A stretch of DNA of 64,000 bases from Lachnospiraceae bacterium MD329 (GTDB taxonomy: Bacteria > Bacillota > Clostridia > UBA1381). Positions 1-64,000 of the stretch are shown here, piece after piece. Each line of letters starts with the position of its first letter. Positions within the stretch are counted from its first letter, which is position 1. The DNA is taken from NCBI GenBank assembly GCA_010206265.1, contig VIQV01000029.1:186001-250000 (forward strand). Reading direction: 5' to 3'. The translations under genes and the position numbers were made by a program. The notes beneath the pieces were generated by a model that searched no databases, was not told the origin of the DNA, and saw only the letters and a list, made by a program, of their open reading frames with translations.

Positions 1-660
1 GATTATCGCCACTCGCGTACAGTCGCGCAGTGAACCTGCGCTGAAAAATGTTGAACGTTCAATCATAGGATTGTCACACAAAGCCACAGCAACCACGTGC
101 ATAAGCTGACTTGTATAAGCAATAACTGCGTCGTGCTCTTCAGGTGTTGTTGTTATAACGTGCTTACAGCCGATATATTCAGCAAGTTCACGGACAAGCG
201 CAATATTTTCGGGCTTATTGTTTTTTGTCGGCGTGATAAGAAACGACGCCTTGTTGAATAAAGTATCAGTCGAGCTTTTGTAACCGCCCACTTCACGTCC
301 TGCCATAGGGTGCGCGCCGATAAAATCAACGCTTTGAGGAAGTATTTTTGAAAGCTCGTCCACCATAAACCCCTTTACACCCGAAACATCGGTAATTACC
401 GCACCGTTTTTTATATGGGCTAAATTATCCTTTACAATATCCACATTCAACTGCGGATAAAGACAAAGAATAATCAAATCCGCGCCGTCCATTACCTCCG
501 CAGGGTCGGAACTCCCCTCGTCAATTGCGCCATCCTGCTTTGCAAGCAGCAGTGTTTCAGCAGTTCTGTTATAAGCCGCAATCGTGCAGTTACGAAAACC
601 ACGCAGTCTTCTTGCAATTGAACCCCCGATAAGTCCCAATCCAATTATTGCTATTTTCAT
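1..660 (-). CDS. tyrA: Prephenate dehydrogenase, 3' part outside window
   Basis: NAD(P)-dependent oxidative decarboxylation of prephenate in tyrosine biosynthesis. The visible 220 residues begin MKIAIIGLGLIGGSIARRL, a Rossmann nucleotide-binding loop (GxGxxG). They continue through segments typical of TyrA: a DVSGVKG segment near residue 110, then GAHPMAGREVGGY with the family's conserved His, then ITPTKNN. The start at 660 is preceded by GGTGATT; an in-frame ATG at 672 would add four residues but lacks a ribosome site. The gene runs off the left edge, so its C-terminal dimerisation (or ACT) region is not visible. Its downstream neighbours are unknown, so an aromatic operon cannot be confirmed. 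Confidence 0.9.
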   Translation of the reverse strand, partial: MKIAIIGLGLIGGSIARRLRGFRNCTIAAYNRTAETLLLAKQDGAIDEGSSDPAEVMDGADLIILCLYPQLNVDIVKDNLAHIKNGAVITDVSGVKGFMVDELSKILPQSVDFIGAHPMAGREVGGYKSSTDTLFNKASFLITPTKNNKPENIALVRELAEYIGCKHVITTTPEEHDAVIAYTSQLMHVVAVALCDNPMIERSTFFSAGSLRDCTRVAII

Positions 661-831
661 AATAATCACCATTTCACATCAATTTATCCACTCTATTCTA
701 CCACAAAAATCTCCGCTTGTGAATATATATATTAAAATTTGCGTAAATATTTTATTATTATCAGTAGACTAAAAAACGGTTTTGTGATATACTTAGTTAT
801 ACTGGGAGATTTTATAACTTGATGAAAGGCT

Positions 832-1689
832 ATGGTAGAACGTATGAAAAAATTTAAAAACGCAATTCTTGAAATTATACGGTTTATTGACTGCCTTGCA
901 GGAGATAATGTAAGTATATATGCGGCACAGGCGTCATTTTTTCTTATAATTTCGGTTATTCCGTTTTTAATGCTTTGTTTTAATATAATAAAACTATTCA
1001 TAGTTATCGACGAACAGGCAATAATACATACTATAAATTCCTTTGCGCCTGCTGAGATAAGCCATTTGCTTACTACTGTTATAAATGAGCTTTTCAGCCG
1101 TGCGGCGTCAGCGTCGTTAATCTCAATTTCAGCTGTGACTACGCTTTGGCTTGCCTCACGAGGCATTATGGCTCTGTACACGGGACTTAACCGCGTATAC
1201 AACCTGCCGACACGGAATTATTTTTACAGCCGTTTTATTGCCGTAATTTATACGCTGGCATTTCTTGCAGGACTGATTTTAACTATTATTGTATTCGGTT
1301 TCGGCGGTAAGATAGAAAGCATACTGGGCGGAAGAATTATAATACTGTCAAAAATAATATGGATTCTGATGAAGCTCAGAATATTTATCTTTATAATTCT
1401 GCTGACTCTTATTTTCGCTCTGGCATACAAGGTACTCCCGAAACGCAACAGCAGCTTTAAAAACCAAATCCCCGGCGCGCTTTTCGCGGCTGTCGGCTGG
1501 ATAGCGTTTTCATTTATATACTCGATTTATATAGAAAACTTTTCAAATTATTCATATGTATACGGCTCTCTTGCCGCCGCGGTATTTCTTATGCTATGGC
1601 TGTATTTCTGTATGAACATATTTCTTTACGGCGCCCAATTCAATAAAATGCTTGAATTTGGGTACTTTTCAAAAAAAACTACACTTTAA
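832..1689 (+). CDS. YihY/BrkB (virulence factor BrkB-like) membrane protein
   Basis: Integral membrane protein of the YihY/BrkB family, 285 residues, close to family length. The N-terminus contains the family-typical YAAQASFFLIISVIPFLM segment (about residues 29-46). Several hydrophobic helices follow, with the last near residues 245-270 (YVYGSLAAAVFLMLWLYF). The molecular function of the family is unsettled; it is often called ribonuclease BN by historical error. The start is ambiguous between 832 and an ATG at 844, and neither has a well-spaced ribosome site. It is transcribed towards the repeat protein 43 bases downstream. Family assignment is firm; function is unknown. Confidence 0.85.
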   Translation: MVERMKKFKNAILEIIRFIDCLAGDNVSIYAAQASFFLIISVIPFLMLCFNIIKLFIVIDEQAIIHTINSFAPAEISHLLTTVINELFSRAASASLISISAVTTLWLASRGIMALYTGLNRVYNLPTRNYFYSRFIAVIYTLAFLAGLILTIIVFGFGGKIESILGGRIIILSKIIWILMKLRIFIFIILLTLIFALAYKVLPKRNSSFKNQIPGALFAAVGWIAFSFIYSIYIENFSNYSYVYGSLAAAVFLMLWLYFCMNIFLYGAQFNKMLEFGYFSKKTTL

Positions 1690-1732
1690 CGCAAAAGTGT
1701 GGTAAAATAAACTGAGAGAGGAGGAGTCCTAT

Positions 1733-2107
1733 ATGGCTTTTGATGTTATTGTATTCAGTCAGAAAGAACTTGACAGCGCATTAAGCGCGGGCAATAAATC
1801 AATATGTCTGTGCGACGGTGTATTCCTCCTGCCCGATACAGAAGACGTTACTTATACGTCTATCGGAAATGTAAAAATTTTATCTGCTCCTTCCGCATCG
1901 GTTTCAAGCTATATATCATCATATACAACATCATATGTGACCTCATATACGATGTCGTACGTCACCTCTTACAAATATGAATATGAATTTACTTCATCAG
2001 GTTCGTATGTAACGTCATATGTGACTTCGTTTGTAACCTCGTTCAGCTCTATTGAACACGGAGAAGAAAGTATATTGGTAAACGGCTACGGGATAAACCT
2101 GATTTAA
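1733..2107 (+). CDS. Ser-Tyr-x-Thr tandem-repeat protein, function unknown
   Basis: 124-residue protein with a strong ribosome site (GAGGAGGAG, 1719-1727). Residues 1-50 (FDVIVFSQKELDSALSAGNK, then SICLCDGVF) resemble the first coil of a right-handed beta-helix, by eye only. Residues about 58-80 and 92-106 are period-4 repeats: SYIS SYTT SYVT SYTM SYVT SYKY, then SYVT SYVT SFVT SFSS. The 12-base units use different synonymous codons (tca/tcg/tct, tat/tac, gtg/gtc/gta), so the pattern is held at protein level and is not a fresh DNA expansion. No signal peptide or membrane helix. The next gene starts 4 bases after its stop, so the pair is surely co-transcribed. I do not recognise the family; a beta-solenoid or a glycosylation substrate are both possible. 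Confidence 0.75.
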   Translation: MAFDVIVFSQKELDSALSAGNKSICLCDGVFLLPDTEDVTYTSIGNVKILSAPSASVSSYISSYTTSYVTSYTMSYVTSYKYEYEFTSSGSYVTSYVTSFVTSFSSIEHGEESILVNGYGINLI

Positions 2108-2111
2108 TGAT

Positions 2112-2948
2112 ATGAATGCAATACATATAAACTGGACAAAACCTTTTATAAACAAGATAAACGCGCCGTATGCTATCGAAGATTTCGAACTTTTAACTAC
2201 AATCTTATCGGCACTTAACTGGCGCAGGCATAACGGCAAAATATCTATGCTCACCGACAGTACAGGAGCAGAATATTACCGCCGTATAGGTATAGACTGC
2301 ATATGGGACGACCTGAAAATTGTACTTGACGACGTTGACGTGAACCCCGATGTTTTCTGGGCAGCAGGAAAGCTTTTTGCGCTCAGTACCGTTAAAGCGC
2401 CTGTTGCAATAATAGACACGGATTTTATTGTATGGGAACCAATTGATTTTAACTCGCTCGCAGATGTAACCGTTATTCACTTTGAGGACCTGTATCCCGA
2501 TGTATATCCTCCCAAAGAATATTTCCATATGAAAAATTACACGTTCGACGAACGGCTGAACTGGTCGCTAAAGGCTTGTAATACTGCTTTCTGCGTGATT
2601 AAAAGCGACAAATTATTAAAGCTTTATACCAATAAGGCAATTGAATTTATGCGCGGAACAGACGAAAAAAATGACCGTCTGAAATATATGGTGTTTGCGG
2701 AACAGCGGCTGCTGCCGATGTGCGCAAAAATAAACGGCGCCAATGTTGAGTCTTTTTCAAATCTTGATAAACTATTCTCTCAACAGGAACAGCGGTTTAC
2801 ACACACTTGGGGTATGAAACAGCAAATGCGCGACAATCCGACTTTAAGATATGACTTCTGTAAACGATGTATCAACAGGATTATACACGAATTCCCTCAG
2901 ATGTACACAATAATGCGTAAAATAGATAATTTAAAGCAGTATTTTTGA
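2112..2948 (+). CDS. DUF6734-like, putative glycosyltransferase-fold protein
   Basis: 278 residues. The middle segment VAIIDTDFIVWEP (about residues 96-108) looks like the Asp-x-Asp nucleotide-sugar/metal motif of GT-A enzymes. The surrounding layout, an N-terminal strand with a KP start, 'MLTDSTGAEYYRRIGI', a DxD, then FNTxxC-like 'ACNTAFCVIKSDK', resembles DUF6734 proteins as I remember them. No signal or membrane helix is visible, so it is probably cytoplasmic. It starts 4 bases after the Ser-Tyr-rich repeat protein, whose abundant hydroxyl residues make it a natural candidate acceptor; that link is inference. A terminator lies across its stop codon. Family call moderate, activity unproven. 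Confidence 0.6.
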   Translation: MNAIHINWTKPFINKINAPYAIEDFELLTTILSALNWRRHNGKISMLTDSTGAEYYRRIGIDCIWDDLKIVLDDVDVNPDVFWAAGKLFALSTVKAPVAIIDTDFIVWEPIDFNSLADVTVIHFEDLYPDVYPPKEYFHMKNYTFDERLNWSLKACNTAFCVIKSDKLLKLYTNKAIEFMRGTDEKNDRLKYMVFAEQRLLPMCAKINGANVESFSNLDKLFSQQEQRFTHTWGMKQQMRDNPTLRYDFCKRCINRIIHEFPQMYTIMRKIDNLKQYF

Positions 2949-2963
2949 TAATACTGCTTTTTT
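2934..2963 (+). terminator. Intrinsic terminator of the repeat-protein/GT pair
   Basis: AAGCAGTAT (2934-2942) pairs with ATACTGCTT (2951-2959) and runs into six T residues. It overlaps the last codons of the upstream gene. Confidence 0.8.
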
Positions 2964-3011
2964 CGTGTATAATAAAAAGTGTGAAAATATCTCAAAAACA
3001 GGAGTGAAAAT

Positions 3012-3719
3012 ATGGATTTTGTAAAAGTTTTTTTTATGTCAATAGGTTCAATTATAGCTCTGTTTATTTCAACAAAAGTAATCGGAAATAAACAGATGTC
3101 CGAACTTAGTATGTTTGACTATATCAATGGTATAACCATCGGTTCTATCGCCGCGGAAATGGCAACAGCTTTGGAAAATGACTTCTATTATCCGCTTATG
3201 GCAATAGCGATATACACTATTGTAATATGGCTTATATCAATTATAAGTGAAAAAAGCCTGAAAAGCCGACGCATTTTTGCAGGACGTTCAATCATACTTA
3301 TGGAAAACGGCAAACTTTTTGAAAAAAATCTACGTACGTCAAAAATTGATATTAACGATTTTCTTGCACAATGCAGAATAAACGGATATTTTAATACAGA
3401 CGATATTGATACCGCCATACTTGAGCAAAACGGTAAAATTTCATTTTTACCTAAATCGGACACCAAACCGCTTACACCGCGTGACATAAATCTGTCACCC
3501 GAACAGGAAAAGCTGTCGCAAGTTGTAATACTTGACGGTCATATTATGACCGAAAATTTAAAACGCAGCGGCAATAACAAAAAATGGCTTGAAAGTGAAC
3601 TTAAAAAACAAAAAATAGGCAATATCAAAGACGTTTATCTTGCCGAATGTGATAATAACAACAATTTATCGGTATTTAAACGGCTTGAAGAGGCGCCGAA
3701 AAATGACCCGTTCCAGTAA
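3012..3719 (+). CDS. DUF421 / YetF-family membrane protein
   Basis: 235 residues with the DUF421 layout: three N-terminal membrane helices (about 7-24, 40-58 and 62-82) and then a soluble alpha/beta domain. That domain contains family-typical KIDINDFLAQCRINGYFNTD and a DIDTAILEQNGKISFLPK segment. YetF/YcaP-type proteins are envelope proteins without an agreed biochemical role; in Bacillus several are spore- or stress-linked. The start follows AGGAG (3000-3004) with good spacing. It is probably monocistronic and convergent with cardiolipin synthase, sharing a terminator region across its stop. Confidence 0.9.
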   Translation: MDFVKVFFMSIGSIIALFISTKVIGNKQMSELSMFDYINGITIGSIAAEMATALENDFYYPLMAIAIYTIVIWLISIISEKSLKSRRIFAGRSIILMENGKLFEKNLRTSKIDINDFLAQCRINGYFNTDDIDTAILEQNGKISFLPKSDTKPLTPRDINLSPEQEKLSQVVILDGHIMTENLKRSGNNKKWLESELKKQKIGNIKDVYLAECDNNNNLSVFKRLEEAPKNDPFQ

Positions 3720-3747
3720 AAAAGAGGAGGAACAACACTCCTCCTCT
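3718..3747 (-). terminator. Intrinsic terminator of the cls transcript
   Basis: Nine-base stem AGAGGAGGA (3723-3731) with TCCTCCTCT (3739-3747). Read on the minus strand it is followed by TTTTTT (3723-3718). It overlaps the cls stop codon. There is no T run on the plus strand, so it serves mainly cls. Confidence 0.8.
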
Positions 3748-5278
3748 AAAGCAACGGCGCAACCAATCTCATAATATGACCGAATATACGCGTGTAAAGT
3801 TTAAATTTTTTCAAATCGGGAATGGTTATTTCCTGTGACTTGTCAAGCGTTTCACGGAAATCGTTTTCCATATCAAGTATTGCAGGCACGTTCTCCATAT
3901 ACGAGGCGCACTCATAATGAAGAAACAGACTCCTGTAATCGTGGTTAATTGTACCGATAATCGCCTTGGAGCCGTCGCTTACGGACATTTTCGAATGAAC
4001 AAAGCCCGACGTATATTCATAAATCTTAATACCTGCTTCAAGCAGTTCTCTGTAATATGTCCTTGCAAGATAGAACGCATACGGCTTGTCCGGAATATGC
4101 GGCATAATTATTTTTACGTCAACACCTCGCTGAGCCGCGAATTTCATACTTTCATACATTTCATCGTCAATCACCAGATACGGAGTCATTATATACACAT
4201 ACTCGGACGCATTATTCAGGTTATGGATATATGCGCGTTTGCCGATATATACATTGTCGTTCGGAGTATCTCCGAACGGAATAACAAATCCCGTTTCGTT
4301 TGTCTTGTATCTGAGCGATTCTGTTATATATTCACCGCCGTCCTCAGGCACATCTGAATTTATATTCCACATATCAAGAAACAGACCCGTAAAGCCCGCG
4401 ACCGCCGTACCCGTCAGCTTATATCCATTATCCTTCCAGTGTCCGAAACGTTCCTTTTCGTTTATATATTCGTCCGCAAGATTTATACCGCCGTTAAATG
4501 CCACTGAACCATCAATTACAATAATTTTTCTATGGTCACGGTTATTCTGATGTGTTGAAAACAGCGGCATAAGCGGTGAAAATACCTGACACTTTATCCC
4601 ATATGCCCTTATTTCCTCATCATAACGTCTTGGTATTGTCGCAAGACAGCCCATAGCGTCATACATAAGCCGTACCTCTACGCCTTCGTTTACCTTCTTC
4701 TTTAAAATATCAAAAATCTCATTCCACATACGGTCAGCAGAATTTATAATAAAGAACTCCATAAATATGAACTTTTTCGCTTTTAAAAGTTCTTTTTTAA
4801 TATCTTCAAACATATGGTCGCCAAGCGGATAATACTTAACCGAAGTACCAGAATATGCAGGCGACCCACCGTATTGTGACAGATACCTTGCAAACGAGCC
4901 TTCATTTTTACCGATAAGAGCAATCTCATTTATAACTGATTCATCTTGTACAAGATATTTTCTGTTAATACGCATTGCCGCCGTATAGTCGTCGCCCATA
5001 CGGTGTGAAATACCGCTGATACGGGTAAAGACATAGAACAGTGTTCCGAATACAGGTATAACCGCTATAAGCAGTACCCAAGTCATTTTAAAAGTCGCCT
5101 CTCCCGAACGGTTTATTTCATATATAATAAGCACTGCTCTTATAACCGTCGAGCAAGCTACCAGAAGCTGTGAATAATCCGATAATTTCAGCATACATAC
5201 AGATACAATTATCTGAATAATCAGCATTATAAAACAAAAAAATTTATTTGAATAAAGAAGCTTATTGAGCTTTTTCAT
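3746..5278 (-). CDS. cls: Cardiolipin synthase (phospholipase D family)
   Basis: 510 residues. Transfers phosphatidyl groups between phosphatidylglycerols to make cardiolipin at the membrane. Two N-terminal hydrophobic segments (about 14-32 and 66-84) are followed by the two PLD half-sites. These are HRKIIVID with FNGGIN (from about residue 249) and HSKMSVSD with IGTINHDYRS (about 430). Both HxK(x)4D signatures are intact, so the enzyme should be active. Its 5' end overlaps the end of the DUF5662 gene by 17 bases, indicating translational coupling and one transcript from the promoter at 5861-5889. Confidence 0.93.
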   Translation of the reverse strand: MKKLNKLLYSNKFFCFIMLIIQIIVSVCMLKLSDYSQLLVACSTVIRAVLIIYEINRSGEATFKMTWVLLIAVIPVFGTLFYVFTRISGISHRMGDDYTAAMRINRKYLVQDESVINEIALIGKNEGSFARYLSQYGGSPAYSGTSVKYYPLGDHMFEDIKKELLKAKKFIFMEFFIINSADRMWNEIFDILKKKVNEGVEVRLMYDAMGCLATIPRRYDEEIRAYGIKCQVFSPLMPLFSTHQNNRDHRKIIVIDGSVAFNGGINLADEYINEKERFGHWKDNGYKLTGTAVAGFTGLFLDMWNINSDVPEDGGEYITESLRYKTNETGFVIPFGDTPNDNVYIGKRAYIHNLNNASEYVYIMTPYLVIDDEMYESMKFAAQRGVDVKIIMPHIPDKPYAFYLARTYYRELLEAGIKIYEYTSGFVHSKMSVSDGSKAIIGTINHDYRSLFLHYECASYMENVPAILDMENDFRETLDKSQEITIPDLKKFKLYTRIFGHIMRLVAPLL

Positions 5279-5825
5279 AATTATCCTCCATAACTGCTTT
5301 ATCCGCTTTTAATGATTTTATATAAGCGAAGGTTTTCTTCTCGCCCTCGCGCTGAAGCATTAAAAGCCAGCTTTCAAGCAGCCGTGCCGTGTTAGGGTGC
5401 ATAATGTTTTTTGCATTTCCGTTTACAAAATAACCAATCGGATTATCATTTGTATATTTATCTCCGAGATACACCTTACCTGCCGCAACACGGTCGCAAA
5501 ACATCTCCTTGACGTATTTAAGCGGCATTTCGACAGGCTCTGTACGGCGTGTAACAACATTATAATCTTCCCAGTATTCAAAATGGTGCTTATTTCTGCC
5601 CTTGTGGTGCAGCCAAGCCGCAGAATATCCGATTGTTCTGCGCTCTGCCTCCGTCGGGCTTCTGTCGCCGAGATAATACCTTGCGCCCGGAATAAATTCC
5701 GTCATACTGTATTTTGACAAATCGTGGCGTAAGCCCTGCCACAGTATACCGCACTTAAAGCAATGGTAAATTACCTTATGTCTATGTTTTGTTATAGTCA
5801 AAAAATGTTTTATGATATGCAGCAT
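5262..5825 (-). CDS. DUF5662 family protein
   Basis: 187-residue soluble protein rich in His and Trp. Visible conserved-looking elements are HKVIYHCFKCG, LRHDLSKYS (about residues 33-41), AWLHHKGRNKHHFEYWED (about 69-86) and HPNTARLLESWLLM near 143. Clustered His/Asp residues (RHDLSK, HHKGRNKHH) suggest a metal-binding helical fold of the HD type, but I infer that only from the pattern. Known family members are uncharacterised. It is first in a two-gene unit with cls. Confidence 0.8.
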   Translation of the reverse strand: MLHIIKHFLTITKHRHKVIYHCFKCGILWQGLRHDLSKYSMTEFIPGARYYLGDRSPTEAERRTIGYSAAWLHHKGRNKHHFEYWEDYNVVTRRTEPVEMPLKYVKEMFCDRVAAGKVYLGDKYTNDNPIGYFVNGNAKNIMHPNTARLLESWLLMLQREGEKKTFAYIKSLKADKAVMEDNYEKAQ

Positions 5826-5860
5826 TATGTACGCGCCCTCTTACTTAATAGAATAAGGTA

Positions 5861-5889
5861 AGTATACCATATCTGCTGACAATTTGCAA
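5861..5889 (-). promoter_or_regulatory. Promoter of the DUF5662-cls unit
   Basis: On the minus strand, TTGCAA (5889-5884), 17-base spacer, TATACT (5866-5861). A small inverted repeat (ACTTA/TAAGT) follows in the leader. Confidence 0.65.
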
Positions 5890-5926
5890 CAATAAATTCA
5901 TATTAAAGGACACGATATACGGCATA

Positions 5927-6355
5927 TTACCGCCATTTAAACAACAACACACCACCAATCATAAGAACCATACCGACGTACTTGTTCCAGCCAAATGCAA
6001 CCTGCTCACTGTCCATCCAGCCGAATGCGTCAATCAGAGCCGCAACAAATAACTGTGCAATCAATATTATTGATATAGCGACTGTGGGGCTCAGCTTACC
6101 GATACCGAGCATTACTGTAATTGTAATTATAATGCCCAGTACGCCGCCCAACAGATACATCTTATTTACACCGCCGATTTCTCTGAAATTACCCTTACCC
6201 AAAATCCACAATGCGACAAGCGATAATACGAAAGCAATACCCTGCACAATGACATTTGATTCATACAATCCTATTTTATCAGACAAACGCGTATTCATTA
6301 CACCCTGTACACTCATTGCCGCGCCTGCAATTATAGAAAAAATTACTCCTGACAT
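5927..6355 (-). CDS. YdcZ/DUF606-type DMT-superfamily small transporter
   Basis: 142 residues with five predicted membrane helices and the family-typical start MSGVIFSIIAGAAMSVQGVMN, with later SPTVAISIILIAQLFVAALID and DAFGWMDSEQ. This is a half-size member of the drug/metabolite transporter superfamily; such proteins act as dimers or pairs, and the substrate is unknown. A ribosome site (GAAAGGGA) precedes the start. About 70 bases upstream lies an intrinsic terminator that ends a short structured leader (6427-6535), so expression is probably set by attenuation. The gene is otherwise alone. Confidence 0.85.
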   Translation of the reverse strand: MSGVIFSIIAGAAMSVQGVMNTRLSDKIGLYESNVIVQGIAFVLSLVALWILGKGNFREIGGVNKMYLLGGVLGIIITITVMLGIGKLSPTVAISIILIAQLFVAALIDAFGWMDSEQVAFGWNKYVGMVLMIGGVLLFKWR

Positions 6356-6426
6356 ATTAACATTCCCTTTCTATTTTTATTTCAGCAATTATTATATCCC
6401 AAAGAAATATTTTTTATATATACGAC

Positions 6427-6535
6427 AAAAAAAGCATTGTCTATGCGAGCCGACAATGCTTTTTTCGTTGCTATTTATAGGATAAAAGGGTAGAATGTAA
6501 TTTCAATGTATGTATCAGTGAATATTCCTTCTACA
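6427..6535 (-). ncRNA. Structured leader / attenuator RNA upstream of ydcZ gene
   Basis: The RNA would start at about 6535 from the promoter just upstream. It opens with GTAGAA (6534-6529), which pairs with TTCTAC (6495-6490). It ends in a strong terminator, AAGCATTGTC (6432-6441) against GACAATGCTT (6452-6461), followed on the minus strand by seven T residues. It explains the gap between the two divergent genes. It is either a cis-acting attenuator for the transporter or a free small RNA. I do not recognise it as a known riboswitch. Confidence 0.6.
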
Positions 6536-6541
6536 ATTGGT

Positions 6542-6570
6542 ATTATACCATATTTATAAAGCGTTTGCAA
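6542..6570 (-). promoter_or_regulatory. Promoter of the ydcZ leader RNA
   Basis: Minus strand TTGCAA (6570-6565), 17-base spacer, TATAAT (6547-6542), a near-consensus vegetative promoter. Confidence 0.75.
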
Positions 6571-6632
6571 GTGTTTTTTAGAAAATTTTAAGGATTTTTC
6601 CACACGGTCATAAACTGATGTAATATTCAGTG

Positions 6633-6661
6633 TTGAAAAAGTTTCCTGCGTATGATAGAAT
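6633..6661 (+). promoter_or_regulatory. Promoter of the DeoR regulator gene
   Basis: TTGAAA (6633-6638), 17 bases, TAGAAT (6656-6661); 35 bases upstream of the start codon. Confidence 0.65.
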
Positions 6662-6695
6662 AAGATTACTTGAATGAAACGAAAGGATAATTAAT

Positions 6696-7463
6696 ATGCT
6701 GGCAGTTGAACGCAGAAATAAAATAGAACAGATAATAAATAAAGACGGAAGTGTGCTTGTCGTAGAGCTTGCAAAACTTTTCGACGTCACTACCGAAACA
6801 ATCCGCGCCGACCTTGAAAAGCTTGAAAAACAAGGTATACTTGTCCGTACATACGGCGGAGCAACGCGCGCCGACAACAGTGAACCTGAGCTTGCAATAA
6901 CCGAACGCGATACTGTCAATTATGAGGGCAAACAAAGCATAGGCAGATATGCTGCAGGGCTTATCCGTGACGGTGAAACAATTTTTCTTGACGCCAGCAC
7001 TTCCGCGTGGCACCTTGCACGGTATATAAAGGATAAACGCGGTATAACTGTTATAACCAATGCCGAAAAAATCATAGATGAACTGTCGGACTGCGACCAT
7101 ATTCACGTCGTATGTGTGGGTGGTCAGCTTACACCGAGAAATATGTCGTTTGTCGGCAGAGTGGCAGAAAAAACCATACGTGAAAATTATTATGCTAATA
7201 AATGTTTCTTTTCCTGCCGCGGCGTTTCTCTCGGACGCGGACTGGTAGATTCAAGTGAAGGCGAGGCAGAAATCAAAAAAGCAATGCTTTCTTGCAGTGA
7301 ATCGGCTGTATTCTTATGCGACAAGAATAAAATCGGCAGACTTGGAGTACCGCGTATTTCAGAGCTAAACGAAATTGACTGTCTTATCACTGACGCAGCT
7401 TTAACCGAAGAATGGACGGAAGAACTTGCCAAAAAAGATGTTAAAGTCGTGATTGTTGAATAA
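6696..7463 (+). CDS. DeoR/GlpR-family transcriptional regulator
   Basis: 255 residues, normal family length. An N-terminal winged helix-turn-helix (residues 1-56: VLVVELAKLFDVTTETIRAD, with KLEKQGILVRTYGGA) is followed by a DeoR C-terminal sugar-phosphate sensor domain with IFLDASTSAWHLARYI and VITNAEKIIDEL segments. Such proteins usually repress sugar or sugar-alcohol catabolic genes and sense a phosphorylated intermediate. No metabolic gene is adjacent; only a small kinase-like gene follows in the same operon, so the regulon cannot be told from context. Confidence 0.92.
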   Translation: MLAVERRNKIEQIINKDGSVLVVELAKLFDVTTETIRADLEKLEKQGILVRTYGGATRADNSEPELAITERDTVNYEGKQSIGRYAAGLIRDGETIFLDASTSAWHLARYIKDKRGITVITNAEKIIDELSDCDHIHVVCVGGQLTPRNMSFVGRVAEKTIRENYYANKCFFSCRGVSLGRGLVDSSEGEAEIKKAMLSCSESAVFLCDKNKIGRLGVPRISELNEIDCLITDAALTEEWTEELAKKDVKVVIVE

Positions 7464-7476
7464 AAGAGGAGATTTT

Positions 7477-7998
7477 ATGGGAACAGGAATTATTATATGC
7501 GGCTTAAACGGTGCAGGGAAAAGCACACTTGGAAAAGCCCTTGCGGAAAAGCTGAATTTTCATTTTATAGATAATGAAGACCTGTATTTTCCAAAAACAG
7601 ACCCCAATTATCTCTATGCCTCTCCACGTACCAGAAAAGAAGTTGAAGAACTCCTTTTAAATGAAATAGAATCACACGAAAACTTTGTTTTTGCTTCTGT
7701 AAAAGGAGATTACGGAGAAATATTCTATCCCTTCTGGCAATATGCCGTATTAATTGAAGTTCCAAAAGATATTCGTATACAGCGTGTTAAAAATCGTTCT
7801 TTTGCGAAATTCGGCAGCAGAATGTTATCAGGAGGAGATTTATATGAGCAGGAAAAACATTTCTTTGATTTGGTTAAATCCAGAGCAGAAAACTCTGTCG
7901 AGGAATGGACGAAATCTTTAAACTGTCCCGTTATAAGAATTGACGGAACAAAAACTATTGCAGAAAACATAAACTTTATTACAGAACATATAAGATAA
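7477..7998 (+). CDS. P-loop small-molecule kinase-like protein (shikimate/gluconate kinase type)
   Basis: 173 residues from the ATG at 7477, chosen because GAGGAG precedes it by six bases. The Walker A motif GLNGAGKST is at about residues 9-17 and is followed by FHFIDNEDLYFPKTDP, an arrangement like shikimate/gluconate/adenylate-type kinases. A lid-like Arg-rich segment RIQRVKNRSFAKFGSR lies at about 102-117. Substrate cannot be deduced. It starts 13 bases after the DeoR regulator stop, so the two form an operon; a sugar or sugar acid is a reasonable guess but no more. Confidence 0.7.
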   Translation: MGTGIIICGLNGAGKSTLGKALAEKLNFHFIDNEDLYFPKTDPNYLYASPRTRKEVEELLLNEIESHENFVFASVKGDYGEIFYPFWQYAVLIEVPKDIRIQRVKNRSFAKFGSRMLSGGDLYEQEKHFFDLVKSRAENSVEEWTKSLNCPVIRIDGTKTIAENINFITEHIR

Positions 7999-8003
7999 AA
8001 AAA

Positions 8004-8030
8004 CCGAGGTCTTTGACCTCGGCATTTTAA
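8004..8030. terminator. Bidirectional intrinsic terminator
   Basis: CCGAGGTC (8004-8011) and GACCTCGG (8015-8022) with a three-base loop. An A run precedes it and a T-rich stretch follows, so it can end both the kinase-like gene and rpsR. Confidence 0.85.
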
Positions 8031-8038
8031 TTCTTAAA

Positions 8039-8284
8039 TTATTCAGCTACGAACGGCAAAAGCGCGATAATTCTTGCACGCTTAATAGCTGTTGTAAGCT
8101 GTCTTTGATGTTTAGCACAGTTACCGCTGATACGTCTTGGAACAATCTTTCCTCTTTCTGTAACGTATCTTCTAAGCTTAGCAGTATCTTTGTAGTCGAT
8201 ATGCTCAACTTTATCTACACAGAACATACAAACCTTTTTCTTAGGTCTTCTTGCTCTCTGCGGTCTGTCATTTCTTTCAGCCAT
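8039..8284 (-). CDS. rpsR: 30S ribosomal protein S18
   Basis: 81 residues. Basic N-terminus followed by the S18 signature [18 protein letters not shown] and [20 protein letters not shown]. Part of the platform of the small ribosomal subunit, binding with S6. The start at 8284 (MAERNDRP) is preferred over an upstream ATG because GGAGGA lies seven bases before it. Last gene of the conserved rpsF-ssb-rpsR operon. Confidence 0.97.
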
Positions 8285-8313
8285 TATATTTTCCTCCAAT
8301 CTTTATCATTGTA

Positions 8314-8823
8314 TTAGAACGGTAAATCATCTTCACTTCCGTCCAAATCAGAAAAACCGTCCATATCAAAATCATCACCGAAATTCGGCTCATTTCCTCC
8401 TGCCGGAGGCTGAGGAGCGCTGAAACCGCCCTGATTAAATCCCTGATTGAATCCGTTGTCCTGATTAAAACCGGAATCCTGAAATCCGCCCTGACCGCCG
8501 GTTTCAGCCCTTGAACCCGTAAAATATACTTCATCAACACTAACTTCTGTTGAATACTGTCTTTTACCGTCCTGACCGTCCCAGCTTCTTGATTGCAGAC
8601 TTCCGACTACAGCAACCATACTTCCCTTACGGAAATATCTTGCCAGAAACTCACCTGTCTGACGCCAAGCCACACAATTGATAAAATCAGCCTGCTGCTG
8701 AGCGTCCTTACCTGCGAAACGTCTGTTTACGGCAATAGTAAATCTTGCCAGTGAAACACCGTTCGGAGTCTGACGAATCTCGACGTCACGAGTAAGACGT
8801 CCCATCAAAATTACTTTGTTCAT
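8314..8823 (-). CDS. ssb: Single-stranded DNA-binding protein
   Basis: 169 residues. N-terminal OB fold (about 1-108, MNKVILMGRLTRDVEIRQTP) and a Gly/Asn/Phe-rich disordered linker. It closes with the acidic tail ending DDLPF, which recruits replication and repair partners. Sits between rpsF and rpsR, the usual Firmicutes order, so it is expressed with the ribosomal proteins. Confidence 0.97.
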   Translation of the reverse strand: MNKVILMGRLTRDVEIRQTPNGVSLARFTIAVNRRFAGKDAQQQADFINCVAWRQTGEFLARYFRKGSMVAVVGSLQSRSWDGQDGKRQYSTEVSVDEVYFTGSRAETGGQGGFQDSGFNQDNGFNQGFNQGGFSAPQPPAGGNEPNFGDDFDMDGFSDLDGSEDDLPF

Positions 8824-8854
8824 TGCTTACACCGCTTTCTCATTTGCGAAAAGA

Positions 8855-9157
8855 CTATTCTTCGTCTTTTCTGATAACGATAGTTCTAAGAATTCCGTCT
8901 GTAATCTTGTACTGTCTTTCAAGCTCCTTCGGGAATGAAGTATCAGCCTTAAAGTTTACAAGATAGTAGAAACCCTCTGTTCTATCATCAATTTCGTAAG
9001 CAAGTCTTCTCTTGCCCCACTCGTCAACTGATTCCAATTCACCGTTCTTTTCGATAAGTGATACGAACTTATCCTTAAGAGCAGTTACATTTTCCTCATC
9101 AAGTGTTGCGTCAATGATAAAAATCGTTTCATAGCTGTTTAGAATTTTTTCAGCCAT
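8855..9157 (-). CDS. rpsF: 30S ribosomal protein S6
   Basis: 100 residues (start MAEKILNSYETIFII). The segment ESVDEWGKRRLAYEI is the S6 signature. The start at 9157 is fixed by AGGAGG nine bases upstream; an in-frame GTG nine bases earlier would collide with that site. First gene of rpsF-ssb-rpsR. The 70-base leader contains a perfect palindrome and may be the site of S6:S18 autoregulation. Confidence 0.97.
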   Translation of the reverse strand: MAEKILNSYETIFIIDATLDEENVTALKDKFVSLIEKNGELESVDEWGKRRLAYEIDDRTEGFYYLVNFKADTSFPKELERQYKITDGILRTIVIRKDEE

Positions 9158-9230
9158 TTTCTGCACCTCCTTATGGACTTTAGTCCCACAACCCTATGTT
9201 ATGGGCAAGGATTGTCCGCAATTGCGGAAC
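9158..9230 (-). promoter_or_regulatory. Structured rpsF leader, possible S6:S18 autoregulatory site
   Basis: The transcript from the promoter at 9237-9265 opens with a perfect self-complementary sequence, TCCGCAATTGCGGA (9215-9228). A GGGTTGTGGG-rich stretch follows before the ribosome site. An S6:S18-binding leader is established in many bacteria; I could not confirm its CCG bulge here. Confidence 0.4.
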
Positions 9231-9236
9231 TATAAT

Positions 9237-9265
9237 ATTATATATCAGCATTTACCAAAAGTCAA
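9237..9265 (-). promoter_or_regulatory. Promoter of rpsF-ssb-rpsR
   Basis: Minus strand TTGACT (9265-9260), 17 bases, TATAAT (9242-9237). Confidence 0.8.
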
Positions 9266-9277
9266 GTATTTTTTTGT

Positions 9278-9306
9278 TTGCATTGGAGGATATATTATGA
9301 TATAAT
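9278..9306 (+). promoter_or_regulatory. Promoter of the structured leader RNA of the LRR gene
   Basis: TTGCAT (9278-9283), 17 bases, TATAAT (9301-9306). The RNA start would fall at about 9313, exactly at the base of the long hairpin. Confidence 0.75.
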
Positions 9307-9312
9307 AGTTTT

Positions 9313-9515
9313 TACCACAATGAATTCAAAATTTAATATTCCCGAATATTTGTGTGCATTTTTTTCAATAATGATAAAAATGCTACACTCTATTTTTGCA
9401 TACAGTATTCGTGGTGTTGGAAAATTTTGGATTCGTTGTGGTGACAAGTCCGAGTGGCGCATTTTTAGTGCGCTGCTCAGGCGGCGCACTTTTTTTAGTG
9501 TGCTTGTCACCACAA
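9313..9515 (+). ncRNA. Highly structured leader/small RNA upstream of the LRR gene
   Basis: The 5' end (9314-9334, ACCACAATGAATTCAAAATTT less one base) pairs with 9422-9442 over 21 positions, with only two G-U wobbles. An inner hairpin (GCATTTTT / AAAAATGC) sits in the loop. Next come AGTGCGC (9467-9473) / GCGCACT (9484-9490) and seven T residues, an intrinsic terminator. TTGTGGTGACAAG (9436-9448) can instead pair perfectly with CTTGTCACCACAA (9503-9515), enclosing the terminator. These exclusive pairings look like a switch. The 3' portion resembles the array RNA at 60112-60274 on the minus strand. Confidence 0.65.
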
Positions 9516-9549
9516 TAAATTTATCAAATTACAAACGGAGGTAGAAAAA

Positions 9550-11457
9550 ATGAGAAACAACAGCAGGGGCGGATATTGTCCGCCGACAATGAAAAGACGG
9601 TTTATGTGTATGCTTGTGACAGTGGCGATGCTTCTGACGCTTATGCCTGTCACGATATGCGCGGAAACGAACGGTACTTATCACGACACTATGACATGGA
9701 CGCTTGACGACGACGGCGTTCTTACCGTAAACGGCACGGGAGTAATATCGTACTATTATAATGAGGACGACCCTCTGCCGTGGGCAGAAAGCAAAAGCTC
9801 AATTACGCAAGTTATACTGGGAGAGGGCATAACAGGTATTGAGGGCGATGAAACCTTTGGAAGTATGGAAAGTCTAAGAAGCGTTACGTTTCCCGATAGC
9901 CTTACATTTATAGGCAACGGGACGTTTATGCACTGTACCGCATTAACAAGCGTCACCATTCCGAAGAACGCAAGGCTTGGCAACGTTCCCTTTTGTGCGT
10001 GTGACGCTCTTACAGAAATAAATGTTGACGAGGAAAATCCTTATTATACGTCAATTGACGGAGTATTGTGCAACAAGGAAAAAACGGAGCTTATTCAATA
10101 TCCGTCGGGCAGAAGCGATGCGGCATATACATTCCCCGAAAGCATTACAAGCATCGGTGATGAAGCGTTTGAAATGAATAATAATCTGACAAGCATTGTA
10201 ATTCCTGACAGAATTAAATCAATCGGTCTTTGCGCGTTTGCACTCTGTGAGAATTTAGCGGATATAACTATCGGAAGCGGCGTTGAGGAAATAGGCTATA
10301 ATGCGTTCGGTTATACCGCATACGAAAGTGACGAAGCAAACTGGGACGGCGGCGTGCTGTATATAGGCGATTGTTTGATTTCAGTAAACAACGAAATATC
10401 AGGAGAATATGAGATTAAAAACGGCACAAGATTGATAAGCCACAGCGCGTTTGAGTATTGCAAGAGTTTGACGGGGGTTGCAATCCCCGACAGCGTGCAG
10501 GTGATATGCGACGATGCGTTTGCGGACAGCGGTCTGACCAATGCAACTATTCCAAAGGGCGTTACGAAAATGGGCGAGGGAGTGTTCTATGGCTGTGAGC
10601 TTACGGAAATAAATGTTGACGCGGAGAACACTGTATATATGTCGGAGAACGGCATTGTGCTGAGCCGCGACAAAACCGAGCTTGTCTGGTATCCGAAGAA
10701 CAAAGCCGATACGTCATACATAATTCCGGACGGTGTAAGGAAAATCGGCAGAAATACATTTAATAAGTGTACAAATCTAACTGATGTAACAATCCCCGAC
10801 AGTGTTACCGAAATAGGCGAGCGTGCTTTTTCTTCTTGCGGTATAACAAGCATTGTAATTCCCGACAGCGTTAAGAAAATAGGCAGTGGCGCATTTGGCA
10901 CATGTACCGCTATGACCTCCGCCGTTATAGGCGACGGCGTAGAGGAGATAGACAGCAGCGCATTTTGTTTTTGTTTAAATTTAGCGTCGGTTACAATCGG
11001 AAACAGAGTTAAGGAAGTCAAAAATACCGCGTTCTACTACTGTAACAGGCTGACAGACGTGTACTACAACGGAACGCAGGAGGACTGGGAGAAAATAATT
11101 ATCAACCGCCAAAACGACGAGCTTGTAAAAGCGACGAAGCATTATGAGCCGACAGTAACGCCCACACCAACAGCGACCCCAACCGCAACACCGACGCCCG
11201 AGCCAACAGACCGCGTAGAATTTGAACGTACAGGCGATACGGTATCGGCAAGGCTTATATTTGAAAAAACAACACCGCCTGACGAGGGCGATATACAGAT
11301 GATGGCAGCATATTTTGAAAACGGAACTTTAAAACGGCTTGTAATACCTGAAATTAACGGTATGACGGCTGATTTCAGCTATATGGATTATGATATATCG
11401 GTATATGTATGGGATAAAAATATGAAACCGCTTATGTCGGTTCAGCATTATAAATAA
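9550..11457 (+). CDS. Secreted BspA-type leucine-rich-repeat surface protein
   Basis: 635 residues. A basic N-terminus and hydrophobic stretch (about 14-36, ending ICAE) form a signal peptide; an internal Met14 is an alternative start. About a dozen LRR_5/BspA repeats follow (for example LTDVTIPDSVTEIGERAFSS). Then comes a Thr-Pro linker (about 536-556, repeated TPTAT) and a C-terminal beta-rich domain. These proteins sit at the cell surface and mediate adhesion or binding; the ligand is unknown. No SLH domain or sortase motif is seen, so anchoring is unclear. Translation starts 35 bases after the structured leader, which probably controls it. Confidence 0.88.
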   Translation: MRNNSRGGYCPPTMKRRFMCMLVTVAMLLTLMPVTICAETNGTYHDTMTWTLDDDGVLTVNGTGVISYYYNEDDPLPWAESKSSITQVILGEGITGIEGDETFGSMESLRSVTFPDSLTFIGNGTFMHCTALTSVTIPKNARLGNVPFCACDALTEINVDEENPYYTSIDGVLCNKEKTELIQYPSGRSDAAYTFPESITSIGDEAFEMNNNLTSIVIPDRIKSIGLCAFALCENLADITIGSGVEEIGYNAFGYTAYESDEANWDGGVLYIGDCLISVNNEISGEYEIKNGTRLISHSAFEYCKSLTGVAIPDSVQVICDDAFADSGLTNATIPKGVTKMGEGVFYGCELTEINVDAENTVYMSENGIVLSRDKTELVWYPKNKADTSYIIPDGVRKIGRNTFNKCTNLTDVTIPDSVTEIGERAFSSCGITSIVIPDSVKKIGSGAFGTCTAMTSAVIGDGVEEIDSSAFCFCLNLASVTIGNRVKEVKNTAFYYCNRLTDVYYNGTQEDWEKIIINRQNDELVKATKHYEPTVTPTPTATPTATPTPEPTDRVEFERTGDTVSARLIFEKTTPPDEGDIQMMAAYFENGTLKRLVIPEINGMTADFSYMDYDISVYVWDKNMKPLMSVQHYK

Positions 11458-11470
11458 TGCTTGACGTAAA

Positions 11471-11503
11471 AACAGGGTTGACCACAGTCAACCCTGTTTA
11501 ATT
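11471..11503. terminator. Bidirectional intrinsic terminator between LRR gene and ftsH
   Basis: Twelve-base stem AACAGGGTTGAC (11471-11482) / GTCAACCCTGTT (11487-11498), loop CACA, with T-rich sequence on one side and an A run on the other. Confidence 0.85.
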
Positions 11504-11509
11504 TACCGT

Positions 11510-13465
11510 TTATTCTGCTGTTTCCTCAGCAGCTTCGCGCTGCTGCTTAACGCGGTCAAATATCTCCATAAACTGCTCGCCGCTGATAGTTTCCTTACTT
11601 ATAAGAAATTCCGCTATTTCATCAAGCGCGTCACGATTTTCCTTTAAAATATTCATTGCCTTATCGTAGCATTCTTTCAGCACGCGTACAATTTCTCTGT
11701 CAACCTCGGTCTTTGTTTCATCTGAACAATTCGAAACACTTCTGCCGTCAAGGTACTTATTCTGTACGCTTTCAAGCGCCGCCATACCGAATTTATCTGA
11801 CATTCCGTACTGCGTTATCATATTTCTTACAAGCTCTGTCGCGCGTTCAATATCGTTTGCCGCGCCTGTTGTTTTCGTGTTAAACACCAATTCCTCCGCC
11901 GCGCGTCCTGCAAGGAACACAGTAATCTGGTCAAGGATTTCGTCCTTGGACATCAGATATTTTTCCTCCTCCTCGGGCATTTGCATTGTATATCCGAGTG
12001 AACCCATTGTTCTGGGCACGATAGTGATTTTGTGTACGGGCTGGGTGTGCTTTTGCACGGCAGTCGCAAGCGCGTGACCCACTTCGTGGAATGAAACAAT
12101 GCGTTTTTCCTCTTTGGACAAAATTCTGTCCTTCTTTTCCTTACCTGCTATTATGACTTCAACCGCCTCCATCAGGTCGTCCTGCGTAACGGTTTTTCTG
12201 CCGCAACGTACTGCCCTCAGCGCCGCCTCATTTACCATATTCGCTAAATCCGCTCCTGCCGCGCCGCTTGTTGCAAGCGCCATTTCGTGCAAGTTAATAT
12301 CAGGTTCCGTTTTAACATTTTTAATGTGTACTTTAAGTATATCTTCACGTCCCTTTAAATCGGGCTTTTCAACTATAATACGCCTGTCGAAACGTCCCGG
12401 ACGCAAAAGCGCTTTGTCAAGCACTTCGGGTCGGTTTGTCGCCGCAAGAATAACAAGTCCCTTTGACGAATCAAAGCCGTCCATTTCAGATAAAAGCTGA
12501 TTTAATGTCTGTTCACGCTCATCGTTGGAATTGAGCTGGTTATCGCGCGACTTACCTATCGCGTCAATTTCATCTATAAACACAATACATGGAGCCTTTG
12601 CCGCCGCCTGTTTAAACAAATCCCTGACTCTCGACGCGCCGACACCGACAAACATCTCTACAAATTCCGAACCTGAAAGCGAAAAGAACGGAACCTTCGC
12701 TTCACCTGCCACAGCCTTTGCCAACAGCGTTTTACCTGTACCCGGCGGTCCCACAAGCAGCGCGCCTTTTGGCTGTTTGGCGCCTATCGCCTTATACTTT
12801 GACGGGTTGTGCAGATAATCAACAATTTCAGCAAGGGATTCCTTTGCCTCCTCCTGACCTGCAACATCAGCAAAAGTGATACCGGTCGAATTTTCTACGC
12901 TGTACATTTTGGCATTTGACTGTCCGATACCCATTATTCCGCCTCCGCCGCCCATTTTCTTGGACATTGAGCGCGTAAGCAGGAAAAACAGGAGATATAT
13001 CACTCCCAAAGGCAGTATCCAGGTCAGGAAAAAATCAAGTATGGGGCTCTGGTGCTGTATCGGCGTGGAATATTTCACACCTTTTTCGTCGAGCATTTCC
13101 AAAAGCCTTAAATCTGAAATGTATCCCGTATAATATACGTTTCGGCTGTTCTTTTTCGCGCGCTCTATTACTGTCTGAGGGTCTACGCCCATCATTTTCA
13201 TAAGCGCGGTAACTTCCGGACTTGCCTCCATATCCCCCTCTTCGTATTTCTCGTAAATGGTAATCTGCTCTCTTTGCAGGATTACTTCATCTATTTTATC
13301 CTCATTGAGCATTGTCAGAAAATCACTATATGAAATTTCCTGTTTCTTCGTCGTCTGAAAAGACATCATTACCACATTAAGTATTACTGTCGCAACCACA
13401 GAAATCACAAGGAATATCAGCAGCGGACTTCTGAACGGCGAACGGTTCTTTTTATTGTTATTCAT
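11510..13465 (-). CDS. ftsH: ATP-dependent zinc metalloprotease FtsH
   Basis: 651 residues from the Met at 13465. Membrane-bound AAA protease that degrades misfolded membrane and regulatory proteins. Order: N-terminal helix (about 12-32), extracytoplasmic domain, second helix (about 105-125), AAA module and protease domain. The AAA module has Walker A GPPGTGKT, Walker [10 protein letters not shown] and the second region of homology [20 protein letters not shown]. The zinc site is HEVGH, a mild variant of the usual HEAGH that keeps both His and Glu. The start follows AAGGAGG at a long 11-base spacing. Monocistronic. Confidence 0.97.
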
Positions 13466-13500
13466 TCTATGCGTATCCTCCTTACGCTTAATCAAGCTAC

Positions 13501-13529
13501 ATTGTATCACTTTAAAAGGATTTTTTCAA
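13501..13529 (-). promoter_or_regulatory. ftsH promoter
   Basis: Minus strand TTGAAA (13529-13524), 17 bases, TACAAT (13506-13501). Confidence 0.7.
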
Positions 13530-13609
13530 CAATTTAATTTATTATTATTAAAATGTTCATAAATATGAGTAAAATGTCAATATTATATGAAAATGTCAAC
13601 ATTCTGTAA

Positions 13610-13638
13610 TTGACTTATATAGAAAAAAGTAATAAAAT
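13610..13638 (+). promoter_or_regulatory. Promoter of the first large SLH protein
   Basis: TTGACT (13610-13615), 17 bases, TAAAAT (13633-13638). Confidence 0.75.
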
Positions 13639-13684
13639 AGAAATATATTTATTTATGCTTTAGAGAGGATAAGGTGATATTATT

Positions 13685-16669
13685 ATGAAAAAATTAACGG
13701 CAATGCTTGCGGCAGTTGCTGTAATGACAGGAATTTCGTGTCAGACAGTGACTTTTGCGGCATTTAATGATGTGGCGGATAACAATCCCTACAGAAAAGC
13801 TATAACAACGCTTTCCAAGCTGTCTGTTATAAACGGTTTTGAAGACGGTACATTCAAACCTGATAATTCTGTTACTCGTGCAGAGTTTTCAACACTTGTT
13901 GTAAATATGCTCAACCTTCAGGACCAGTCATATTCAAACTACACATTTGCTGACAGCTCAGAGCACTGGGCAAAGAACTACATACAGACAGGCTATAATC
14001 TTGGCATTATCGCAGGTTTTGAGGACGGTACTTTCAGACCCGATGAACCTGTTACATATGAACAGGCTCTAAAGATGATTGACTGTACACTTGGCTACGA
14101 TTCACTTGCTCAGAACCGCGGCGGCTGGCCTACAGGTTATATCCAGCAGGCAAGCGAGCTCGGACTTGACAAGAACGTATCGGGCGTAACATATAAAGAC
14201 AACGCGCCGCGCGGCATTGTAGCGCAGACACTTTATAACGCTCTTGAAGTTGAAATGTACGAGAGCAACGGTTATTCGTGGGTAAAGACTGAAAAAACAC
14301 TTCTTAATGATTATCTTAAAGTTAAGGAATTGAAGGGTACTCTTGTTGGTGTAGAGGATACTGTTACGGCAGATTGTACTCATAACCTTCTTGAAGGTGA
14401 AATGGATATTAAGTCAAGCTCGGGTGAAGAGTATGTTATTACATATACTTCAATGACGGAGAATGTTTCAGATATAAAGAAATACCTCGGCAACACAATT
14501 ACTGTTTACTACAGACAACCGACGTCTAAAGACCAGAGAATGCTTGTTATCATTGATGACGAAACAACAAAGAACACGGCATACGAGCTGAGATACGACG
14601 AAATCGACAGCTATTCAAACAACACTCTTAAATACTTCGAGGACAACAGCTCAAAGGCTAAAACCCTGAAGTTTAAGGAAGAGGATTTCACAGTAAGATA
14701 TAACGGTAAGCTTGTTGACGAAAAAGACAGCGTACCTGTTAAAAACAAGGCAAACAACACTATCGAAAATGTTTCACGTGACAGAGCGCTTGAATTGTGG
14801 CTGAATCCTGACACAGATTATTCAATCTACGGAACGGTAAAGCTGACAGACAGCTCAAATAACAGCGCAATCAATATGATTCAGATTTTCGACTATCAGA
14901 CAATGGTAGCTTACGCTGCGCCGTCAACATCAGACTACCGCGTTACAGACAAGCTTGTAACAGGTAACTCACTGTTGCTTGACCCGCAGGCGGCAAACTA
15001 TACATATACAATAACAAAGAACGGTGAAGAAATTCCCGCAACTTCTATTGCCGCAAACGATGTAATTCTGTACGCAGAGAGCTTAGACCAGTCTGTACTT
15101 ACACTTCTTGTTTCAAATAAGAATGTAAAGGGCAGCATATCGTCAATGAGTTCTGACGGCAAAACAATGAATATCGGCGGAACGAGCTATGAAGTAAGTC
15201 CGAAATGTGTTTCATATGTAAAGGATAAGCACGGCAAAGATCTTAAGTCAGGTGTTTCAGGTACATTCTACCTTGACGCTCTCGGCACAGCAGTATTTGC
15301 AACAGTTGAGCAGACAGCAGTAGCGCCTTACGCTTATATTGCAAACGCATACCTCGCAGAGAATGAGGACGGAAAAGCATACCTTTCAGTATATTCAACA
15401 AGCACATCAGGTAATGTATCTTCATACCCTGTAAAGGACAAGGTTAAGTTCAACGGTTCTACTATAAACAGTGAGCTTGTCCTTGATAAACTTGAGGCAA
15501 GTTCATCATATGCAAATCCTGATGAAGACCTTGCATCAAAAATATACGGAGCAAACAAAACAGTTAATATTACACCGTATTCACAGCCTGCCCGTATCAC
15601 AATAAAGAACGGTACAATTACGGAAATCGTAACAATGGAGGCTGACGAGCTGCAATCTCAAAACGAAGATAACGAAAAGCTTGTACGCTGTAAAGAGCTT
15701 GACCAGTACAGATATTCTTCAAACGGTTTTGTACTTGACAATAAAACAGCGTTCACAGTAAATTCATCAACTATCGTATTATGTCCTCCGGCAGACAGAA
15801 GTCAGAGAGATAAGTATGCAAAGAAGACACCATCAGGCGCATTCTCTTCAGGTGATTCATACTACGTTGAGGCATATGACATCAATTCATCAAAAGTAGC
15901 AGGACTTGTTATCCTGTACGGCAGTGACGGTACACTGACAAAGGTTAAGAAAGACACTGACTTCTCGGTAGTCGCAAAGCTTCCCGAGACAACCTATGAT
16001 GACGAAACCGACAAGAGCATACATCAGCTTGAATTATTCGCAGGCACAGCAAGCGCGGCAAAAGTATGGAAAACATTTGATGATAAAGAATTCCGCGATG
16101 TTCAGGTAGGCGACGTTATTCAGTTCTCTTACGACAGCGACCAGTTCGCTCAGGAGCGTATAAACAATATACGTTATGCAGATATTGAAGAAATTCTTGA
16201 CGGTAAAACATACGACGGCAAGAAGTTCAACTGGCAGGAAGAGCAGACTCCTTCAGAGGACAATAACTATCAGTCATACAAATTTGATTACAGATTTAAA
16301 AAGGCAGGAACTGACGAGGACGAAATATACAACAGCACCTCACTGGGTTCGGTACCGTATTCAAGAGCTTGTATGTATAACGTAAGTCAGGTACTTCTCG
16401 ACGATAAGAAACTATACGTTACAAAGAACGGTTTCGACTCAAACGAAGATCTTGACGACAGCGATTATGAGGAAATCAACATTCAGTCCTCAACAAAGAT
16501 TGTTCGTATGAACGACAGCGGTGATGAAATCAGTAAATTTGTTCAGGATACAACCACACCTCTTACAATTAATGATTTTAAGGACGCTAAAAACTACGGT
16601 ATAAATTGTTCAAAAATTCTTGTTTGTTCGTCAAAGGGCAACGCTAAATTGATAGTAATTTATCAGTAA
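13685..16669 (+). CDS. Large SLH-domain surface (S-layer-type) protein
   Basis: 994 residues. Signal peptide (1-26, ending TFAA), then SLH repeats. These include [20 protein letters not shown] with [19 protein letters not shown] (about 27-75), [17 protein letters not shown] with [18 protein letters not shown] (about 87-140), and a degenerate third unit around [21 protein letters not shown] repeats bind pyruvylated secondary cell-wall polymer. The long remainder is beta-rich and without a recognisable domain. It is a paralogue of the 980-residue protein at 49644-52586, sharing the SLH arrangement and the GGWP(S/T)GY motif. Own promoter and terminator, so monocistronic. Confidence 0.9.
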
Positions 16670-16673
16670 TTTG

Positions 16674-16701
16674 AAAATCCACCCGAAAGGGTGGATTTTT
16701 T
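16674..16701 (+). terminator. Intrinsic terminator after the SLH gene
   Basis: AAAATCCACCC (16674-16684) / GGGTGGATTTT (16689-16699), GAAA tetraloop, followed by T residues. Confidence 0.9.
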
Positions 16702-16712
16702 CAATCTGCGAC

Positions 16713-16741
16713 TTGATTTTATTGTCATTTTATAATATAAT
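16713..16741 (+). promoter_or_regulatory. Promoter of the purC operon
   Basis: TTGATT (16713-16718), 17 bases, TATAAT (16736-16741). The leader is only about 40 bases, too short for a purine riboswitch. Confidence 0.7.
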
Positions 16742-16787
16742 ACAATATGTAAAAATGTGCTTTAACAGAAAGGCTATGGTGATTACT

Positions 16788-17495
16788 ATGAAAAAATTAG
16801 AACAACTTTATGAAGGCAAGGCAAAGAAGGTTTTTAAGACTGATAATGAAAACCTGTATATCGTTGATTACAAGGACGACGCCACAGCATTTAACGGTCT
16901 GAAAAAAGGTCAGATTTCAGGCAAAGGCGTTGTTAACAACAAGATGTCTAACTTCCTTATGCAGATAATGGAGAAAAACGGTATCCCGACTCATTTTGTC
17001 GAGGAAATCTCAGATAGAGAAACCGTTGTCAAAAGAGTGGAAATCGTGCCTCTTGAAGTTATTATAAGAAATATCGCGGCAGGCAGCTTTTCAAAACGTT
17101 TCGGTGTTGAAGAGGGTAAAAAGCTTAACTGCACAACTCTTGAATACTGCTTAAAGGACGACGATTTGGGCGACCCGATGATTAACGATTATCAGATTAT
17201 CGCAATCGGCGCCGCAACAAAAGAAGACCTTGACACAATTGCAGACCTTACATTTAAAGTAAATGATGTTCTCAAGGCATATTTTGAAAGTGTAAATATT
17301 GAACTTGTTGACTTCAAGATTGAATTCGGCAGAACTCCTGACGGTCAGATTATACTTGCAGATGAAATTTCACCTGATACCTGCCGTTTATGGGACGCTG
17401 ATACACACGAAAAGCTTGACAAAGACCGTTTCCGCAGAGATATGGGCAATGTCGAGGAGGCATATGCCGAGGTATTCAAGAGATTAGGTCTGTAA
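16788..17495 (+). CDS. purC: SAICAR synthase (phosphoribosylaminoimidazole-succinocarboxamide synthase)
   Basis: 235 residues starting [16 protein letters not shown]. Joins aspartate to CAIR in step 8 of purine synthesis with ATP. Signatures: [33 protein letters not shown] and [14 protein letters not shown], all intact. The start at 16788 is chosen from family N-termini; an ATG at 16776 is possible. First gene of purC-purB-purA, which places the three enzymes carrying out the aspartate additions and fumarate releases together. Confidence 0.97.
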
Positions 17496-17511
17496 AAAGA
17501 AAGGAATAAAT

Positions 17512-18945
17512 ATGGCTACTGATACTTACGAAAGTCCGTTAAATTCACGCTATGCGTCAAAGGAAATGCAATACATCTTTTCGCCCGACAAAAAATTCTC
17601 AACTTGGCGTAAATTGTGGATAGCGCTTGCAGAAAGCGAGCAGGAACTCGGACTTCAAATAACCGACGAGCAAATCGCTCAAATGAAGGAACATATATAC
17701 GACATAAATTATGATGTTGCGCGCGAACAGGAAAAGAAGGTACGTCACGATGTAATGGCTCACGTTCACGCCTACGGTGTGCAGTGCCCCGACGCAAAAC
17801 CTATTATTCACCTCGGCGCTACAAGCTGTTATGTCGGCGACAATACCGATATAATAATAATGACTGAGGCTTTACAGCTTGTAAAGAAAAAACTTGTATG
17901 CCTTATCGGTGAGCTTGCTAAATTTGCAAAAGCAAATAAAGATTTACCGACGCTCGCTTTCACACACTTTCAGCCGGCACAGCCGACCACTGTCGGTAAG
18001 CGCGCCTCATTATGGCTTGAAGACCTGCTGATGGATTTGGAAGATGTTGAATATCAGCTTTCAAAAGCAAAGCTGTTAGGCTGTAAAGGTACTACAGGTA
18101 CACAGGCAAGCTTTATGGAGCTTTTCAGCGGCGACCACGAAAAATGCAAGGAGCTTGACAGAAAGATTGCGGCAAAAATGGGCTATGAAAACTCCTTCCC
18201 CGTAAGCGGACAAACATATCCGCGAAAGCTTGATTCACAAATACTGAACGTACTGAGCCTTATCGCGCAGAGCGCTTATAAATTCTCAAACGACATACGT
18301 CTTTTACAGCATTTAAAGCAAATTGAAGAGCCGTTTGAAAAATCACAGATTGGCTCGTCCGCAATGGCTTATAAACGTAATCCAATGCGTTCTGAGAGAA
18401 TAGGTTCACTCGCAAGATACGTAATAGTTGACGCGCTCAATCCTGCAATCACAGCCTCAACACAGTGGTTTGAAAGAACGCTCGACGACAGCGCAAACAA
18501 GCGTATTTCCGTACCTGAGGCATTCCTTGCGGTTGACGCAATTTTGAGCCTTTATATCAATGTCGTTGACGGTCTTGTAGTTTACGATAAAGTAATCCAC
18601 CAGCAGTTTATGCGCGAGATACCGTTTATGGCTACTGAGAACATAATGATGGACGCAGTTAAAAAAGGCGGTGACAGACAGGACCTGCACGAGAAAATCC
18701 GTGTATATTCAATGGAGGCAGGTAAAACTGTTAAGGTTGAGGGCAAGGAAAATAATCTTGCCGAGCTTATTGCAAATGACCCAGCTTTCGGTCTTACACT
18801 CGATGAAATCAATGCGGTTATGAAACCCGAAAATTATGTCGGACGCGCACCGCAGCAAGTGGAGGATTTCCTTAATGACTGCGTTTATCCGATACTTGAA
18901 AGAAATAAAGACTTGCTCGGTATAGAAGTTGAAATTAACGTATAA
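17512..18945 (+). CDS. purB: Adenylosuccinate lyase
   Basis: 477 residues. Removes fumarate from SAICAR and from adenylosuccinate. Signature SSAMAYKRNPMRSERI (about residues 280-295) carries the mobile catalytic loop, and HLGATSCYVGDNTD and THFQPAQPTTVGKR mark the fumarase/aspartase fold. Starts 16 bases after purC with AAAGGAA as ribosome site. The length matches the longer purB form. Confidence 0.97.
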   Translation: MATDTYESPLNSRYASKEMQYIFSPDKKFSTWRKLWIALAESEQELGLQITDEQIAQMKEHIYDINYDVAREQEKKVRHDVMAHVHAYGVQCPDAKPIIHLGATSCYVGDNTDIIIMTEALQLVKKKLVCLIGELAKFAKANKDLPTLAFTHFQPAQPTTVGKRASLWLEDLLMDLEDVEYQLSKAKLLGCKGTTGTQASFMELFSGDHEKCKELDRKIAAKMGYENSFPVSGQTYPRKLDSQILNVLSLIAQSAYKFSNDIRLLQHLKQIEEPFEKSQIGSSAMAYKRNPMRSERIGSLARYVIVDALNPAITASTQWFERTLDDSANKRISVPEAFLAVDAILSLYINVVDGLVVYDKVIHQQFMREIPFMATENIMMDAVKKGGDRQDLHEKIRVYSMEAGKTVKVEGKENNLAELIANDPAFGLTLDEINAVMKPENYVGRAPQQVEDFLNDCVYPILERNKDLLGIEVEINV

Positions 18946-18963
18946 ATATAGGAGGAAAAATAA

Positions 18964-20238
18964 ATGGTTAAGGCTATAGTAGGTGCAAATTGGGGCGACG
19001 AGGGTAAAGGTAAAATTACTGATATGCTTGCCGCAGACAGTGACATCGTTATCCGCTTTCAGGGCGGCGCCAACGCAGGTCATACTATCATAAACGAATA
19101 CGGAAAATTTGCTTTACATCTTCTTCCGTCAGGTTCATTCAATCAGAATGTAACAAATATGATAGGCAACGGCGTTGCGCTCGATATTCCCGAACTGATA
19201 AAGGAAATTGACGAAGTCGTGTCGCGCGGTGTTCCCAAGCCAAACATTGTAGTTTCTGAAAGAACACAGGTGCTTATGCCTTATCATAAGCTTTTCGACC
19301 AGTACGAAGAAGAACGTCTTTCCGACAGACAATTCGGTTCAACAAAATCAGGCATTGCGCCATTCTTCTCTGATAAGTTTTCAAAAATCGGATTTCAGGT
19401 CTGGGAGCTTTTTGAAGAAGACGCGTTAATGGAGAAGATAAAAAATGTGCTTGAGGTTAAAAACCTTATGCTTGAACATATCTATCATAAACCGCTCCTT
19501 AACGCAGACGAATTATATAAAACATTAAAGGAATACGGTAAAATGATTAAACCGTATGTTATAGATTCTGTAGCGTTTATGCACGAGGCTGTCAAAAGCG
19601 GTAAGAACATTCTTTTAGAAGGACAGCTCGGTTCTTTAAAAGACCCCGACTTCGGTATTTATCCGATGACTACATCGTCCTCTACGCTTGCGGGCTACGG
19701 TGCAGTCGGAGCAGGCATACCGCCTTATGAAATAAAAGAAATCATCACAGTTGTTAAAGCATATTCATCGGCAGTCGGAGCAGGCGCGTTTGTTTCCGAG
19801 ATATTCGGTGACGAGGCAGACGAATTAAGAAAACGCGGCGGTGACGGCGGTGAATTCGGTGCAACTACAGGCAGACCGCGCCGTATGGGTTGGTTTGACT
19901 GCGTAGCGTCACGCTATGGCTGTCGTGTACAGGGCACAACACAAGTTGCGTTTACTGTACTTGACGTGTTAGGTTATCTTGATGAAATACCCGTATGCGT
20001 CGGCTACGAGGTTGACGGTGAAGTTATAAAGGACTTCCCTACCACCAACAAGCTTGAAAAAGCAAAACCTGTCTTAAAAGTTCTGCCCGGCTGGAAAACC
20101 GATATACGCGGTATCAAAAAATATGAAGACTTACCCGAAAATTGCAGAAAATATATTGAGTTCGTTGAAAAAGAACTTGAAGTACCGATTACAATTGTAT
20201 CGAACGGACCTGCAAGAGAGGATATTATTTTAAGATAA
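18964..20238 (+). CDS. purA: Adenylosuccinate synthetase
   Basis: 424 residues. GTP-dependent addition of aspartate to IMP, the first step to AMP. N-terminal GTP loop ANWGDEGKGKI with the catalytic Asp/His pair (GDEGKG, then NAGHTI), and EFGATTGRPRRMGWFD near residue 300. Ribosome site AGGAGG. Follows purB by 18 bases; probably ends the purine part of the operon, though the FkbH/SGNH gene continues without a terminator. Confidence 0.97.
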   Translation: MVKAIVGANWGDEGKGKITDMLAADSDIVIRFQGGANAGHTIINEYGKFALHLLPSGSFNQNVTNMIGNGVALDIPELIKEIDEVVSRGVPKPNIVVSERTQVLMPYHKLFDQYEEERLSDRQFGSTKSGIAPFFSDKFSKIGFQVWELFEEDALMEKIKNVLEVKNLMLEHIYHKPLLNADELYKTLKEYGKMIKPYVIDSVAFMHEAVKSGKNILLEGQLGSLKDPDFGIYPMTTSSSTLAGYGAVGAGIPPYEIKEIITVVKAYSSAVGAGAFVSEIFGDEADELRKRGGDGGEFGATTGRPRRMGWFDCVASRYGCRVQGTTQVAFTVLDVLGYLDEIPVCVGYEVDGEVIKDFPTTNKLEKAKPVLKVLPGWKTDIRGIKKYEDLPENCRKYIEFVEKELEVPITIVSNGPAREDIILR

Positions 20239-20257
20239 TCCAAGGGAGGGAATTGTC

Positions 20258-22081
20258 GTGGACATATCAAAAATTAAATTGATTATATGGGACCTTGACG
20301 AAACCTTCTGGATTGGTACTATTTCAGAACAAAAGGTCGTACCTGCTCCGCAGGCTTACGACCTTGTTTTAATGTCGTCCAAAAAAGGAATTATAAATTC
20401 AATCTGCTCTAAAAATGAGGAAGAGCCGTGTATAAACAAACTTCGTGAATTGGGTATTGCAGACTATTTTGTTTTCAATTCAATCAACTGGCAGCCCAAA
20501 GGACAGCGAATAAAACAAATGCTGAAGGATATGAATTTACGTCCTGCAAACACACTTTTTATAGACGATAACCGTTCCAATCTGGAAGAGGCAAAATATT
20601 ATTGTCCTGAAATAATGACAATGCTCCCTGACCAAATCGGAGAGCTTTACGACGCTGTCAATGCGCTTACCGTTTCTGACAAAGGGCTTGAACGTCTTAA
20701 CCGCTACAAACTGCTTGAACACAAACACAGCGAAAAACAAAAGGTATCCTCAAATGAGGAATTTCTGTATCAGAGCGGTATACACGTTAATATACATACA
20801 GACTGTCTAAACGAACTTGACAGAATATACGAACTAATAATGCGTTCAAATCAGTTAAACTACACCAAACTGCGTTCTTCACGCGACGAACTTCTCGCGC
20901 TTTTAAATGACCCTCAGATAACGTCGGGCTATGTAACCGCCTCTGATAAATACGGTGATTACGGCATTGTCGGATTTTTCGCCTGCAAAGACGGCACGCT
21001 CATTCATTTTCTTTTTTCCTGCCGTACACTCGGAATGGGAATAGAACAGTATGTTTATGAACAAATCGGTTTTCCTGAGCTTGTTACAGTCGGTGAAGTT
21101 TCCGCGTCAGTCGGTAAAGATGAACCGTCCGTAAATTGGATAAACCGTGATACAGCGCAGAATAAAAATGATTTCAGCGATATTGAAAACACAGATTTCA
21201 AGGTTCTTATAAAAGGACCCTGCGACCTCAATCAGATATTCTCATTTATAAAAAATGAAGATATGTTCGATTGTGAATTTACATATGTGAGCCGTGAAAG
21301 TCAGTCCGAAGGCGTTACGATTGAGGGTATGAATCACACCTCGCAAATTGTCGAATCATACTCAATCACGGACGCGCAGAAACGCGCTCTTTGTACACTT
21401 CCGATATGTGACAACGCAATGTTCCCCGACAGTATTTATACCAACAAATACGGTATAATCTTTATCAGTATTCTTACCGACGCGAATCTCGGTCTTTACC
21501 GCAAAAAAGACGGCGGACAAATATTTGCATTCGGCGAATACCTCTATCCGCTGACTGACAAGAGTATGTGGGACAAATATCTTAATAAGAAGGTTTACAC
21601 GGCAAATTATACTTTTAAAAAAGATGACTTGCAAAAGATTGCTGACGAGTATGAGTTTCTCGGGCGGCTGACGCCCGAAGAAACCGCGAAAAACCTTCAT
21701 TTTATATATGATCATATACAACCTGACACACTGCTTGTTATAATGCTTGGCTGTGAGCGCGAATACACACGCAACACACTCCCTGCGTGGAATGACCGCC
21801 ATAACGACCATAAAAAAATCAATGCGGCGGTACGCGTGGAAATGGGTGACTTAAAGAATGTCATACTGTTTGACGTAAACGACTATATCACTTCGGACGA
21901 CGATTTTAACGACAGTATAAATCATTATAAAAAGAGGATTTACTATCTTATGGCTCAGCGGTTTACCGAGATTATAAACTCCCGTGCCTGCCGCACTGCC
22001 GCAAAAAACACCTCACGCATAAAGCTTGCGTACCTGACATTAAAACAGCGTATTAAAAAACTCTTGTATCCTAACGGCTAA
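20258..22081 (+). CDS. FkbH-like HAD-IIIC / GNAT-like / SGNH-like fusion protein
   Basis: 607 residues, GTG start after GGGAGGG. N-terminal HAD-IIIC domain with motif IIWDLDETFWIGTISE (about 8-23) and FIDDNRSNLEEA (about 104-115). Next comes an FkbH-type acyltransferase-like section with MRSNQLNYTKLR and DKYGDYGIVGFF. From about 305 there is an SGNH-hydrolase-like C-terminus (KVLIKGPCDLNQI, then LVIMLGCEREY and INHYKKRIYYLMAQRF). FkbH proteins load glyceryl units onto carrier proteins in polyketide or glycan pathways. It starts 19 bases after purA with no terminator, an unusual partner for purine genes. The substrate is unknown. Confidence 0.75.
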   Translation: MDISKIKLIIWDLDETFWIGTISEQKVVPAPQAYDLVLMSSKKGIINSICSKNEEEPCINKLRELGIADYFVFNSINWQPKGQRIKQMLKDMNLRPANTLFIDDNRSNLEEAKYYCPEIMTMLPDQIGELYDAVNALTVSDKGLERLNRYKLLEHKHSEKQKVSSNEEFLYQSGIHVNIHTDCLNELDRIYELIMRSNQLNYTKLRSSRDELLALLNDPQITSGYVTASDKYGDYGIVGFFACKDGTLIHFLFSCRTLGMGIEQYVYEQIGFPELVTVGEVSASVGKDEPSVNWINRDTAQNKNDFSDIENTDFKVLIKGPCDLNQIFSFIKNEDMFDCEFTYVSRESQSEGVTIEGMNHTSQIVESYSITDAQKRALCTLPICDNAMFPDSIYTNKYGIIFISILTDANLGLYRKKDGGQIFAFGEYLYPLTDKSMWDKYLNKKVYTANYTFKKDDLQKIADEYEFLGRLTPEETAKNLHFIYDHIQPDTLLVIMLGCEREYTRNTLPAWNDRHNDHKKINAAVRVEMGDLKNVILFDVNDYITSDDDFNDSINHYKKRIYYLMAQRFTEIINSRACRTAAKNTSRIKLAYLTLKQRIKKLLYPNG

Positions 22082-22091
22082 ACGGTAAATA

Positions 22092-22121
22092 TTGACAATA
22101 TTCGACTGTATATGATAAAAT
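22092..22121 (+). promoter_or_regulatory. Promoter of the sigma/anti-sigma operon
   Basis: TTGACA (22092-22097), 18 bases, TAAAAT (22116-22121), a vegetative-type promoter 11 bases after the upstream stop codon. Confidence 0.55.
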
Positions 22122-22152
22122 GAATATACAAGGCAACAAGGAGGAGTGTTTA

Positions 22153-22686
22153 ATGGCAATATCAACCGCTGAAAAGCTGTACAAAAAATACCGTAAATTG
22201 ATGAAACATATTGCATATCAGATTTTGGAGGACGGACAGCTTGCGGAAGACGCTGTACACGATACAATGGAAAAAGTTATTAACCATATGGACGGAATTG
22301 ATGATATAAACAGTCCTCAGACACGGAATTTTTTATCTGTTGTATGCAAATATACTGCAATGGATATATACAGAAAAAGAAAAAAGATTCAGTCACTTAA
22401 TACATATGAAACGGAAGATGATATTCTTCAAGACAGCAAAAAGGACTTAAATCCTTTGTCAATTGTATTATCCAGAGAGAGCGTACACGAAATAGAAAAT
22501 ATTATAATGAATTTGAACCCGAAATACCGAGATGTTTTTCTTTTGAGCTATTCAAAGGGATATACAAATAAAAAAATCGCTGAATTATTAAATATCAGCG
22601 AAAACGCGGCATATAAACGTATGAAACGCGCGAAAGAGCTGATAATCACAGAGCTGCAAAGGAGGGATAGAAATGAATGGGAATAA
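22153..22686 (+). CDS. ECF-type sigma-70 family sigma factor
   Basis: 177 residues from the ATG at 22153, fixed by AAGGAGGAG. Region 2 (about 20-85: AEDAVHDTMEKVINHM, then YTAMDIYRKRKK) and region 4 (about 118-170: NPKYRDVFLLSYSKGYTNKK, then NISENAAYKRMKRAKELI) are present and region 3 is missing, as in ECF sigma factors. The downstream gene begins 14 bases before its stop, a coupling typical of sigma/anti-sigma pairs. Targets are not visible; the secreted-protein genes just downstream are candidates. Confidence 0.88.
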   Translation: MAISTAEKLYKKYRKLMKHIAYQILEDGQLAEDAVHDTMEKVINHMDGIDDINSPQTRNFLSVVCKYTAMDIYRKRKKIQSLNTYETEDDILQDSKKDLNPLSIVLSRESVHEIENIIMNLNPKYRDVFLLSYSKGYTNKKIAELLNISENAAYKRMKRAKELIITELQRRDRNEWE

Positions 22687-23362
22687 TGACGATATTTTCG
22701 AAAAAGCCTTTGAAGAAATGTTGAAGGAAGCGGCAAAAAGAGCCGACAAAAGGCTCGGCGGACAATTGGAGGAGCCGAAAGAAGAAATCGTATTTTCCGA
22801 AGAACACGAAAGAAAAGTAGAAAAATTATTCCGCCTTGAACGCCGTAAGCGTATTAATAAAAAGCTTATTAAATATACAAAACGGTGCGCTTGTATATTG
22901 ATTGTCTGCTGCGTTGCGGTAACTGCCGTCGGAGTTGTTAAGGTAGACGCACTGCGTACGCGTTTTCTCAGACTTCTGTATGAGCCTGACGCGCCGAACT
23001 CGGATATTGATTTTATCGGCGATAAAACAAACTATTATGCAGATGATTATATACATATCAGCTATATTCCCGATGGCTTTAAAATGACCGAATCTTCTCA
23101 CGAAGTAGGTGTCGGATACACATTTCAAAACAATAATCAATATTTCACCTTAGATGCAAACAATATTGAAACAGCTGGATTTAATGTAGATACAGAAGAT
23201 ATGGAAATTGAAAATTTAAAAATTCAAAACAATGACGCCATATATCTGACAAAACCAAGAGTAAATATTCTGGTTTGGAGCGATGATGATACTGCATATG
23301 TACTTTGCGGTAATATCTCTAAGGAGGATATAATAAAAATAGCCGAAAACATAAGATATTAA
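22673..23362 (+). CDS. Membrane-anchored DUF4367 protein, probable anti-sigma factor
   Basis: 229 residues. The cytoplasmic N-terminus is helical and charged (1-68). A single membrane helix (about 71-90, ILIVCCVAVTAVGV) is followed by an extracytoplasmic DUF4367-like domain with the IPDGFKMTE segment and a C-terminal SKEDIIKIAENI helix. This layout, plus a 14-base overlap with the sigma gene, makes an anti-sigma factor or envelope sensor the best reading. No zinc-binding HxxxCxxC motif of classical ZAS anti-sigma factors is visible. Confidence 0.75.
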   Translation: MNGNNDDIFEKAFEEMLKEAAKRADKRLGGQLEEPKEEIVFSEEHERKVEKLFRLERRKRINKKLIKYTKRCACILIVCCVAVTAVGVVKVDALRTRFLRLLYEPDAPNSDIDFIGDKTNYYADDYIHISYIPDGFKMTESSHEVGVGYTFQNNNQYFTLDANNIETAGFNVDTEDMEIENLKIQNNDAIYLTKPRVNILVWSDDDTAYVLCGNISKEDIIKIAENIRY

Positions 23363-23478
23363 GAGCTTGTATTTATGGAATTTTCACAAATATAAAATTT
23401 TTTTAAAAAATCAGGCTAATTTTGCCTTTGTTATTCGTTTTAATATATGCAAAACAATAACAAAGGAGGTGTTCTGTA

Positions 23479-23913
23479 ATGAACACAAAATTCACAAAAG
23501 CAATATGCGCGGCGGCAGTTATAACTGTCACAGCCTGCGCGGCAGTAACCACAGGTTTTAGCGGACGCGCCGAGGCAGCAAGAATTGACGATTCAGTATC
23601 TATTCAGAATATTGTAATCACAAATGCCATTAACACACTTTGGCGTTCGGGAAACACTATGAACTGCAACGGAAAAACAACAGTGCCAAGCGGCTATTCA
23701 TCAGGACTTACAATGGAGCTGCAAAAATACGATGGCGGCTGGACAACCATAAAAACGTGGTCGTCTACAGGCAGCACAAGAACGGAAATGTCAAGGACGC
23801 ACTCCGTCAGCAGCGGATACAGATACCGTCTGAAAACTACCCACAAAGCCTATAACGGCGCAGGCGGCACAGCCGAAACAATAGTAAAATACAGCAATGA
23901 AGTATCATATTAA
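23479..23913 (+). CDS. Small secreted protein, function unknown
   Basis: 144 residues. Clear signal peptide (1-33, with an AAVITVTACAAVTTG core, cleavage near AEAA). The mature part is about 110 residues, beta-rich and Ser/Thr/Tyr-rich (GYSSGLTMELQKYDGGWTTI, then STGSTRTEMSRTHSVSSGYR), with one Cys. It looks like a small beta-sandwich; I do not recognise the family. Strong ribosome site AAGGAGGTG. It lies 116 bases after the anti-sigma gene and may belong to the regulon of the sigma factor. Confidence 0.75.
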   Translation: MNTKFTKAICAAAVITVTACAAVTTGFSGRAEAARIDDSVSIQNIVITNAINTLWRSGNTMNCNGKTTVPSGYSSGLTMELQKYDGGWTTIKTWSSTGSTRTEMSRTHSVSSGYRYRLKTTHKAYNGAGGTAETIVKYSNEVSY

Positions 23914-24082
23914 ATAATTTCGCCGTAAACAATTGCGTGATTTTTCGTCTGCAATGTTTCGGCAAGGAAGGGGGTAGAACTTTAAATCACTTACGAAAGG
24001 AGGATTAAATGATATACAGATGAAAATACGAAGTTGTTTGCATAGATAAAAAAACTGTAAACAATGAAAGGAAGAGAATAAA

Positions 24083-24652
24083 ATGAAAAAATTTAATTTT
24101 AAGAAAATAATAACTATGGGCATCGCTGCTGTTATAGCAGTATCAGCAATGAGTATTAGCGCTTTCGCAGCTGACAAAACAGAAACAAGCAACATTGTCG
24201 TTGATGAAAACACCCCTGTTGGAACAAAATTTGAATTGGCAAGCGGTTTTACATTAGAGGTAATTGACGAGGAAACCTTTGATAAGATTCAGGCTAAAAT
24301 AGATAGAATGGATATGGCAAGAGCAACAGATTATCATTGGTCATACTCAAACATATCTGTTTTATCAAATCCTTTTAACACTTCTTTTAAGTTAACAAAA
24401 ACCTACCCTTATTATCATACTGTATTAAAAAATACTCAATCTTCAAGCACATATACAACAATGGCAGTTTTTAAGGGTACTGATTATGCAGAAGATGTTC
24501 CGGTATATGGCGGAGCTATTGTAGCTTTATATAATAGAAAGGCTTTAAGTGCAGGTACCTATAATTTTAGACTTTCATCAACTAAGTCAATGTCAGGTAG
24601 CGTAAGTGGTTTTGTTGCTGAAACATATTCAGAAGTTGGTTTTCAAGGCTAA
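24083..24652 (+). CDS. Secreted protein, function unknown
   Basis: 189 residues. Signal peptide (1-29, ending SAFAA). The mature region has an acidic helical segment (ASGFTLEVIDEETFDKIQAK) and then beta-rich, Ser/Thr/Tyr-rich sequence with no cysteine. No anchoring motif is seen, so it is likely released or loosely held in the wall. It has the same general style as the preceding small secreted protein, without obvious sequence similarity. Its codons are more AT-rich than its neighbours. Confidence 0.75.
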   Translation: MKKFNFKKIITMGIAAVIAVSAMSISAFAADKTETSNIVVDENTPVGTKFELASGFTLEVIDEETFDKIQAKIDRMDMARATDYHWSYSNISVLSNPFNTSFKLTKTYPYYHTVLKNTQSSSTYTTMAVFKGTDYAEDVPVYGGAIVALYNRKALSAGTYNFRLSSTKSMSGSVSGFVAETYSEVGFQG

Positions 24653-24680
24653 TAAATTTTAAGCAAAATTATTTGTATAT

Positions 24681-24698
24681 GGGCGGCTTTTGCCGCCC
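24681..24698 (+). terminator. GC-rich hairpin, possible weak terminator
   Basis: GGGCGGC (24681-24687) / GCCGCCC (24692-24698) with a TTTT loop; no T run follows, so it may be a processing or stabilising hairpin rather than a terminator. Confidence 0.4.
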
Positions 24699-24722
24699 CT
24701 CCAAACAGAAAGGACAGGAATT

Positions 24723-25673
24723 ATGAAAAAAATTGTACTCACCCTAACCCTCATTGTTTCACTAATCTGTTGTCAGCTGACAACATTCGCAAGAACTTAT
24801 ACAATCGGCAACAGTGGTTTTGCACAGGAAAGCGATATTGTAATTTTACAGCAAAGACTGAATTGGGATAAACCTAATGCAGTTGTTTTGGGTTTGCCTG
24901 AAAACGGCGGTCCTATGCTTGATGATGAACACACCCTGCTTATGACGATTTATATTGCTTCGGAGTGGGGTTATGACGTCACAGAAAAGAACGGCACAAT
25001 AACCGTTTCACACGAAAAGAGAGAAATCACAATTCCGCTGAATGAAAATAAAGCGACGGTTGACGGCAAAACAATTGACCTGTTCCATACACAGCAAAAT
25101 GACACTATTTATATTCCCTATAAATCATTAACCGACCTTTTTGATGTTGATGTAAGCTGGGACGCTGACGATTTATGCCTTCTTATAACAGAAAAAGAAA
25201 CTACCCCTATATCAGAAAAACAGCTTGAATTTCGCAAACATCTTTATGACCCCAATTCAGTTCCGAATGATACTGATATGGAAAATCTTATAGTCCTGAA
25301 CTCTGTATGCGACGAAAACGGCGGAATAATAACCATAAACGATAAACCGATTGACTGCGGCGACGCACAGCCGTTTATTGATGAAAATGACTGTACACAA
25401 GCGCCTGTACGCGCAGTTGCCGAAGCATTCGGGTTTAATGTTCAATGGAATGAATCTACACAAACTATTATAATAACAAAAGATAAAATGTCCGCTAAGC
25501 TCACCATAAACAGCAATAAATTTGAAATTAACGGCAAAGCCGAAGAAATGGATACCACCGCCAGAATAGTAAATGACAGAACATATATACCAATACGCTC
25601 TATTGCCTGTCTTTACAATGACAGCGGTATACCGTTTAAAACTACTTGGTCACGACCTGAAAAGGCTGAATAG
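24723..25673 (+). CDS. Secreted protein with copper-amine-oxidase N-terminal (stalk) domains
   Basis: 316 residues from the ATG at 24723 (ribosome site AAAGGA). Signal peptide (1-24, ending TTFAR). Two stalk-type domains: one near 105-165 (KATVDGKTIDL, YIPYKSLTDLFDVDVSWDAD) and a full one near 215-305. The full one has PFIDENDCTQAPVRAVAEAF with GFNVQWNESTQTIIITKD, and RTYIPIRSIACLY at its end. These domains are wall-associated modules in Clostridia and do not imply amine oxidase activity. Confidence 0.85.
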   Translation: MKKIVLTLTLIVSLICCQLTTFARTYTIGNSGFAQESDIVILQQRLNWDKPNAVVLGLPENGGPMLDDEHTLLMTIYIASEWGYDVTEKNGTITVSHEKREITIPLNENKATVDGKTIDLFHTQQNDTIYIPYKSLTDLFDVDVSWDADDLCLLITEKETTPISEKQLEFRKHLYDPNSVPNDTDMENLIVLNSVCDENGGIITINDKPIDCGDAQPFIDENDCTQAPVRAVAEAFGFNVQWNESTQTIIITKDKMSAKLTINSNKFEINGKAEEMDTTARIVNDRTYIPIRSIACLYNDSGIPFKTTWSRPEKAE

Positions 25674-25694
25674 ACAAAATAAATAGACGATTAA

Positions 25695-25718
25695 AAAGGG
25701 CTGTATACACAGCCCTTT
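25695..25718. terminator. Bidirectional intrinsic terminator
   Basis: AAAGGGCTGT (25695-25704) / ACAGCCCTTT (25709-25718), loop ATAC, A run on the left side. Serves the two converging genes. Confidence 0.8.
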
Positions 25719-25720
25719 GA

Positions 25721-26932
25721 TCAATACTTCCGTAATTCACAATATACCCTTATCCATTCGTTTCCAACCTCTCTGAGCGGTGTATCGTTCCATATAAACA
25801 CAAGGTCATTTTCAATCTTCACACTACCCTTATGAATACTGTCATTAGAATTGGTTATAACCGACGAACGGTCAAACGCAATACTGTACGCAGGCTTTGT
25901 CGGGTCAACCGTATCAAGCGCGTATTTATGCGGTGAATTATTTCTGTTACTGTTCATAATCCGCATTCCTTCGGGGAAATAGTAATACTGACCGTTATAC
26001 CGTACTATCGACGCTCCAAATACCTTACCTTCCGCCTCTTGGGCTGCCTCTGCCACATAATCTGTCCAGTCCCAAGATGAAAGTTCAAATTTACCTGCAG
26101 TTCCGCCGTCAATTATCAGCGGAGCTATATCATCATCACCGATTACATCTATAACAAACGGAGTATATGCACCGCTGTCCCAGAGTGAATTTGAGTTGTA
26201 TTTAACAATAAGATGTGTCTGACCCGGTTTATTCATATCAATACGGTTAGCGGTTATTGTATACTGCTCGCGCGACAGCTCCTCACTGACTCCGCCTGCA
26301 TATATCGCATACACTTTTAAATTCTGTATTGCCTTATCCACTTCCATACCGGTAAACACCATTTTTTTCGGGTTTTGCGAATCCAGCGCCTCACCCTGAT
26401 AATATGTATCCGGTCCTTTTACCGATAAATAAACCACATCTCCGCTTATCTGCGGTGTTTCCGCTATTTCAACACTCACGTTACGCATTGTCGAAAACCG
26501 TATCGAATGTTCTGACATATCATTATGTTTTTTACACATTATTGAAAGTGTTTCATTACCTGTCTGAATATAATAATCGGACGGAGAGAATTTTTTATCC
26601 TTAACTTTATCACTGAGCGACATCACAAGTTTTTGATAATTACCGTTTTTAATCATATCGTGCCAGTATATTCCGCCGCCGGCCTGTTCTTTTTCAAGCT
26701 CGTCCGAAAGAACTCCGAGCATTACATTGATATGATATGAACAATTTGCCGTGTTTTTATTTATAGCGCATTTCACCAGTGACGGCACAATAATTATGCC
26801 CGACAAAACAAGAACTATCGCTATTGCAGACAGCTCAACAGGGTGACACAATATTTGTTTCAGCTTTGCAGCTGCTTTTTTTATATCAATGGCTTTCAGT
26901 TTTTCTGTAACAGCCTTCAGGATTTTTTCCAA
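25721..26932 (-). CDS. Membrane-anchored protein with Ig-like region, function unknown
   Basis: 403 residues. A cytoplasmic Lys-rich helix (1-30) precedes one membrane segment (about 33-52, ELSAIAIVLVLSGIIIVPSL), and the rest is outside the cell. Residues about 170-260 look like bacterial Ig-like folds (YLSVKGPDTYYQGEALD, then YTITANRIDMNKPGQTHLIV). The C-terminal region has no recognised domain. It follows the HIRAN gene by nine bases, so the two are co-transcribed, but a functional link is not apparent. Confidence 0.65.
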   Translation of the reverse strand: MEKILKAVTEKLKAIDIKKAAAKLKQILCHPVELSAIAIVLVLSGIIIVPSLVKCAINKNTANCSYHINVMLGVLSDELEKEQAGGGIYWHDMIKNGNYQKLVMSLSDKVKDKKFSPSDYYIQTGNETLSIMCKKHNDMSEHSIRFSTMRNVSVEIAETPQISGDVVYLSVKGPDTYYQGEALDSQNPKKMVFTGMEVDKAIQNLKVYAIYAGGVSEELSREQYTITANRIDMNKPGQTHLIVKYNSNSLWDSGAYTPFVIDVIGDDDIAPLIIDGGTAGKFELSSWDWTDYVAEAAQEAEGKVFGASIVRYNGQYYYFPEGMRIMNSNRNNSPHKYALDTVDPTKPAYSIAFDRSSVITNSNDSIHKGSVKIENDLVFIWNDTPLREVGNEWIRVYCELRKY

Positions 26933-26941
26933 ATTACCACC

Positions 26942-27313
26942 TCAAGTTCTTACCTGCTTTTCCTCGTCTTTTTCAGACATAAGCTGCGTCTTTATTTCCT
27001 CTTCAAACGCCTCACTGCCCTCTTCCACTCTGCAAATAATTTTACTCTGAGTGGTGAACATAACGCGGATATAAAAAGTATCCTCTACCTTATCATAAAT
27101 TCTGCCTGCGCTCATTGTACCGCCTGCAACATTATAACTGCTGTTCGCAATATAGCCTATCTCGCCGATAATAGGCAGACGCACAACAATCGCCTCGGAG
27201 TCATACTTATTTGATGGGTCTTTTGTACAGATAAGAACATTGCCAATGTTAAACGGGTCTTTGCCTTTATATTTGGAAAACCCCGTAACTGTTACATACA
27301 TTTCTTCGCCCAT
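26942..27313 (-). CDS. Small HIRAN-domain protein
   Basis: 123 residues from the Met at 27313, fixed by GGAGG ten bases upstream. Residues 5-95 match a HIRAN domain: VTVTGFSKYKGKDPFNIGN, a LICTKDPSNKYDSEAIVVRL core and GEIGYIANSSYNVAGGTMSA. HIRAN domains bind free DNA 3' ends in eukaryotic HLTF; many bacterial copies are stand-alone and undefined. It is not fused to a helicase here. It lies 76 bases downstream of murC beyond a terminator. Confidence 0.75.
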   Translation of the reverse strand: MGEEMYVTVTGFSKYKGKDPFNIGNVLICTKDPSNKYDSEAIVVRLPIIGEIGYIANSSYNVAGGTMSAGRIYDKVEDTFYIRVMFTTQSKIICRVEEGSEAFEEEIKTQLMSEKDEEKQVRT

Positions 27314-27372
27314 TCCTTCCACCTCCGAATTTCTACTATAAGTATAGCATTTTTTTACCGTTTTGTCCATAG

Positions 27373-27402
27373 AAAAAAACAGAGGGTTTTTATTTCCTCT
27401 GT
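27373..27402 (-). terminator. Intrinsic terminator of murC
   Basis: ACAGAGG (27379-27385) / CCTCTGT (27396-27402); on the minus strand the stem runs into TTTTTT (27378-27373). It overlaps the murC stop codon. Confidence 0.75.
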
Positions 27403-28787
27403 TCCAATAAATCATTTATATTAACCACATCTCCTGCGCCCATTGTGAATACGATGTCGCCATCTTTAACATTGTTCTTTAAAAAGTCGGCAATTTCATT
27501 AAATTCTTCAATATAACACGCGTTTATACCACGGTCTTTAATATCCTTCGAAAGGTTTTCCGCACTTGTAACTCCGTCGTTCTTTTCGCGCGCCGCATAA
27601 ATATGAGTTAAAATCAATTCATCAACGTCATCAAAAGATTCAGTAAATTCCTTCCATAACGTTCTTGTTCGTGAATAGGTATGAGGCTGAAATACACACC
27701 AAATCTTGTTATGCGGAAACTTTTTTGCCGCCTGAAGAGTTGCTTTTATTTCCGTCGGGTGATGTGCATAGTCATCTATAACAACAGCGCCGTTTAAAAA
27801 TCCTTTCTTCTCAAAGCGACGGTGAGTACCCTTAAAACTCTCTATACCCTTTGCCGCAATCTCTGCTGACACACCTGAAATCACACATACCGCAATCGTG
27901 GCAAGCGCGTTTAAAATATTATGCTCACCCGGCACATTAAGCGTAATATGACAAATCTTAGTACCGTTTTTCATCACATCAAAGCTCGGAAAGCCCGCGT
28001 GATACACTATATTCTCAGGATAATAATCAAATTCAGGCTCCAAACCATATGTTATAATTTTTAAATCGTCCGCGCCTTTCAGCGCTTTTTGAATATTCTT
28101 ATCCGAACCCATTGCGACAACATATCCCACATCTTTTGTAAGATATGCAAATCGTCTGAAACTGTCTATAATTTCATCTATTCCCGAAAAGAAATCAAGA
28201 TGGTCTTCCTCAACATTTGTAATAAGCGCAATTGTCGGATAGAACTTTAAAAAACTGTTCGTATACTCGCACGCCTCCGTTACAAAATAATCTGACGCGC
28301 CTGTACGGATATTACCGCCTATAAGCTCCAATTCACCGCCTATACTTATAGTCGGGTCAAGCTCAGCGCCGACAAGTGCGTGAGCAAGCATTGAAGTAGT
28401 TGTCGTTTTGCCGTGCGTACCGCTTACGCCTATTGCGTGAGTATAGCCCTTCATTATTGCGCCCAGAAACTCAGCTCTGTCAATAACGCGTATTCCCCTC
28501 TCTCTGGCGGCAATCATTTCTGGGTTATCTTCTTTTGCCGCTGCGGTATAAACAACAAGCGACGCGTTTAAAATACCTTTTTCATTTACGGCATTATGAC
28601 CATAAACAATATCTGCGCCCATTTCAGCAAGCTTTTGAGTTATATGGCTTTCGTTCCAGTCCGAGCCTGTTACTCTGTAACCCTGCTTTAATACTATCTG
28701 CGCCAAACCGCTCATACTTATTCCGCCGATACCTATAAAATGTATAGAGGCATTGTCCTCTATATCGGACATCATAAATCTACTCAT
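27390..28787 (-). CDS. murC: UDP-N-acetylmuramate--L-alanine ligase
   Basis: 465 residues from Met at 28787 (MSRFMMSDIEDN); an ATG at 28811 is an alternative, since the Shine-Dalgarno AAAGGAG lies between them. Adds L-alanine to UDP-MurNAc in peptidoglycan precursor synthesis. N-terminal IHFIGIGGISMSGLAQI, ATP site GVSGTHGKTTTTSM (about 117-130), HHPTEI and FQPHTYSRT motifs are intact. Not in a mur/dcw cluster here. Confidence 0.96.
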   Translation of the reverse strand: MSRFMMSDIEDNASIHFIGIGGISMSGLAQIVLKQGYRVTGSDWNESHITQKLAEMGADIVYGHNAVNEKGILNASLVVYTAAAKEDNPEMIAARERGIRVIDRAEFLGAIMKGYTHAIGVSGTHGKTTTTSMLAHALVGAELDPTISIGGELELIGGNIRTGASDYFVTEACEYTNSFLKFYPTIALITNVEEDHLDFFSGIDEIIDSFRRFAYLTKDVGYVVAMGSDKNIQKALKGADDLKIITYGLEPEFDYYPENIVYHAGFPSFDVMKNGTKICHITLNVPGEHNILNALATIAVCVISGVSAEIAAKGIESFKGTHRRFEKKGFLNGAVVIDDYAHHPTEIKATLQAAKKFPHNKIWCVFQPHTYSRTRTLWKEFTESFDDVDELILTHIYAAREKNDGVTSAENLSKDIKDRGINACYIEEFNEIADFLKNNVKDGDIVFTMGAGDVVNINDLLEQRK

Positions 28788-28966
28788 TATTTTACCGCAA
28801 GCTCCTTTCATTGCGTCACGACCATTATTCGTTTTAAAAAGATTAGTCTAAATACTATTATATACCTTAATTGACGGATTGAAAACCCTTTTTAGGTATT
28901 TTTTGAAATTTGACGTAAACTCATACAAAAAAACCACTTTATTGTATAGAAATTTGTGCAAAATAC

Positions 28967-28995
28967 TTGACAAATTGACAAATTTACTATATTAT
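28967..28995 (+). promoter_or_regulatory. spoVG promoter
   Basis: TTGACA (28967-28972), 17 bases, TATTAT (28990-28995). A second TTGACA at 28975-28980 lies in the spacer. Confidence 0.7.
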
Positions 28996-29031
28996 ATGCT
29001 TAGTGGAATATGTCGAAGGGTGGTGAAATAT

Positions 29032-29316
29032 GTGGAAATTACAGACATCAGAATAAAGAAGATAGCAAATGACGGAAAAATGAAAGCAGTTGCATCTGTT
29101 ACTTTTGATAATGCATTTGCTGTACACGACGTAAAAGTGATTGATGGTCCGGAAAAACTCTTTGTGGCTATGCCCAGCAGAAGAACACCGGACGGTGAGT
29201 ACAGAGATATTGCTCACCCCATCAACAGTGATATGCGTAACCTGCTTGAAAGCAAGGTTCTTGCAGCATATGACGCTATAGAGGACGTTGAAGCAACTGA
29301 AAACGCCGAAAATTAA
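29032..29316 (+). CDS. spoVG: Septation/regulatory protein SpoVG
   Basis: 94 residues from the GTG at 29032, chosen because AAGGGTGGTG precedes it and the product then starts at the family's MEITDIRIKKI. Contains the SpoVG core (ASVTFDNAFAVHDVKVIDG, then FVAMPSRRTPDGEYRDIAHP). A small nucleic-acid-binding regulator involved in sporulation septation and other post-transcriptional control. Monocistronic with its own promoter and terminator. Confidence 0.95.
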   Translation: MEITDIRIKKIANDGKMKAVASVTFDNAFAVHDVKVIDGPEKLFVAMPSRRTPDGEYRDIAHPINSDMRNLLESKVLAAYDAIEDVEATENAEN

Positions 29317-29320
29317 AATA

Positions 29321-29355
29321 AACTGCAAGGTTATTCCCCCTTGCAGTTTATTCTT
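29321..29355 (+). terminator. spoVG intrinsic terminator
   Basis: AACTGCAAGG (29321-29330) / CCTTGCAGTT (29339-29348), then a T-rich tract. Confidence 0.85.
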
Positions 29356-29367
29356 TTAACAGAAGAA

Positions 29368-29401
29368 CCCGACGCCGCTTTCAGGTGTCGGATAATTTTT
29401 T
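29368..29401. terminator. Second terminator between spoVG and the SLH/pyrE operon
   Basis: CCGACGCC / GGTGTCGG (29368-29391, one G-U pair), followed on the plus strand by seven T residues. It lies next to the 3' end of the converging gene. Confidence 0.6.
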
Positions 29402-30456
29402 TAATTCGATAATAAATTAAACAGTCTGACTACGGTCGCTACCGCCTGTTCAACTGTATACACACCCTGCGGAGCAAATTCCTCCTCTGTAATACCTGTC
29501 ATAATACCATATTCGTTTGCCCACGTTACAAAAAACTTTGCCCACGGCGAAATACTTGCCGCATCAGTATATGTAAGCTCCGTTTCGGTACCTATCCATA
29601 AATACATTTCCGCAACCTTACATAAAAGCGTAGCCGCCTCTTCACGCGTTATTGAACCATACGGGTCAAAATGCGTTTCATCTCTGCCGTTTACAATTCC
29701 AAGCGCATACAATATATCTACCGAATTGTCAACATTGCCGCAATCTTCAAAAACATTTTTCAGATATGCCTCTCCTCTGTCAAGCATAAACTTTTCGACA
29801 GACACATAATTCTCCTTTACGGCAATCATATTTCCAAGCAGAATACAAAACTGTTCGCGCGTTATATTGTTCGAATAAATATCTGTAAATTCATACGGCA
29901 GTAAGCTTTTTGCCGCAGCCTCTCTTGCAAATGGCTGCGCCCAGATTGACTGAGGCAGTTTTAGAAAGTCACGTCCCGTTTCACGGTAAATTGACGCATT
30001 ATCCGTTTTTTCTTCCGCGTCCTTGTACATACTGTCAAGATACAAAAGTTTTTCAGTATCTTCCTTTGACAGCTTGTAACAGATGTAATTGTCACTGCCG
30101 TACAAGCCTATCTGCAATCCCGAATGGAGATAGTAGCATTTTTCACCGTTTTCCGTGTATATATTAACCGCAATACCCCGAAACGGCGTAGGATTGATTG
30201 TTCTATGTACGGTCATATCCTTGATTGTGTTGTAAAAATCAGACACTTCACTATTTGACAAAGTAATATACTTTGCGTCGGTTGTTTCCGAAACAGTTAC
30301 ATTGGTAATTTCATTCGCATCAAATATACCCAATGCGTCTGAAAGTGTCATTTCCACCGGCAGGTTTACGACATTATAGGAATAAGCCGTAACCGACAAC
30401 ATCATTACTGCCATAAATGCGGCAGTTATTTTCAAAATCCGTTTAATAATAATCAC
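29401..30456 (-). CDS. Secreted protein with C-terminal SLH-type repeats
   Basis: 351 residues. Signal peptide (1-26, ending VTAYS). An N-terminal domain of unknown type (about 27-150) precedes SLH-like repeats. The clearest is NGRDETHFDPYGSITREEAA (about 256-275), then ISPWAKFFVTWANEYGIMTG with YTVEQAVATVVRLF. Unlike the two large SLH proteins, the SLH units are C-terminal and weaker. It starts eight bases after pyrE and is the last gene of a four-gene unit with the sigma factor and the membrane protein upstream. Confidence 0.78.
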   Translation of the reverse strand: MIIIKRILKITAAFMAVMMLSVTAYSYNVVNLPVEMTLSDALGIFDANEITNVTVSETTDAKYITLSNSEVSDFYNTIKDMTVHRTINPTPFRGIAVNIYTENGEKCYYLHSGLQIGLYGSDNYICYKLSKEDTEKLLYLDSMYKDAEEKTDNASIYRETGRDFLKLPQSIWAQPFAREAAAKSLLPYEFTDIYSNNITREQFCILLGNMIAVKENYVSVEKFMLDRGEAYLKNVFEDCGNVDNSVDILYALGIVNGRDETHFDPYGSITREEAATLLCKVAEMYLWIGTETELTYTDAASISPWAKFFVTWANEYGIMTGITEEEFAPQGVYTVEQAVATVVRLFNLLSN

Positions 30457-30464
30457 CTCTTATG

Positions 30465-31127
30465 TTATAAAACGCAATACTTGCTCATATAATCCTCCAT
30501 TTTAGGAAGAATATCATTATATGAACCGCTTTCCTTTAAATACTCATAAATATCCTTAACCGTGATTATCGCGTGTACATTTATTCCGAAATCCTCCATA
30601 ACCTCCATAATAGTGGTTTTTTCGGGGTTTTGTCCAACCTCGCAGCGGTTTACAGAGATAAACATATCATTAACCTGAACATTTGCACTGTTCTTTAAAA
30701 TCGGCATTGTTTCGCGTACTGCCGTACCTGCCGTAATAACGTCCTCAATGATAATCACCCTGTCGCCGTCCTTCGGCTTGTAACCGACCAGCGAACCGCC
30801 CTCGCCGTGGTCTTTTTCTTCTTTACGGTTAAAGAAATACGGCTTGTCTATCTTATATTCGTTATAAAGAGCGGCGGCAGCAGCCGTAGCAAGCGGAATA
30901 CCCTTATACGCAGGACCAAACATACAGTCAAAGCTATCTCCGCAGTTCTCCTTTATCAGCGACGCGTAAAATTTACCGAGCGTTGCAATTTGTTTACCTG
31001 TTCTGAAATTACCAGTATTTACAAAATACGGTGTGTTTCGTCCGCTTTTAGTCACAAAATCACCGAATCTCAAAACGTCCGATTCCATCATAAATTCAAT
31101 AAATTCTTTTTTCTCTGCTGTCAGCAT
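30465..31127 (-). CDS. pyrE: Orotate phosphoribosyltransferase
   Basis: 220 residues. Converts orotate and PRPP to OMP in pyrimidine synthesis. The PRPP-binding loop VIIIEDVITAGTAV (about 122-135) and YKGIPLATA are intact. Strong ribosome site AGGAGG. It sits 14 bases downstream of a sigma factor gene, apart from other pyr genes. Confidence 0.96.
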   Translation of the reverse strand: MLTAEKKEFIEFMMESDVLRFGDFVTKSGRNTPYFVNTGNFRTGKQIATLGKFYASLIKENCGDSFDCMFGPAYKGIPLATAAAAALYNEYKIDKPYFFNRKEEKDHGEGGSLVGYKPKDGDRVIIIEDVITAGTAVRETMPILKNSANVQVNDMFISVNRCEVGQNPEKTTIMEVMEDFGINVHAIITVKDIYEYLKESGSYNDILPKMEDYMSKYCVL

Positions 31128-31141
31128 TGTTTTCCTCCTTT

Positions 31142-31882
31142 TTAATCGTTAAAATATAAGTTTCTCAATTTCTTTAAAGTACTTTTTTCAAGCCGTGATA
31201 CCTGCATTTGTGACATACCCATCAACTGAGAAATTTCCTTCTGGGTTTTTTCATCATAATAACGGTAATTTACAAAATCACGTTCTTCCTCCGTTAATCT
31301 GGACAAACAGTAATCAACAAAATCTTCATTTTCAATCATAAGATAGTGATTATCTTCCGCGCCGACAATATTTGAGGTAATCATCTGACCGTCGGCATAC
31401 GCCTCATATTCAAGCGAGCGTATAAACGACCTGTCCCCCACTTCATATACGTGGTCAAGAAGATTTTCGGGTATGTTCAAAGTACGCGCCAATTCCGCCT
31501 TTGATATAGTGCCTGCTGAGGCGCGGCGTATTTTTTCCGCCTTGTAAAACACCTCATATAACCTTCTCGGTATACGGATAAAACTGCCTTTATCCCTGAA
31601 ATATCTGCGTATTTCACCTGTAACCGTAGGTGTTGCAAACGTAGCGAATTTAACGCCCTTATCGGGGTCAAACCGTTCAACCGCATACAATATCCCCAGA
31701 CACGCAACCTGATAAATATCGTCATATTCAACACCGTGATTTACAAATTTACGCGAAAGTATTTCTGCAATATATATGTAAGATAAAACTATCTCGTCAC
31801 GCAGCGCAGTATCCTTTGTTGCTCTGTAGCGTGAAAACATTTCATATTCACTTGTTATTACTTCGGGTTTGACTACTGCCAC
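31142..31882 (-). CDS. Sigma-70 family factor of the SigB/SigF/SigG group
   Basis: 246 residues with regions 2, 3 and 4: DIYQVACLGILYAVERFDPD and KGVKFATFATPTVTGEIRRYFRD (region 2), SFIRIPRRLYEVFY (region 3), and LTEEERDFVNYRYYDEKTQK with GMSQMQVSRLEKSTLKKL (region 4). This is the layout of stress or forespore sigma factors. No spoIIAA/AB-like partner genes are next to it, which argues against a canonical sigF operon. Co-transcribed with pyrE and an upstream membrane protein. Confidence 0.88.
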   Translation of the reverse strand: MAVVKPEVITSEYEMFSRYRATKDTALRDEIVLSYIYIAEILSRKFVNHGVEYDDIYQVACLGILYAVERFDPDKGVKFATFATPTVTGEIRRYFRDKGSFIRIPRRLYEVFYKAEKIRRASAGTISKAELARTLNIPENLLDHVYEVGDRSFIRSLEYEAYADGQMITSNIVGAEDNHYLMIENEDFVDYCLSRLTEEERDFVNYRYYDEKTQKEISQLMGMSQMQVSRLEKSTLKKLRNLYFND

Positions 31883-31912
31883 CGCTTAATACCTCTTCCC
31901 TCTCGGCAAAGC

Positions 31913-32575
31913 TTATTTTTTAATAAGTTCTTTAGCCGTGTTTAATGCGTCCTCATAGGACTGCACACTTTTTTCGTCCGGTTTATTATTCTGTACAACA
32001 AGTAAATATAAATCCTCACAATAGATATTGTTGTTCTTTAAAACCGCGCTGTCTCTAAGACTTACCGCATAACCCCTGCCGTCAATCGCGCACATCATTT
32101 CAACGTCAGTTATATCCGCATATGTGTCAACAGGAGTAAACATATCGGAAACGTGCTCACGCTGTAAATACATTTCTGTTTCAGCCTTGTCCATTAAATA
32201 TATATAAGTATAGTCGTCTGTAAATGTCATTTCAAGCTTCATATGTATTGCGTAATCGTATTCTTCCGAACCGGGATTATCGCTAAACATAAGAGGCATA
32301 AACATTACATTTTTTTCGCCGTTTTCATCAATATCGGTTATGTACTCCGACACAACCTCCTGCAAACGTGTAATTTCTTCTTCAGAATAGCTTTTATGAC
32401 CGGCATAAATTACGTTCATATCGTATTTTGTACGCGTCGCGCACTGTACAATCGTAACTGCCGCAACAATAACGGCTATAACGGTAATAATAATATGCCA
32501 TTTATAGTAATACCAAACGTAGTCCCACCATTGCTTTGTAAACCGCGGAGGTATTTCTCCGTATTTCTCTGCCAT
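31913..32575 (-). CDS. Single-pass membrane protein, function unknown
   Basis: 220 residues. Starts MAEKYGEIPPRFTKQWWDYV, an aromatic N-terminus often seen in uncharacterised Clostridia proteins. A membrane helix (about 30-47, IIITVIAVIVAAVTIVQC) and an extracytoplasmic domain of about 170 residues follow, without known motifs. First gene of the unit leading to the SigB/F-like factor; it could be an envelope sensor or regulator of that factor, but only position suggests this. Confidence 0.7.
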   Translation of the reverse strand: MAEKYGEIPPRFTKQWWDYVWYYYKWHIIITVIAVIVAAVTIVQCATRTKYDMNVIYAGHKSYSEEEITRLQEVVSEYITDIDENGEKNVMFMPLMFSDNPGSEEYDYAIHMKLEMTFTDDYTYIYLMDKAETEMYLQREHVSDMFTPVDTYADITDVEMMCAIDGRGYAVSLRDSAVLKNNNIYCEDLYLLVVQNNKPDEKSVQSYEDALNTAKELIKK

Positions 32576-32824
32576 TTAGCTATCCTCCCTGTATTAAATA
32601 CTATATATTTTGTATTATAACACGATAACCCTAAAAAAGCAAGTTTTCCCGATTAGTAAAGTAATGGTTATTTTTATTTCAAATACCTGTAAGTAAATAA
32701 ATCATAAAATGTCTTTTAACGTACCATAAAAAGTGCGCTGCTCCGTTAAAGCAACGCACATAAAACACTATATTCCACTTGTTACCACGCAAGCCCAAAT
32801 ACCTTTAGAAATAAAGTATGGAAT
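32576..32824. other. Intergenic region, 249 bases
   Basis: Holds the leader of the membrane-protein operon and the terminator of the DUF3795 gene (32727-32759). No ORF. The minus-strand stretch around 32733-32790 (GTGGTAACAAG, then GTGCGTTGCT) resembles the 3' part of the RNA unit at 9436-9490. Confidence 0.6.
32727..32759 (-). terminator. Intrinsic terminator of the DUF3795 gene
   Basis: GTGCGTTGCT / AGCAGCGCAC on the minus strand (32759-32750 with 32742-32733), followed by TTTTT, about 66 bases past the stop codon. Confidence 0.7.
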
Positions 32825-33199
32825 TTAGCATTTTCCGGTTTTAATAAATTCTATCAGCTTTTCTACATCATCAAAATCGTCATAATCGCCAGTAATTCCT
32901 TCTCGATGATATATGATTCCTCTCTTTTCGTTTTCCTCAAGACAGTCAAGAAGTTTCTCAATTCCATATCTCTTTATAAACAATGTAAAACCATATGGTT
33001 TGATTTTACTTAGTAATCCTCTTTTACAATCCATTTCACAAGCATAACAACCTAAATGTTCCTTTTCAATTGAGCATTTTCTGTTTTCACATTTGGTGTA
33101 GTCAGGACAATTATCTGAATAACATCCGTTGCATTTTACATTTTCTGAACATAAGCAACAAGCAAGTCCACACCTTGCAATTCCCAATTCTCTTTTCAT
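32825..33199 (-). CDS. DUF3795 cysteine-rich protein
   Basis: 124 residues with 12 cysteines, most in the first 60 residues: CGLACCLCSENVKCNGCYSD, CPDYTKCENRKC and GCYACEMDCKRG. The pattern is typical of DUF3795 and is likely to bind zinc or an Fe-S cluster; no function is established. The C-terminal half is helical. Ribosome site GGAGGGTG. Downstream of lysS but separated by a terminator. Confidence 0.88.
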   Translation of the reverse strand: MKRELGIARCGLACCLCSENVKCNGCYSDNCPDYTKCENRKCSIEKEHLGCYACEMDCKRGLLSKIKPYGFTLFIKRYGIEKLLDCLEENEKRGIIYHREGITGDYDDFDDVEKLIEFIKTGKC

Positions 33200-33253
33200 T
33201 TTTCACCCTCCCAAAATTACGATTTGTCTATGTAATTATACTATAAAAGTAAA

Positions 33254-33283
33254 ATAACCCTCAACCGCTAATATGAGGGTTAT
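33254..33283. terminator. Intrinsic terminator of lysS
   Basis: ATAACCCTCA (33254-33263) / TGAGGGTTAT (33274-33283) with T-rich sequence following on the minus strand. Confidence 0.8.
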
Positions 33284-33334
33284 TTGTTAAATAATCTTAC
33301 GTTGTCATAGTATTTCTATTTATAGCATATTTAA

Positions 33335-34891
33335 TTACTTATTCTCTAACGGCTTCATTGTCGGGAACAACAACACATCACGGATTGCAGGTGAATCGGT
33401 AAGTAGCATACACATACGGTCGATACCGAAACCAATACCGCCTGTTGGAGGCATACCAATTTCAAGAGCACGCATAAAGTCCTCGTCGGTTGTATTCGCC
33501 TCTTCATCGCCCTGTGCCAAAAGCTCTTCCTGCGCCTTAAAACGTTCACGCTGGTCAATCGGGTCATTAAGCTCTGAATAAGCGTTCGCCATTTCCCAAC
33601 CGTTCATAAAGAACTCAAAACGCTCCACATAATCAGGATTATCAGGCTTTTTCTTTGTAAGCGGCGAAATCTCAACAGGGTGGTCCATTACAAATGTAGG
33701 CTGAATTAAATGCTCCTCGACAAATTCCTCAAAGAACAAATTCAAAATATCACCCTTCTTATGCCTTTTCTCATACTCAATATGATTTGCGTCTGCCGCC
33801 GCGCGCGCCTCGTCAAGAGTTTTAATCTCGTTAAAGTCAACATTCGCATATTTCTTTACTGCGTCCACCATAGTAATACGCTCAAACGGCTTACCCAAAT
33901 CCATCTCAACACCGTTATACACAATCTTTGTTGTACCAAGAACCTCATTCGCAACGTGGCGGTACAAATTTTCGGTTAAATCCATCATACCGTTATAATC
34001 GGTATATGCCTGATACAACTCCATAAGCGTAAATTCAGGGTTATGACGTGTATCCAAACCTTCGTTACGGAACACACGTCCTATTTCATAAACACGGTCA
34101 AACCCACCGACAATAAGGCGTTTTAAATACAGCTCAAGAGAAATTCTGAGCTTAAAATCTTCGTCCAGCGCATTAAAATGCGTTTCAAACGGTCTTGCCG
34201 CCGCACCTCCGGCATTTGAAACGAGCATTGGAGTTTCAACCTCCAGAAAGTTCTGCTGATTAAGATATGCACGTATTGACGCTATAATCTTAGAACGGTT
34301 TACAAATGTCTTTTTAACATCTGCGTTCATTATAAGGTCAATATAACGCTGACGGTAACGTAAATCAGTATCTGTCATACCGTGGAACTTTTCGGGAAGA
34401 GGCTGTAATGACTTCGACAAAAGTGTTATTTCTTCTACTCTTACTGAAATCTCACCTGTCTGAGTAGTAAACACCTCACCGCGCGCGCCGATAATATCAC
34501 CTATATCAAGCTTTTTAAAACGGTTGTATTCCTCCTCGCCAAGAATATCTTTCTTAACAAAAAGTTGAATCTGACCGTCAATATCCGCTATATGAACAAA
34601 GCCTACCTTACCCATACCGCGCTTCGACATAATACGTCCTGCAAGCTGTACATTCTGACCGTCCAGCTCAGAAATATGTGCCTGAATAATCTGAACTTCA
34701 TCACTTCCGCGTTTTGTAAGCTCACGTTCCTCCTCAGTATAGTGGTCTTTAATCTGAGAAGAAGTGTGAGTACGTTCAAATTTTGTAATTTTAAACGGGT
34801 CGCGTCCCTCATTCTGTAATTCTGAAAGCTTGTCCCTGCGTACCTGTAAAAGCGCAGAAAGCTCCGCTTGTGTCTGATTTTCGTTTTCCAT
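33335..34891 (-). CDS. lysS: Lysyl-tRNA synthetase, class II
   Basis: 518 residues. N-terminal OB anticodon-binding domain (about 65-175, [20 protein letters not shown]) and class II catalytic core. Motif 2 is [18 protein letters not shown] (about 285-302) and motif 3 [12 protein letters not shown] near the C-terminus. It charges tRNA-Lys. Length is slightly above the usual 490-500. Ribosome site AGGAGG. No T-box is visible in the roughly 45-base leader. Confidence 0.97.
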
Positions 34892-34936
34892 CTATTTAAA
34901 AACCTCCTAAAATGTTAATTCTGTATATTCCATTTA

Positions 34937-34965
34937 ATTATATAACAAATTTACTGATTTTACAA
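34937..34965 (-). promoter_or_regulatory. lysS promoter
   Basis: Minus strand TTGTAA (34965-34960), 17 bases, TATAAT (34942-34937). Confidence 0.65.
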
Positions 34966-35020
34966 TATTTTTTTGTAAAAATATGCAACAGGTATTAAAT
35001 AATTGTTTACAAAATTTCCA

Positions 35021-35049
35021 TTGACATCAGCGTGATAATTTTGTACAAT
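35021..35049 (+). promoter_or_regulatory. Promoter of the Big_2/glucosaminidase gene
   Basis: TTGACA (35021-35026), 17 bases, TACAAT (35044-35049). Confidence 0.75.
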
Positions 35050-35079
35050 AACTTTGTATACATAAATATGGTGGTGTTA

Positions 35080-36477
35080 ATGTTGAAAAAACTTTTAATA
35101 ATACTTTGCGCTCTATTCATTTACATACCGTGTGTTCAGGGTGCATATAACGTAGAACTTGAAGACGATGCATATGTGTCAGACAGCGTATATTTTGCTC
35201 CCGTTTCAACGTGGGAGAATGTAGAGGCGCAGACAATAAATCTGGATAAGGGTAAAATCCTGTTTTATATAGGCAGAGAAAACAAACCCGAAAAAATACA
35301 GGCAGAAGTAATGCCCGTAAACGCAACAGACAAAACTCTTACATATAAAACTGAAAACAGTTCCGTTGCGACAGTTGATGAAAACGGTGTCGTAACTGCA
35401 GGCAAAAACATAGGTGAAACATATATTGACATACAAAGCGGAAAAGCTATGGCAAAAATGAAAGTCTGCGTTGTAAAAGGCGTAGAAAGCGTTGCACTGT
35501 CACAGGACAGTATGACGCTGTACGCAGACAAGCCTGTCACGGCTCAGCTCAGTGCGGTTATCGCGCCTGAGGACGCAACAATTAAGGACGTAAAATGGCA
35601 TAGTGAAAATGAAAGTATTGCGGCGGTTGACAATGACGGTCTTGTATCGCCGTGCGGTGTGGGCAAAACAGAAATTTACGCAGTAACCGAGGACGGCGGT
35701 ATGACAGCAAAATGTACTGTTACCGTTACAACGTGGGACAAACGCAGAGAGGAAATACCTGTTGTGTACACAAACTATGATATGACGGTAGACGAGATGG
35801 TAACGGCTCAGATGTCAGCCGAACCTACGATATTTACAACCGAGGCGCTTACTGCCGACGAACAGAGCGTAGAACAGTATGTTGACCCTGCAAATCTTGT
35901 ATCAGGCGATGAAAAATATCAATTTATAAATCTTGCGTCACAAAATAATGTTGACGCTGAAACACTTGATACATACCTGAAAGGCAAAGGCATTTTAAGC
36001 GGTTACGGCTCGGTATTTAAAGACGCTGCAGAAGAAAACGGTATCAGTGAGGTTTACCTTGTAATTCACGCTTGTCTTGAAACGGGCAACGGTACCTCAC
36101 GTCTTGCAAACGGTACGGAATATAACGGTGAAACGGTGTATAACGTGTTCGGTATCGGCGCAGTGGACGCCGCGCCTGTCGCAGGAGGTACGGAATACGC
36201 CTATATAGAGGACTGGACAAGTGTTGAAAAGGCAATCAGAGGCGGCGCGCAGTGGATAAGTGAAAATTATATCAATAACCCGAAATACGCTCAGAATACA
36301 CTGTATAAAATGCGCTGGAATCCTGATAAACCGGCTGTACATCAGTATGCAACCGACGTTGGCTGGGCGTCTAAACAAGCGCGCAATATGAGCGCAATGT
36401 TTGAGGCGTTCCCGAACGCAAAATATCAGTTTGAAATACCTGTATATGTCGGTCAGGAAAAACTGAAAATTAAATAA
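35080..36477 (+). CDS. Secreted glucosaminidase with Big_2 Ig-like domains
   Basis: 465 residues from the ATG at 35080 (GGTGGTG upstream). Signal peptide (1-20, ending VQGA). Two Big_2 domains (about 40-115 and 117-205; SVATVDENGVVTAGKNIGET is the signature of the first). The C-terminal LytD-type endo-beta-N-acetylglucosaminidase domain (about 290-440) has VIHACLETGNGTSRLANG with the catalytic Glu, and YNVFGIGAVDAAP. It cleaves peptidoglycan glycan strands, acting in wall turnover. Monocistronic. Confidence 0.9.
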   Translation: MLKKLLIILCALFIYIPCVQGAYNVELEDDAYVSDSVYFAPVSTWENVEAQTINLDKGKILFYIGRENKPEKIQAEVMPVNATDKTLTYKTENSSVATVDENGVVTAGKNIGETYIDIQSGKAMAKMKVCVVKGVESVALSQDSMTLYADKPVTAQLSAVIAPEDATIKDVKWHSENESIAAVDNDGLVSPCGVGKTEIYAVTEDGGMTAKCTVTVTTWDKRREEIPVVYTNYDMTVDEMVTAQMSAEPTIFTTEALTADEQSVEQYVDPANLVSGDEKYQFINLASQNNVDAETLDTYLKGKGILSGYGSVFKDAAEENGISEVYLVIHACLETGNGTSRLANGTEYNGETVYNVFGIGAVDAAPVAGGTEYAYIEDWTSVEKAIRGGAQWISENYINNPKYAQNTLYKMRWNPDKPAVHQYATDVGWASKQARNMSAMFEAFPNAKYQFEIPVYVGQEKLKIK

Positions 36478-36501
36478 ATCATCGGTAAATATTAAAATTG
36501 C

Positions 36502-36532
36502 AAACAGCCGCATATAAGCGGCTGTTTTTTTA
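36502..36532 (+). terminator. Intrinsic terminator after the glucosaminidase gene
   Basis: AAACAGCCGC (36502-36511) / GCGGCTGTTT (36518-36527), then T residues. Confidence 0.9.
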
Positions 36533-36611
36533 TACAAAACTTTCTCTGATTTATCACACCTCTCTCCCCACTCGCATATTATATTAAAAATCATATCAGG
36601 GAGGTTTTTAT

Positions 36612-38462
36612 ATGTGCGGAATATGCGGATTTATAAATTTTAAGACAAACCTTGTAAAAAACGAAAATGAAAACAAAATGACGGCACGGCGTATGGCGGA
36701 AAAGATACGTCACCGCGGACCTGACTCTTGGGGTGAATGGGTAGGCGAACACGCGGTATTCGCTCATAGCAGACTTGCCGTAATTGACGTTGAAAATGGC
36801 TTACAGCCTATGAAACGCACCGTTGAGGGACACGAATTTGTCATTACCTATAACGGCGAGCTGTACAACACTGATGAATTAAGAAGTAACCTGATTTCCT
36901 ACGGCTATGAATTCACCACTACTTCTGACACCGAGGTACTTCTGTATGCATACATACATTACGGCGAAAAATGCGCCGAAATGCTTAACGGTATTTACGC
37001 TTTTGTAATCTGGGATTCAATGCGTCAGCACGTTTTTGCGTGCCGTGACCGATTCGGAGTAAAACCGTTCTTCTATACCCAAAAAGGTGACACAATTGTA
37101 TTTGCGTCTGAATTAAAATCACTGTTTACATATCCTGAAATTACCCCGACGCTTGACAAAACAGGTCTGTGCGAACTGTTCGCACTAAGTCCGGCGCGTA
37201 CTCAGGGTGTAGGAGTATTTAAGGACATTAACGAACTGCGTCCTGCGCGTTATATGATAATTAATCGCCATAAAACAGTTGTTAAACAGTACTGGTCATT
37301 AAAAAGCGACGAGCACCCCGACAACTATCTTGACACTATAGACCACGTGCGTTCGCTTGTCTGCGATACTGTACGCCGTCAGTTGGTGTCTGACGTTCCT
37401 ATCGCGACATTCCTTTCGGGCGGTCTTGATTCAAGCGTTATCACCGCAATCGGCGCGCGTGAAATGGCGGCAAAGGGCTTGCAGTTATCCACATATTCAT
37501 TTGACTACGAAGATAACGCAAAATATTTTAAAGCGTCGCATTTTCAGCCTGACAGCGACACAAAATGGGTGCCGAGAATGGTTGAGGAATTTAACACAAA
37601 CCACACTTATCTCGTATGCCCGAACAACGTACTGACCGAGCTTTTGGAAGAGGCTCTTCTTGCAAAGGATTTACCCGGTATGGCGGACGTTGATGCGTCA
37701 CTATTATATTTCTGCCGTGAGGTAAAGAAAAACCATACCGTTGTTCTGTCGGGAGAATGTTCGGACGAAATATTCGGAGGTTATCCGTGGTTCAGAGAGA
37801 AAAAGGCGTTTGAAACACCTGCGTTCCCGTGGTGTTATGATTTGTCATTGAGAAACAACATATTACTGCCGAGTGTTCGAGATACGCTCGACCTCGACGG
37901 CTATTCGCGTATACGTTATGACGAAAGTATCGCTGAAGTACCGACCTTTGACGGTGACAACGCCGAGGAAAAACGCCGCCGTGAGATTTCGTACCTGAAT
38001 ATTAACTGGTTTATGACAAACCTGTTAGACCGTAAGGACAGAATGAGTATGGCAAGCGGACTTGAAGTGCGTGTGCCGTTCTGCGACCATAAGCTTGTTG
38101 AATATGTGTGGAATATTCCTTGGGAAATGAAAAACAAGGATAACGTTTCAAAAAATGTACTGCGTGAGGCGGCAAAGGGCATACTCCCTGAAGATGTGCG
38201 CCTCAGACGTAAAAGCCCGTACCCGAAAACTCACAATCCGCATTATGAAACGGCGGTTAAAGAGCTTTTAGACGGCATTATTTCCGACCCGAACGCACCG
38301 ATTTTGACGTTATGCGATAAGGAAAAGCTGAACGCAATTTTAAACGGTTCGTCTGACTATGGTAAGCCGTTCTTCGGTCAGCTTATGGCAGGACCGCAGT
38401 TTATCGGATATATTGTACAGATGAACTATCTGTTAAAGGACTATAATGTGAGAATTTTATAA
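36612..38462 (+). CDS. asnB: Asparagine synthase (glutamine-hydrolysing)
   Basis: 616 residues. N-terminal class II glutaminase domain with nucleophile Cys2 (MCGICGFINF) and YNGELYN. The C-terminal synthetase domain has the ATP loop LSGGLDSSV (about 270) and SGECSDEIFGGYPWF (about 380). It makes asparagine from aspartate, glutamine and ATP. Ribosome site GGGAGG. Monocistronic, followed directly by the first non-coding RNA array. Confidence 0.96.
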   Translation: MCGICGFINFKTNLVKNENENKMTARRMAEKIRHRGPDSWGEWVGEHAVFAHSRLAVIDVENGLQPMKRTVEGHEFVITYNGELYNTDELRSNLISYGYEFTTTSDTEVLLYAYIHYGEKCAEMLNGIYAFVIWDSMRQHVFACRDRFGVKPFFYTQKGDTIVFASELKSLFTYPEITPTLDKTGLCELFALSPARTQGVGVFKDINELRPARYMIINRHKTVVKQYWSLKSDEHPDNYLDTIDHVRSLVCDTVRRQLVSDVPIATFLSGGLDSSVITAIGAREMAAKGLQLSTYSFDYEDNAKYFKASHFQPDSDTKWVPRMVEEFNTNHTYLVCPNNVLTELLEEALLAKDLPGMADVDASLLYFCREVKKNHTVVLSGECSDEIFGGYPWFREKKAFETPAFPWCYDLSLRNNILLPSVRDTLDLDGYSRIRYDESIAEVPTFDGDNAEEKRRREISYLNINWFMTNLLDRKDRMSMASGLEVRVPFCDHKLVEYVWNIPWEMKNKDNVSKNVLREAAKGILPEDVRLRRKSPYPKTHNPHYETAVKELLDGIISDPNAPILTLCDKEKLNAILNGSSDYGKPFFGQLMAGPQFIGYIVQMNYLLKDYNVRIL

Positions 38463-38470
38463 TATTATTC

Positions 38471-38638
38471 TTTACAAGTACAATTTATTATGTTATGATA
38501 CGTGATTAGATAGGTATTTTTGTTTTATGATAAAAACGCTTACTTCGTTTTTAATGCTTATCTAAATTAAGCTTTAATTATGTTTCGCGACATCGAAATA
38601 ATGCGTTTTTTATGCGTTGCTTGAGCAACGCATTTTTT
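38471..38638 (+). ncRNA. Array A, unit 1: promoter, hairpin RNA and terminator
   Basis: Promoter TTTACA (38471-38476), 17 bases, TATGAT (38494-38499). The RNA begins near 38506 with TTAGATA, which pairs with TATCTAA (38559-38565). An inner AAAAACG/CGTTTTT hairpin and a spacer follow. The end is ATGCGTTGC (38612-38620) / GCAACGCAT (38625-38633) and six T residues. No ORF. Confidence 0.6.
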
Positions 38639-38640
38639 AT

Positions 38641-38853
38641 TTGACAAAAAATAGAAAGCGTGTTATAATAATTGTGCATTACAGAAAAATATATTTACAC
38701 AGTGTTTATGTTTAGTAAAAAACATAGGCTTTGGTTTGCTATATTTATTTTAAACATAGTGTAGATATATACTGTAGAATTATATAGTCTGTAATGCAAC
38801 AAAAATTGAAGCCGTGTTGTTTTTTTATGCACGGTTTCAACCGTGCATTTTTT
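38641..38853 (+). ncRNA. Array A, unit 2: promoter, long hairpin RNA and switch-like terminator
   Basis: Promoter TTGACA (38641-38646), 17 bases, TATAAT (38664-38669). RNA from about 38674. TGCATTACAG (38675-38684) pairs with CTGTAATGCA (38789-38798), and inside it TATGTTTA (38707-38714) pairs with TAAACATA (38751-38758), giving a hairpin of about 124 bases. The terminator is ATGCACGGTT (38827-38836) / AACCGTGCAT (38839-38848) plus T run. TTGAAGCCGTG (38806-38816) can instead pair with CACGGTTTCAA (38830-38840), excluding the terminator. Same 3' module as array B unit 1. Confidence 0.7.
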
Positions 38854-38858
38854 ATTGC

Positions 38859-38907
38859 AAAGGAGGGCAGAGAACGTAAGTATGTCGGCTTACATTACAA
38901 TTGAATA
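38859..38907 (+). repeat. 49-bp perfect repeat, array A copy
   Basis: Identical to 60051-60099 in inverted orientation. It starts AAAGGAGGGCAGAGAACGTA a few bases after the terminator T run and contains a GTAAG/CTTAC hairpin. Confidence 0.9.
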
Positions 38908-38936
38908 TAGAAATTTTATTAAATTTGTGTAGCATT

Positions 38937-38963
38937 GAACCCCCGTTTATAAAACGGGGGTTC
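38937..38963 (+). repeat. C5/G5 hairpin closing array A
   Basis: GAACCCCCGTTT (38937-38948) / AAACGGGGGTTC (38952-38963), followed by TCTC. The same hairpin closes array B (59999-60024). There is no T run. TTCTCT at its end can also pair with AGAGAA at the start of the 49-bp repeat. Confidence 0.85.
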
Positions 38964-38995
38964 TCTCTTGCTAAAATATTTAATTGTAGTTTTTA

Positions 38996-39541
38996 TTATA
39001 ATACCGCTTCCCACAATTCGGGGTGAGGATTTGCAATAACCTCGGTATTAATCAAAACACCCTGTTCCGACGCAATCCTTGCACCTGCCTCAACGCCTGC
39101 CTTAACGTCTGCAACGTCGCCTGTCATTGAAACAAAGCACTTACCTGCCATACCGCGCGCAACACGAACTTCTATAAGCTCAATATCGCCCGACTTAACA
39201 GCCGCGTCCGCCGCCTCAATTGCACTTGCGGCAGTAAATGTTTCAACAATACCGAACGCTTTTTTTTCTTTCACGTCAGCCGTTCCGCATATTGCCTCAA
39301 ACACGTTTTCACCAAGATTACCGATTACAAATTTATCTATAAGCGCATCCTCTGCAACCATTTCCGCACGGTCAACCGCCGCGTGTATAGCCGAAAGCTC
39401 ACCGCCTACTATCGTAACAAACTTACCAGGACAAACCGAACCTGAGCTTATCAGTATTACGCCTGCACTTTTCAGCATTTCATCAGTTACAACAACGCCT
39501 TTTGATACGTTTTTAACTTCAACCAAACCTATTGAATTCAT
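38996..39541 (-). CDS. BMC-T shell protein, PduT-like with Fe-S-type Cys
   Basis: 181 residues, two fused BMC domains (about 3-85 and 94-178), so it forms pseudohexameric trimers in the shell. Cys37 sits in the motif SVCPGKF, the position that holds a [4Fe-4S] cluster at the pore of PduT. With the PduS-like protein encoded directly upstream it could pass electrons through the shell. Last gene of the BMC operon; ribosome site GAAAGGA. Confidence 0.9.
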   Translation of the reverse strand: MNSIGLVEVKNVSKGVVVTDEMLKSAGVILISSGSVCPGKFVTIVGGELSAIHAAVDRAEMVAEDALIDKFVIGNLGENVFEAICGTADVKEKKAFGIVETFTAASAIEAADAAVKSGDIELIEVRVARGMAGKCFVSMTGDVADVKAGVEAGARIASEQGVLINTEVIANPHPELWEAVL

Positions 39542-39577
39542 ACTTTTTCGTTCCTTTCTATATGGAAATACAGCAGA

Positions 39578-40912
39578 TTATTTTTCTATGATAACAAATC
39601 TATCATTGATTTCTGTAACCTTACCGTTAATACTTGCGTGCATAGTAGTACCTAAATCCTCATATGCTGTCTGTGCTACCACATCGCCTGCTTTAACTTT
39701 TGCGCCTACTTTAACCGTAGCTGACGCAGGCTTACCAACGTGCTGTTTTAACTCTATATATACCTTATTAGGTTTAAAGTCCATATATTTTCTCTCAACG
39801 CCCGACTTAACATATTTTCTTATACCAAGTCTGTCAATAAGCACTGATGAGGATACAAGTCTTGACGCTCTTTCCTCGCGCACTTTTTCGGGCGCCTTAT
39901 TATTCTGACGTCTTAGTCCCTGTCTGCCGAGCTGACCTTTAACCTCCATAGAAATTGCCTGAGGGTCAAGCATTTGCTGACATCCGATTACCGTACAAAC
40001 ACCGCAGCCGCAGCAAAGAGCTGACTGTAAAAAGCTTTCCGCGTCGTTTACCTCACTATGTGATGCTGCACGGACTGTTTTATGTACCTGTATATCGTAG
40101 CCCAGAAGATTTCTCGGACACATATCAGAACACATTGTACAATTACAGCAAGCCGCCGAGGCTCGCTTTAATGTCATTGACATTGGGCGTTTCTTACGCT
40201 GAATTATTGAGTGTGTAACAGGGAAAATAAGAAGTCCCTTAGTTGTTTTTGTAACAACGTCATTTTCAATGTCAACCAGCTTACCCATCATAGGTCCGCC
40301 GTTTATAACCTCTTTTCCTTCGAGGTCGCCGTAACCTGCCGCCTCAAGAAGTTCCTTGATTTTCATACCGACAGGGGCTTTAATTGTAATATCCTCTTTG
40401 GTATCACCGCCGATTGTTATATACTTTTGTATTACAGGCTCACCTCTTGTAACAGCGCAATGAATGTTATAAACCGTTTCAACGTTAATAACCATTACTC
40501 CCACCATTACGGGAATTGCGCCTTCGGGAATTATTTTACCCGTCGTTTCATATGTAAGTACAACCTCGTCGCCTGCAGGATAAATATCAGGAATTTCCTT
40601 GATTTTTACTTTTGTTCCAGCAAGTGAGGCAACAATTTTTTTGTCCAAAAGGTGCATATTCTTACCCTTAATTCCGATAATAGCTTCATCTGCGCCCATT
40701 ACGTCTATAAGAATATTAAGCGTGTCAACAAGCGCCTGTAAATGGTGCTCCAGCAAATGATGGTCAACCATCATAAGCGGTTCACATTCAGCCGCGTTAA
40801 CTATAATCTGCTTTACCTTATCCGAAAACTTCCTGTGTGTAGGAAAGCCTGCGCCGCCTGCGCCGACAATACCTGCGTCATACACAATTTTTTGAAGTTC
40901 CTCAAATGTCAT
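39578..40912 (-). CDS. PduS/RnfC-like Fe-S flavoprotein
   Basis: 444 residues. RnfC-type NADH/FMN-binding domain near the N-terminus (GIVGAGGAGFPTHRK, then EYPAGDE-like IYPAGDEVVLTY) and an SLBB-like segment. Two 4Fe-4S motifs follow, CCNCTMCSDMCPRN (about 255-268) and CCGCGVCTVIGC (about 300-311). A C-terminal region ends in a biotinyl-lipoyl-like fold. In Pdu organelles PduS reduces cobalamin; no B12 enzyme is encoded here, so an NAD+-recycling electron relay with the PduT-like shell protein is the better guess. Confidence 0.88.
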   Translation of the reverse strand: MTFEELQKIVYDAGIVGAGGAGFPTHRKFSDKVKQIIVNAAECEPLMMVDHHLLEHHLQALVDTLNILIDVMGADEAIIGIKGKNMHLLDKKIVASLAGTKVKIKEIPDIYPAGDEVVLTYETTGKIIPEGAIPVMVGVMVINVETVYNIHCAVTRGEPVIQKYITIGGDTKEDITIKAPVGMKIKELLEAAGYGDLEGKEVINGGPMMGKLVDIENDVVTKTTKGLLIFPVTHSIIQRKKRPMSMTLKRASAACCNCTMCSDMCPRNLLGYDIQVHKTVRAASHSEVNDAESFLQSALCCGCGVCTVIGCQQMLDPQAISMEVKGQLGRQGLRRQNNKAPEKVREERASRLVSSSVLIDRLGIRKYVKSGVERKYMDFKPNKVYIELKQHVGKPASATVKVGAKVKAGDVVAQTAYEDLGTTMHASINGKVTEINDRFVIIEK

Positions 40913-41023
40913 ACCGCTTCCTCCTAAAATAGCGTAAATTCACGCTTTATAATTTGTAGTAAATTTAAGACTGAAATACTCTATTATATAAGTGTACTTC
41001 AAGTTCTGCAAAACAAGTTAAAC

Positions 41024-41284
41024 TTAACATTGTTTTTCGTCAAGAATACCGACAATTGTCGCATCAACAGGCACATCTTCTTTGCCGAGCGCCTTACGCG
41101 CGCCTGAACCTGTCGCAATAATAACATCTTCGCCCATACCGGCTCCGACACCATCTACCGCAACAAGAAATTTATCGACAAGCTGCCTATTTTCAATACA
41201 TTGCACAAGCATAAACTTATACCCCACAAGACCCTCAAGCTTATGCGTTGAAACAACGCTCCCATATACTCTTCCAATAATCAT
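41024..41284 (-). CDS. BMC-P vertex protein (EutN/CcmL family)
   Basis: 86 residues from the Met at 41284 (MIIGRVYGSVVSTHKLEGL); earlier Met codons lack a ribosome site. Pentameric protein capping shell vertices. Conserved LVQCIENRQLVDKFLVAVDG and GSGARKALG present. The only pentamer gene in the locus, enough to close an icosahedral shell. Confidence 0.93.
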   Translation of the reverse strand: MIIGRVYGSVVSTHKLEGLVGYKFMLVQCIENRQLVDKFLVAVDGVGAGMGEDVIIATGSGARKALGKEDVPVDATIVGILDEKQC

Positions 41285-41323
41285 ATTATCAATCCTTCTA
41301 TTACGCATACCGCGCAATATGGT

Positions 41324-41962
41324 CTATTTTTCTAAAATCACAACTCTGTCGCCTGTTTTAATTGCACAGGCATTTGCATCATCAGTATCGATGTGCATTT
41401 CCGTGTTAAAGTCTTCTCTTACTCTCACTTGTACGTTATAGAAACGTGTCGGTTTTGAGTTCTGGATTTCGACATCAACTATGTCATTATCTTTAATTCC
41501 GTATCTCTCCGCATCTGACGGAGTCATATGTATATGCCGGTTTGCGATAATACAGCATTCATTCAAAAACACGCTGCCTTTCGGACCGACAAGCGCCATA
41601 GGCGCACTGCCCTTAAGTTCTCCCGACGGACGAACAGGCGGACTTACCTTCAATTTAAATGTATCTGTTCTTGACACTTCTACCTGTGATTCTTTTCTGA
41701 CAGGCCCCAGAACACGCACTCCCTCAATAGTACGGAGTGACGGACTTACAAGTGTCACACATTCCTCTGCGGCAAACTGGTCACCCATAAGTATTTTTTT
41801 CACCGTCAGCTTATGTCCTTCACCGAAGAGAGTTTCCAAATCTTTCTGCGACAAATGAACGTGCCTTGCTGACACGCCTACTTTAATACCATTACTGTCA
41901 TCTTTCTGTTTTAAGATATCCACAACTGTTTTAACGATTATATCCTGCAAATTGTTATCCAT
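41324..41962 (-). CDS. pduL: PduL phosphate propanoyltransferase
   Basis: 212 residues. Exchanges CoA for phosphate on acyl-CoA, here probably lactoyl- or propanoyl-CoA, recycling CoA inside the compartment. Two beta-barrel halves with the zinc motifs SARHVHLS (about 31-38) and ANRHIHM (about 140-146). The N-terminal amphipathic helix LQDIIVKTVVDILKQ resembles an encapsulation peptide. It starts in the middle of the operon between shell genes. Confidence 0.95.
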   Translation of the reverse strand: MDNNLQDIIVKTVVDILKQKDDSNGIKVGVSARHVHLSQKDLETLFGEGHKLTVKKILMGDQFAAEECVTLVSPSLRTIEGVRVLGPVRKESQVEVSRTDTFKLKVSPPVRPSGELKGSAPMALVGPKGSVFLNECCIIANRHIHMTPSDAERYGIKDNDIVDVEIQNSKPTRFYNVQVRVREDFNTEMHIDTDDANACAIKTGDRVVILEK

Positions 41963-41993
41963 TTTTATACCCCTCCAGAGGTGTTTTCCCTAT

Positions 41994-42018
41994 TGCGGGA
42001 GAGCCGCACCCTCCCGCA
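41994..42018 (-). other. Intra-operon hairpin between BMC-H gene and pduL
   Basis: TGCGGGAG / CTCCCGCA (41994-42001 with 42011-42018), nine-base loop, no T run. It could act as an mRNA processing or stability element that raises expression of the upstream shell gene. Confidence 0.45.
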
Positions 42019-42078
42019 TAAAGGAAATCATTCAGTAAAGTATTCTTATGTAAGGTCACACAAGAATTTCTGCCCGAA

Positions 42079-42354
42079 TTAAACAGTCGGCAAAATCTTT
42101 TCTACGTCGTTATGCGGACGCGGAATAACGTGAACTGATACCAATTCACCAAGTCTTGAACCTGCTGCTGCGCCTGCATCTGTTGCAGCCTGAACTGCGC
42201 CAACGTCACCTCTAACCATTACTGTTACAAGACCTGAACCGATTCTTTCTGTACCGATTAGTGTTACGTTTGCTGCCTTAACCATTGCATCTGCTGCTTC
42301 GATTGCTGCAACAAGACCTCTTGTTTCCACCATACCTAATGCTTCTACTGCCAT
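42079..42354 (-). CDS. BMC-H shell protein (PduA/PduJ-like)
   Basis: 91 residues, a minimal single BMC domain forming hexamers that tile the shell. Begins [20 protein letters not shown], has [20 protein letters not shown] around the pore loop (GSG), and ends with [12 protein letters not shown]. Strong ribosome site AGGAGG and position after a stabilising hairpin suggest it is the main facet protein. Very similar to the 89-residue paralogue at 42888-43157. Confidence 0.96.
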
Positions 42355-42441
42355 TTTGTTTTCCTCCTATTTTTTCTTGGGCTATGCCCTTTTTTACTTT
42401 TTTTATTTATCTAAAGCGTTTAACGCGTTAGAACAATTTAA

Positions 42442-42873
42442 TTAATTTGTTTTCTTCGGACGGCCTCTTTTTGCTGCCGCTGAAGTTGTTTTTTTCGTCG
42501 TTTTTGACGCTGACTTCGACGTAGTTTTCGCCGCCGTCTTTGCCGGAGTTGCTCCGACGTGTGTTCCTGCAATTTCTGAATTAGGAGTTTTATCCTCCTC
42601 TTCAAGATGCAGGAATTTTAAAATCTCACTATGAGGTCTTGCGATAACCTGTGACGCCTTTAAACAATTACACTGTCTGGCTCTTGCCGCACCTGCGTCT
42701 ACCGCCGCTTTAACCGACGTTAATTCACCGCGTACAACAATTGTTACAAGTCTGCCGCCAAGCTTACGCTCTGTCGCAACAAACTCAACCTCAGCCGCTT
42801 TTAACATATCGTCAAGCATTATAATTGCGTTTCCAAGCGCGCTGACCTCAACTAAACCTAATGAATATTCCAT
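42442..42873 (-). CDS. BMC-H shell protein with Lys/Ala/Thr-rich AT-hook tail
   Basis: 143 residues. Residues 1-88 are a BMC-H domain (SLGLVEVSALGNAIIMLDDM, pore region near KLGGRLV, end ARPHSEILKF). Residues 89-143 are a low-complexity tail of Lys, Ala, Thr and Ser, closing with KRGRPKKTN, where RGRP is the core of an AT-hook. The tail resembles histone H1-like or polyanion-binding tails. PduK- and CcmO-type shell proteins may carry extensions, but this composition is unusual. Cys82-type residue in RQCNCLK marks two cysteines near the domain end. Confidence 0.9.
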   Translation of the reverse strand: MEYSLGLVEVSALGNAIIMLDDMLKAAEVEFVATERKLGGRLVTIVVRGELTSVKAAVDAGAARARQCNCLKASQVIARPHSEILKFLHLEEEDKTPNSEIAGTHVGATPAKTAAKTTSKSASKTTKKTTSAAAKRGRPKKTN

Positions 42874-42887
42874 TATACTACCTCCCC

Positions 42888-43157
42888 TTATATTGAAGGC
42901 AGGATTTTGGCTACGTCATCGTGAGGACGTGGAATAACGTGTACGGCGTACACCTCTCCGATTTCCTTCGCTACCGCCTCTCCCGCTTTAACAGCGGCAG
43001 TCACGGCGTCTACGTCGCCTTCAATCACTACATTTACAAGTCCGGAACCGATTTTTTCCGTACCCACTACCCATACATCAGCAGCTTTGGTCATAGCGTC
43101 AGAGGCTTCAATAGATGCAGTAAGACTTCGTGTTTCAATAAATCCAAGTGCTTTCAT
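42888..43157 (-). CDS. BMC-H shell protein (PduA/PduJ-like)
   Basis: 89 residues from the Met at 43157 ([20 protein letters not shown]), preceded by AAAGGAAGG. Single BMC domain; pore segment [18 protein letters not shown] and C-terminus [14 protein letters not shown] close paralogue of the gene at 42079-42354, showing local duplication of the main facet protein; the two may form mixed hexamers. Confidence 0.95.
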
Positions 43158-43232
43158 TGAATTATTACCTTCCTTTCTCAATACCGCTATAAACTTTCAC
43201 AAATCACAATACCGTGAAAACTTATTTGGTAT

Positions 43233-43574
43233 TTACGCGTTATTGGGTATATGCCCAACCTTATCTCTGCCGACACTGGTTCTGTTCGCCATTTTCTGCG
43301 AATCGTCAGTAGGTCTTGCAATTATATGTTTATTTATAAGTCCGGAAACCTTCTCAGCCGCCTCTGCCGCCGCGTCTACCGCTGCCGTAACAGCGCTGAC
43401 ACTGCCCTGTAACTTAACCGCCATAATCAGCGGTACTTCTACAGATTCAGCATTTGCAGGCTTGTTGGAGTCAATGGCAATTATCTTAACGTCCGCCGCT
43501 TTCGCCGCCGCGTCCGCCGCCGTTATTGCCGTAACAAATCCGAACATTTCAATAATTCCTATTGCTTCATTCAT
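43233..43574 (-). CDS. Divergent single-BMC-domain shell protein
   Basis: 113 residues. Begins MNEAIGIIEMFGFVTAITAA. A longer loop replaces the usual pore segment (AIDSNKPANAESVEVPLIMA, about 33-52), and a roughly 20-residue polar tail follows the domain. The pore sequence lacks the GSG of its paralogues, so its conductance should differ. First shell gene after the dehydrogenases; the start ATG is 11 bases after the ADH gene. Confidence 0.85.
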   Translation of the reverse strand: MNEAIGIIEMFGFVTAITAADAAAKAADVKIIAIDSNKPANAESVEVPLIMAVKLQGSVSAVTAAVDAAAEAAEKVSGLINKHIIARPTDDSQKMANRTSVGRDKVGHIPNNA

Positions 43575-43584
43575 ATTCGTTCAC

Positions 43585-44826
43585 CTAAATTAAATCCTTG
43601 CGTACATATGCTATTTTAAGACCTTTTTGTGCAAGGTTTGTTTCAAGCGCCTCGTTCATCTCCTCAAGCGGGAAACGGTGTGTAATCAATTCCTTGATAG
43701 GCAAACCGATTGCATTTGCTCTTTTCAGGAAATCAAACGTTGTTGCATAATCTCTCAGAGTATAAACCCAAGAACCCACAAGTGTTATTTCTTTCGAACA
43801 AAGGTCGAAATGCGGATTAATTGTAGCATCTCCTCCGTTGATGAAGAATCCTAACTCACAAAGTCCGCCGCCGTTTCTGATGAACTTATATATATTCGCG
43901 TGAGCAACAGGCGAGCCTGTACACTGGAATGCGAAATCAGCATAATAACCGCCGAACGCATCTTTTACAGCATCAGCAAGAGCATCAACACCCTTGTGAT
44001 TCATAAAGTTTACTGTCTTATCGGCGCCCATTCTCTTTGCAAATTCAAGACGCTGTTCGTTACCGTCAACAGCAACAATATTTTCAATACCCATTGTACG
44101 GAGAACCGCTATACAGATAAGACCGATAGGACCACAGCCCTGAACAACAACTCTTGAATTAAATCTGAGAATATTTGTTGTCTTTGCTCTTTCAACTGCG
44201 TGTATCAAAACCGCACAAGGCTCAATAAGAATTCTTGAATCAAGGTCAAGATCGCTTACATTAAATACCGTAGAACCGCCTCTTATAAGAATATAATCGC
44301 CGTACCAGCCGTTTAAGTGAATATCATCATCAGGCAAAAGCCCGTAAACGTCTGCACCGCCTACATTCTGTTTGTTAAGGTCAAACATTGTAATATCAGG
44401 ATTGTCCTTAAATATCATACAGGTAACAACCTTATCTCCGATATTAAGCGGCTTGCCTGCGCTGTCGACTTTAACATTTTTACCCATCTTAACAATTTCG
44501 CCTGTGCCCTCGTGTCCGAGAACAACAGGAATAAGCGAGAACGGGTCGTTCTTATACTCGTGAGCGTCGGTACCGCATACGCCACAGCCCTCAACCTTTA
44601 CAAGTATATCGTCGTCGCCCAGCTCAGGAATCGGATATTCCTGTATTTCAAACTTTTTAAGTGCAGTCATCATTGCAACCTTAGCAGTTTTCGGGATTTC
44701 ACCGCACGCGCTTTTAGCAGCGCTCTGCGTTTGAGGAGCAGCAGTTGATGTACCGCTCGTCATTTCCTGCAAAACCTGTGCGACAAGCTTTGCAACTTCG
44801 TTTTCATTTATTGTCAATGATATCAA
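43585..44826 (-). CDS. Zinc-dependent alcohol dehydrogenase with encapsulation peptide
   Basis: 413 residues, medium-chain dehydrogenase family. Residues 1-45 are an added N-terminal helix (NENEVAKLVAQVLQEMTSG) plus an Ala/Ser/Thr linker, the form of a BMC encapsulation peptide. The catalytic domain follows: CGVCGTDAHEY zinc ligand Cys, LGHEGTGEIV with His/Glu, and a Rossmann GCGPIGL segment (about 230). The structural four-Cys zinc lobe is missing. It probably reduces lactaldehyde to 1,2-propanediol (or oxidises it), recycling NAD+ for the aldehyde dehydrogenase inside the shell. Confidence 0.9.
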   Translation of the reverse strand: MISLTINENEVAKLVAQVLQEMTSGTSTAAPQTQSAAKSACGEIPKTAKVAMMTALKKFEIQEYPIPELGDDDILVKVEGCGVCGTDAHEYKNDPFSLIPVVLGHEGTGEIVKMGKNVKVDSAGKPLNIGDKVVTCMIFKDNPDITMFDLNKQNVGGADVYGLLPDDDIHLNGWYGDYILIRGGSTVFNVSDLDLDSRILIEPCAVLIHAVERAKTTNILRFNSRVVVQGCGPIGLICIAVLRTMGIENIVAVDGNEQRLEFAKRMGADKTVNFMNHKGVDALADAVKDAFGGYYADFAFQCTGSPVAHANIYKFIRNGGGLCELGFFINGGDATINPHFDLCSKEITLVGSWVYTLRDYATTFDFLKRANAIGLPIKELITHRFPLEEMNEALETNLAQKGLKIAYVRKDLI

Positions 44827-44929
44827 CTCCTTTTCTTTTTATTGTAGTTTGCCCATAAATAACCGTTTAAGTCGTTATTTCCCTTGTACGGAAAAACACA
44901 ATTATCTGCAAACATTTATACATCTTACA

Positions 44930-46354
44930 TTATATAATGTTCAATGCATCACTAAGTACACATCTTCTCTGTCTTGTAAAGCTTCTTGGAGAAGTAATTC
45001 CCTCCCCTGTCGGACCTGCAATTGTAAACGTTGTCCAGCCCTCTGCGTTAAATCCTATTCCTGCATAGCTCGGAGCATTCTTTACAAAAATAGTTGTACA
45101 GATTGCCTTTGCATACTGCGTCATATGGTCAACATTCTTTGAATGTAAATGTGCGCTGTGACGGTTTCCATGTTCCGCCTTGACAGCCATTTCGACAGCC
45201 TCGTCAAACGTATCAACACGCACTATAGGAAGTATCGGCATCATAAGTTCTGTCTGAACAAATGCCTGTGAAAACTCAGTTTCACAAATGATACATCTTA
45301 TATCGTCACCCACATTTATACCAATCTGCGCCAAAATTTTCTTTGCGTCGCGTCCTACCCAGTCTTTGTTGATAACGCGCTTTGGCTTATCGCCTTCCTT
45401 TTTCGGCTTAGACCAAACGAGAACAACGTCCTCAAGCTGTTTAACCTGCTGTTCGCTTATCAAATACGCACCATTTTTGAGCATATTCTGAATAAGCTCG
45501 TCAGCAACGTTCTTCATTACAAAACATTCCTTTTCAGCAATACAAGGAAGATTATTATCAAATGTACATCCGTCAATAATATCCTTTGCAGCCTTTGGAA
45601 TATCCGCAGTATCGTCCACGACAACAGGGGGGTTACCTGCGCCCGCGCCGATTGCTTTCTTACCGCTTGACAGCAGCATTTTCACAACACCCGGACCGCC
45701 TGTTGCAACCAACATTCTGACTGACGGGTCATTTACCATCTTATTTGAAGTTTCCATTGTAGGATTCTTAACCGTACATACAATATTTTCAGGACCGCCT
45801 GCCGCTAAAACAGCTCTGTTTACAAGGTCAACGGCATACGCTGAAATTCTCTTTGCGTGCGGGTGAGGGTTAAAGATTACGCCGTTACCGCCTGCAAGCA
45901 TACAAATACTGTTACAAATAACCGTACAGCTTGGATTTGTTGAAGGAGTAATCGCGCCGATAATTCCAAACGGAGCCATTTCAACAAGCGTTAAGCCCCT
46001 ATCGCCAGAAAGCGCGCGTGTTTCCAAATCAGAAGTGCCGAGAGTTTTATCAGCAACAAGATGGTGCTTTAAAATCTTGTGGTACACATTACCCATTTTA
46101 GTGTCCTCAACAGCAAGCTTTGCCATTGCCTCTGCCTCTTCGTGAGTAAGTCTTCTGATTTCTTTTATTATATTTTCTCTTTGTTCTTTATTATAATGTC
46201 TAAAGGTCGTATAAGCCTTGTTACAAGCAGCAATAGCCTCTTCCATTGTGTCAAATACACCGATTTGTGTTCTTGCCGGTGTGTCAAACGCGGATAAATC
46301 CATTCCCGCAAGCACATTTTTAACAATTTCGCTTACCTGCTTTTCATCTACCAT
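44930..46354 (-). CDS. pduP: CoA-acylating aldehyde dehydrogenase, PduP-like
   Basis: 474 residues from the ATG at 46354 (MVDEKQVSEIVKNVLAGMD), whose first helix is an encapsulation peptide. Oxidises an aldehyde (here likely lactaldehyde or propionaldehyde) with CoA and NAD+ to acyl-CoA. Signatures: TPSTNPSCTVICNS, ATGGPGVVKMLLSSGKKAIG, and NNLPCIAEKECFV with the nucleophilic Cys (about 264). Length matches PduP. Followed by a 103-base gap containing a small AAATAAC/GTTATTT inverted repeat before the ADH gene. Confidence 0.95.
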   Translation of the reverse strand: MVDEKQVSEIVKNVLAGMDLSAFDTPARTQIGVFDTMEEAIAACNKAYTTFRHYNKEQRENIIKEIRRLTHEEAEAMAKLAVEDTKMGNVYHKILKHHLVADKTLGTSDLETRALSGDRGLTLVEMAPFGIIGAITPSTNPSCTVICNSICMLAGGNGVIFNPHPHAKRISAYAVDLVNRAVLAAGGPENIVCTVKNPTMETSNKMVNDPSVRMLVATGGPGVVKMLLSSGKKAIGAGAGNPPVVVDDTADIPKAAKDIIDGCTFDNNLPCIAEKECFVMKNVADELIQNMLKNGAYLISEQQVKQLEDVVLVWSKPKKEGDKPKRVINKDWVGRDAKKILAQIGINVGDDIRCIICETEFSQAFVQTELMMPILPIVRVDTFDEAVEMAVKAEHGNRHSAHLHSKNVDHMTQYAKAICTTIFVKNAPSYAGIGFNAEGWTTFTIAGPTGEGITSPRSFTRQRRCVLSDALNII

Positions 46355-46371
46355 TAACTTTCCCAACCTCC

Positions 46372-46902
46372 TTAAAAGCGAATTTTGAAGTATTCCGCGG
46401 CAACTGCGGCAAGCATAGCGTCCTGCTCCTTCGTACCGCCCGAAACTCCTACTCCGCCATATATTTTACCTTCTGCCGTCAGCGGATAACCGCCGCCCAA
46501 CAGCATTATACCGTTACCGTTAGTCAGACCGTCCAGAGCGCCGCCTCGTGATTCGCTAAGCGCTTTATGCGTTGGCATTTTCAGTGCCACGGCGGTATAT
46601 GCCTTATCCTGCGCCACCTGAACACTCGCAATAAAGCTGTCGTCCATTGCGTGAAGAAGCACAAGATTAGCACCTGCGTCACGAATTGCCACAACTACCT
46701 GTACACCCATAATTCCTGCCGCGGTTTCGACAGCCGCCGCAATTTCTTTAGCTATACCAAGCGTCATATCCTCTCTGACAGTAACCGGTACTTTTTCAGT
46801 AACAGCAGTAACCGGCTCAGGCTTTACCTGCTTTTCAGGCAATGATTGTACTGCGCCAAGGCTTTTTTTAACCTCGCCCACAAGCTCTTCAATCGTTTTC
46901 AC
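46372..46902 (-). CDS. HbpS/GlcG/PduO-C-like protein with encapsulation peptide
   Basis: 176 residues, GTG start. An N-terminal amphipathic helix (TIEELVGEVKKSLG) and Pro/Val-rich linker (to about 42) precede a DUF336 (HbpS/PduO C-terminal) domain with VVVAIRDAGANLVLLHAMDD and GGYPLTAEGKIYGGVGVSGG. Domains of this family bind heme or cobalamin in some members, and stand-alone copies are common in aldolase-type BMC loci; the role is unknown. The added helix argues that it is packaged. Confidence 0.88.
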   Translation of the reverse strand: MKTIEELVGEVKKSLGAVQSLPEKQVKPEPVTAVTEKVPVTVREDMTLGIAKEIAAAVETAAGIMGVQVVVAIRDAGANLVLLHAMDDSFIASVQVAQDKAYTAVALKMPTHKALSESRGGALDGLTNGNGIMLLGGGYPLTAEGKIYGGVGVSGGTKEQDAMLAAVAAEYFKIRF

Positions 46903-46926
46903 TGCGCCGTTCCCCCTGTTTTAAAA

Positions 46927-47811
46927 TTATTTGTTCATCTGTTCAAGAACTTTCTTTGTAACTTCAGCTACAATGCCTTCAATGTCCTTGTTTCCGCTGT
47001 TTGAAGGTGTCGGACAAACTTGCGACGGTAACGGCTGGAAACCGTGATATGCCGCTGACGATTCAACACCGTACTTTTCATTTGCGTCTGTCGGTGACAT
47101 TGAGCAGGTATCATCACCCGCATAACAACCCGGACAAAGTTTTTCCATTGGGTGCTTACCGGGAACACCGAACTGCTTTCTTAAATCAACAAGTTTTTTA
47201 ACTTCGCCGCACGGAATTTCTTTTTCACCGCCAAGAAGTCTTGCATACATCAAAAGCTTAGCATAAAATTCTGTAGATTCCATTCTGAAAAACGCTGTAT
47301 TCAAATCGCAGCCAAATGAAAGTGCACCGTGATTTGCAAGTAAAATAGCGTCATAATCCTGAAGATACGGTTCAAGTGACTCAGGAATCTCCATTGTCGA
47401 AGGTGTTCCGTACTGCGCGATAGGAACTGCGCCAAGGAATATAATAGCCTCAGGCATTATAAGCTTATCAAGCGGAATACCTGCAATTGCAAATGAAGTA
47501 GCAATCGGAGGATGTGCGTGAACAACCGCTTTAACGTCAGGTCTTTGCTGATACACCTTTAAATGCATTTTAAATTCAGAAGATGGTTTCCACTGACCGT
47601 TTGCCTCTTTTAAATTTCCCTGTCCGTCTACTTTACAAATCATATCAGGGGTCATAAAGCCCTTTGAAACACCTGTCGGCGTCACAAAATATGTGTCCTT
47701 GTCTATCTGTACGGAGAAGTTACCGTCGTTTGCCGCAACAAAACCGTCATTATAGATTTTTTTACCGACTTCGCAAAGCTCTTTTTTGATTTCGTAATCA
47801 GATTTGAACAT
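46927..47811 (-). CDS. Class II aldolase (fuculose/rhamnulose-phosphate type) with C-terminal encapsulation peptide
   Basis: 294 residues. The signature enzyme of the organelle: cleaves L-fuculose- or L-rhamnulose-1-phosphate to DHAP and L-lactaldehyde. Visible: NDGNFSVQ (about 28-35), SSEFKMHLKVY with catalytic Glu79, zinc ligands in VVHAHPP (His98, His100) and ANHGALSFG (about 160). After about 220 comes a family extension with KLCPGCYAGDDTCS, then a linker and the terminal helix DIEGIVAEVTKKVLEQMNK, an encapsulation peptide. First gene of the operon. Which sugar phosphate it prefers cannot be told. Confidence 0.88.
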   Translation of the reverse strand: MFKSDYEIKKELCEVGKKIYNDGFVAANDGNFSVQIDKDTYFVTPTGVSKGFMTPDMICKVDGQGNLKEANGQWKPSSEFKMHLKVYQQRPDVKAVVHAHPPIATSFAIAGIPLDKLIMPEAIIFLGAVPIAQYGTPSTMEIPESLEPYLQDYDAILLANHGALSFGCDLNTAFFRMESTEFYAKLLMYARLLGGEKEIPCGEVKKLVDLRKQFGVPGKHPMEKLCPGCYAGDDTCSMSPTDANEKYGVESSAAYHGFQPLPSQVCPTPSNSGNKDIEGIVAEVTKKVLEQMNK

Positions 47812-47862
47812 TTGTTTTCCCTCTTTTCTTTGTTTTGTTTGGTTTTATTTTGTTTTATCTTT

Positions 47863-47891
47863 ATTATACACTAAAAATACCATATTGTAAA
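47863..47891 (-). promoter_or_regulatory. Promoter of the BMC operon
   Basis: Minus strand TTTACA (47891-47886), 17 bases, TATAAT (47868-47863), about 50 bases before the aldolase start. Confidence 0.75.
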
Positions 47892-47970
47892 GACCTTTTT
47901 TCGCATTGTTATGCGGAATTTCGGCATATTTGAAATGCAAAGGATTTCTTTACTTGTACACTATTATTTT

Positions 47971-47989
47971 ATCACAAAATAGGTGTGAT
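47971..47989. promoter_or_regulatory. Inverted repeat ATCACA-N7-TGTGAT, possible operator
   Basis: Perfect six-base arms 80 bases upstream of the -35 of the BMC promoter. On the minus strand it lies between TTGCAA (about 47995-47990) and TAAAAT, which could be a second promoter. A regulator binding site is plausible; the protein is unknown. Confidence 0.4.
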
Positions 47990-48196
47990 TTGCAAGTGTT
48001 TTAATTAACATTCTGCACAAAAAAATCTGCTATTTTTCATCAGAATTTAATTATTTACAAAATGTAATATAATTTTTTGTTAATTGTAACCAAATTGTAA
48101 TATGATTTTCTGCACATCTCTAATATCTGTTCTGTTTGTGTGCTTGCGATTAGATATAATTTATGGTACACTAATCATATAAAGGAAGTGAAATGT

Positions 48197-49549
48197 ATGT
48201 CAGATATAACAAAAGGAATGGAGTATATCATAAAAATTGAATCGGTATCATCTGACGGCAGCGGAGTCGCGCATATAGACGGATTTACCGTCTTTGTGCC
48301 CCAGACTGTTACCGGAGATACTGTTAATATAAAAATAGAAAATGTACAAAAACGGTTTGCACGCGCAAAACTCGTTGAAATAATTGAACCGTCCACTGAC
48401 AGACAAGAAGCTGACTGTCCGTATTATGAACAATGCGGAGGATGTCAGCTGCGCCATATCAAATATGAAAAACAACTTGAAATTAAACATCTGACAGTTG
48501 AAAATGCAATGAAGCGAATAGGCGGTTTCAGTAATTTTTGTATTGATGACGTTTACGGCGCGGATAATACCGAACGTTACCGAAATAAAATGATTTTTCC
48601 TGTCGGACAAAAAAACAATAAAATCGTATGCGGGTTTTACGCTCAGAAAAGCCACGATATTATACCCCTCGGTGACTGCGCTCTCGGCGATGGTATAAAT
48701 TCAGCTATAATCAACACAGTTCTTGACTATATGAATGACAATAATATTGCACCATACAACGAACATACACACAAAGGCACTATTCGGCGCATATTTACTC
48801 GTAAATCGTTTTCTGCCAATGAATTTATGGTAGTAATTTCGGCCACTGTCAAAACCCTGCCAAGATATGAAAATCTGATTCAACGTCTGCAAAGCATATC
48901 CGACAGAATTGTAAGTATCGTTTTAAATATAAATACAGGCAATATGCCTCTCGGAAATAAAAATATTACTCTTTGGGGTAAAAATACACTTTCTGATACA
49001 TTATGCGGTGTTACATTTTCTATTTCACCTAACAGTTTTTTTCAGGTAAATCCCGAACAAACAGAAAAACTATACAAAAAAACGCTTGAATTTGCTCAAA
49101 TTGATAAAAACACTTCCGTTATGGACATCTACTGCGGCATAGGAACCATTTCACTATGCGCGGCACAAACAGCAAAAAACGTTATCGGCATAGAGATTGT
49201 AAAACAGGCTATAACAGACGCAAAAGAAAACGCAGCAATAAACGGCATTACTAATACTGAATTTTACGCAGACAGCGCGGAAAATATCGTACCAAAACTA
49301 ATTGCCAACGGCAAAACCGCTGATGTCGTTATTCTTGACCCTCCGAGAAAGGGCAGTGATGAAAAAACGCTTTCAGCAATTATAAAATCAAACGCGAAAC
49401 ATATAGTGTATGTATCGTGCAATCCGGCGACATTAGCGCGCGACGCACGACTTTTAGCAGAAAGCGGATATACCGTTACCCGTTCCGCGATATTCGATTT
49501 GTTCCCGCATACCGTACACATTGAAACTGTGGTATTATTTGAAAAGTAA
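48197..49549 (+). CDS. rlmD: 23S rRNA (uracil-C5)-methyltransferase, RlmD/RumA family
   Basis: 450 residues from the ATG at 48197, set by AAAGGAAG. SAM-dependent methylation of a 23S rRNA uridine (RlmD type; the exact U cannot be told). N-terminal TRAM domain (about 6-60), 4Fe-4S cysteines in CPYYEQCGGCQLRHI (about 75-89), SAM motif MDIYCGIGTISLCAA, DPPRKGSD and catalytic YVSCNPATLARD. Monocistronic, strong terminator. Confidence 0.93.
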   Translation: MSDITKGMEYIIKIESVSSDGSGVAHIDGFTVFVPQTVTGDTVNIKIENVQKRFARAKLVEIIEPSTDRQEADCPYYEQCGGCQLRHIKYEKQLEIKHLTVENAMKRIGGFSNFCIDDVYGADNTERYRNKMIFPVGQKNNKIVCGFYAQKSHDIIPLGDCALGDGINSAIINTVLDYMNDNNIAPYNEHTHKGTIRRIFTRKSFSANEFMVVISATVKTLPRYENLIQRLQSISDRIVSIVLNINTGNMPLGNKNITLWGKNTLSDTLCGVTFSISPNSFFQVNPEQTEKLYKKTLEFAQIDKNTSVMDIYCGIGTISLCAAQTAKNVIGIEIVKQAITDAKENAAINGITNTEFYADSAENIVPKLIANGKTADVVILDPPRKGSDEKTLSAIIKSNAKHIVYVSCNPATLARDARLLAESGYTVTRSAIFDLFPHTVHIETVVLFEK

Positions 49550-49580
49550 GATATTCAACAAAACTTAAAAATATATGAAA

Positions 49581-49608
49581 AAAGAACCGGTCATTTGACC
49601 GGTTCTTT
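49581..49608. terminator. Bidirectional terminator between rlmD and the SLH gene
   Basis: Thirteen-base stem AAAGAACCGGTCA (49581-49593) / TGACCGGTTCTTT (49596-49608), two-base minimal loop. Confidence 0.85.
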
Positions 49609-49643
49609 GATTTCATACTTAGTATAGAATACTCGATTATAAA

Positions 49644-52586
49644 TTAGTCATTGATGATTAGGTAAATTTCCTTAACTTCATCATTATTTCTACCGTGTAC
49701 TCTTGCTACTGCGTATACCTGATCTTCTGCAGCAACCTTATTTACAAAGTATGTGTCACTATCTGTATCGCCGCCTGCATATGCTTCGTCTTCAACAGCT
49801 GTTGCCATCATACCCTCGTCAAGAAGGATTCTGCCGTGATCCTTTTCTCTTGCAGCATAGTTATATACATAAATCTTAGCGTCTGTTAAATCTAAGTCAA
49901 TAGCCTCAGAGAACTTAATGCTACCGTCTTCAGCAATATCTGTTGCCAAGTAGTATGCGCTATCCTTCTTCTGCTGAACAACAGCACCGAATAGAATATT
50001 TACATCCTCTTCTTCTGAATCACCAAGAAGGTCAGCCCATTTCTTATCAGCTAGAGCATTTGTCTTATACAAATTGCTAAAGCTTGTTGAACCTAACAAG
50101 TCTGTCTTAGCGAATACGTTTAGAACTTCGTCAACTTCGCCTTCACCGTTTAATGAGTAGATTAGAAGGTCGCCTTCTGCAAAATCAGAAACGCTTACTG
50201 ATTTATTTGTATCAGCATATGTTGCATTCTCATCAAGCTTTAATGTAAGCTGTTCTGCACCTTCCTCTGTCTGGTCAACAACTACCATTGAATCAAACTC
50301 ATTACCTTCTTCGTCCTGCTCATCCTCATATGACTCAAGGAATACAGCAAGTCTTGATGTTGAATCAATACCGCCTGCACCGTCAGTAATAACTACGAAC
50401 TGATAAGCGCTTGTTGACTTTGACTTAGAATAACCATAAGCTGTGTACTCTACGCCATTCTTAAGAGCTGTTATAACTTTAATGTCATTCTTCTCTTTAT
50501 CTACATTTGTAAGGTCAAAGATTGTTGTATTTTCTGCGATTCTGATTGAACCAAGCTTAGCTCCTGATTCTTTATACTCAGTATCTACAACTTCACCAGT
50601 TGTTTCTTTGCTCACATTTGTAGTCAATTTACCATTCTCATCATAAGCATAGTATAGTGACTTCACTGATGTAAGCTTACCTGTTGATGAATTAGCCTTG
50701 TATTCTACAACAGAATATGCGTACTGATCAGAACGATTCTGTGCAGTTTTAGCCTGATTGTAAATAGCTTCAGCGTTATCAAATACATCTTGCTTATCTA
50801 CAACAAATGAAGTAGCCTTACCGTCCTTTGTGAACAGTTCAACTTTGTTATCACCACTCTGCTCTGTATAAGCATTCTTGATGATACCTATATTCTTTGA
50901 ATTCTGACCTTCCTCGCTGTAAGCAACTCTACCGTTGATGTCAAGATATAGAGTATACTCTGCTGCTGATTCAAAGCCCTGATTCTTTATTGAAAGTGTA
51001 TAATCGCCTGTTGAGAATCTCTCTGTCTTACCGTCTGAAGATGAACCTCTGAACTTAGCGTTCTCTACGATATCTCTTGATACCTTTACATCATAGAATC
51101 TTGATTCTCTAAAGTTATCCATATCGTATGAAATGCTCAATACGTCATACTCTTCAAGGTCTGTAGCTTCAATAGCTTCACCATTCAATGTGAATGAGTA
51201 ACGATAGTTTTCATCATCTTTTTCAAGAGTCATCTTCTTCTGAAGACCTGATGAAATTTCCTTGAAGTTAATAACTGTTGATGTTGATTTATCATTTACT
51301 GACTCAACAACTGCTGTACCGTAAGCTGTAATCATAATTACATCGTAATCTGATGATGTGCTTGTTGTACCTGTGCCTGTTGTCTTCTGAAGTGTAATCA
51401 TTGTTGTATCATCATCAATGATGTACTTCTTAAGGTCAGCGTCTGAGAAAGAATCGTTCTGCTTAACGCCGTTCAGATAGAACTCAACGTCCTTTGCAAG
51501 ACTATACTTTACAGAACCGCTTGTCTTGCCTGTCGGATAGAAGTAAAGAACTCCGTCTTTTACGCTTGACTTTGTTGAGTCGATATCAGCTGCAAGAAGA
51601 TCAACTGACTTGTTTGATGCTGCTGCAACAAGTGAAAGAATTGTGAACTCGTCGTCATCATTCTTCTGGATAAGAGCCTGAGCGTATGTTCTAACCATTG
51701 ACTCAGCCTTTGTGTTGCCGAAATACATTTCGTCAGCATCTCTTGATGGCTTACCATTCTTTGTATAAACTTCTTCATCGTCAAATCTGTCAGCCTTTTC
51801 AACCTGGAATACAACCTTATCTGTATCAAGGCTCTGATTTGTCTTTGCTGTTTCTGTTACACGACCGTATACTTTGTATGCGTTAAGACGTGTGAACAAA
51901 GTTTCATAACCTTTGCCTGTACCGTTCTTTTCAACATACTTCGGATATGTACCAAATACGTTTGTTTCATAAGTATCAATAACCATTAGAGGAACATCCA
52001 TTGCGTTATCGATCATCTGAGCAACCTGTGCTCTTGTAAGCTGGTCTTCAGCAAGAGCTGTAACGCCCTTTGTGATACCCTTCTGGCTTGCATATGTTGT
52101 ATAACCTGAAGGCCATCCGCCATTCTGCTGTGCCAATGCATCATAACCAAGAGCTGCAACAAGCATCTTCTGTGCCTGTACGAAAGTAACATTATCATCA
52201 GGAGCGAACTGTGTATCGCTGTGACCTGAAATGAAACCTGATGCAACACCTGTTGAGATGTAGCCGTTAGCCCAGTGTCCGCCTTCACCTGCTGAAACGT
52301 CAGCAAACTTTGTTGCTACGTTCTGAGCAGACTCAGCAACCTTTTTCTTACCAAGAGCGTCAACAATCATCTTTGTGATCTGAGCTCTTGTTACAAGTTC
52401 GTCCGGCTTAAATGTGCCGTCCTCAAAACCGCTGATAACGTCCAAAGCTGAAAGCTCCTGAACTGCCTGATAGTAGCTTGCTGTAGCTTCTACATCAGGG
52501 AAATCAACGGCAAGTGCAGCAAACGATGATGCTGAAATTGTAAGTGCAGCTGCTGCTGAAATTACCTTTTTGAGATTCTTATTCAT
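49644..52586 (-). CDS. Large SLH-domain protein, probable major S-layer protein
   Basis: 980 residues. Signal peptide (1-27, ending SFAALAV) and three SLH repeats to about 195: FPDVEATASYYQAVQELSAL with [40 protein letters not shown] with SDTQFAPDDNVTFVQA, and QQNGGWPSGYTTYASQKGIT. The rest is acidic and beta-rich with repeated dG-K-type strands, like S-layer outer domains. Codon use is narrower than in neighbours, it has a near-consensus promoter and a structured leader, and the ribosome site is GGGAGG; together this suggests high expression. Paralogue of the protein at 13685-16669. Confidence 0.9.
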   Translation of the reverse strand: MNKNLKKVISAAAALTISASSFAALAVDFPDVEATASYYQAVQELSALDVISGFEDGTFKPDELVTRAQITKMIVDALGKKKVAESAQNVATKFADVSAGEGGHWANGYISTGVASGFISGHSDTQFAPDDNVTFVQAQKMLVAALGYDALAQQNGGWPSGYTTYASQKGITKGVTALAEDQLTRAQVAQMIDNAMDVPLMVIDTYETNVFGTYPKYVEKNGTGKGYETLFTRLNAYKVYGRVTETAKTNQSLDTDKVVFQVEKADRFDDEEVYTKNGKPSRDADEMYFGNTKAESMVRTYAQALIQKNDDDEFTILSLVAAASNKSVDLLAADIDSTKSSVKDGVLYFYPTGKTSGSVKYSLAKDVEFYLNGVKQNDSFSDADLKKYIIDDDTTMITLQKTTGTGTTSTSSDYDVIMITAYGTAVVESVNDKSTSTVINFKEISSGLQKKMTLEKDDENYRYSFTLNGEAIEATDLEEYDVLSISYDMDNFRESRFYDVKVSRDIVENAKFRGSSSDGKTERFSTGDYTLSIKNQGFESAAEYTLYLDINGRVAYSEEGQNSKNIGIIKNAYTEQSGDNKVELFTKDGKATSFVVDKQDVFDNAEAIYNQAKTAQNRSDQYAYSVVEYKANSSTGKLTSVKSLYYAYDENGKLTTNVSKETTGEVVDTEYKESGAKLGSIRIAENTTIFDLTNVDKEKNDIKVITALKNGVEYTAYGYSKSKSTSAYQFVVITDGAGGIDSTSRLAVFLESYEDEQDEEGNEFDSMVVVDQTEEGAEQLTLKLDENATYADTNKSVSVSDFAEGDLLIYSLNGEGEVDEVLNVFAKTDLLGSTSFSNLYKTNALADKKWADLLGDSEEEDVNILFGAVVQQKKDSAYYLATDIAEDGSIKFSEAIDLDLTDAKIYVYNYAAREKDHGRILLDEGMMATAVEDEAYAGGDTDSDTYFVNKVAAEDQVYAVARVHGRNNDEVKEIYLIIND

Positions 52587-52617
52587 CTTCTCAAATCCTC
52601 CCTTTTATTCTTTATCC

Positions 52618-52651
52618 GAAGGGCTCTGCCTCTGCCTTATCCGTGCCCTTC
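52618..52651 (-). promoter_or_regulatory. 5'-UTR hairpin of the SLH mRNA
   Basis: GAAGGGC / GCCCTTC (52618-52624 with 52645-52651) just after the transcription start. 5' hairpins are known to stabilise S-layer mRNAs in other species. Confidence 0.5.
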
Positions 52652-52680
52652 ATTACAGGACAAGGCTATTGTACGCATTG

Positions 52681-52710
52681 ATTATATCACGATATACGCA
52701 AAAAAGTCAA
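52681..52710 (-). promoter_or_regulatory. Promoter of the 980-residue SLH gene
   Basis: Minus strand TTGACT (52710-52705), 18 bases, TATAAT (52686-52681). Confidence 0.75.
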
Positions 52711-53142
52711 TGCAATTCTTACAGTTGTAAAGAAACTGTAATTCTGTTACATTGTGTCGCAATCTGTTTTGCGGCTGTGTAACACATATTACGGCAACAA
52801 TTTCCAAGTAATGCTTCTACCCAATTAATCGAAAACTGCCACTGAATATTTTACTATCTCATAATGCCGTTGTCAACAACTTTTTTATACCTGCAATGGT
52901 ATTTTTTAAAATTTTATGTATTTTCACAAATTATATGACATTGCTTGTATTTTTTTGGTTAAATTGTTTCTTTTTATACGGACATTATGTCTTACAATTA
53001 TTTAGACGCTTGTTTCCCGAAAAAAGTTCCGCCTTTTCTGAATATTTTTTATTTTTTCCGAATCCCCCTCTCCCCTCAGTCAAAACAATATCTCCTATAA
53101 GCATATAATACAACATTTTCACCAAAGTATCAACCGACAAAA
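52711..53142. other. Intergenic region of about 430 bases
   Basis: AT-rich, T-rich on the plus strand. No supported gene; a 70-codon frame at 52896-53108 has no ribosome site or protein-like composition. A minus-strand ACAGTTTCTTTACAACTGT inverted repeat near 52719-52741 lies just upstream of the SLH promoter and could be an operator. Confidence 0.5.
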
Positions 53143-53166
53143 AAAGGCACTCATACGAGTGCCTTT
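53143..53166 (-). terminator. gapA intrinsic terminator
   Basis: AAAGGCACTC (53143-53152) / GAGTGCCTTT (53157-53166), T run on the minus strand from 53142. Confidence 0.85.
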
Positions 53167-53187
53167 AAAAAGTTTCTTCCTATATAA

Positions 53188-54204
53188 TTATGCAAGTTCT
53201 GCGAAATACTTAATTGTTCTTACCATCTGTGATGTGTATGAATTCTCGTTATCATACCAAGAAACAACCTGTACTTCGTAAAGACCGTCACCAATCGGAG
53301 CAACCATTGTCTGAGTTGAGTCAAACAATGAACCAAATCTCATACCAACGATATCTGATGAAACGATTTCATCTGTATTATAACCGAATGATTCGTTTGA
53401 CGCAGCCTTCATTGCAGCGTTGATACCGTCAACAGTAACATCATTACCCTTAACAACTGCTGTAAGAATTGTTGTTGAACCTGTAGGAGTCGGAACTCTC
53501 TGAGCAGCGCCGATAAGCTTACCGTTAAGCTCAGGAATTACAAGACCGATAGCCTTAGCCGCACCTGTTGAGTTAGGAACAATATTTACAGCTGCTGCTC
53601 TTGAACGTCTTAAATCGCCTTTTCTCTGAGGACCGTCAAGTGTCATCTGGTCACCTGTATAAGCGTGGATTGTGCACATAATACCTGACTGGATAGGTGC
53701 GTACTTGTTAAGAGCGTCAGCCATAGGAGCCAGACAGTTTGTTGTACAAGATGCTGCTGAAATGATTGTATCATCAGCCTTCAATGCATTGTGGTTTACA
53801 TTGTAAACGATTGTCGGAAGGTCATTTCCTGCCGGAGCTGAAATAACTACTTTCTTTGCACCTGCATTAATATGAGCCTGTGCCTTATCCTTTGATGTAT
53901 AGAATCCTGAACACTCAAGAACAACATCTACATCAAGCTGTCCCCAAGGACAATTGTTAGCGTCAGGGAATGCATAAATCTTGATTTCCTTACCGTCAAC
54001 TGTGATTGAATCTTCACCTGCTGTTACCTTATCAGCTTTTTCATACTTACCCTGTGATGAATCGTACTTTAAAAGATGAGCTAACATCTTAGGGCTTGTA
54101 AGGTCGTTGATAGCGACAACTTCATAACCCTCTGCACCGAACATCTGTCTGAATGCCAAACGTCCGATACGTCCGAATCCATTGATTGCAACTTTAACTG
54201 CCAT
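53188..54204 (-). CDS. gapA: Glyceraldehyde-3-phosphate dehydrogenase
   Basis: 338 residues. Glycolytic NAD-dependent oxidation and phosphorylation of G3[15 protein letters not shown] Rossmann loop, catalytic SCTTNCLAP (Cys about 153), and [19 protein letters not shown]. Ribosome site AGGAGG. Monocistronic rather than in a gap-pgk-tpi cluster. Confidence 0.98.
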
Positions 54205-54263
54205 TTTTGTTTCCTCCTAAAAAATATATATATTTTTCTGGGCATTTTAACCCGTATGACTAT

Positions 54264-54292
54264 ATTTTACCTCAAAAATCAAAAATATACAA
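54264..54292 (-). promoter_or_regulatory. gapA promoter
   Basis: Minus strand TTGTAT (54292-54287), 17 bases, TAAAAT (54269-54264). Confidence 0.6.
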
Positions 54293-54391
54293 GTCCCTTT
54301 GTTAAATTCGTGTCATTTTATTGCCGAATTATCTCTTTTGCACAAAAACTTTCCGTTTTATATGCTCTTTTTTTGGAAAAGGGCATACTCC

Positions 54392-54420
54392 TTGACATAA
54401 TACCTATTATTTGGTATTAT
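54392..54420 (+). promoter_or_regulatory. Promoter of the dlt-like operon
   Basis: TTGACA (54392-54397), 17 bases, TATTAT (54415-54420). Confidence 0.7.
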
Positions 54421-54469
54421 ATAATTAGTAAGAATTGTGCCGGTGCAAGACGGCGGAACGGAGATTATT

Positions 54470-56014
54470 ATGGTACATCTGAACAGCGCGGTCAGGCTTT
54501 TGGACAAAGCTGCCGAAAAATACAATGACAAAACCGCAATTGCAGACGAATGGGGTGAAATTTCGTTCGCAGAACTGCAAAAACAGGGTAAATCTGTCGG
54601 AACTGCAATTATCAACGCAGACGCAGAAGGATATATGCCATCTCCCGTAATGGTATATCTTAAAAAAAGTATTTCGTGTATCGTCTGTTTTATGGGCGCA
54701 ATGTACAGCGCAAACCCGTATGTACCTACCGCCTACGATATGCCAGCCAACAGAATACAGAAAATCGTGGACAGCCTTCAGGGCAGAGGTCATATAATAA
54801 CAGACGCCAACGGTCTGGAAACATTGAAAACAATGGATATTCCCGAAACAATATCTATTCACGTATATGAAGAAATCATAAAAACCGAGGCAGATAACGT
54901 ACTGGTGGAAAAAACACTTTCCTCCGCTATTGATACAGACCCGATTTATATAATGTTCACTTCGGGTTCCACAGGAGCGCCCAAGGGTGTGACTGTACCG
55001 CACAGGGGAGTTATTGACTACGCAATGTGGGTAGCAAAAACTTTCGGCATTGATAAAACGTCCGTACTCGGCAATCAGGCGCCGTTTTATTTTGATAACT
55101 CAATATTTGATATATATTCGTGCCTTCTGACAGGCGCAAAAATGGTCATAATTCCGGAAACACTGTTTATGTTCCCTGTAAAACTGCCGGAATTTGTCCG
55201 TGATAACGACATTACAACAATTTTCTGGGTACCTACAGTTATGATTAACGTTGCAAATTCGGGCGTACTGTCTGAAATTGAACTTCCAAAGCTTGAAAAT
55301 GTGGTATTCTGCGGTGAAGTTATGCCGAATACACAGCTTAACATATGGCGTAAGGCGCAGCCGCACTGTACCTATGCGAATCTGTACGGACCGACGGAAA
55401 TTTCCGACGTATGTACCTATTATATAGCGGACAGACCGTTTAAGGACAGCGACCCGCTCCCCATAGGCAGAGCGTGCGAAAATATGCGTATTATAATCCT
55501 TAACGAACAAAACGAAATAGCAAAAACAAACGAACAGGGCGAAATTTGTGTAATCGGTACTGGCGTGTCGCTCGGTTACTGGAACAATCCCGAAATTACT
55601 CAAAAAGCGTTTATGCAGAACCCTGTAAATCCCTACTACGAGGAACGTATCTACCGTACGGGCGACCTCGCTTTTATAGACGACGAAGGACTGATTATCT
55701 ATCTTGGACGCAAGGATAATCAAGTTAAAGTCAAGGGAAACAGAATTGAGCTTGGAGAAATTGAAAACGCGGCAATGTGCGTAGACGGCGTAAAGGGCGC
55801 GTGCGCGGTATTTGACGAGAACAAACAGCAGATTGTACTGTTTGTGGAAAGTCAGACAGATTTTAAGCTCCGTAAAATGAATCTGGAACTTAAAAAATAT
55901 ATACCAAATTATATGCTGCCGTCGGGACTTATCGTAATGGACAAGTTCCCTCACACGGCAAATGATAAAATAGACCGCGTTACATTAAAAAACAGTCTTA
56001 AAACGGAGGCATAA
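54470..56014 (+). CDS. Amino-acid adenylation enzyme 1 (DltA-like carrier-protein ligase)
   Basis: 514 residues from the ATG at 54470 (CGGAGA upstream). Activates an amino acid as AMP ester and loads it onto the carrier protein encoded downstream. Motifs: A3 MFTSGSTGAPKGVT (about 162), A4 FYFDNSIFDIY with amine-binding Asp209, FCGEVMP with Cys281, A5 NLYGPTEISD, A7 YRTGDL, A8 GRKDNQVKVKGNRIELGEIE. A10 reads TANDKIDR, with Asp for the usual Gly but the catalytic Lys kept. Cys281 is at the place of the Cys that selects D-alanine in Bacillus DltA. First of two paralogues in tandem. Confidence 0.88.
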   Translation: MVHLNSAVRLLDKAAEKYNDKTAIADEWGEISFAELQKQGKSVGTAIINADAEGYMPSPVMVYLKKSISCIVCFMGAMYSANPYVPTAYDMPANRIQKIVDSLQGRGHIITDANGLETLKTMDIPETISIHVYEEIIKTEADNVLVEKTLSSAIDTDPIYIMFTSGSTGAPKGVTVPHRGVIDYAMWVAKTFGIDKTSVLGNQAPFYFDNSIFDIYSCLLTGAKMVIIPETLFMFPVKLPEFVRDNDITTIFWVPTVMINVANSGVLSEIELPKLENVVFCGEVMPNTQLNIWRKAQPHCTYANLYGPTEISDVCTYYIADRPFKDSDPLPIGRACENMRIIILNEQNEIAKTNEQGEICVIGTGVSLGYWNNPEITQKAFMQNPVNPYYEERIYRTGDLAFIDDEGLIIYLGRKDNQVKVKGNRIELGEIENAAMCVDGVKGACAVFDENKQQIVLFVESQTDFKLRKMNLELKKYIPNYMLPSGLIVMDKFPHTANDKIDRVTLKNSLKTEA

Positions 56015-56015
56015 T

Positions 56016-57548
56016 ATGGAACCCCTAATGCAAAGCGCCGTATGTCTATTAGACCGCGCGGCGGAAAAGTTTAAAGATAAAACGGTATTTGAGGATAAAG
56101 ACGGTAAAATCTCATTCGAAGAATTACGCGTGAAAAGCCGCCAAACAGCGAGCGGACTTATGCAAAACGTTATGACCGGCAGAAAATCACCTGTAATTGT
56201 GTATCTTCCGAAAAGTATCAATTCAATAATAAGCTTTATGGCGTCGCTTTACAGCGCCTCACCGTATGTACCGATTGATTACGCAATTCCGCTTGCTCGT
56301 ATGGAGAGAACAGTCGAAAATCTTAACCCAACTGCGATTATTACAGACGAGACAGGCAGGGATACGCTTGCGCCGTTAAATCTTAATACCAAAATACTTA
56401 TATTTGATGATTTGGTTAAACATACAATTGATGATAAGTCTATAGAACACGCGCAAAATAACGTATGCGACCTCGACCCTGCATATATTATGTATACATC
56501 AGGCTCAACGGGAGTACCTAAGGGTGTTACAATATCAAACAGAGGTGTGCTTGATTATATTGAATGGATTGCCGATACTTTTCCCGTTGACAGCAACAGT
56601 ATAATCGGAATGCAGTCGGCATTTCATTTTGACAATTCGGTGTTTGATATGTACACCGCATTCTACACGGGCGCAAAAACAATGATTATTCCTGAAATAC
56701 TGTTTATGTACCCTGAAAAACTGATGGATTATATGCTCGAAAGCAAGATTTCGTGTATATTCTGGGTACCGACTGTTATGATAAGCGTAGCAAACGGCGG
56801 TGTATTGGAGAAAACCCCGTTACCCGATCTGAAACTTATAATGTTTGCAGGAGAGGTTATGCCGAATACACAGCTTAATATTTGGAGAAAAAACCTTCCC
56901 GACTGTATGTATGTCAATATGTACGGACCTACCGAGGCAACTGACATAGCCACTTATTATATTGTAGACCGTGAATTTGAAAATCACGAAACACTGCCTA
57001 TCGGTAAGGTATGCGCGAATATGCGCGCACTTATTTTAAATGACGAAAATCAACAGTGTAAAACGGGCGAACAGGGTGAATTATGCATAAGCGGTACGGG
57101 TATTGCGCTCGGTTACTGGAACGCGCCTGATATTACTGAAAAAGCGTTTGTACAAAATCCGCTTAATTCCAAATATCACGACAGAATTTACCGTACAGGC
57201 GACCTTGTATATGAAAATGAAGAAGGTAATATAATCTTCATAGGCAGAAAAGACAGCCAGATAAAACTCCGCGGAAACAGGATTGAACTTGGCGATTTGG
57301 AAAGCGCCGCGGCTACTGTTGACGGCGCGGATAGTGTCTGCGCGCTTTTTGACGCTGACAGACAGAAAATTGTTTTGTTTATAGAAACATCTGTTGAAAT
57401 CAACGCAAGAAAATTCAAAACGGAATTAAAAAAATATGTCCCTGCATATATGGTTCCGTCACGAATTGTTACAATTAATAAATTCCCTCACACGCCCAGC
57501 GGCAAAATTGACCGCGTAGGGCTAAGAAAAGAATATATTGAGGGATAA
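56016..57548 (+). CDS. Amino-acid adenylation enzyme 2 (DltA-like paralogue)
   Basis: 510 residues, clear paralogue of the preceding gene along its whole length. A3 MYTSGSTGVPKGVT, A4 FHFDNSVFDMY (Asp206), A5 NMYGPTEATD, A8 GRKDSQIKLRGNRIELGDLE and a canonical A10 TPSGKIDR. At the Cys position of enzyme 1 it has Ala278 (FAGEVMP). The start lies one base after the first gene's stop with GGAGG in the overlap, so the two are translationally coupled. It may use a different amino acid or stereoisomer from enzyme 1. Confidence 0.88.
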   Translation: MEPLMQSAVCLLDRAAEKFKDKTVFEDKDGKISFEELRVKSRQTASGLMQNVMTGRKSPVIVYLPKSINSIISFMASLYSASPYVPIDYAIPLARMERTVENLNPTAIITDETGRDTLAPLNLNTKILIFDDLVKHTIDDKSIEHAQNNVCDLDPAYIMYTSGSTGVPKGVTISNRGVLDYIEWIADTFPVDSNSIIGMQSAFHFDNSVFDMYTAFYTGAKTMIIPEILFMYPEKLMDYMLESKISCIFWVPTVMISVANGGVLEKTPLPDLKLIMFAGEVMPNTQLNIWRKNLPDCMYVNMYGPTEATDIATYYIVDREFENHETLPIGKVCANMRALILNDENQQCKTGEQGELCISGTGIALGYWNAPDITEKAFVQNPLNSKYHDRIYRTGDLVYENEEGNIIFIGRKDSQIKLRGNRIELGDLESAAATVDGADSVCALFDADRQKIVLFIETSVEINARKFKTELKKYVPAYMVPSRIVTINKFPHTPSGKIDRVGLRKEYIEG

Positions 57549-57573
57549 ACTTATATAAAAAGGAGACATAAAA

Positions 57574-57819
57574 ATGGAAGAAATCAAGGACAAGCTCAGA
57601 GCTTTTATACAGGAGAAATTTGAAATTGACAACGACCCCGATTTTACAGACGACGTACATCTGTTTAACGAAGGTTTTGTAGATTCCTTCGGCGCGGTTG
57701 AAATAATACATTTTATTGAACAAACCTATAATATTGAAATAACTCAGAAGGATATTACTCTTTATCCTATGAACACAATTGATGAAATTGCAGAGGTTGT
57801 AGAGAGTAAATTATCATAA
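57574..57819 (+). CDS. dltC: Acyl/aminoacyl carrier protein, DltC-like
   Basis: 81 residues. Four-helix carrier with the phosphopantetheine Ser38 in FVDSFGAVEI. It receives the activated amino acid as a thioester and hands it to the MBOAT protein at the membrane. Acidic; length equals DltC. Ribosome site AAGGAG. Only one carrier serves both adenylation enzymes. Confidence 0.93.
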   Translation: MEEIKDKLRAFIQEKFEIDNDPDFTDDVHLFNEGFVDSFGAVEIIHFIEQTYNIEITQKDITLYPMNTIDEIAEVVESKLS

Positions 57820-57837
57820 ATCAAAGGGGCAGAATAA

Positions 57838-58986
57838 ATGTGGTATCTTGAAACTGACATTCTGCTGAGGCTTTTAATGGCAACAGGCTGTATGCTGCTG
57901 ATTTCGGGACTTTCACGGCTGATTCTGAAAAAAGATATCGGCCCAAAGGTACTGATTTTAGCCAGTATAGCGGTAATTGCCTATGTATCGCCGCAGCTTG
58001 CACTGTTCAGCGTCGGCTATTCGCTTATAACATTTTTACTCGCGAGGATTTTGAAACTGCTGAAAAAGACACGTCGGGTCTTTTTTGTGTTATTCAGTAT
58101 TATCTGTACAATACCTTTCTTTTACGGAAGAATAAACGGCTTTTTCCCGCAGTTACCCGTAATAATCGTGTTTATAGGTATATCATATCATATGCTGAAA
58201 GCTATAGACGTAATGTATTTCGTATATTATGCGGATATGGAGATTCCTTTTCTGACATATATGAACTATATGCTGTTCTTCCCAACGTTTACATCAGGAC
58301 CGATTTTCCGTTACAGGGACTTCCAGAAAGTTTTTAACAAGCCCGTACCTCTTACAACAGACAGGTTTATAATGTATGTAAAGCGGTTTATAAAAGGAAT
58401 GTTCAAAAAAATGGTTGTTCTTTATTTTGTCAGCACATTTTTTACGTTTCTTCTGGGACTGGAAAAGCATTGGTATATCAGCCTTTTAATTGTTATTTTC
58501 AGCTATCTGTTTTTATATTTCGACCTGTCGGGTTACAGCGATATTGCTATTGCGACAGGCTCGGTAATGGGATATACCGTACCTGAAAACTTCCGTAAAC
58601 CGTGGGCGGCGGCGTCATTTACTCAGTTCTGGCGTAACTGGCACATTACCTTGTCCGACTGGGTCAGAGAACATATTTTTGTTGTGCTGAACGGTAAAAA
58701 ACTCGGAAGACTTGCCTCTGCCGGAATGGGTTTTTTGGTTATGTTTATAATGGAAATGTGGCACGGCTTTACACTGCCGTACATATTCGGCGGTGTTTAC
58801 AACGGTTTATGTCTGGGACTTGAAAATCTTTTCGGACTTACTACAGTTGACAAACGTAAAATGAAAAAACCCGTCTACATTATCCGCTGTATTATAGTAA
58901 ACGGTTTATTTGCATTAAATACACTGCTTATGACGGTTACTCCTACACAATTGATTGATGTATTAGGAGGATTTATAAAGCTATGA
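57838..58986 (+). CDS. dltB: MBOAT-family membrane acyltransferase, DltB-like
   Basis: 382 residues, about 10-11 membrane helices. MBOAT signature: FLYFDLSGYSDIAIATG, FRKPWAAASFTQFWRNWHIT with LSDWVREHIF, and the catalytic His in EMWHGF (about 308). Transfers the aminoacyl group from the carrier across the membrane to teichoic acid or its intermediates. Starts 18 bases after dltC; ends overlapping the next gene by four bases. Confidence 0.93.
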   Translation: MWYLETDILLRLLMATGCMLLISGLSRLILKKDIGPKVLILASIAVIAYVSPQLALFSVGYSLITFLLARILKLLKKTRRVFFVLFSIICTIPFFYGRINGFFPQLPVIIVFIGISYHMLKAIDVMYFVYYADMEIPFLTYMNYMLFFPTFTSGPIFRYRDFQKVFNKPVPLTTDRFIMYVKRFIKGMFKKMVVLYFVSTFFTFLLGLEKHWYISLLIVIFSYLFLYFDLSGYSDIAIATGSVMGYTVPENFRKPWAAASFTQFWRNWHITLSDWVREHIFVVLNGKKLGRLASAGMGFLVMFIMEMWHGFTLPYIFGGVYNGLCLGLENLFGLTTVDKRKMKKPVYIIRCIIVNGLFALNTLLMTVTPTQLIDVLGGFIKL

Positions 58987-59846
58987 AAAAGATTGCGGTA
59001 ATAATTGCGGTTGTGCTGATGATTGCGGTAAGTGACTTGGCGCTGACGTATAATAATTTTATAAAAGACAGTGATTATTTTATAAAAAACGACTTTGAAA
59101 TAACCCAGAACCACCACCCCGAAAAAATATGGGACAAGGTGTTTTTCGGTAACAGTGTCGTTATTTCCTCATACATAGAGGAACAAAGTCAATCGGAGTA
59201 TATAAATCTCGGCTTGGATTACGGCGTCGTTACAGACCTGTGGAAAATGATAGAAATGCGTCATATAAATATCGGTTCGGAACTTGTTATAGGTCTGAAT
59301 TATCTTACGCTGTATGACGAATTTGAAACAAATCCAACTTACATCTGGCACAAACAGCCGTATGTACCGTATGCATATTTTGAACGCGACAGATTTTATC
59401 CGTTAATAACGGACGGCTTTGACAAGCTGTTAAACGGTCAGAATCCTCTGCCGTTTAAATATCTGCCTCAGGAAAAGCACGTTTACCACGGCGCGCTGTC
59501 GGACAGTGCGCTTGACGATACTTTAAAACGCTACGAGGAGGAATTTTTCAACCAGCCAATTGAAAAGTTCCAAAATAACCTTTCAGCGCTTGAAAAAGTG
59601 ATTGAATACTGCAATAAAAACAATATACAGGTAAGAGCGGTATGGATGCCGTGGAATCCAAAGTATGAAAAACCTTCGCTGTCAAATGAAGTACGTGCGG
59701 CGGCGGAACAGATTTTTAACCGATACGGTGTTGAAATGCTGAATCTTGAGGACGAACTGCCCTCGGAATATTTTTACGACACGGGACATCTTAATTATGA
59801 TGTGGGTTCACCGAGATTTACGGAAATTCTGGACAAATGGTTATAA
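58983..59846 (+). CDS. SGNH-like membrane-anchored protein in the DltD position
   Basis: 287 residues. One N-terminal membrane helix (about 4-22), then an extracytoplasmic SGNH/GDSL-type domain. The nucleophile block is FFGNSVV (Ser58), followed by NLGLDYGVVTDLW, and the terminal catalytic pair is DTGHLN (Asp266, His269). It is shorter than classical DltD (about 390) and reads GNS rather than GSSE, so it is a functional analogue or distant homologue, probably the last acyl-transfer or editing step. Overlaps dltB by four bases. Confidence 0.8.
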   Translation: MKKIAVIIAVVLMIAVSDLALTYNNFIKDSDYFIKNDFEITQNHHPEKIWDKVFFGNSVVISSYIEEQSQSEYINLGLDYGVVTDLWKMIEMRHINIGSELVIGLNYLTLYDEFETNPTYIWHKQPYVPYAYFERDRFYPLITDGFDKLLNGQNPLPFKYLPQEKHVYHGALSDSALDDTLKRYEEEFFNQPIEKFQNNLSALEKVIEYCNKNNIQVRAVWMPWNPKYEKPSLSNEVRAAAEQIFNRYGVEMLNLEDELPSEYFYDTGHLNYDVGSPRFTEILDKWL

Positions 59847-59857
59847 CGGAGGTTATT

Positions 59858-59965
59858 ATGAAAGCTCTGAAAAGTATAGGTATATTTTTACTGTATCTTG
59901 CAATGTTCATTCTTGTGTGTATCTTTTTTACAGGCAACGGAACATTTATATATGAGGCATTTTAA
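59858..59965 (+). CDS. dltX: DltX-like small membrane protein
   Basis: 35 residues: MKALKSIGIFLLYLAMFILV followed by CIFFTGNGTFIYEAF. A single membrane helix with a C-terminal FIYxxF motif, the hallmark of DltX, whose C-terminus docks with DltB and is needed for D-alanylation. Strong ribosome site GGAGG seven bases upstream, 11 bases after the SGNH gene. In most Firmicutes dltX comes first; here it closes the operon. Confidence 0.8.
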   Translation: MKALKSIGIFLLYLAMFILVCIFFTGNGTFIYEAF

Positions 59966-59998
59966 TTAATTAAGCAGTTAACGGAGGGCAGAATGAGA

Positions 59999-60024
59999 GA
60001 ACCCCCGCTGTAAAACGGGGGTTC
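59999..60024 (-). repeat. C5/G5 hairpin closing array B
   Basis: GAACCCCCG (59999-60007) / CGGGGGTTC (60016-60024). Counterpart of 38937-38963 in the other array. GGAGGGCAGA occurs just outside it on the plus strand (59983-59992) and again, inverted, at the start of the 49-bp repeat, making a terminal inverted repeat. Confidence 0.85.
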
Positions 60025-60050
60025 AATGCAACAAAAATCAATATGTTCCT

Positions 60051-60099
60051 TATTCAATTGTAATGTAAGCCGACATACTTACGTTCTCTGCCCTCCTTT
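60051..60099 (-). repeat. 49-bp perfect repeat, array B copy
   Basis: Reverse complement of 38859-38907 without a mismatch. It starts three to six bases after the terminator T run of array B unit 2. Confidence 0.9.
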
Positions 60100-60105
60100 A
60101 ACAAT

Positions 60106-60297
60106 AAAAAAGCGTTGCCTAAGCAACGCATAAAAATGCGATACTTAGGTTGTCGCCAAACAGACCATTATCTTTGCATAAATACACCAAGATTAAGTAT
60201 CACATTTTTTACAAAAAAAATGATGTACTTTATGCAAATTAAGTATTAAAGTCTGTTTGGCATATATTATTATAACACATTTCCTGTTTTTTGTAAA
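60106..60297 (-). ncRNA. Array B, unit 2: promoter, long hairpin RNA and terminator
   Basis: Minus-strand promoter TTTACA (60297-60292), 17 bases, TATAAT (60274-60269). GCCAAACAGAC at the 5' end (60261-60251 read on the minus strand) pairs perfectly with GTCTGTTTGGC (60165-60155), enclosing about 85 bases. The terminator is GCGTTGC (60112-60118) / GCAACGC (60123-60129) plus T run. CCTAAG/CTTAGG with CGCAT/ATGCG can form a competing hairpin. No ORF. Confidence 0.7.
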
Positions 60298-60306
60298 GAT
60301 AAAAAA

Positions 60307-60500
60307 CAAAAAATGCGCGGTTGAAACCGCGCATAAAAAAACAACACGGCTTCAACTTTTGCGTAATATTTTCATCAAATAACTCAAGATTTTCAGTAAT
60401 ATTAATCAAAGCCTATGTTTTTTTCAACATAAACCGAAAACATCAAGTTATTAAAAATATTACGCAAGATTATTATACCATATTAACTCATATTTGTAAA
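60307..60500 (-). ncRNA. Array B, unit 1: promoter, long hairpin RNA and switch-like terminator
   Basis: Minus-strand promoter TTTACA (60500-60495), 17 bases, TATAAT (60477-60472). The RNA starts at about 60467: 14 bases (60467-60454) pair perfectly with 60372-60359. The terminator is ATGCGCGGTT / AACCGCGCAT (60313-60334) plus T run. GTTGAAGCCG (60356-60347) can instead pair with CGGTTTCAAC, breaking the terminator. Shares the CATAGGCTTTG loop and the 3' module with array A unit 2. Confidence 0.7.
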
Positions 60501-60520
60501 GATATAAAAAGGAGAAAATT

Positions 60521-63415
60521 ATGAAAAAGCTGATACCTTTGTTTGTTCTTGCCGCAATGTGCATTTCAGGCTGCGTGGGAAACATTCAGGTTTCAAATCC
60601 CGATACGTTCAAATCTGCCGTAATTGCGTCAGATGACAGTATAACTGCAAAAAATGCCATCAACGGTCTTAAAGAATCTGTTGTTTCAACGCTTACCGCC
60701 GACAGATTAAACTCGGCGCAGAACTTGGAAGATTACGACGTAATCTACATTGATAAAAGCATTGCTCAGCTTGAAGGCTTTGACGCAAAAGCAGTGCAGG
60801 AGCGTGTTTCAAACGGCGCCTGCGTATTCCTTGACAATGAAGTATATGACCTCTTTGACCGTGACTTTATCGGCGCGGAGGATTTTGTACCTGTTGACGT
60901 ATGCCCCGTTGAAATGACATATCCCGATATTCAGACGGACGGCGTAAAGAAAATACAGGTATTACTGCGTGATTTTGTCAGAATGTACACGCGTTATTCA
61001 AATTATGATGTTCTTGCACAACAAAGCTACGGCGTGGGTGTTATTCCTTCAACCGCCGAATGTGTTGCGGAACAGAGCGGAACAGGAATTTACACCATTA
61101 ATCAATACGGCGACGGACTTGTTTTCTTCACCAGTCCGCTTTTGCCCAATGCTTTTTCTGTAAATAACCTATCCCCCCAAGACAACGGCGAATACCTGTC
61201 AGCCGCAACTGTCGGCGCAAATAAGCTTATCCGCGACTATTTTGCGGAAATAGCGTCGCTGAAAAAATACGGTTATGCAATAGAAACGGTATTCGGCAGT
61301 TTTGCGCGTCCTGCCGCCGCGTGGGAACTGCACTATGAGGATATAACTGGAATTGAAAACGGTTCGGCGGAAATATTTGAAGAAATGTGCAAACGCTACG
61401 GTCAGGTTCCGTCCTTTACACTGGCACGAAACCCGTATGTATGGTTTCGTCGTGCTGAAAGCGTTACTTATGCTTTAAACGATAACGGACAATTCGCAAT
61501 GGACCCATATGAAAACGCATATTCATCAGGCACGCACTTTGTTTCGGCAAAAAAATGGCTGTCACTTGACTATTACGACAATACAATAAGCTATTTCGAG
61601 CAAAACCGCGACTATATAAAACGCGCTTACCCCTGTCCTACCGACTTTAACGGTGACGGAAATATGGACTTAATCTGCGGCAGTGCAGACGGAAAACTGT
61701 ATTACTTTGAGGGCAGCGGTATGCAGGATAATTACGAGCTTGGTATCGCAACAATGTTTACCGATACGGACGGAAATCAAATCAGCGTCGGCGCTTACTC
61801 CTCTCCCGACATTGCCGATCTTGACAATGATGGTATAAACGAGATAATAACGGGAGATGAAAACGGTTCTATACACTGCTTTAAACCTGTCGGAGGTATG
61901 GTGCTTGAAGATTTGGGAATCATTCTTGAAACAGGAATGACCGACGCTATGCCTGCTCTCGGCGACCTAAACAACGACGGTATAACCGATATGGCAGTTG
62001 GCTCTCGTAATGGAGAAATGCGTATTTATTACGGTGAGGCTGTCAACTACGGAACGGCTTTTACTTCTTATGAAACTGTTGAAACAGGTCAGACTTGGTG
62101 CGCGCCGTGTATTGCGGACGTAAACGGCGACGGCATAAACGAGCTGTATTCAGGTACATTTGAAGGATATATTGCAGGCTATGAAAACGGTCAGTTCCTT
62201 GGTTATCTTGAAGGAAACGAATGTAATTATGAAGGCAATATTCATTTGAAATTCGGTTCAAACAGTGTACCGCGTTTTTATGACATTAACCGCGACGGTC
62301 AGCCTGACCTGATTGCAGGTTCGCTCGAATACGGTATGGCAGTACCGATTGACAGTAAATATTTCCCGTACCGCGACCGTTTGCAGGAACAATTAAATGG
62401 TTTCCGTGACCGCGGTATTTACGTCGGTGTACACGCTCTTTCACACGAGCACGCTGACCCTGCGCACGACGCGCGTGAGCTGGAATATCAGAAAAAAGCG
62501 TTTGAATCATACGGTCTTGATTTTGTCGGCAGCGGTGCAAATCAGCACACTTGGCGTACCAGTAAAGTCGGTTACGACACTCATTATGACAATATGACAG
62601 GCTACGACGGTACTTACCGCGCGCAAATGGACGCAGGACTTTACTGGAACAGCGGTTCGCAGACACCAAACAGTACCGCAGTACCCGAGGTAAGCTCGGA
62701 AAATTCAATACTTGTACCGTTCTATCTCAATAACGGTCAGTTAATGTTACAGCCGTGCAACACGCCGAACGGTTACGACGAATATTCAGACATCACGGCA
62801 AATTACGAACTGCCTCTGCTATTCTATAACCACTGTGATTATGTTTATCGTGAACAGGAAAACGAGGACAAAAAAATAAAAGAGGCGGACGCGCTTGTAA
62901 ATGCTTACGGTTATAACTTTGTACAGGAAAACCAGCTTGCAAAAATGACCGCCGCCGCGCTTAATACAATTGTGGACGCTAAATGGGACAACGACGCCCT
63001 CTATCTTCAGGCAAGAGCAAAATCCACAAAACTTCCGCTTTACGACAAGGACTATCAGAACTCTGTCGGAGTAAAAATAATTTTTGCAAACGGTGTTTCC
63101 GCCGACGAGTTTAACGTCAATGCAAGCGTTTCTTACAAAAAGGATAACTGCATTTATGCGTCGCTTGACAAAGGTGCGGTAATCTCAAAGAAAGGCGAAA
63201 ATACGGACTTTTCTCTGACGGCTGTAAATCTGCCTGCGGATATTTCCGGAACCAAGGACGGCGCAACCGTTAAGTTTCTCGACGGCGGTATGATGACCGC
63301 CACAGTAAACGGAATGGCAAAAACGCCCTCCGGCGGCTGGGAAGTAACCCAACAGAACGGTAAAACCATATTCAGGAAATACGGCAAAAAATCAACATTA
63401 AAAATTATAAAATAA
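60521..63415 (+). CDS. Large lipoprotein with FG-GAP/VCBS-type Ca-binding repeats
   Basis: 964 residues. Lipoprotein signal with lipobox CISGC (Cys17), so anchored to the outer membrane leaflet. N-terminal domain about 30-240; around 375-620 are at least five repeats with Asp-rich loops (DFNGDGNMDLICG, DLDNDGINEIITG, DLNNDGITDMAVG, DVNGDGINELYSG, DINRDGQPDLIAG), typical of beta-propeller FG-GAP/VCBS units. A following segment (GIYVGVHALSHEHADPAHDA) looks like part of a deacetylase-like barrel, but I cannot assign it firmly. A polysaccharide-binding or -processing role is plausible. Ribosome site AAGGAG. Confidence 0.8.
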   Translation: MKKLIPLFVLAAMCISGCVGNIQVSNPDTFKSAVIASDDSITAKNAINGLKESVVSTLTADRLNSAQNLEDYDVIYIDKSIAQLEGFDAKAVQERVSNGACVFLDNEVYDLFDRDFIGAEDFVPVDVCPVEMTYPDIQTDGVKKIQVLLRDFVRMYTRYSNYDVLAQQSYGVGVIPSTAECVAEQSGTGIYTINQYGDGLVFFTSPLLPNAFSVNNLSPQDNGEYLSAATVGANKLIRDYFAEIASLKKYGYAIETVFGSFARPAAAWELHYEDITGIENGSAEIFEEMCKRYGQVPSFTLARNPYVWFRRAESVTYALNDNGQFAMDPYENAYSSGTHFVSAKKWLSLDYYDNTISYFEQNRDYIKRAYPCPTDFNGDGNMDLICGSADGKLYYFEGSGMQDNYELGIATMFTDTDGNQISVGAYSSPDIADLDNDGINEIITGDENGSIHCFKPVGGMVLEDLGIILETGMTDAMPALGDLNNDGITDMAVGSRNGEMRIYYGEAVNYGTAFTSYETVETGQTWCAPCIADVNGDGINELYSGTFEGYIAGYENGQFLGYLEGNECNYEGNIHLKFGSNSVPRFYDINRDGQPDLIAGSLEYGMAVPIDSKYFPYRDRLQEQLNGFRDRGIYVGVHALSHEHADPAHDARELEYQKKAFESYGLDFVGSGANQHTWRTSKVGYDTHYDNMTGYDGTYRAQMDAGLYWNSGSQTPNSTAVPEVSSENSILVPFYLNNGQLMLQPCNTPNGYDEYSDITANYELPLLFYNHCDYVYREQENEDKKIKEADALVNAYGYNFVQENQLAKMTAAALNTIVDAKWDNDALYLQARAKSTKLPLYDKDYQNSVGVKIIFANGVSADEFNVNASVSYKKDNCIYASLDKGAVISKKGENTDFSLTAVNLPADISGTKDGATVKFLDGGMMTATVNGMAKTPSGGWEVTQQNGKTIFRKYGKKSTLKIIK

Positions 63416-63438
63416 AAAGCTCTTTTCAGAGCTTTTTT
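63414..63438. terminator. Bidirectional terminator between the lipoprotein and EAL genes
   Basis: AAAAAGCTCT (63414-63423) / AGAGCTTTTT (63428-63437), loop TTTC. Confidence 0.85.
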
Positions 63439-63440
63439 AT

Positions 63441-64000
63441 TTATTTTAAATACTTTTTTTCAAACCAGTTCCACGACATAGGCTTATCAAACAAATAGCC
63501 CTGCGCCTCATCACAGCCTATCTCAATCAGCTTTTGCAGTTCTTTTTCATTTTCAACGCCCTCGGCAATAAGTTTAATTTCCTCATTATGACAAATTTGA
63601 GCAATTGACTCAGAAAGCAAACGTGTTTTATCATCATTTTCAATCTTATAAACCAAATCACGGTCAAGCTTTAATATATCAAATTTCAGTTCCGTAAATA
63701 AATATAAATCCGCATATTTCGCGCCGAAATTATCAATTGCAATCTGAAATCCGCGTTTTTTAAGTTCCGACAGCACAGAAACAACATCAGAAATACCATT
63801 GCTTGCACTTTCACTTACTTCTATAATAATAAGTTCCTTAGGGATATTGTAATCATACCATATATTCATAAGGTTTTCCATAAATCCCGAATGTAACATT
63901 GTTTTATGCGACATATTGACAGATACAGGCTTTACATTCTTACCCTCTTTAAGCCAGCCTGAAATATACTCGCAAACGTGACGGAAAACATAGAAATCAA
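63441..64000 (-). CDS. EAL-domain protein (c-di-GMP phosphodiesterase), 5' part outside window
   Basis: About 186 residues visible; the reading frame is open to the window edge (WLKEGKNVKPVSVNMSHK), so the true start and any sensor or GGDEF domain are missing. Visible EAL motifs: ELIIIEVSESA (catalytic Glu), IAIDNFGAKYADL (DNFG for the more common DDFG), FDILKLDRDLV, LIAEGVEN and GCDEAQGYLF. The metal-binding acids seen are mostly kept, so hydrolysis is likely but not sure. Confidence 0.88.
   Translation of the reverse strand, partial: DFYVFRHVCEYISGWLKEGKNVKPVSVNMSHKTMLHSGFMENLMNIWYDYNIPKELIIIEVSESASNGISDVVSVLSELKKRGFQIAIDNFGAKYADLYLFTELKFDILKLDRDLVYKIENDDKTRLLSESIAQICHNEEIKLIAEGVENEKELQKLIEIGCDEAQGYLFDKPMSWNWFEKKYLK

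Follow-up and report, generated by a model that had tools for sequence, protein, structure and literature searches.

Analysis of a 64,000-nucleotide stretch of DNA from Lachnospiraceae bacterium MD329 (hereafter, the window) suggested that the two units of array B, which are read on the minus strand and stand in tandem, are dispersed, orphan members of a new clostridial class of leader RNAs that would act as transcription attenuators, a reading to which we assign, from the sequence, a probability of about 0.75. For the family at large, attenuation is proposed with the same confidence because its units harbor three mutually exclusive helices and lie before genes. A terminator is found between promoter and gene in the family, although array B itself has no gene behind its terminators, and the swap test of one of the helices (S1:S2, see below) revealed a covarying antiterminator whose formation would exclude that of the terminator.

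Array B proved genuine and consists of two units, B1 and B2, followed by a tail of ~123 bp. On the minus strand, B1 extends from its -35 box at position 60500 to the T-run of its terminator at 60308, B2 from 60297 to 60106, and the tail from 60105 to 59983. In both units, a rod-like hairpin is preceded by a promoter of the sigma-70 type and followed by an intrinsic terminator (Table 1). The promoters of both units are made of TTTACA and TATAAT separated by a 17-nt spacer, with a TG upstream of the -10 box, and the closing stem of the rod, P1, starts almost at the predicted transcript start. Upon folding of the minus strand, B1 (147 nt) and B2 (150 nt) yielded z-scores of -7.35 and -6.52, respectively, relative to dinucleotide shuffles, none of the 200 shuffles being as stable in either case; the folded stretches cover most, not all, of each unit.

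Table 1 Features of array B and of related units in the window
Feature	Position	Strand	Basis or remark
B1 promoter, -35 region (TTTACA)	60487..60500	-	Sequence
B1 -10 region (TATAAT)	60468..60479	-	Sequence
B1 closing stem P1, 5′ arm	60452..60467	-	13 P1 pairs counted across units
B1 end of apical A-run and strand L (AAACATAGGCTTTGA...)	60401..60420	-	Pairs with S1
B1 closing stem P1, 3′ arm	60359..60374	-	Pairing with 60452-60467
B1 strand S1, 5′ arm of antiterminator	60345..60356	-	Alternative partner: L or S2
B1 intrinsic terminator, S2:S3 hairpin and T6	60308..60334	-	Sequence
B2 promoter (-35 TTTACA from 60297, -10 TATAAT in 60275-60261)	60261..60297	-	97% identity to C6_2 promoter
B2 closing stem P1, 5′ arm	60250..60262	-	Pairing with 60154-60166
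B2 A-run and strand L (AAAAAATGTGATACTTAATC)	60191..60210	-	Own S1 best of 103 possible partners
B2 closing stem P1, 3′ arm	60154..60166	-	Pairing with 60250-60262
B2 strand S1	60132..60149	-	Pairs with L
B2 intrinsic terminator	60106..60131	-	Sequence
Tail element: conserved GGAGGGCAGAGAACGTAAG..., hairpin GAACCCCC/GGGGGTTC, closing stem GGAGGGCAGA/TCTGCCCTCC	59983..60105	-	6 copies in own genome
Array A unit 1 (A1), same family	38471..38638	+	5′ arm of P1 apparently missing
Array A unit 2 (A2), same family	38641..38853	+	Followed by tail from 38862 without far arm
Single unit, same family	9277..9494	+	Before ORF 9550-11457, a 635-aa BspA-type leucine-rich-repeat protein

An earlier note on this DNA had described array B as sharing modules with a second array of the window, array A, while differing from it in its stems. 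In agreement with that description, the CATAGGCTTTG loop of A2 is kept in B1, and the 62-nt 3′ module of B1, said to be nearly unchanged, shares 89% identity with its counterpart in A2. The closing stem had been called different: the stem body of B1 shares 62% identity with that of A2, which is no better than chance given that shuffles yielded 57 ± 2% with a maximum of 63%. Its arms do pair, over 16 positions one of which is a G-U, and those of B2 form 13 pairs that include the 11-bp core singled out in the note. The order of the 3′ modules is indeed swapped, a GCTT type being followed by a GTTTC type in array A and the GTTTC type coming before the GCTT type in array B, and the proposed '3′ switch module' can now be accounted for by the terminator, the antiterminator and a third competing strand. 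Module shuffling also gained support. The promoter of B2 is 97% identical to that of C6_2, the second unit of an array on contig C6, and its 3′ module is closer to that of the C67 unit (82% identity) than to that of C6_2 (63%), making the units mosaics. Array B lies within the range 59999..60500 originally ascribed to it, but the far arm of the tail ends at 59983, just outside. At the site of array A, the neighboring genes differ in the relatives examined.

To follow the units through other genomes, two models were built, R1 from 13 units of the genome under study with their promoters, and R2 from 71 units of other genomes without promoter. The genome-wide search which the earlier note had suggested was run with R1 and returned 29 family matches, including a damaged copy, C45. 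Among relatives, R1 matched 55 of 61 genomes, own genome counted. R2 recovered all four units of the two arrays (E-values of 8.6e-10 for B1, 2.4e-14 for B2, 7.7e-10 for A1 and 1.7e-6 for A2) and gave a fifth match in the window at 9309-9494. In an even sample of the class, with seven candidates scored per genome, 100 of 391 genomes matched, own genome included; these carriers span 21 families by label count, some with weak best matches only. In a sample of 398 genomes from the phylum, some of them of the same class, our own was the only one to match (0/397 for the others). Because few candidates per genome were scored and the filters were strict, the counts from these large searches are lower bounds. 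A scan with a strict sequence pattern found 47 stretches of metagenome-assembled genomes labelled Clostridia, Oscillospiraceae, Ruminococcus, Monoglobus or Avimonoglobus, with one labelled Bacteroides; it is on the strength of these labels that we take the class to be Clostridia. An extended -10 element was present at the 5′ end of 23 of the 27 class loci found with R2, the model devoid of promoter, compared to 2.3% of random positions, and of 18 of the 21 class loci that were new relative to R1.

The family looks new, having no match in Rfam 15 and no description in the portions of the literature available to us, including those of PMC2965389 and PMC8040213; it may still correspond to some candidate listed without a name in one of the large supplements of the field. 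A cmscan of the window and of 40 foreign loci against Rfam 15 yielded no match over the unit at the gathering threshold; matches elsewhere in the 40 loci were to tRNA, tmRNA, SRP, RNase P and Gut-1 RNAs only. Rerunning three stretches in E-value mode brought nothing near the gathering score.

A regulatory function is suggested by the competition of three strands for pairing. S2:S3 is the terminator, S1:S2 an antiterminator and L:S1 a third helix, where L denotes the A-run and the following loop strand inside the rod, and S1 lies between the closing stem and the terminator. As S1 pairs with either L or S2, the resulting helices are mutually exclusive, which is the layout of a transcription attenuator. 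All three covary across copies. Between the two units of array B, the loop strand (GGCTTTGA in B1, GATACTTA in B2) and S1 (TTGAAGCC in B1, TAAGTATC in B2) changed together.

The natural covariation of a structured RNA, claimed from array B in the earlier note, was recovered in units of the own genome and of foreign genomes alike, with pairing concentrated in the right register. Of all cells in the 13 own-genome units, 97.0% pair compared to at most 49.8% when the partners are slid, and the corresponding values in the 71 foreign units are 94.4% and at most 57.6%, with a covariation of 0.376 compared to at most 0.111; the helices for both counts were picked on the same alignments, which favors the unslid register. 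The alignment of 71 was obtained from 82 units of relatives by removing 11 that were long, short, truncated or damaged, an exclusion that flatters the counts; by helix, pairing in it amounts to 97.3% for P1, 87.3% for P3, 93.5% for L:S1 and 99.3% for the terminator. A scan of all column pairs of this alignment in which L:S1 had not been named ranked P1 first (97%) and L:S1 second (93%), the latter showing as many pair types as P3. The 5′ strand of P3 can also pair with part of L, an alternative that covaries as well (90.3% paired). P1 and the terminator belong to the search models, and their presence in matches is thus not independent evidence, while L:S1 and S1:S2 were in none of the covariance models used for searching.

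Free of the same-alignment weakness of the slide counts is a swap test, in which each strand was paired with its cognate partner or with that of another unit (103 of 111 units). Cognate pairing was the more stable for both helices: the mean energies of cognate and swapped partners were -17.98 and -15.22 kcal/mol for L:S1 (z -10.2) and -14.34 and -11.07 kcal/mol for S1:S2 (z -15.1), and none of 5000 permutations reached the real mean energy in either case. Restricting the test to the 26 units of the own genome gave z-scores of -7.9 for L:S1 and -9.3 for S1:S2, and the L:S1 result was unchanged when the anchor for L was chosen without reference to S1. The preference of single units varies and can be weak: among 103 S1 strands, the own one pairs best with the L of B2, but 10 of 102 foreign S1 strands outpair the own one for the L of B1, as do 44 of 102 for that of A2. 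L:S1 would form a pseudoknot with P1. The terminator hairpin and T-run are found in 14 own units, and only one of 106 units examined lacks them. It is close to certain that the units are members of one structured RNA family. Conservation within the units is confined to the apex and to an AAUA motif at the inner end of P1 (present in 99 of 126 units, where shuffled windows gave 36.7 on average and 50 at most), and is modest outside the helices for a small-molecule aptamer. The two places are candidate sensing sites.

In the mechanism that we propose, the transcript of a unit would consist of a long P1, an A-rich apical hairpin containing L, the linker S1 and the S2:S3 terminator, and the rod would fold first during transcription. 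If L were free, it would capture S1 as an anti-antiterminator, allowing the terminator to form and transcription to stop; if L were occupied, S1 would pair with S2 and RNA polymerase would read through. L might be hidden, for instance, by re-pairing with the 5′ strand of P3, a covarying alternative, and this presumed step might be controlled by a putative ligand or factor acting on the rod through the AAUA internal loop and the U-rich/A-rich apex. Since no ORF lies behind array B, this pair is probably an inserted cassette that at present controls no gene, or else it gives rise to small terminated RNAs. More tentatively, and with clearly less than even odds in our estimation, one may think of a new riboswitch-like class in Clostridia, up to tens of copies of which per genome would gate accessory surface, lipoprotein and small-protein genes, the self-contained cassette of promoter, switch and terminator spreading such that new genes join one signal by insertion of the RNA.

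The position of the units relative to genes was determined in relatives and in the own genome. Of the 82 units of relatives, 52 precede an ORF of at least 35 aa with a ribosome-site-like sequence, making the family usually a gene leader; the others are followed by no recognized ORF (21), by a tiny ORF (4) or by a contig edge (5). When 27 class loci were added to the 111 units, the resulting 138 units had 83 downstream ORFs in 43 clusters, 54 of which ORFs start 10-29 nt past the terminator; six of the 27 loci repeat earlier units, and without these repeats and two spurious calls, the count is 50 of 75. Among 14 arrays picked from other genomes, nine have units spaced by 41-74 nt, and in eight of these nine an ORF of at least 38 aa starts 15-53 nt behind the last terminator; none starts so close in the five loosely spaced arrays (149-303 nt). 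The 29 units of the own genome are followed by a convincing ORF in seven cases (nine by machine call, from which the spurious L023 and L024 were removed), a tiny ORF in five, the tail repeat in six and none of these in 11. Pfam matches among 20 downstream proteins included those to BspA-type leucine-rich repeats, a copper amine oxidase N-terminal domain, an ABC transporter, a SIR2-like domain, CHAP/ricin lectin, HTH_3 and DUF6809; nine of the 20 proteins were unmatched at E 0.01 and some others matched only below the curated cut-off. No clear enrichment of tRNA genes near the units was found in a tally that was incomplete, some tRNAs found with Rfam having been missed.

Array B itself is flanked by genes at 58983-59846 and 60521-63415. 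Out of 15 further genomes of the genus, seven have the two as neighbors, separated by 34-263 bp compared to 677 bp here; in the other eight, one homologue is missing or the two are not side by side. Five relatives keep between the flanking genes a small ORF whose stop codon almost touches the next ribosome site, and it is at this junction, antisense to the operon, that array B is found here. No gene lies behind it and no target is evident, and a search of the seven syntenic loci with R2 returned no match. Array B is thus probably an orphan, inserted copy. It is best read, from this comparison of loci, as a lineage-specific insertion or transposed duplicate, and appears to have landed within an unrelated operon.

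Such an origin raises the question of whether array B is only decaying mobile DNA, akin to the palindromic repeats of MITEs or BIMEs, whose pairing would be left from its origin and serve no function at this site. Its absence from the syntenic site of seven genus relatives is compatible with this explanation, as are the mosaic modules, the restriction of the tail repeat to the own genome among 37 searched, the C45 copy, which has neither promoter nor 5′ half, and A1, which appears from an alignment gap to have lost the 5′ arm of P1, leaving array A partly decayed. The earlier note had taken copies without pairing conservation as the mark of decaying mobile DNA; pairing is in fact kept, and what holds of that picture is the look of a lineage-specific insertion and the damage to A1 and C45. 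Compensatory changes concentrated in the right register, the joint maintenance of three competing helices, the retention of promoters and the start of most downstream ORFs of the family 10-29 nt behind the terminator all argue against decay. By eye, no clear target-site duplication was seen at array B. We regard mere decay as quite improbable. Slightly less so, though still unlikely, is that each unit is a small RNA in its own right, a terminated rod that would act in trans or soak up, as a sponge, the factor that normally controls the leaders. The promoter and terminator of each unit would suit this role, and nothing recognized as an ORF, tail or tiny ORF stands close behind 11 of the 29 own units and 21 of the 82 from relatives, which also weighs against attenuation. 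Six of these 11 own units, however, precede not nothing but another unit of an array, most units of relatives stand directly before an ORF, and an antiterminator would be purposeless in an RNA that always terminates. As array B has no evident target gene, dead insertion and source of small RNA are both live alternatives for this particular pair.

The leaders could also be targets of LoaP, a NusG paralogue that binds structured leader hairpins in Firmicutes and is an antiterminator. Its known binding of such leaders speaks for it, but LoaP was found above the curated cut-off in 62 of the 391 class genomes, none of them among the 100 RNA-positive ones, compared to an overlap of ~16 expected by chance (an expectation that ignores kinship), and no match in the own genome reaches that cut-off. 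Given this lack of co-occurrence, we consider LoaP most improbable. A phage origin was considered too and rejected, the strict 27-base pattern being absent from viral contigs (exact matches only) and two recurrent downstream small proteins having no match in phage records.

Returning to attenuation, the family would work like an attenuating riboswitch or a protein-responsive leader and is a candidate rather than an established member of the riboswitches. It shares with attenuating riboswitches, including tandem ones, the leader position, the mutually exclusive antiterminator and terminator and the tandem copies, and differs from them in having no known ligand, no recognizable aptamer and no Rfam match over the unit. 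Unlike in tandem riboswitches, moreover, nearly every tandem unit has its own promoter-like -10 element (29 of 31 units in the 14 foreign arrays have an extended one upstream). The LhrC RNAs of Listeria are tandem multicopy small RNAs, each copy of which has a promoter and a terminator. The units described here resemble them in both respects, but have a built-in antiterminator and frequently an ORF behind the terminator. In Enterobacteria and bacilli, Naville and Gautheret (2010, PMC2965389) described mobile and BIME-based attenuators, which are terminators belonging to insertion sequences or to BIMEs; the likeness lies in related attenuators before unrelated genes and in dispersed repeats, and the difference in the promoter, conserved rod and third competing strand that each unit of the present family brings along. 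With about a quarter of the sampled class genomes positive, 29 matches in the own genome and none in Rfam 15, the family would be a large uncharacterized group of cis-regulatory RNAs in gut bacteria. With its switch strands defined, it lends itself to direct testing, and array B points to the arrival of such regulators at new sites.

The tail repeat occurs in six copies in the own genome, each directly behind a unit and two without far arm, and in none of 36 relatives. Its first ~49 bp are near-identical in the six copies and the rest is diverged; the copies in the window lie at 59983-60105 and 38862-38967, and the five copies other than that of array B are 86-91% identical overall. Folding gave z-scores of -5.12 on the minus strand and -5.42 on the opposite strand. 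Where the far end is kept, its CCTCC is complementary to the GGAGG with which the tail starts, and MSAYITIE could be encoded by the array B copy. A weak R2 match on the minus strand of the window (32728-32834, E 4.5e-5) is far shorter than a unit and possibly a remnant.

Small proteins of two kinds, ~37-59 and 77-78 aa in length, recur behind the RNA in several genomes (L064, L067, L068, L165 and L166, and L049, L091, L121, L132, L150 and L168). Two of each kind were scanned without yielding a PHROG or NCBIfam match, and the L091 protein, the only one of these kinds scanned with Pfam, had no match. Of eight downstream proteins compared to PHROGs, only that of L167 matched (best to a phage antitoxin family, E 2.1e-7). 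L167, L169 and L170 are two-unit arrays from three genomes of the genus that precede the same 81-82 aa protein, which we take to resemble AbrB-type proteins. On contig C28 of the own genome, a unit (L034) stands before a protein with a SIR2-like domain, a domain often seen in defense systems. Finally, tiny ORFs with a ribosome-site-like sequence follow L021, L023, L024, L028 and L030 (C56, C1, C1, C18 and C67), with the products MRLKIP, MRLKIP, MQLKIP, MKRLKIP and MKKLKIT, respectively. The leucine of the five peptides is encoded by five different codons, which suggests that this peptide of 6-7 residues is under selection.
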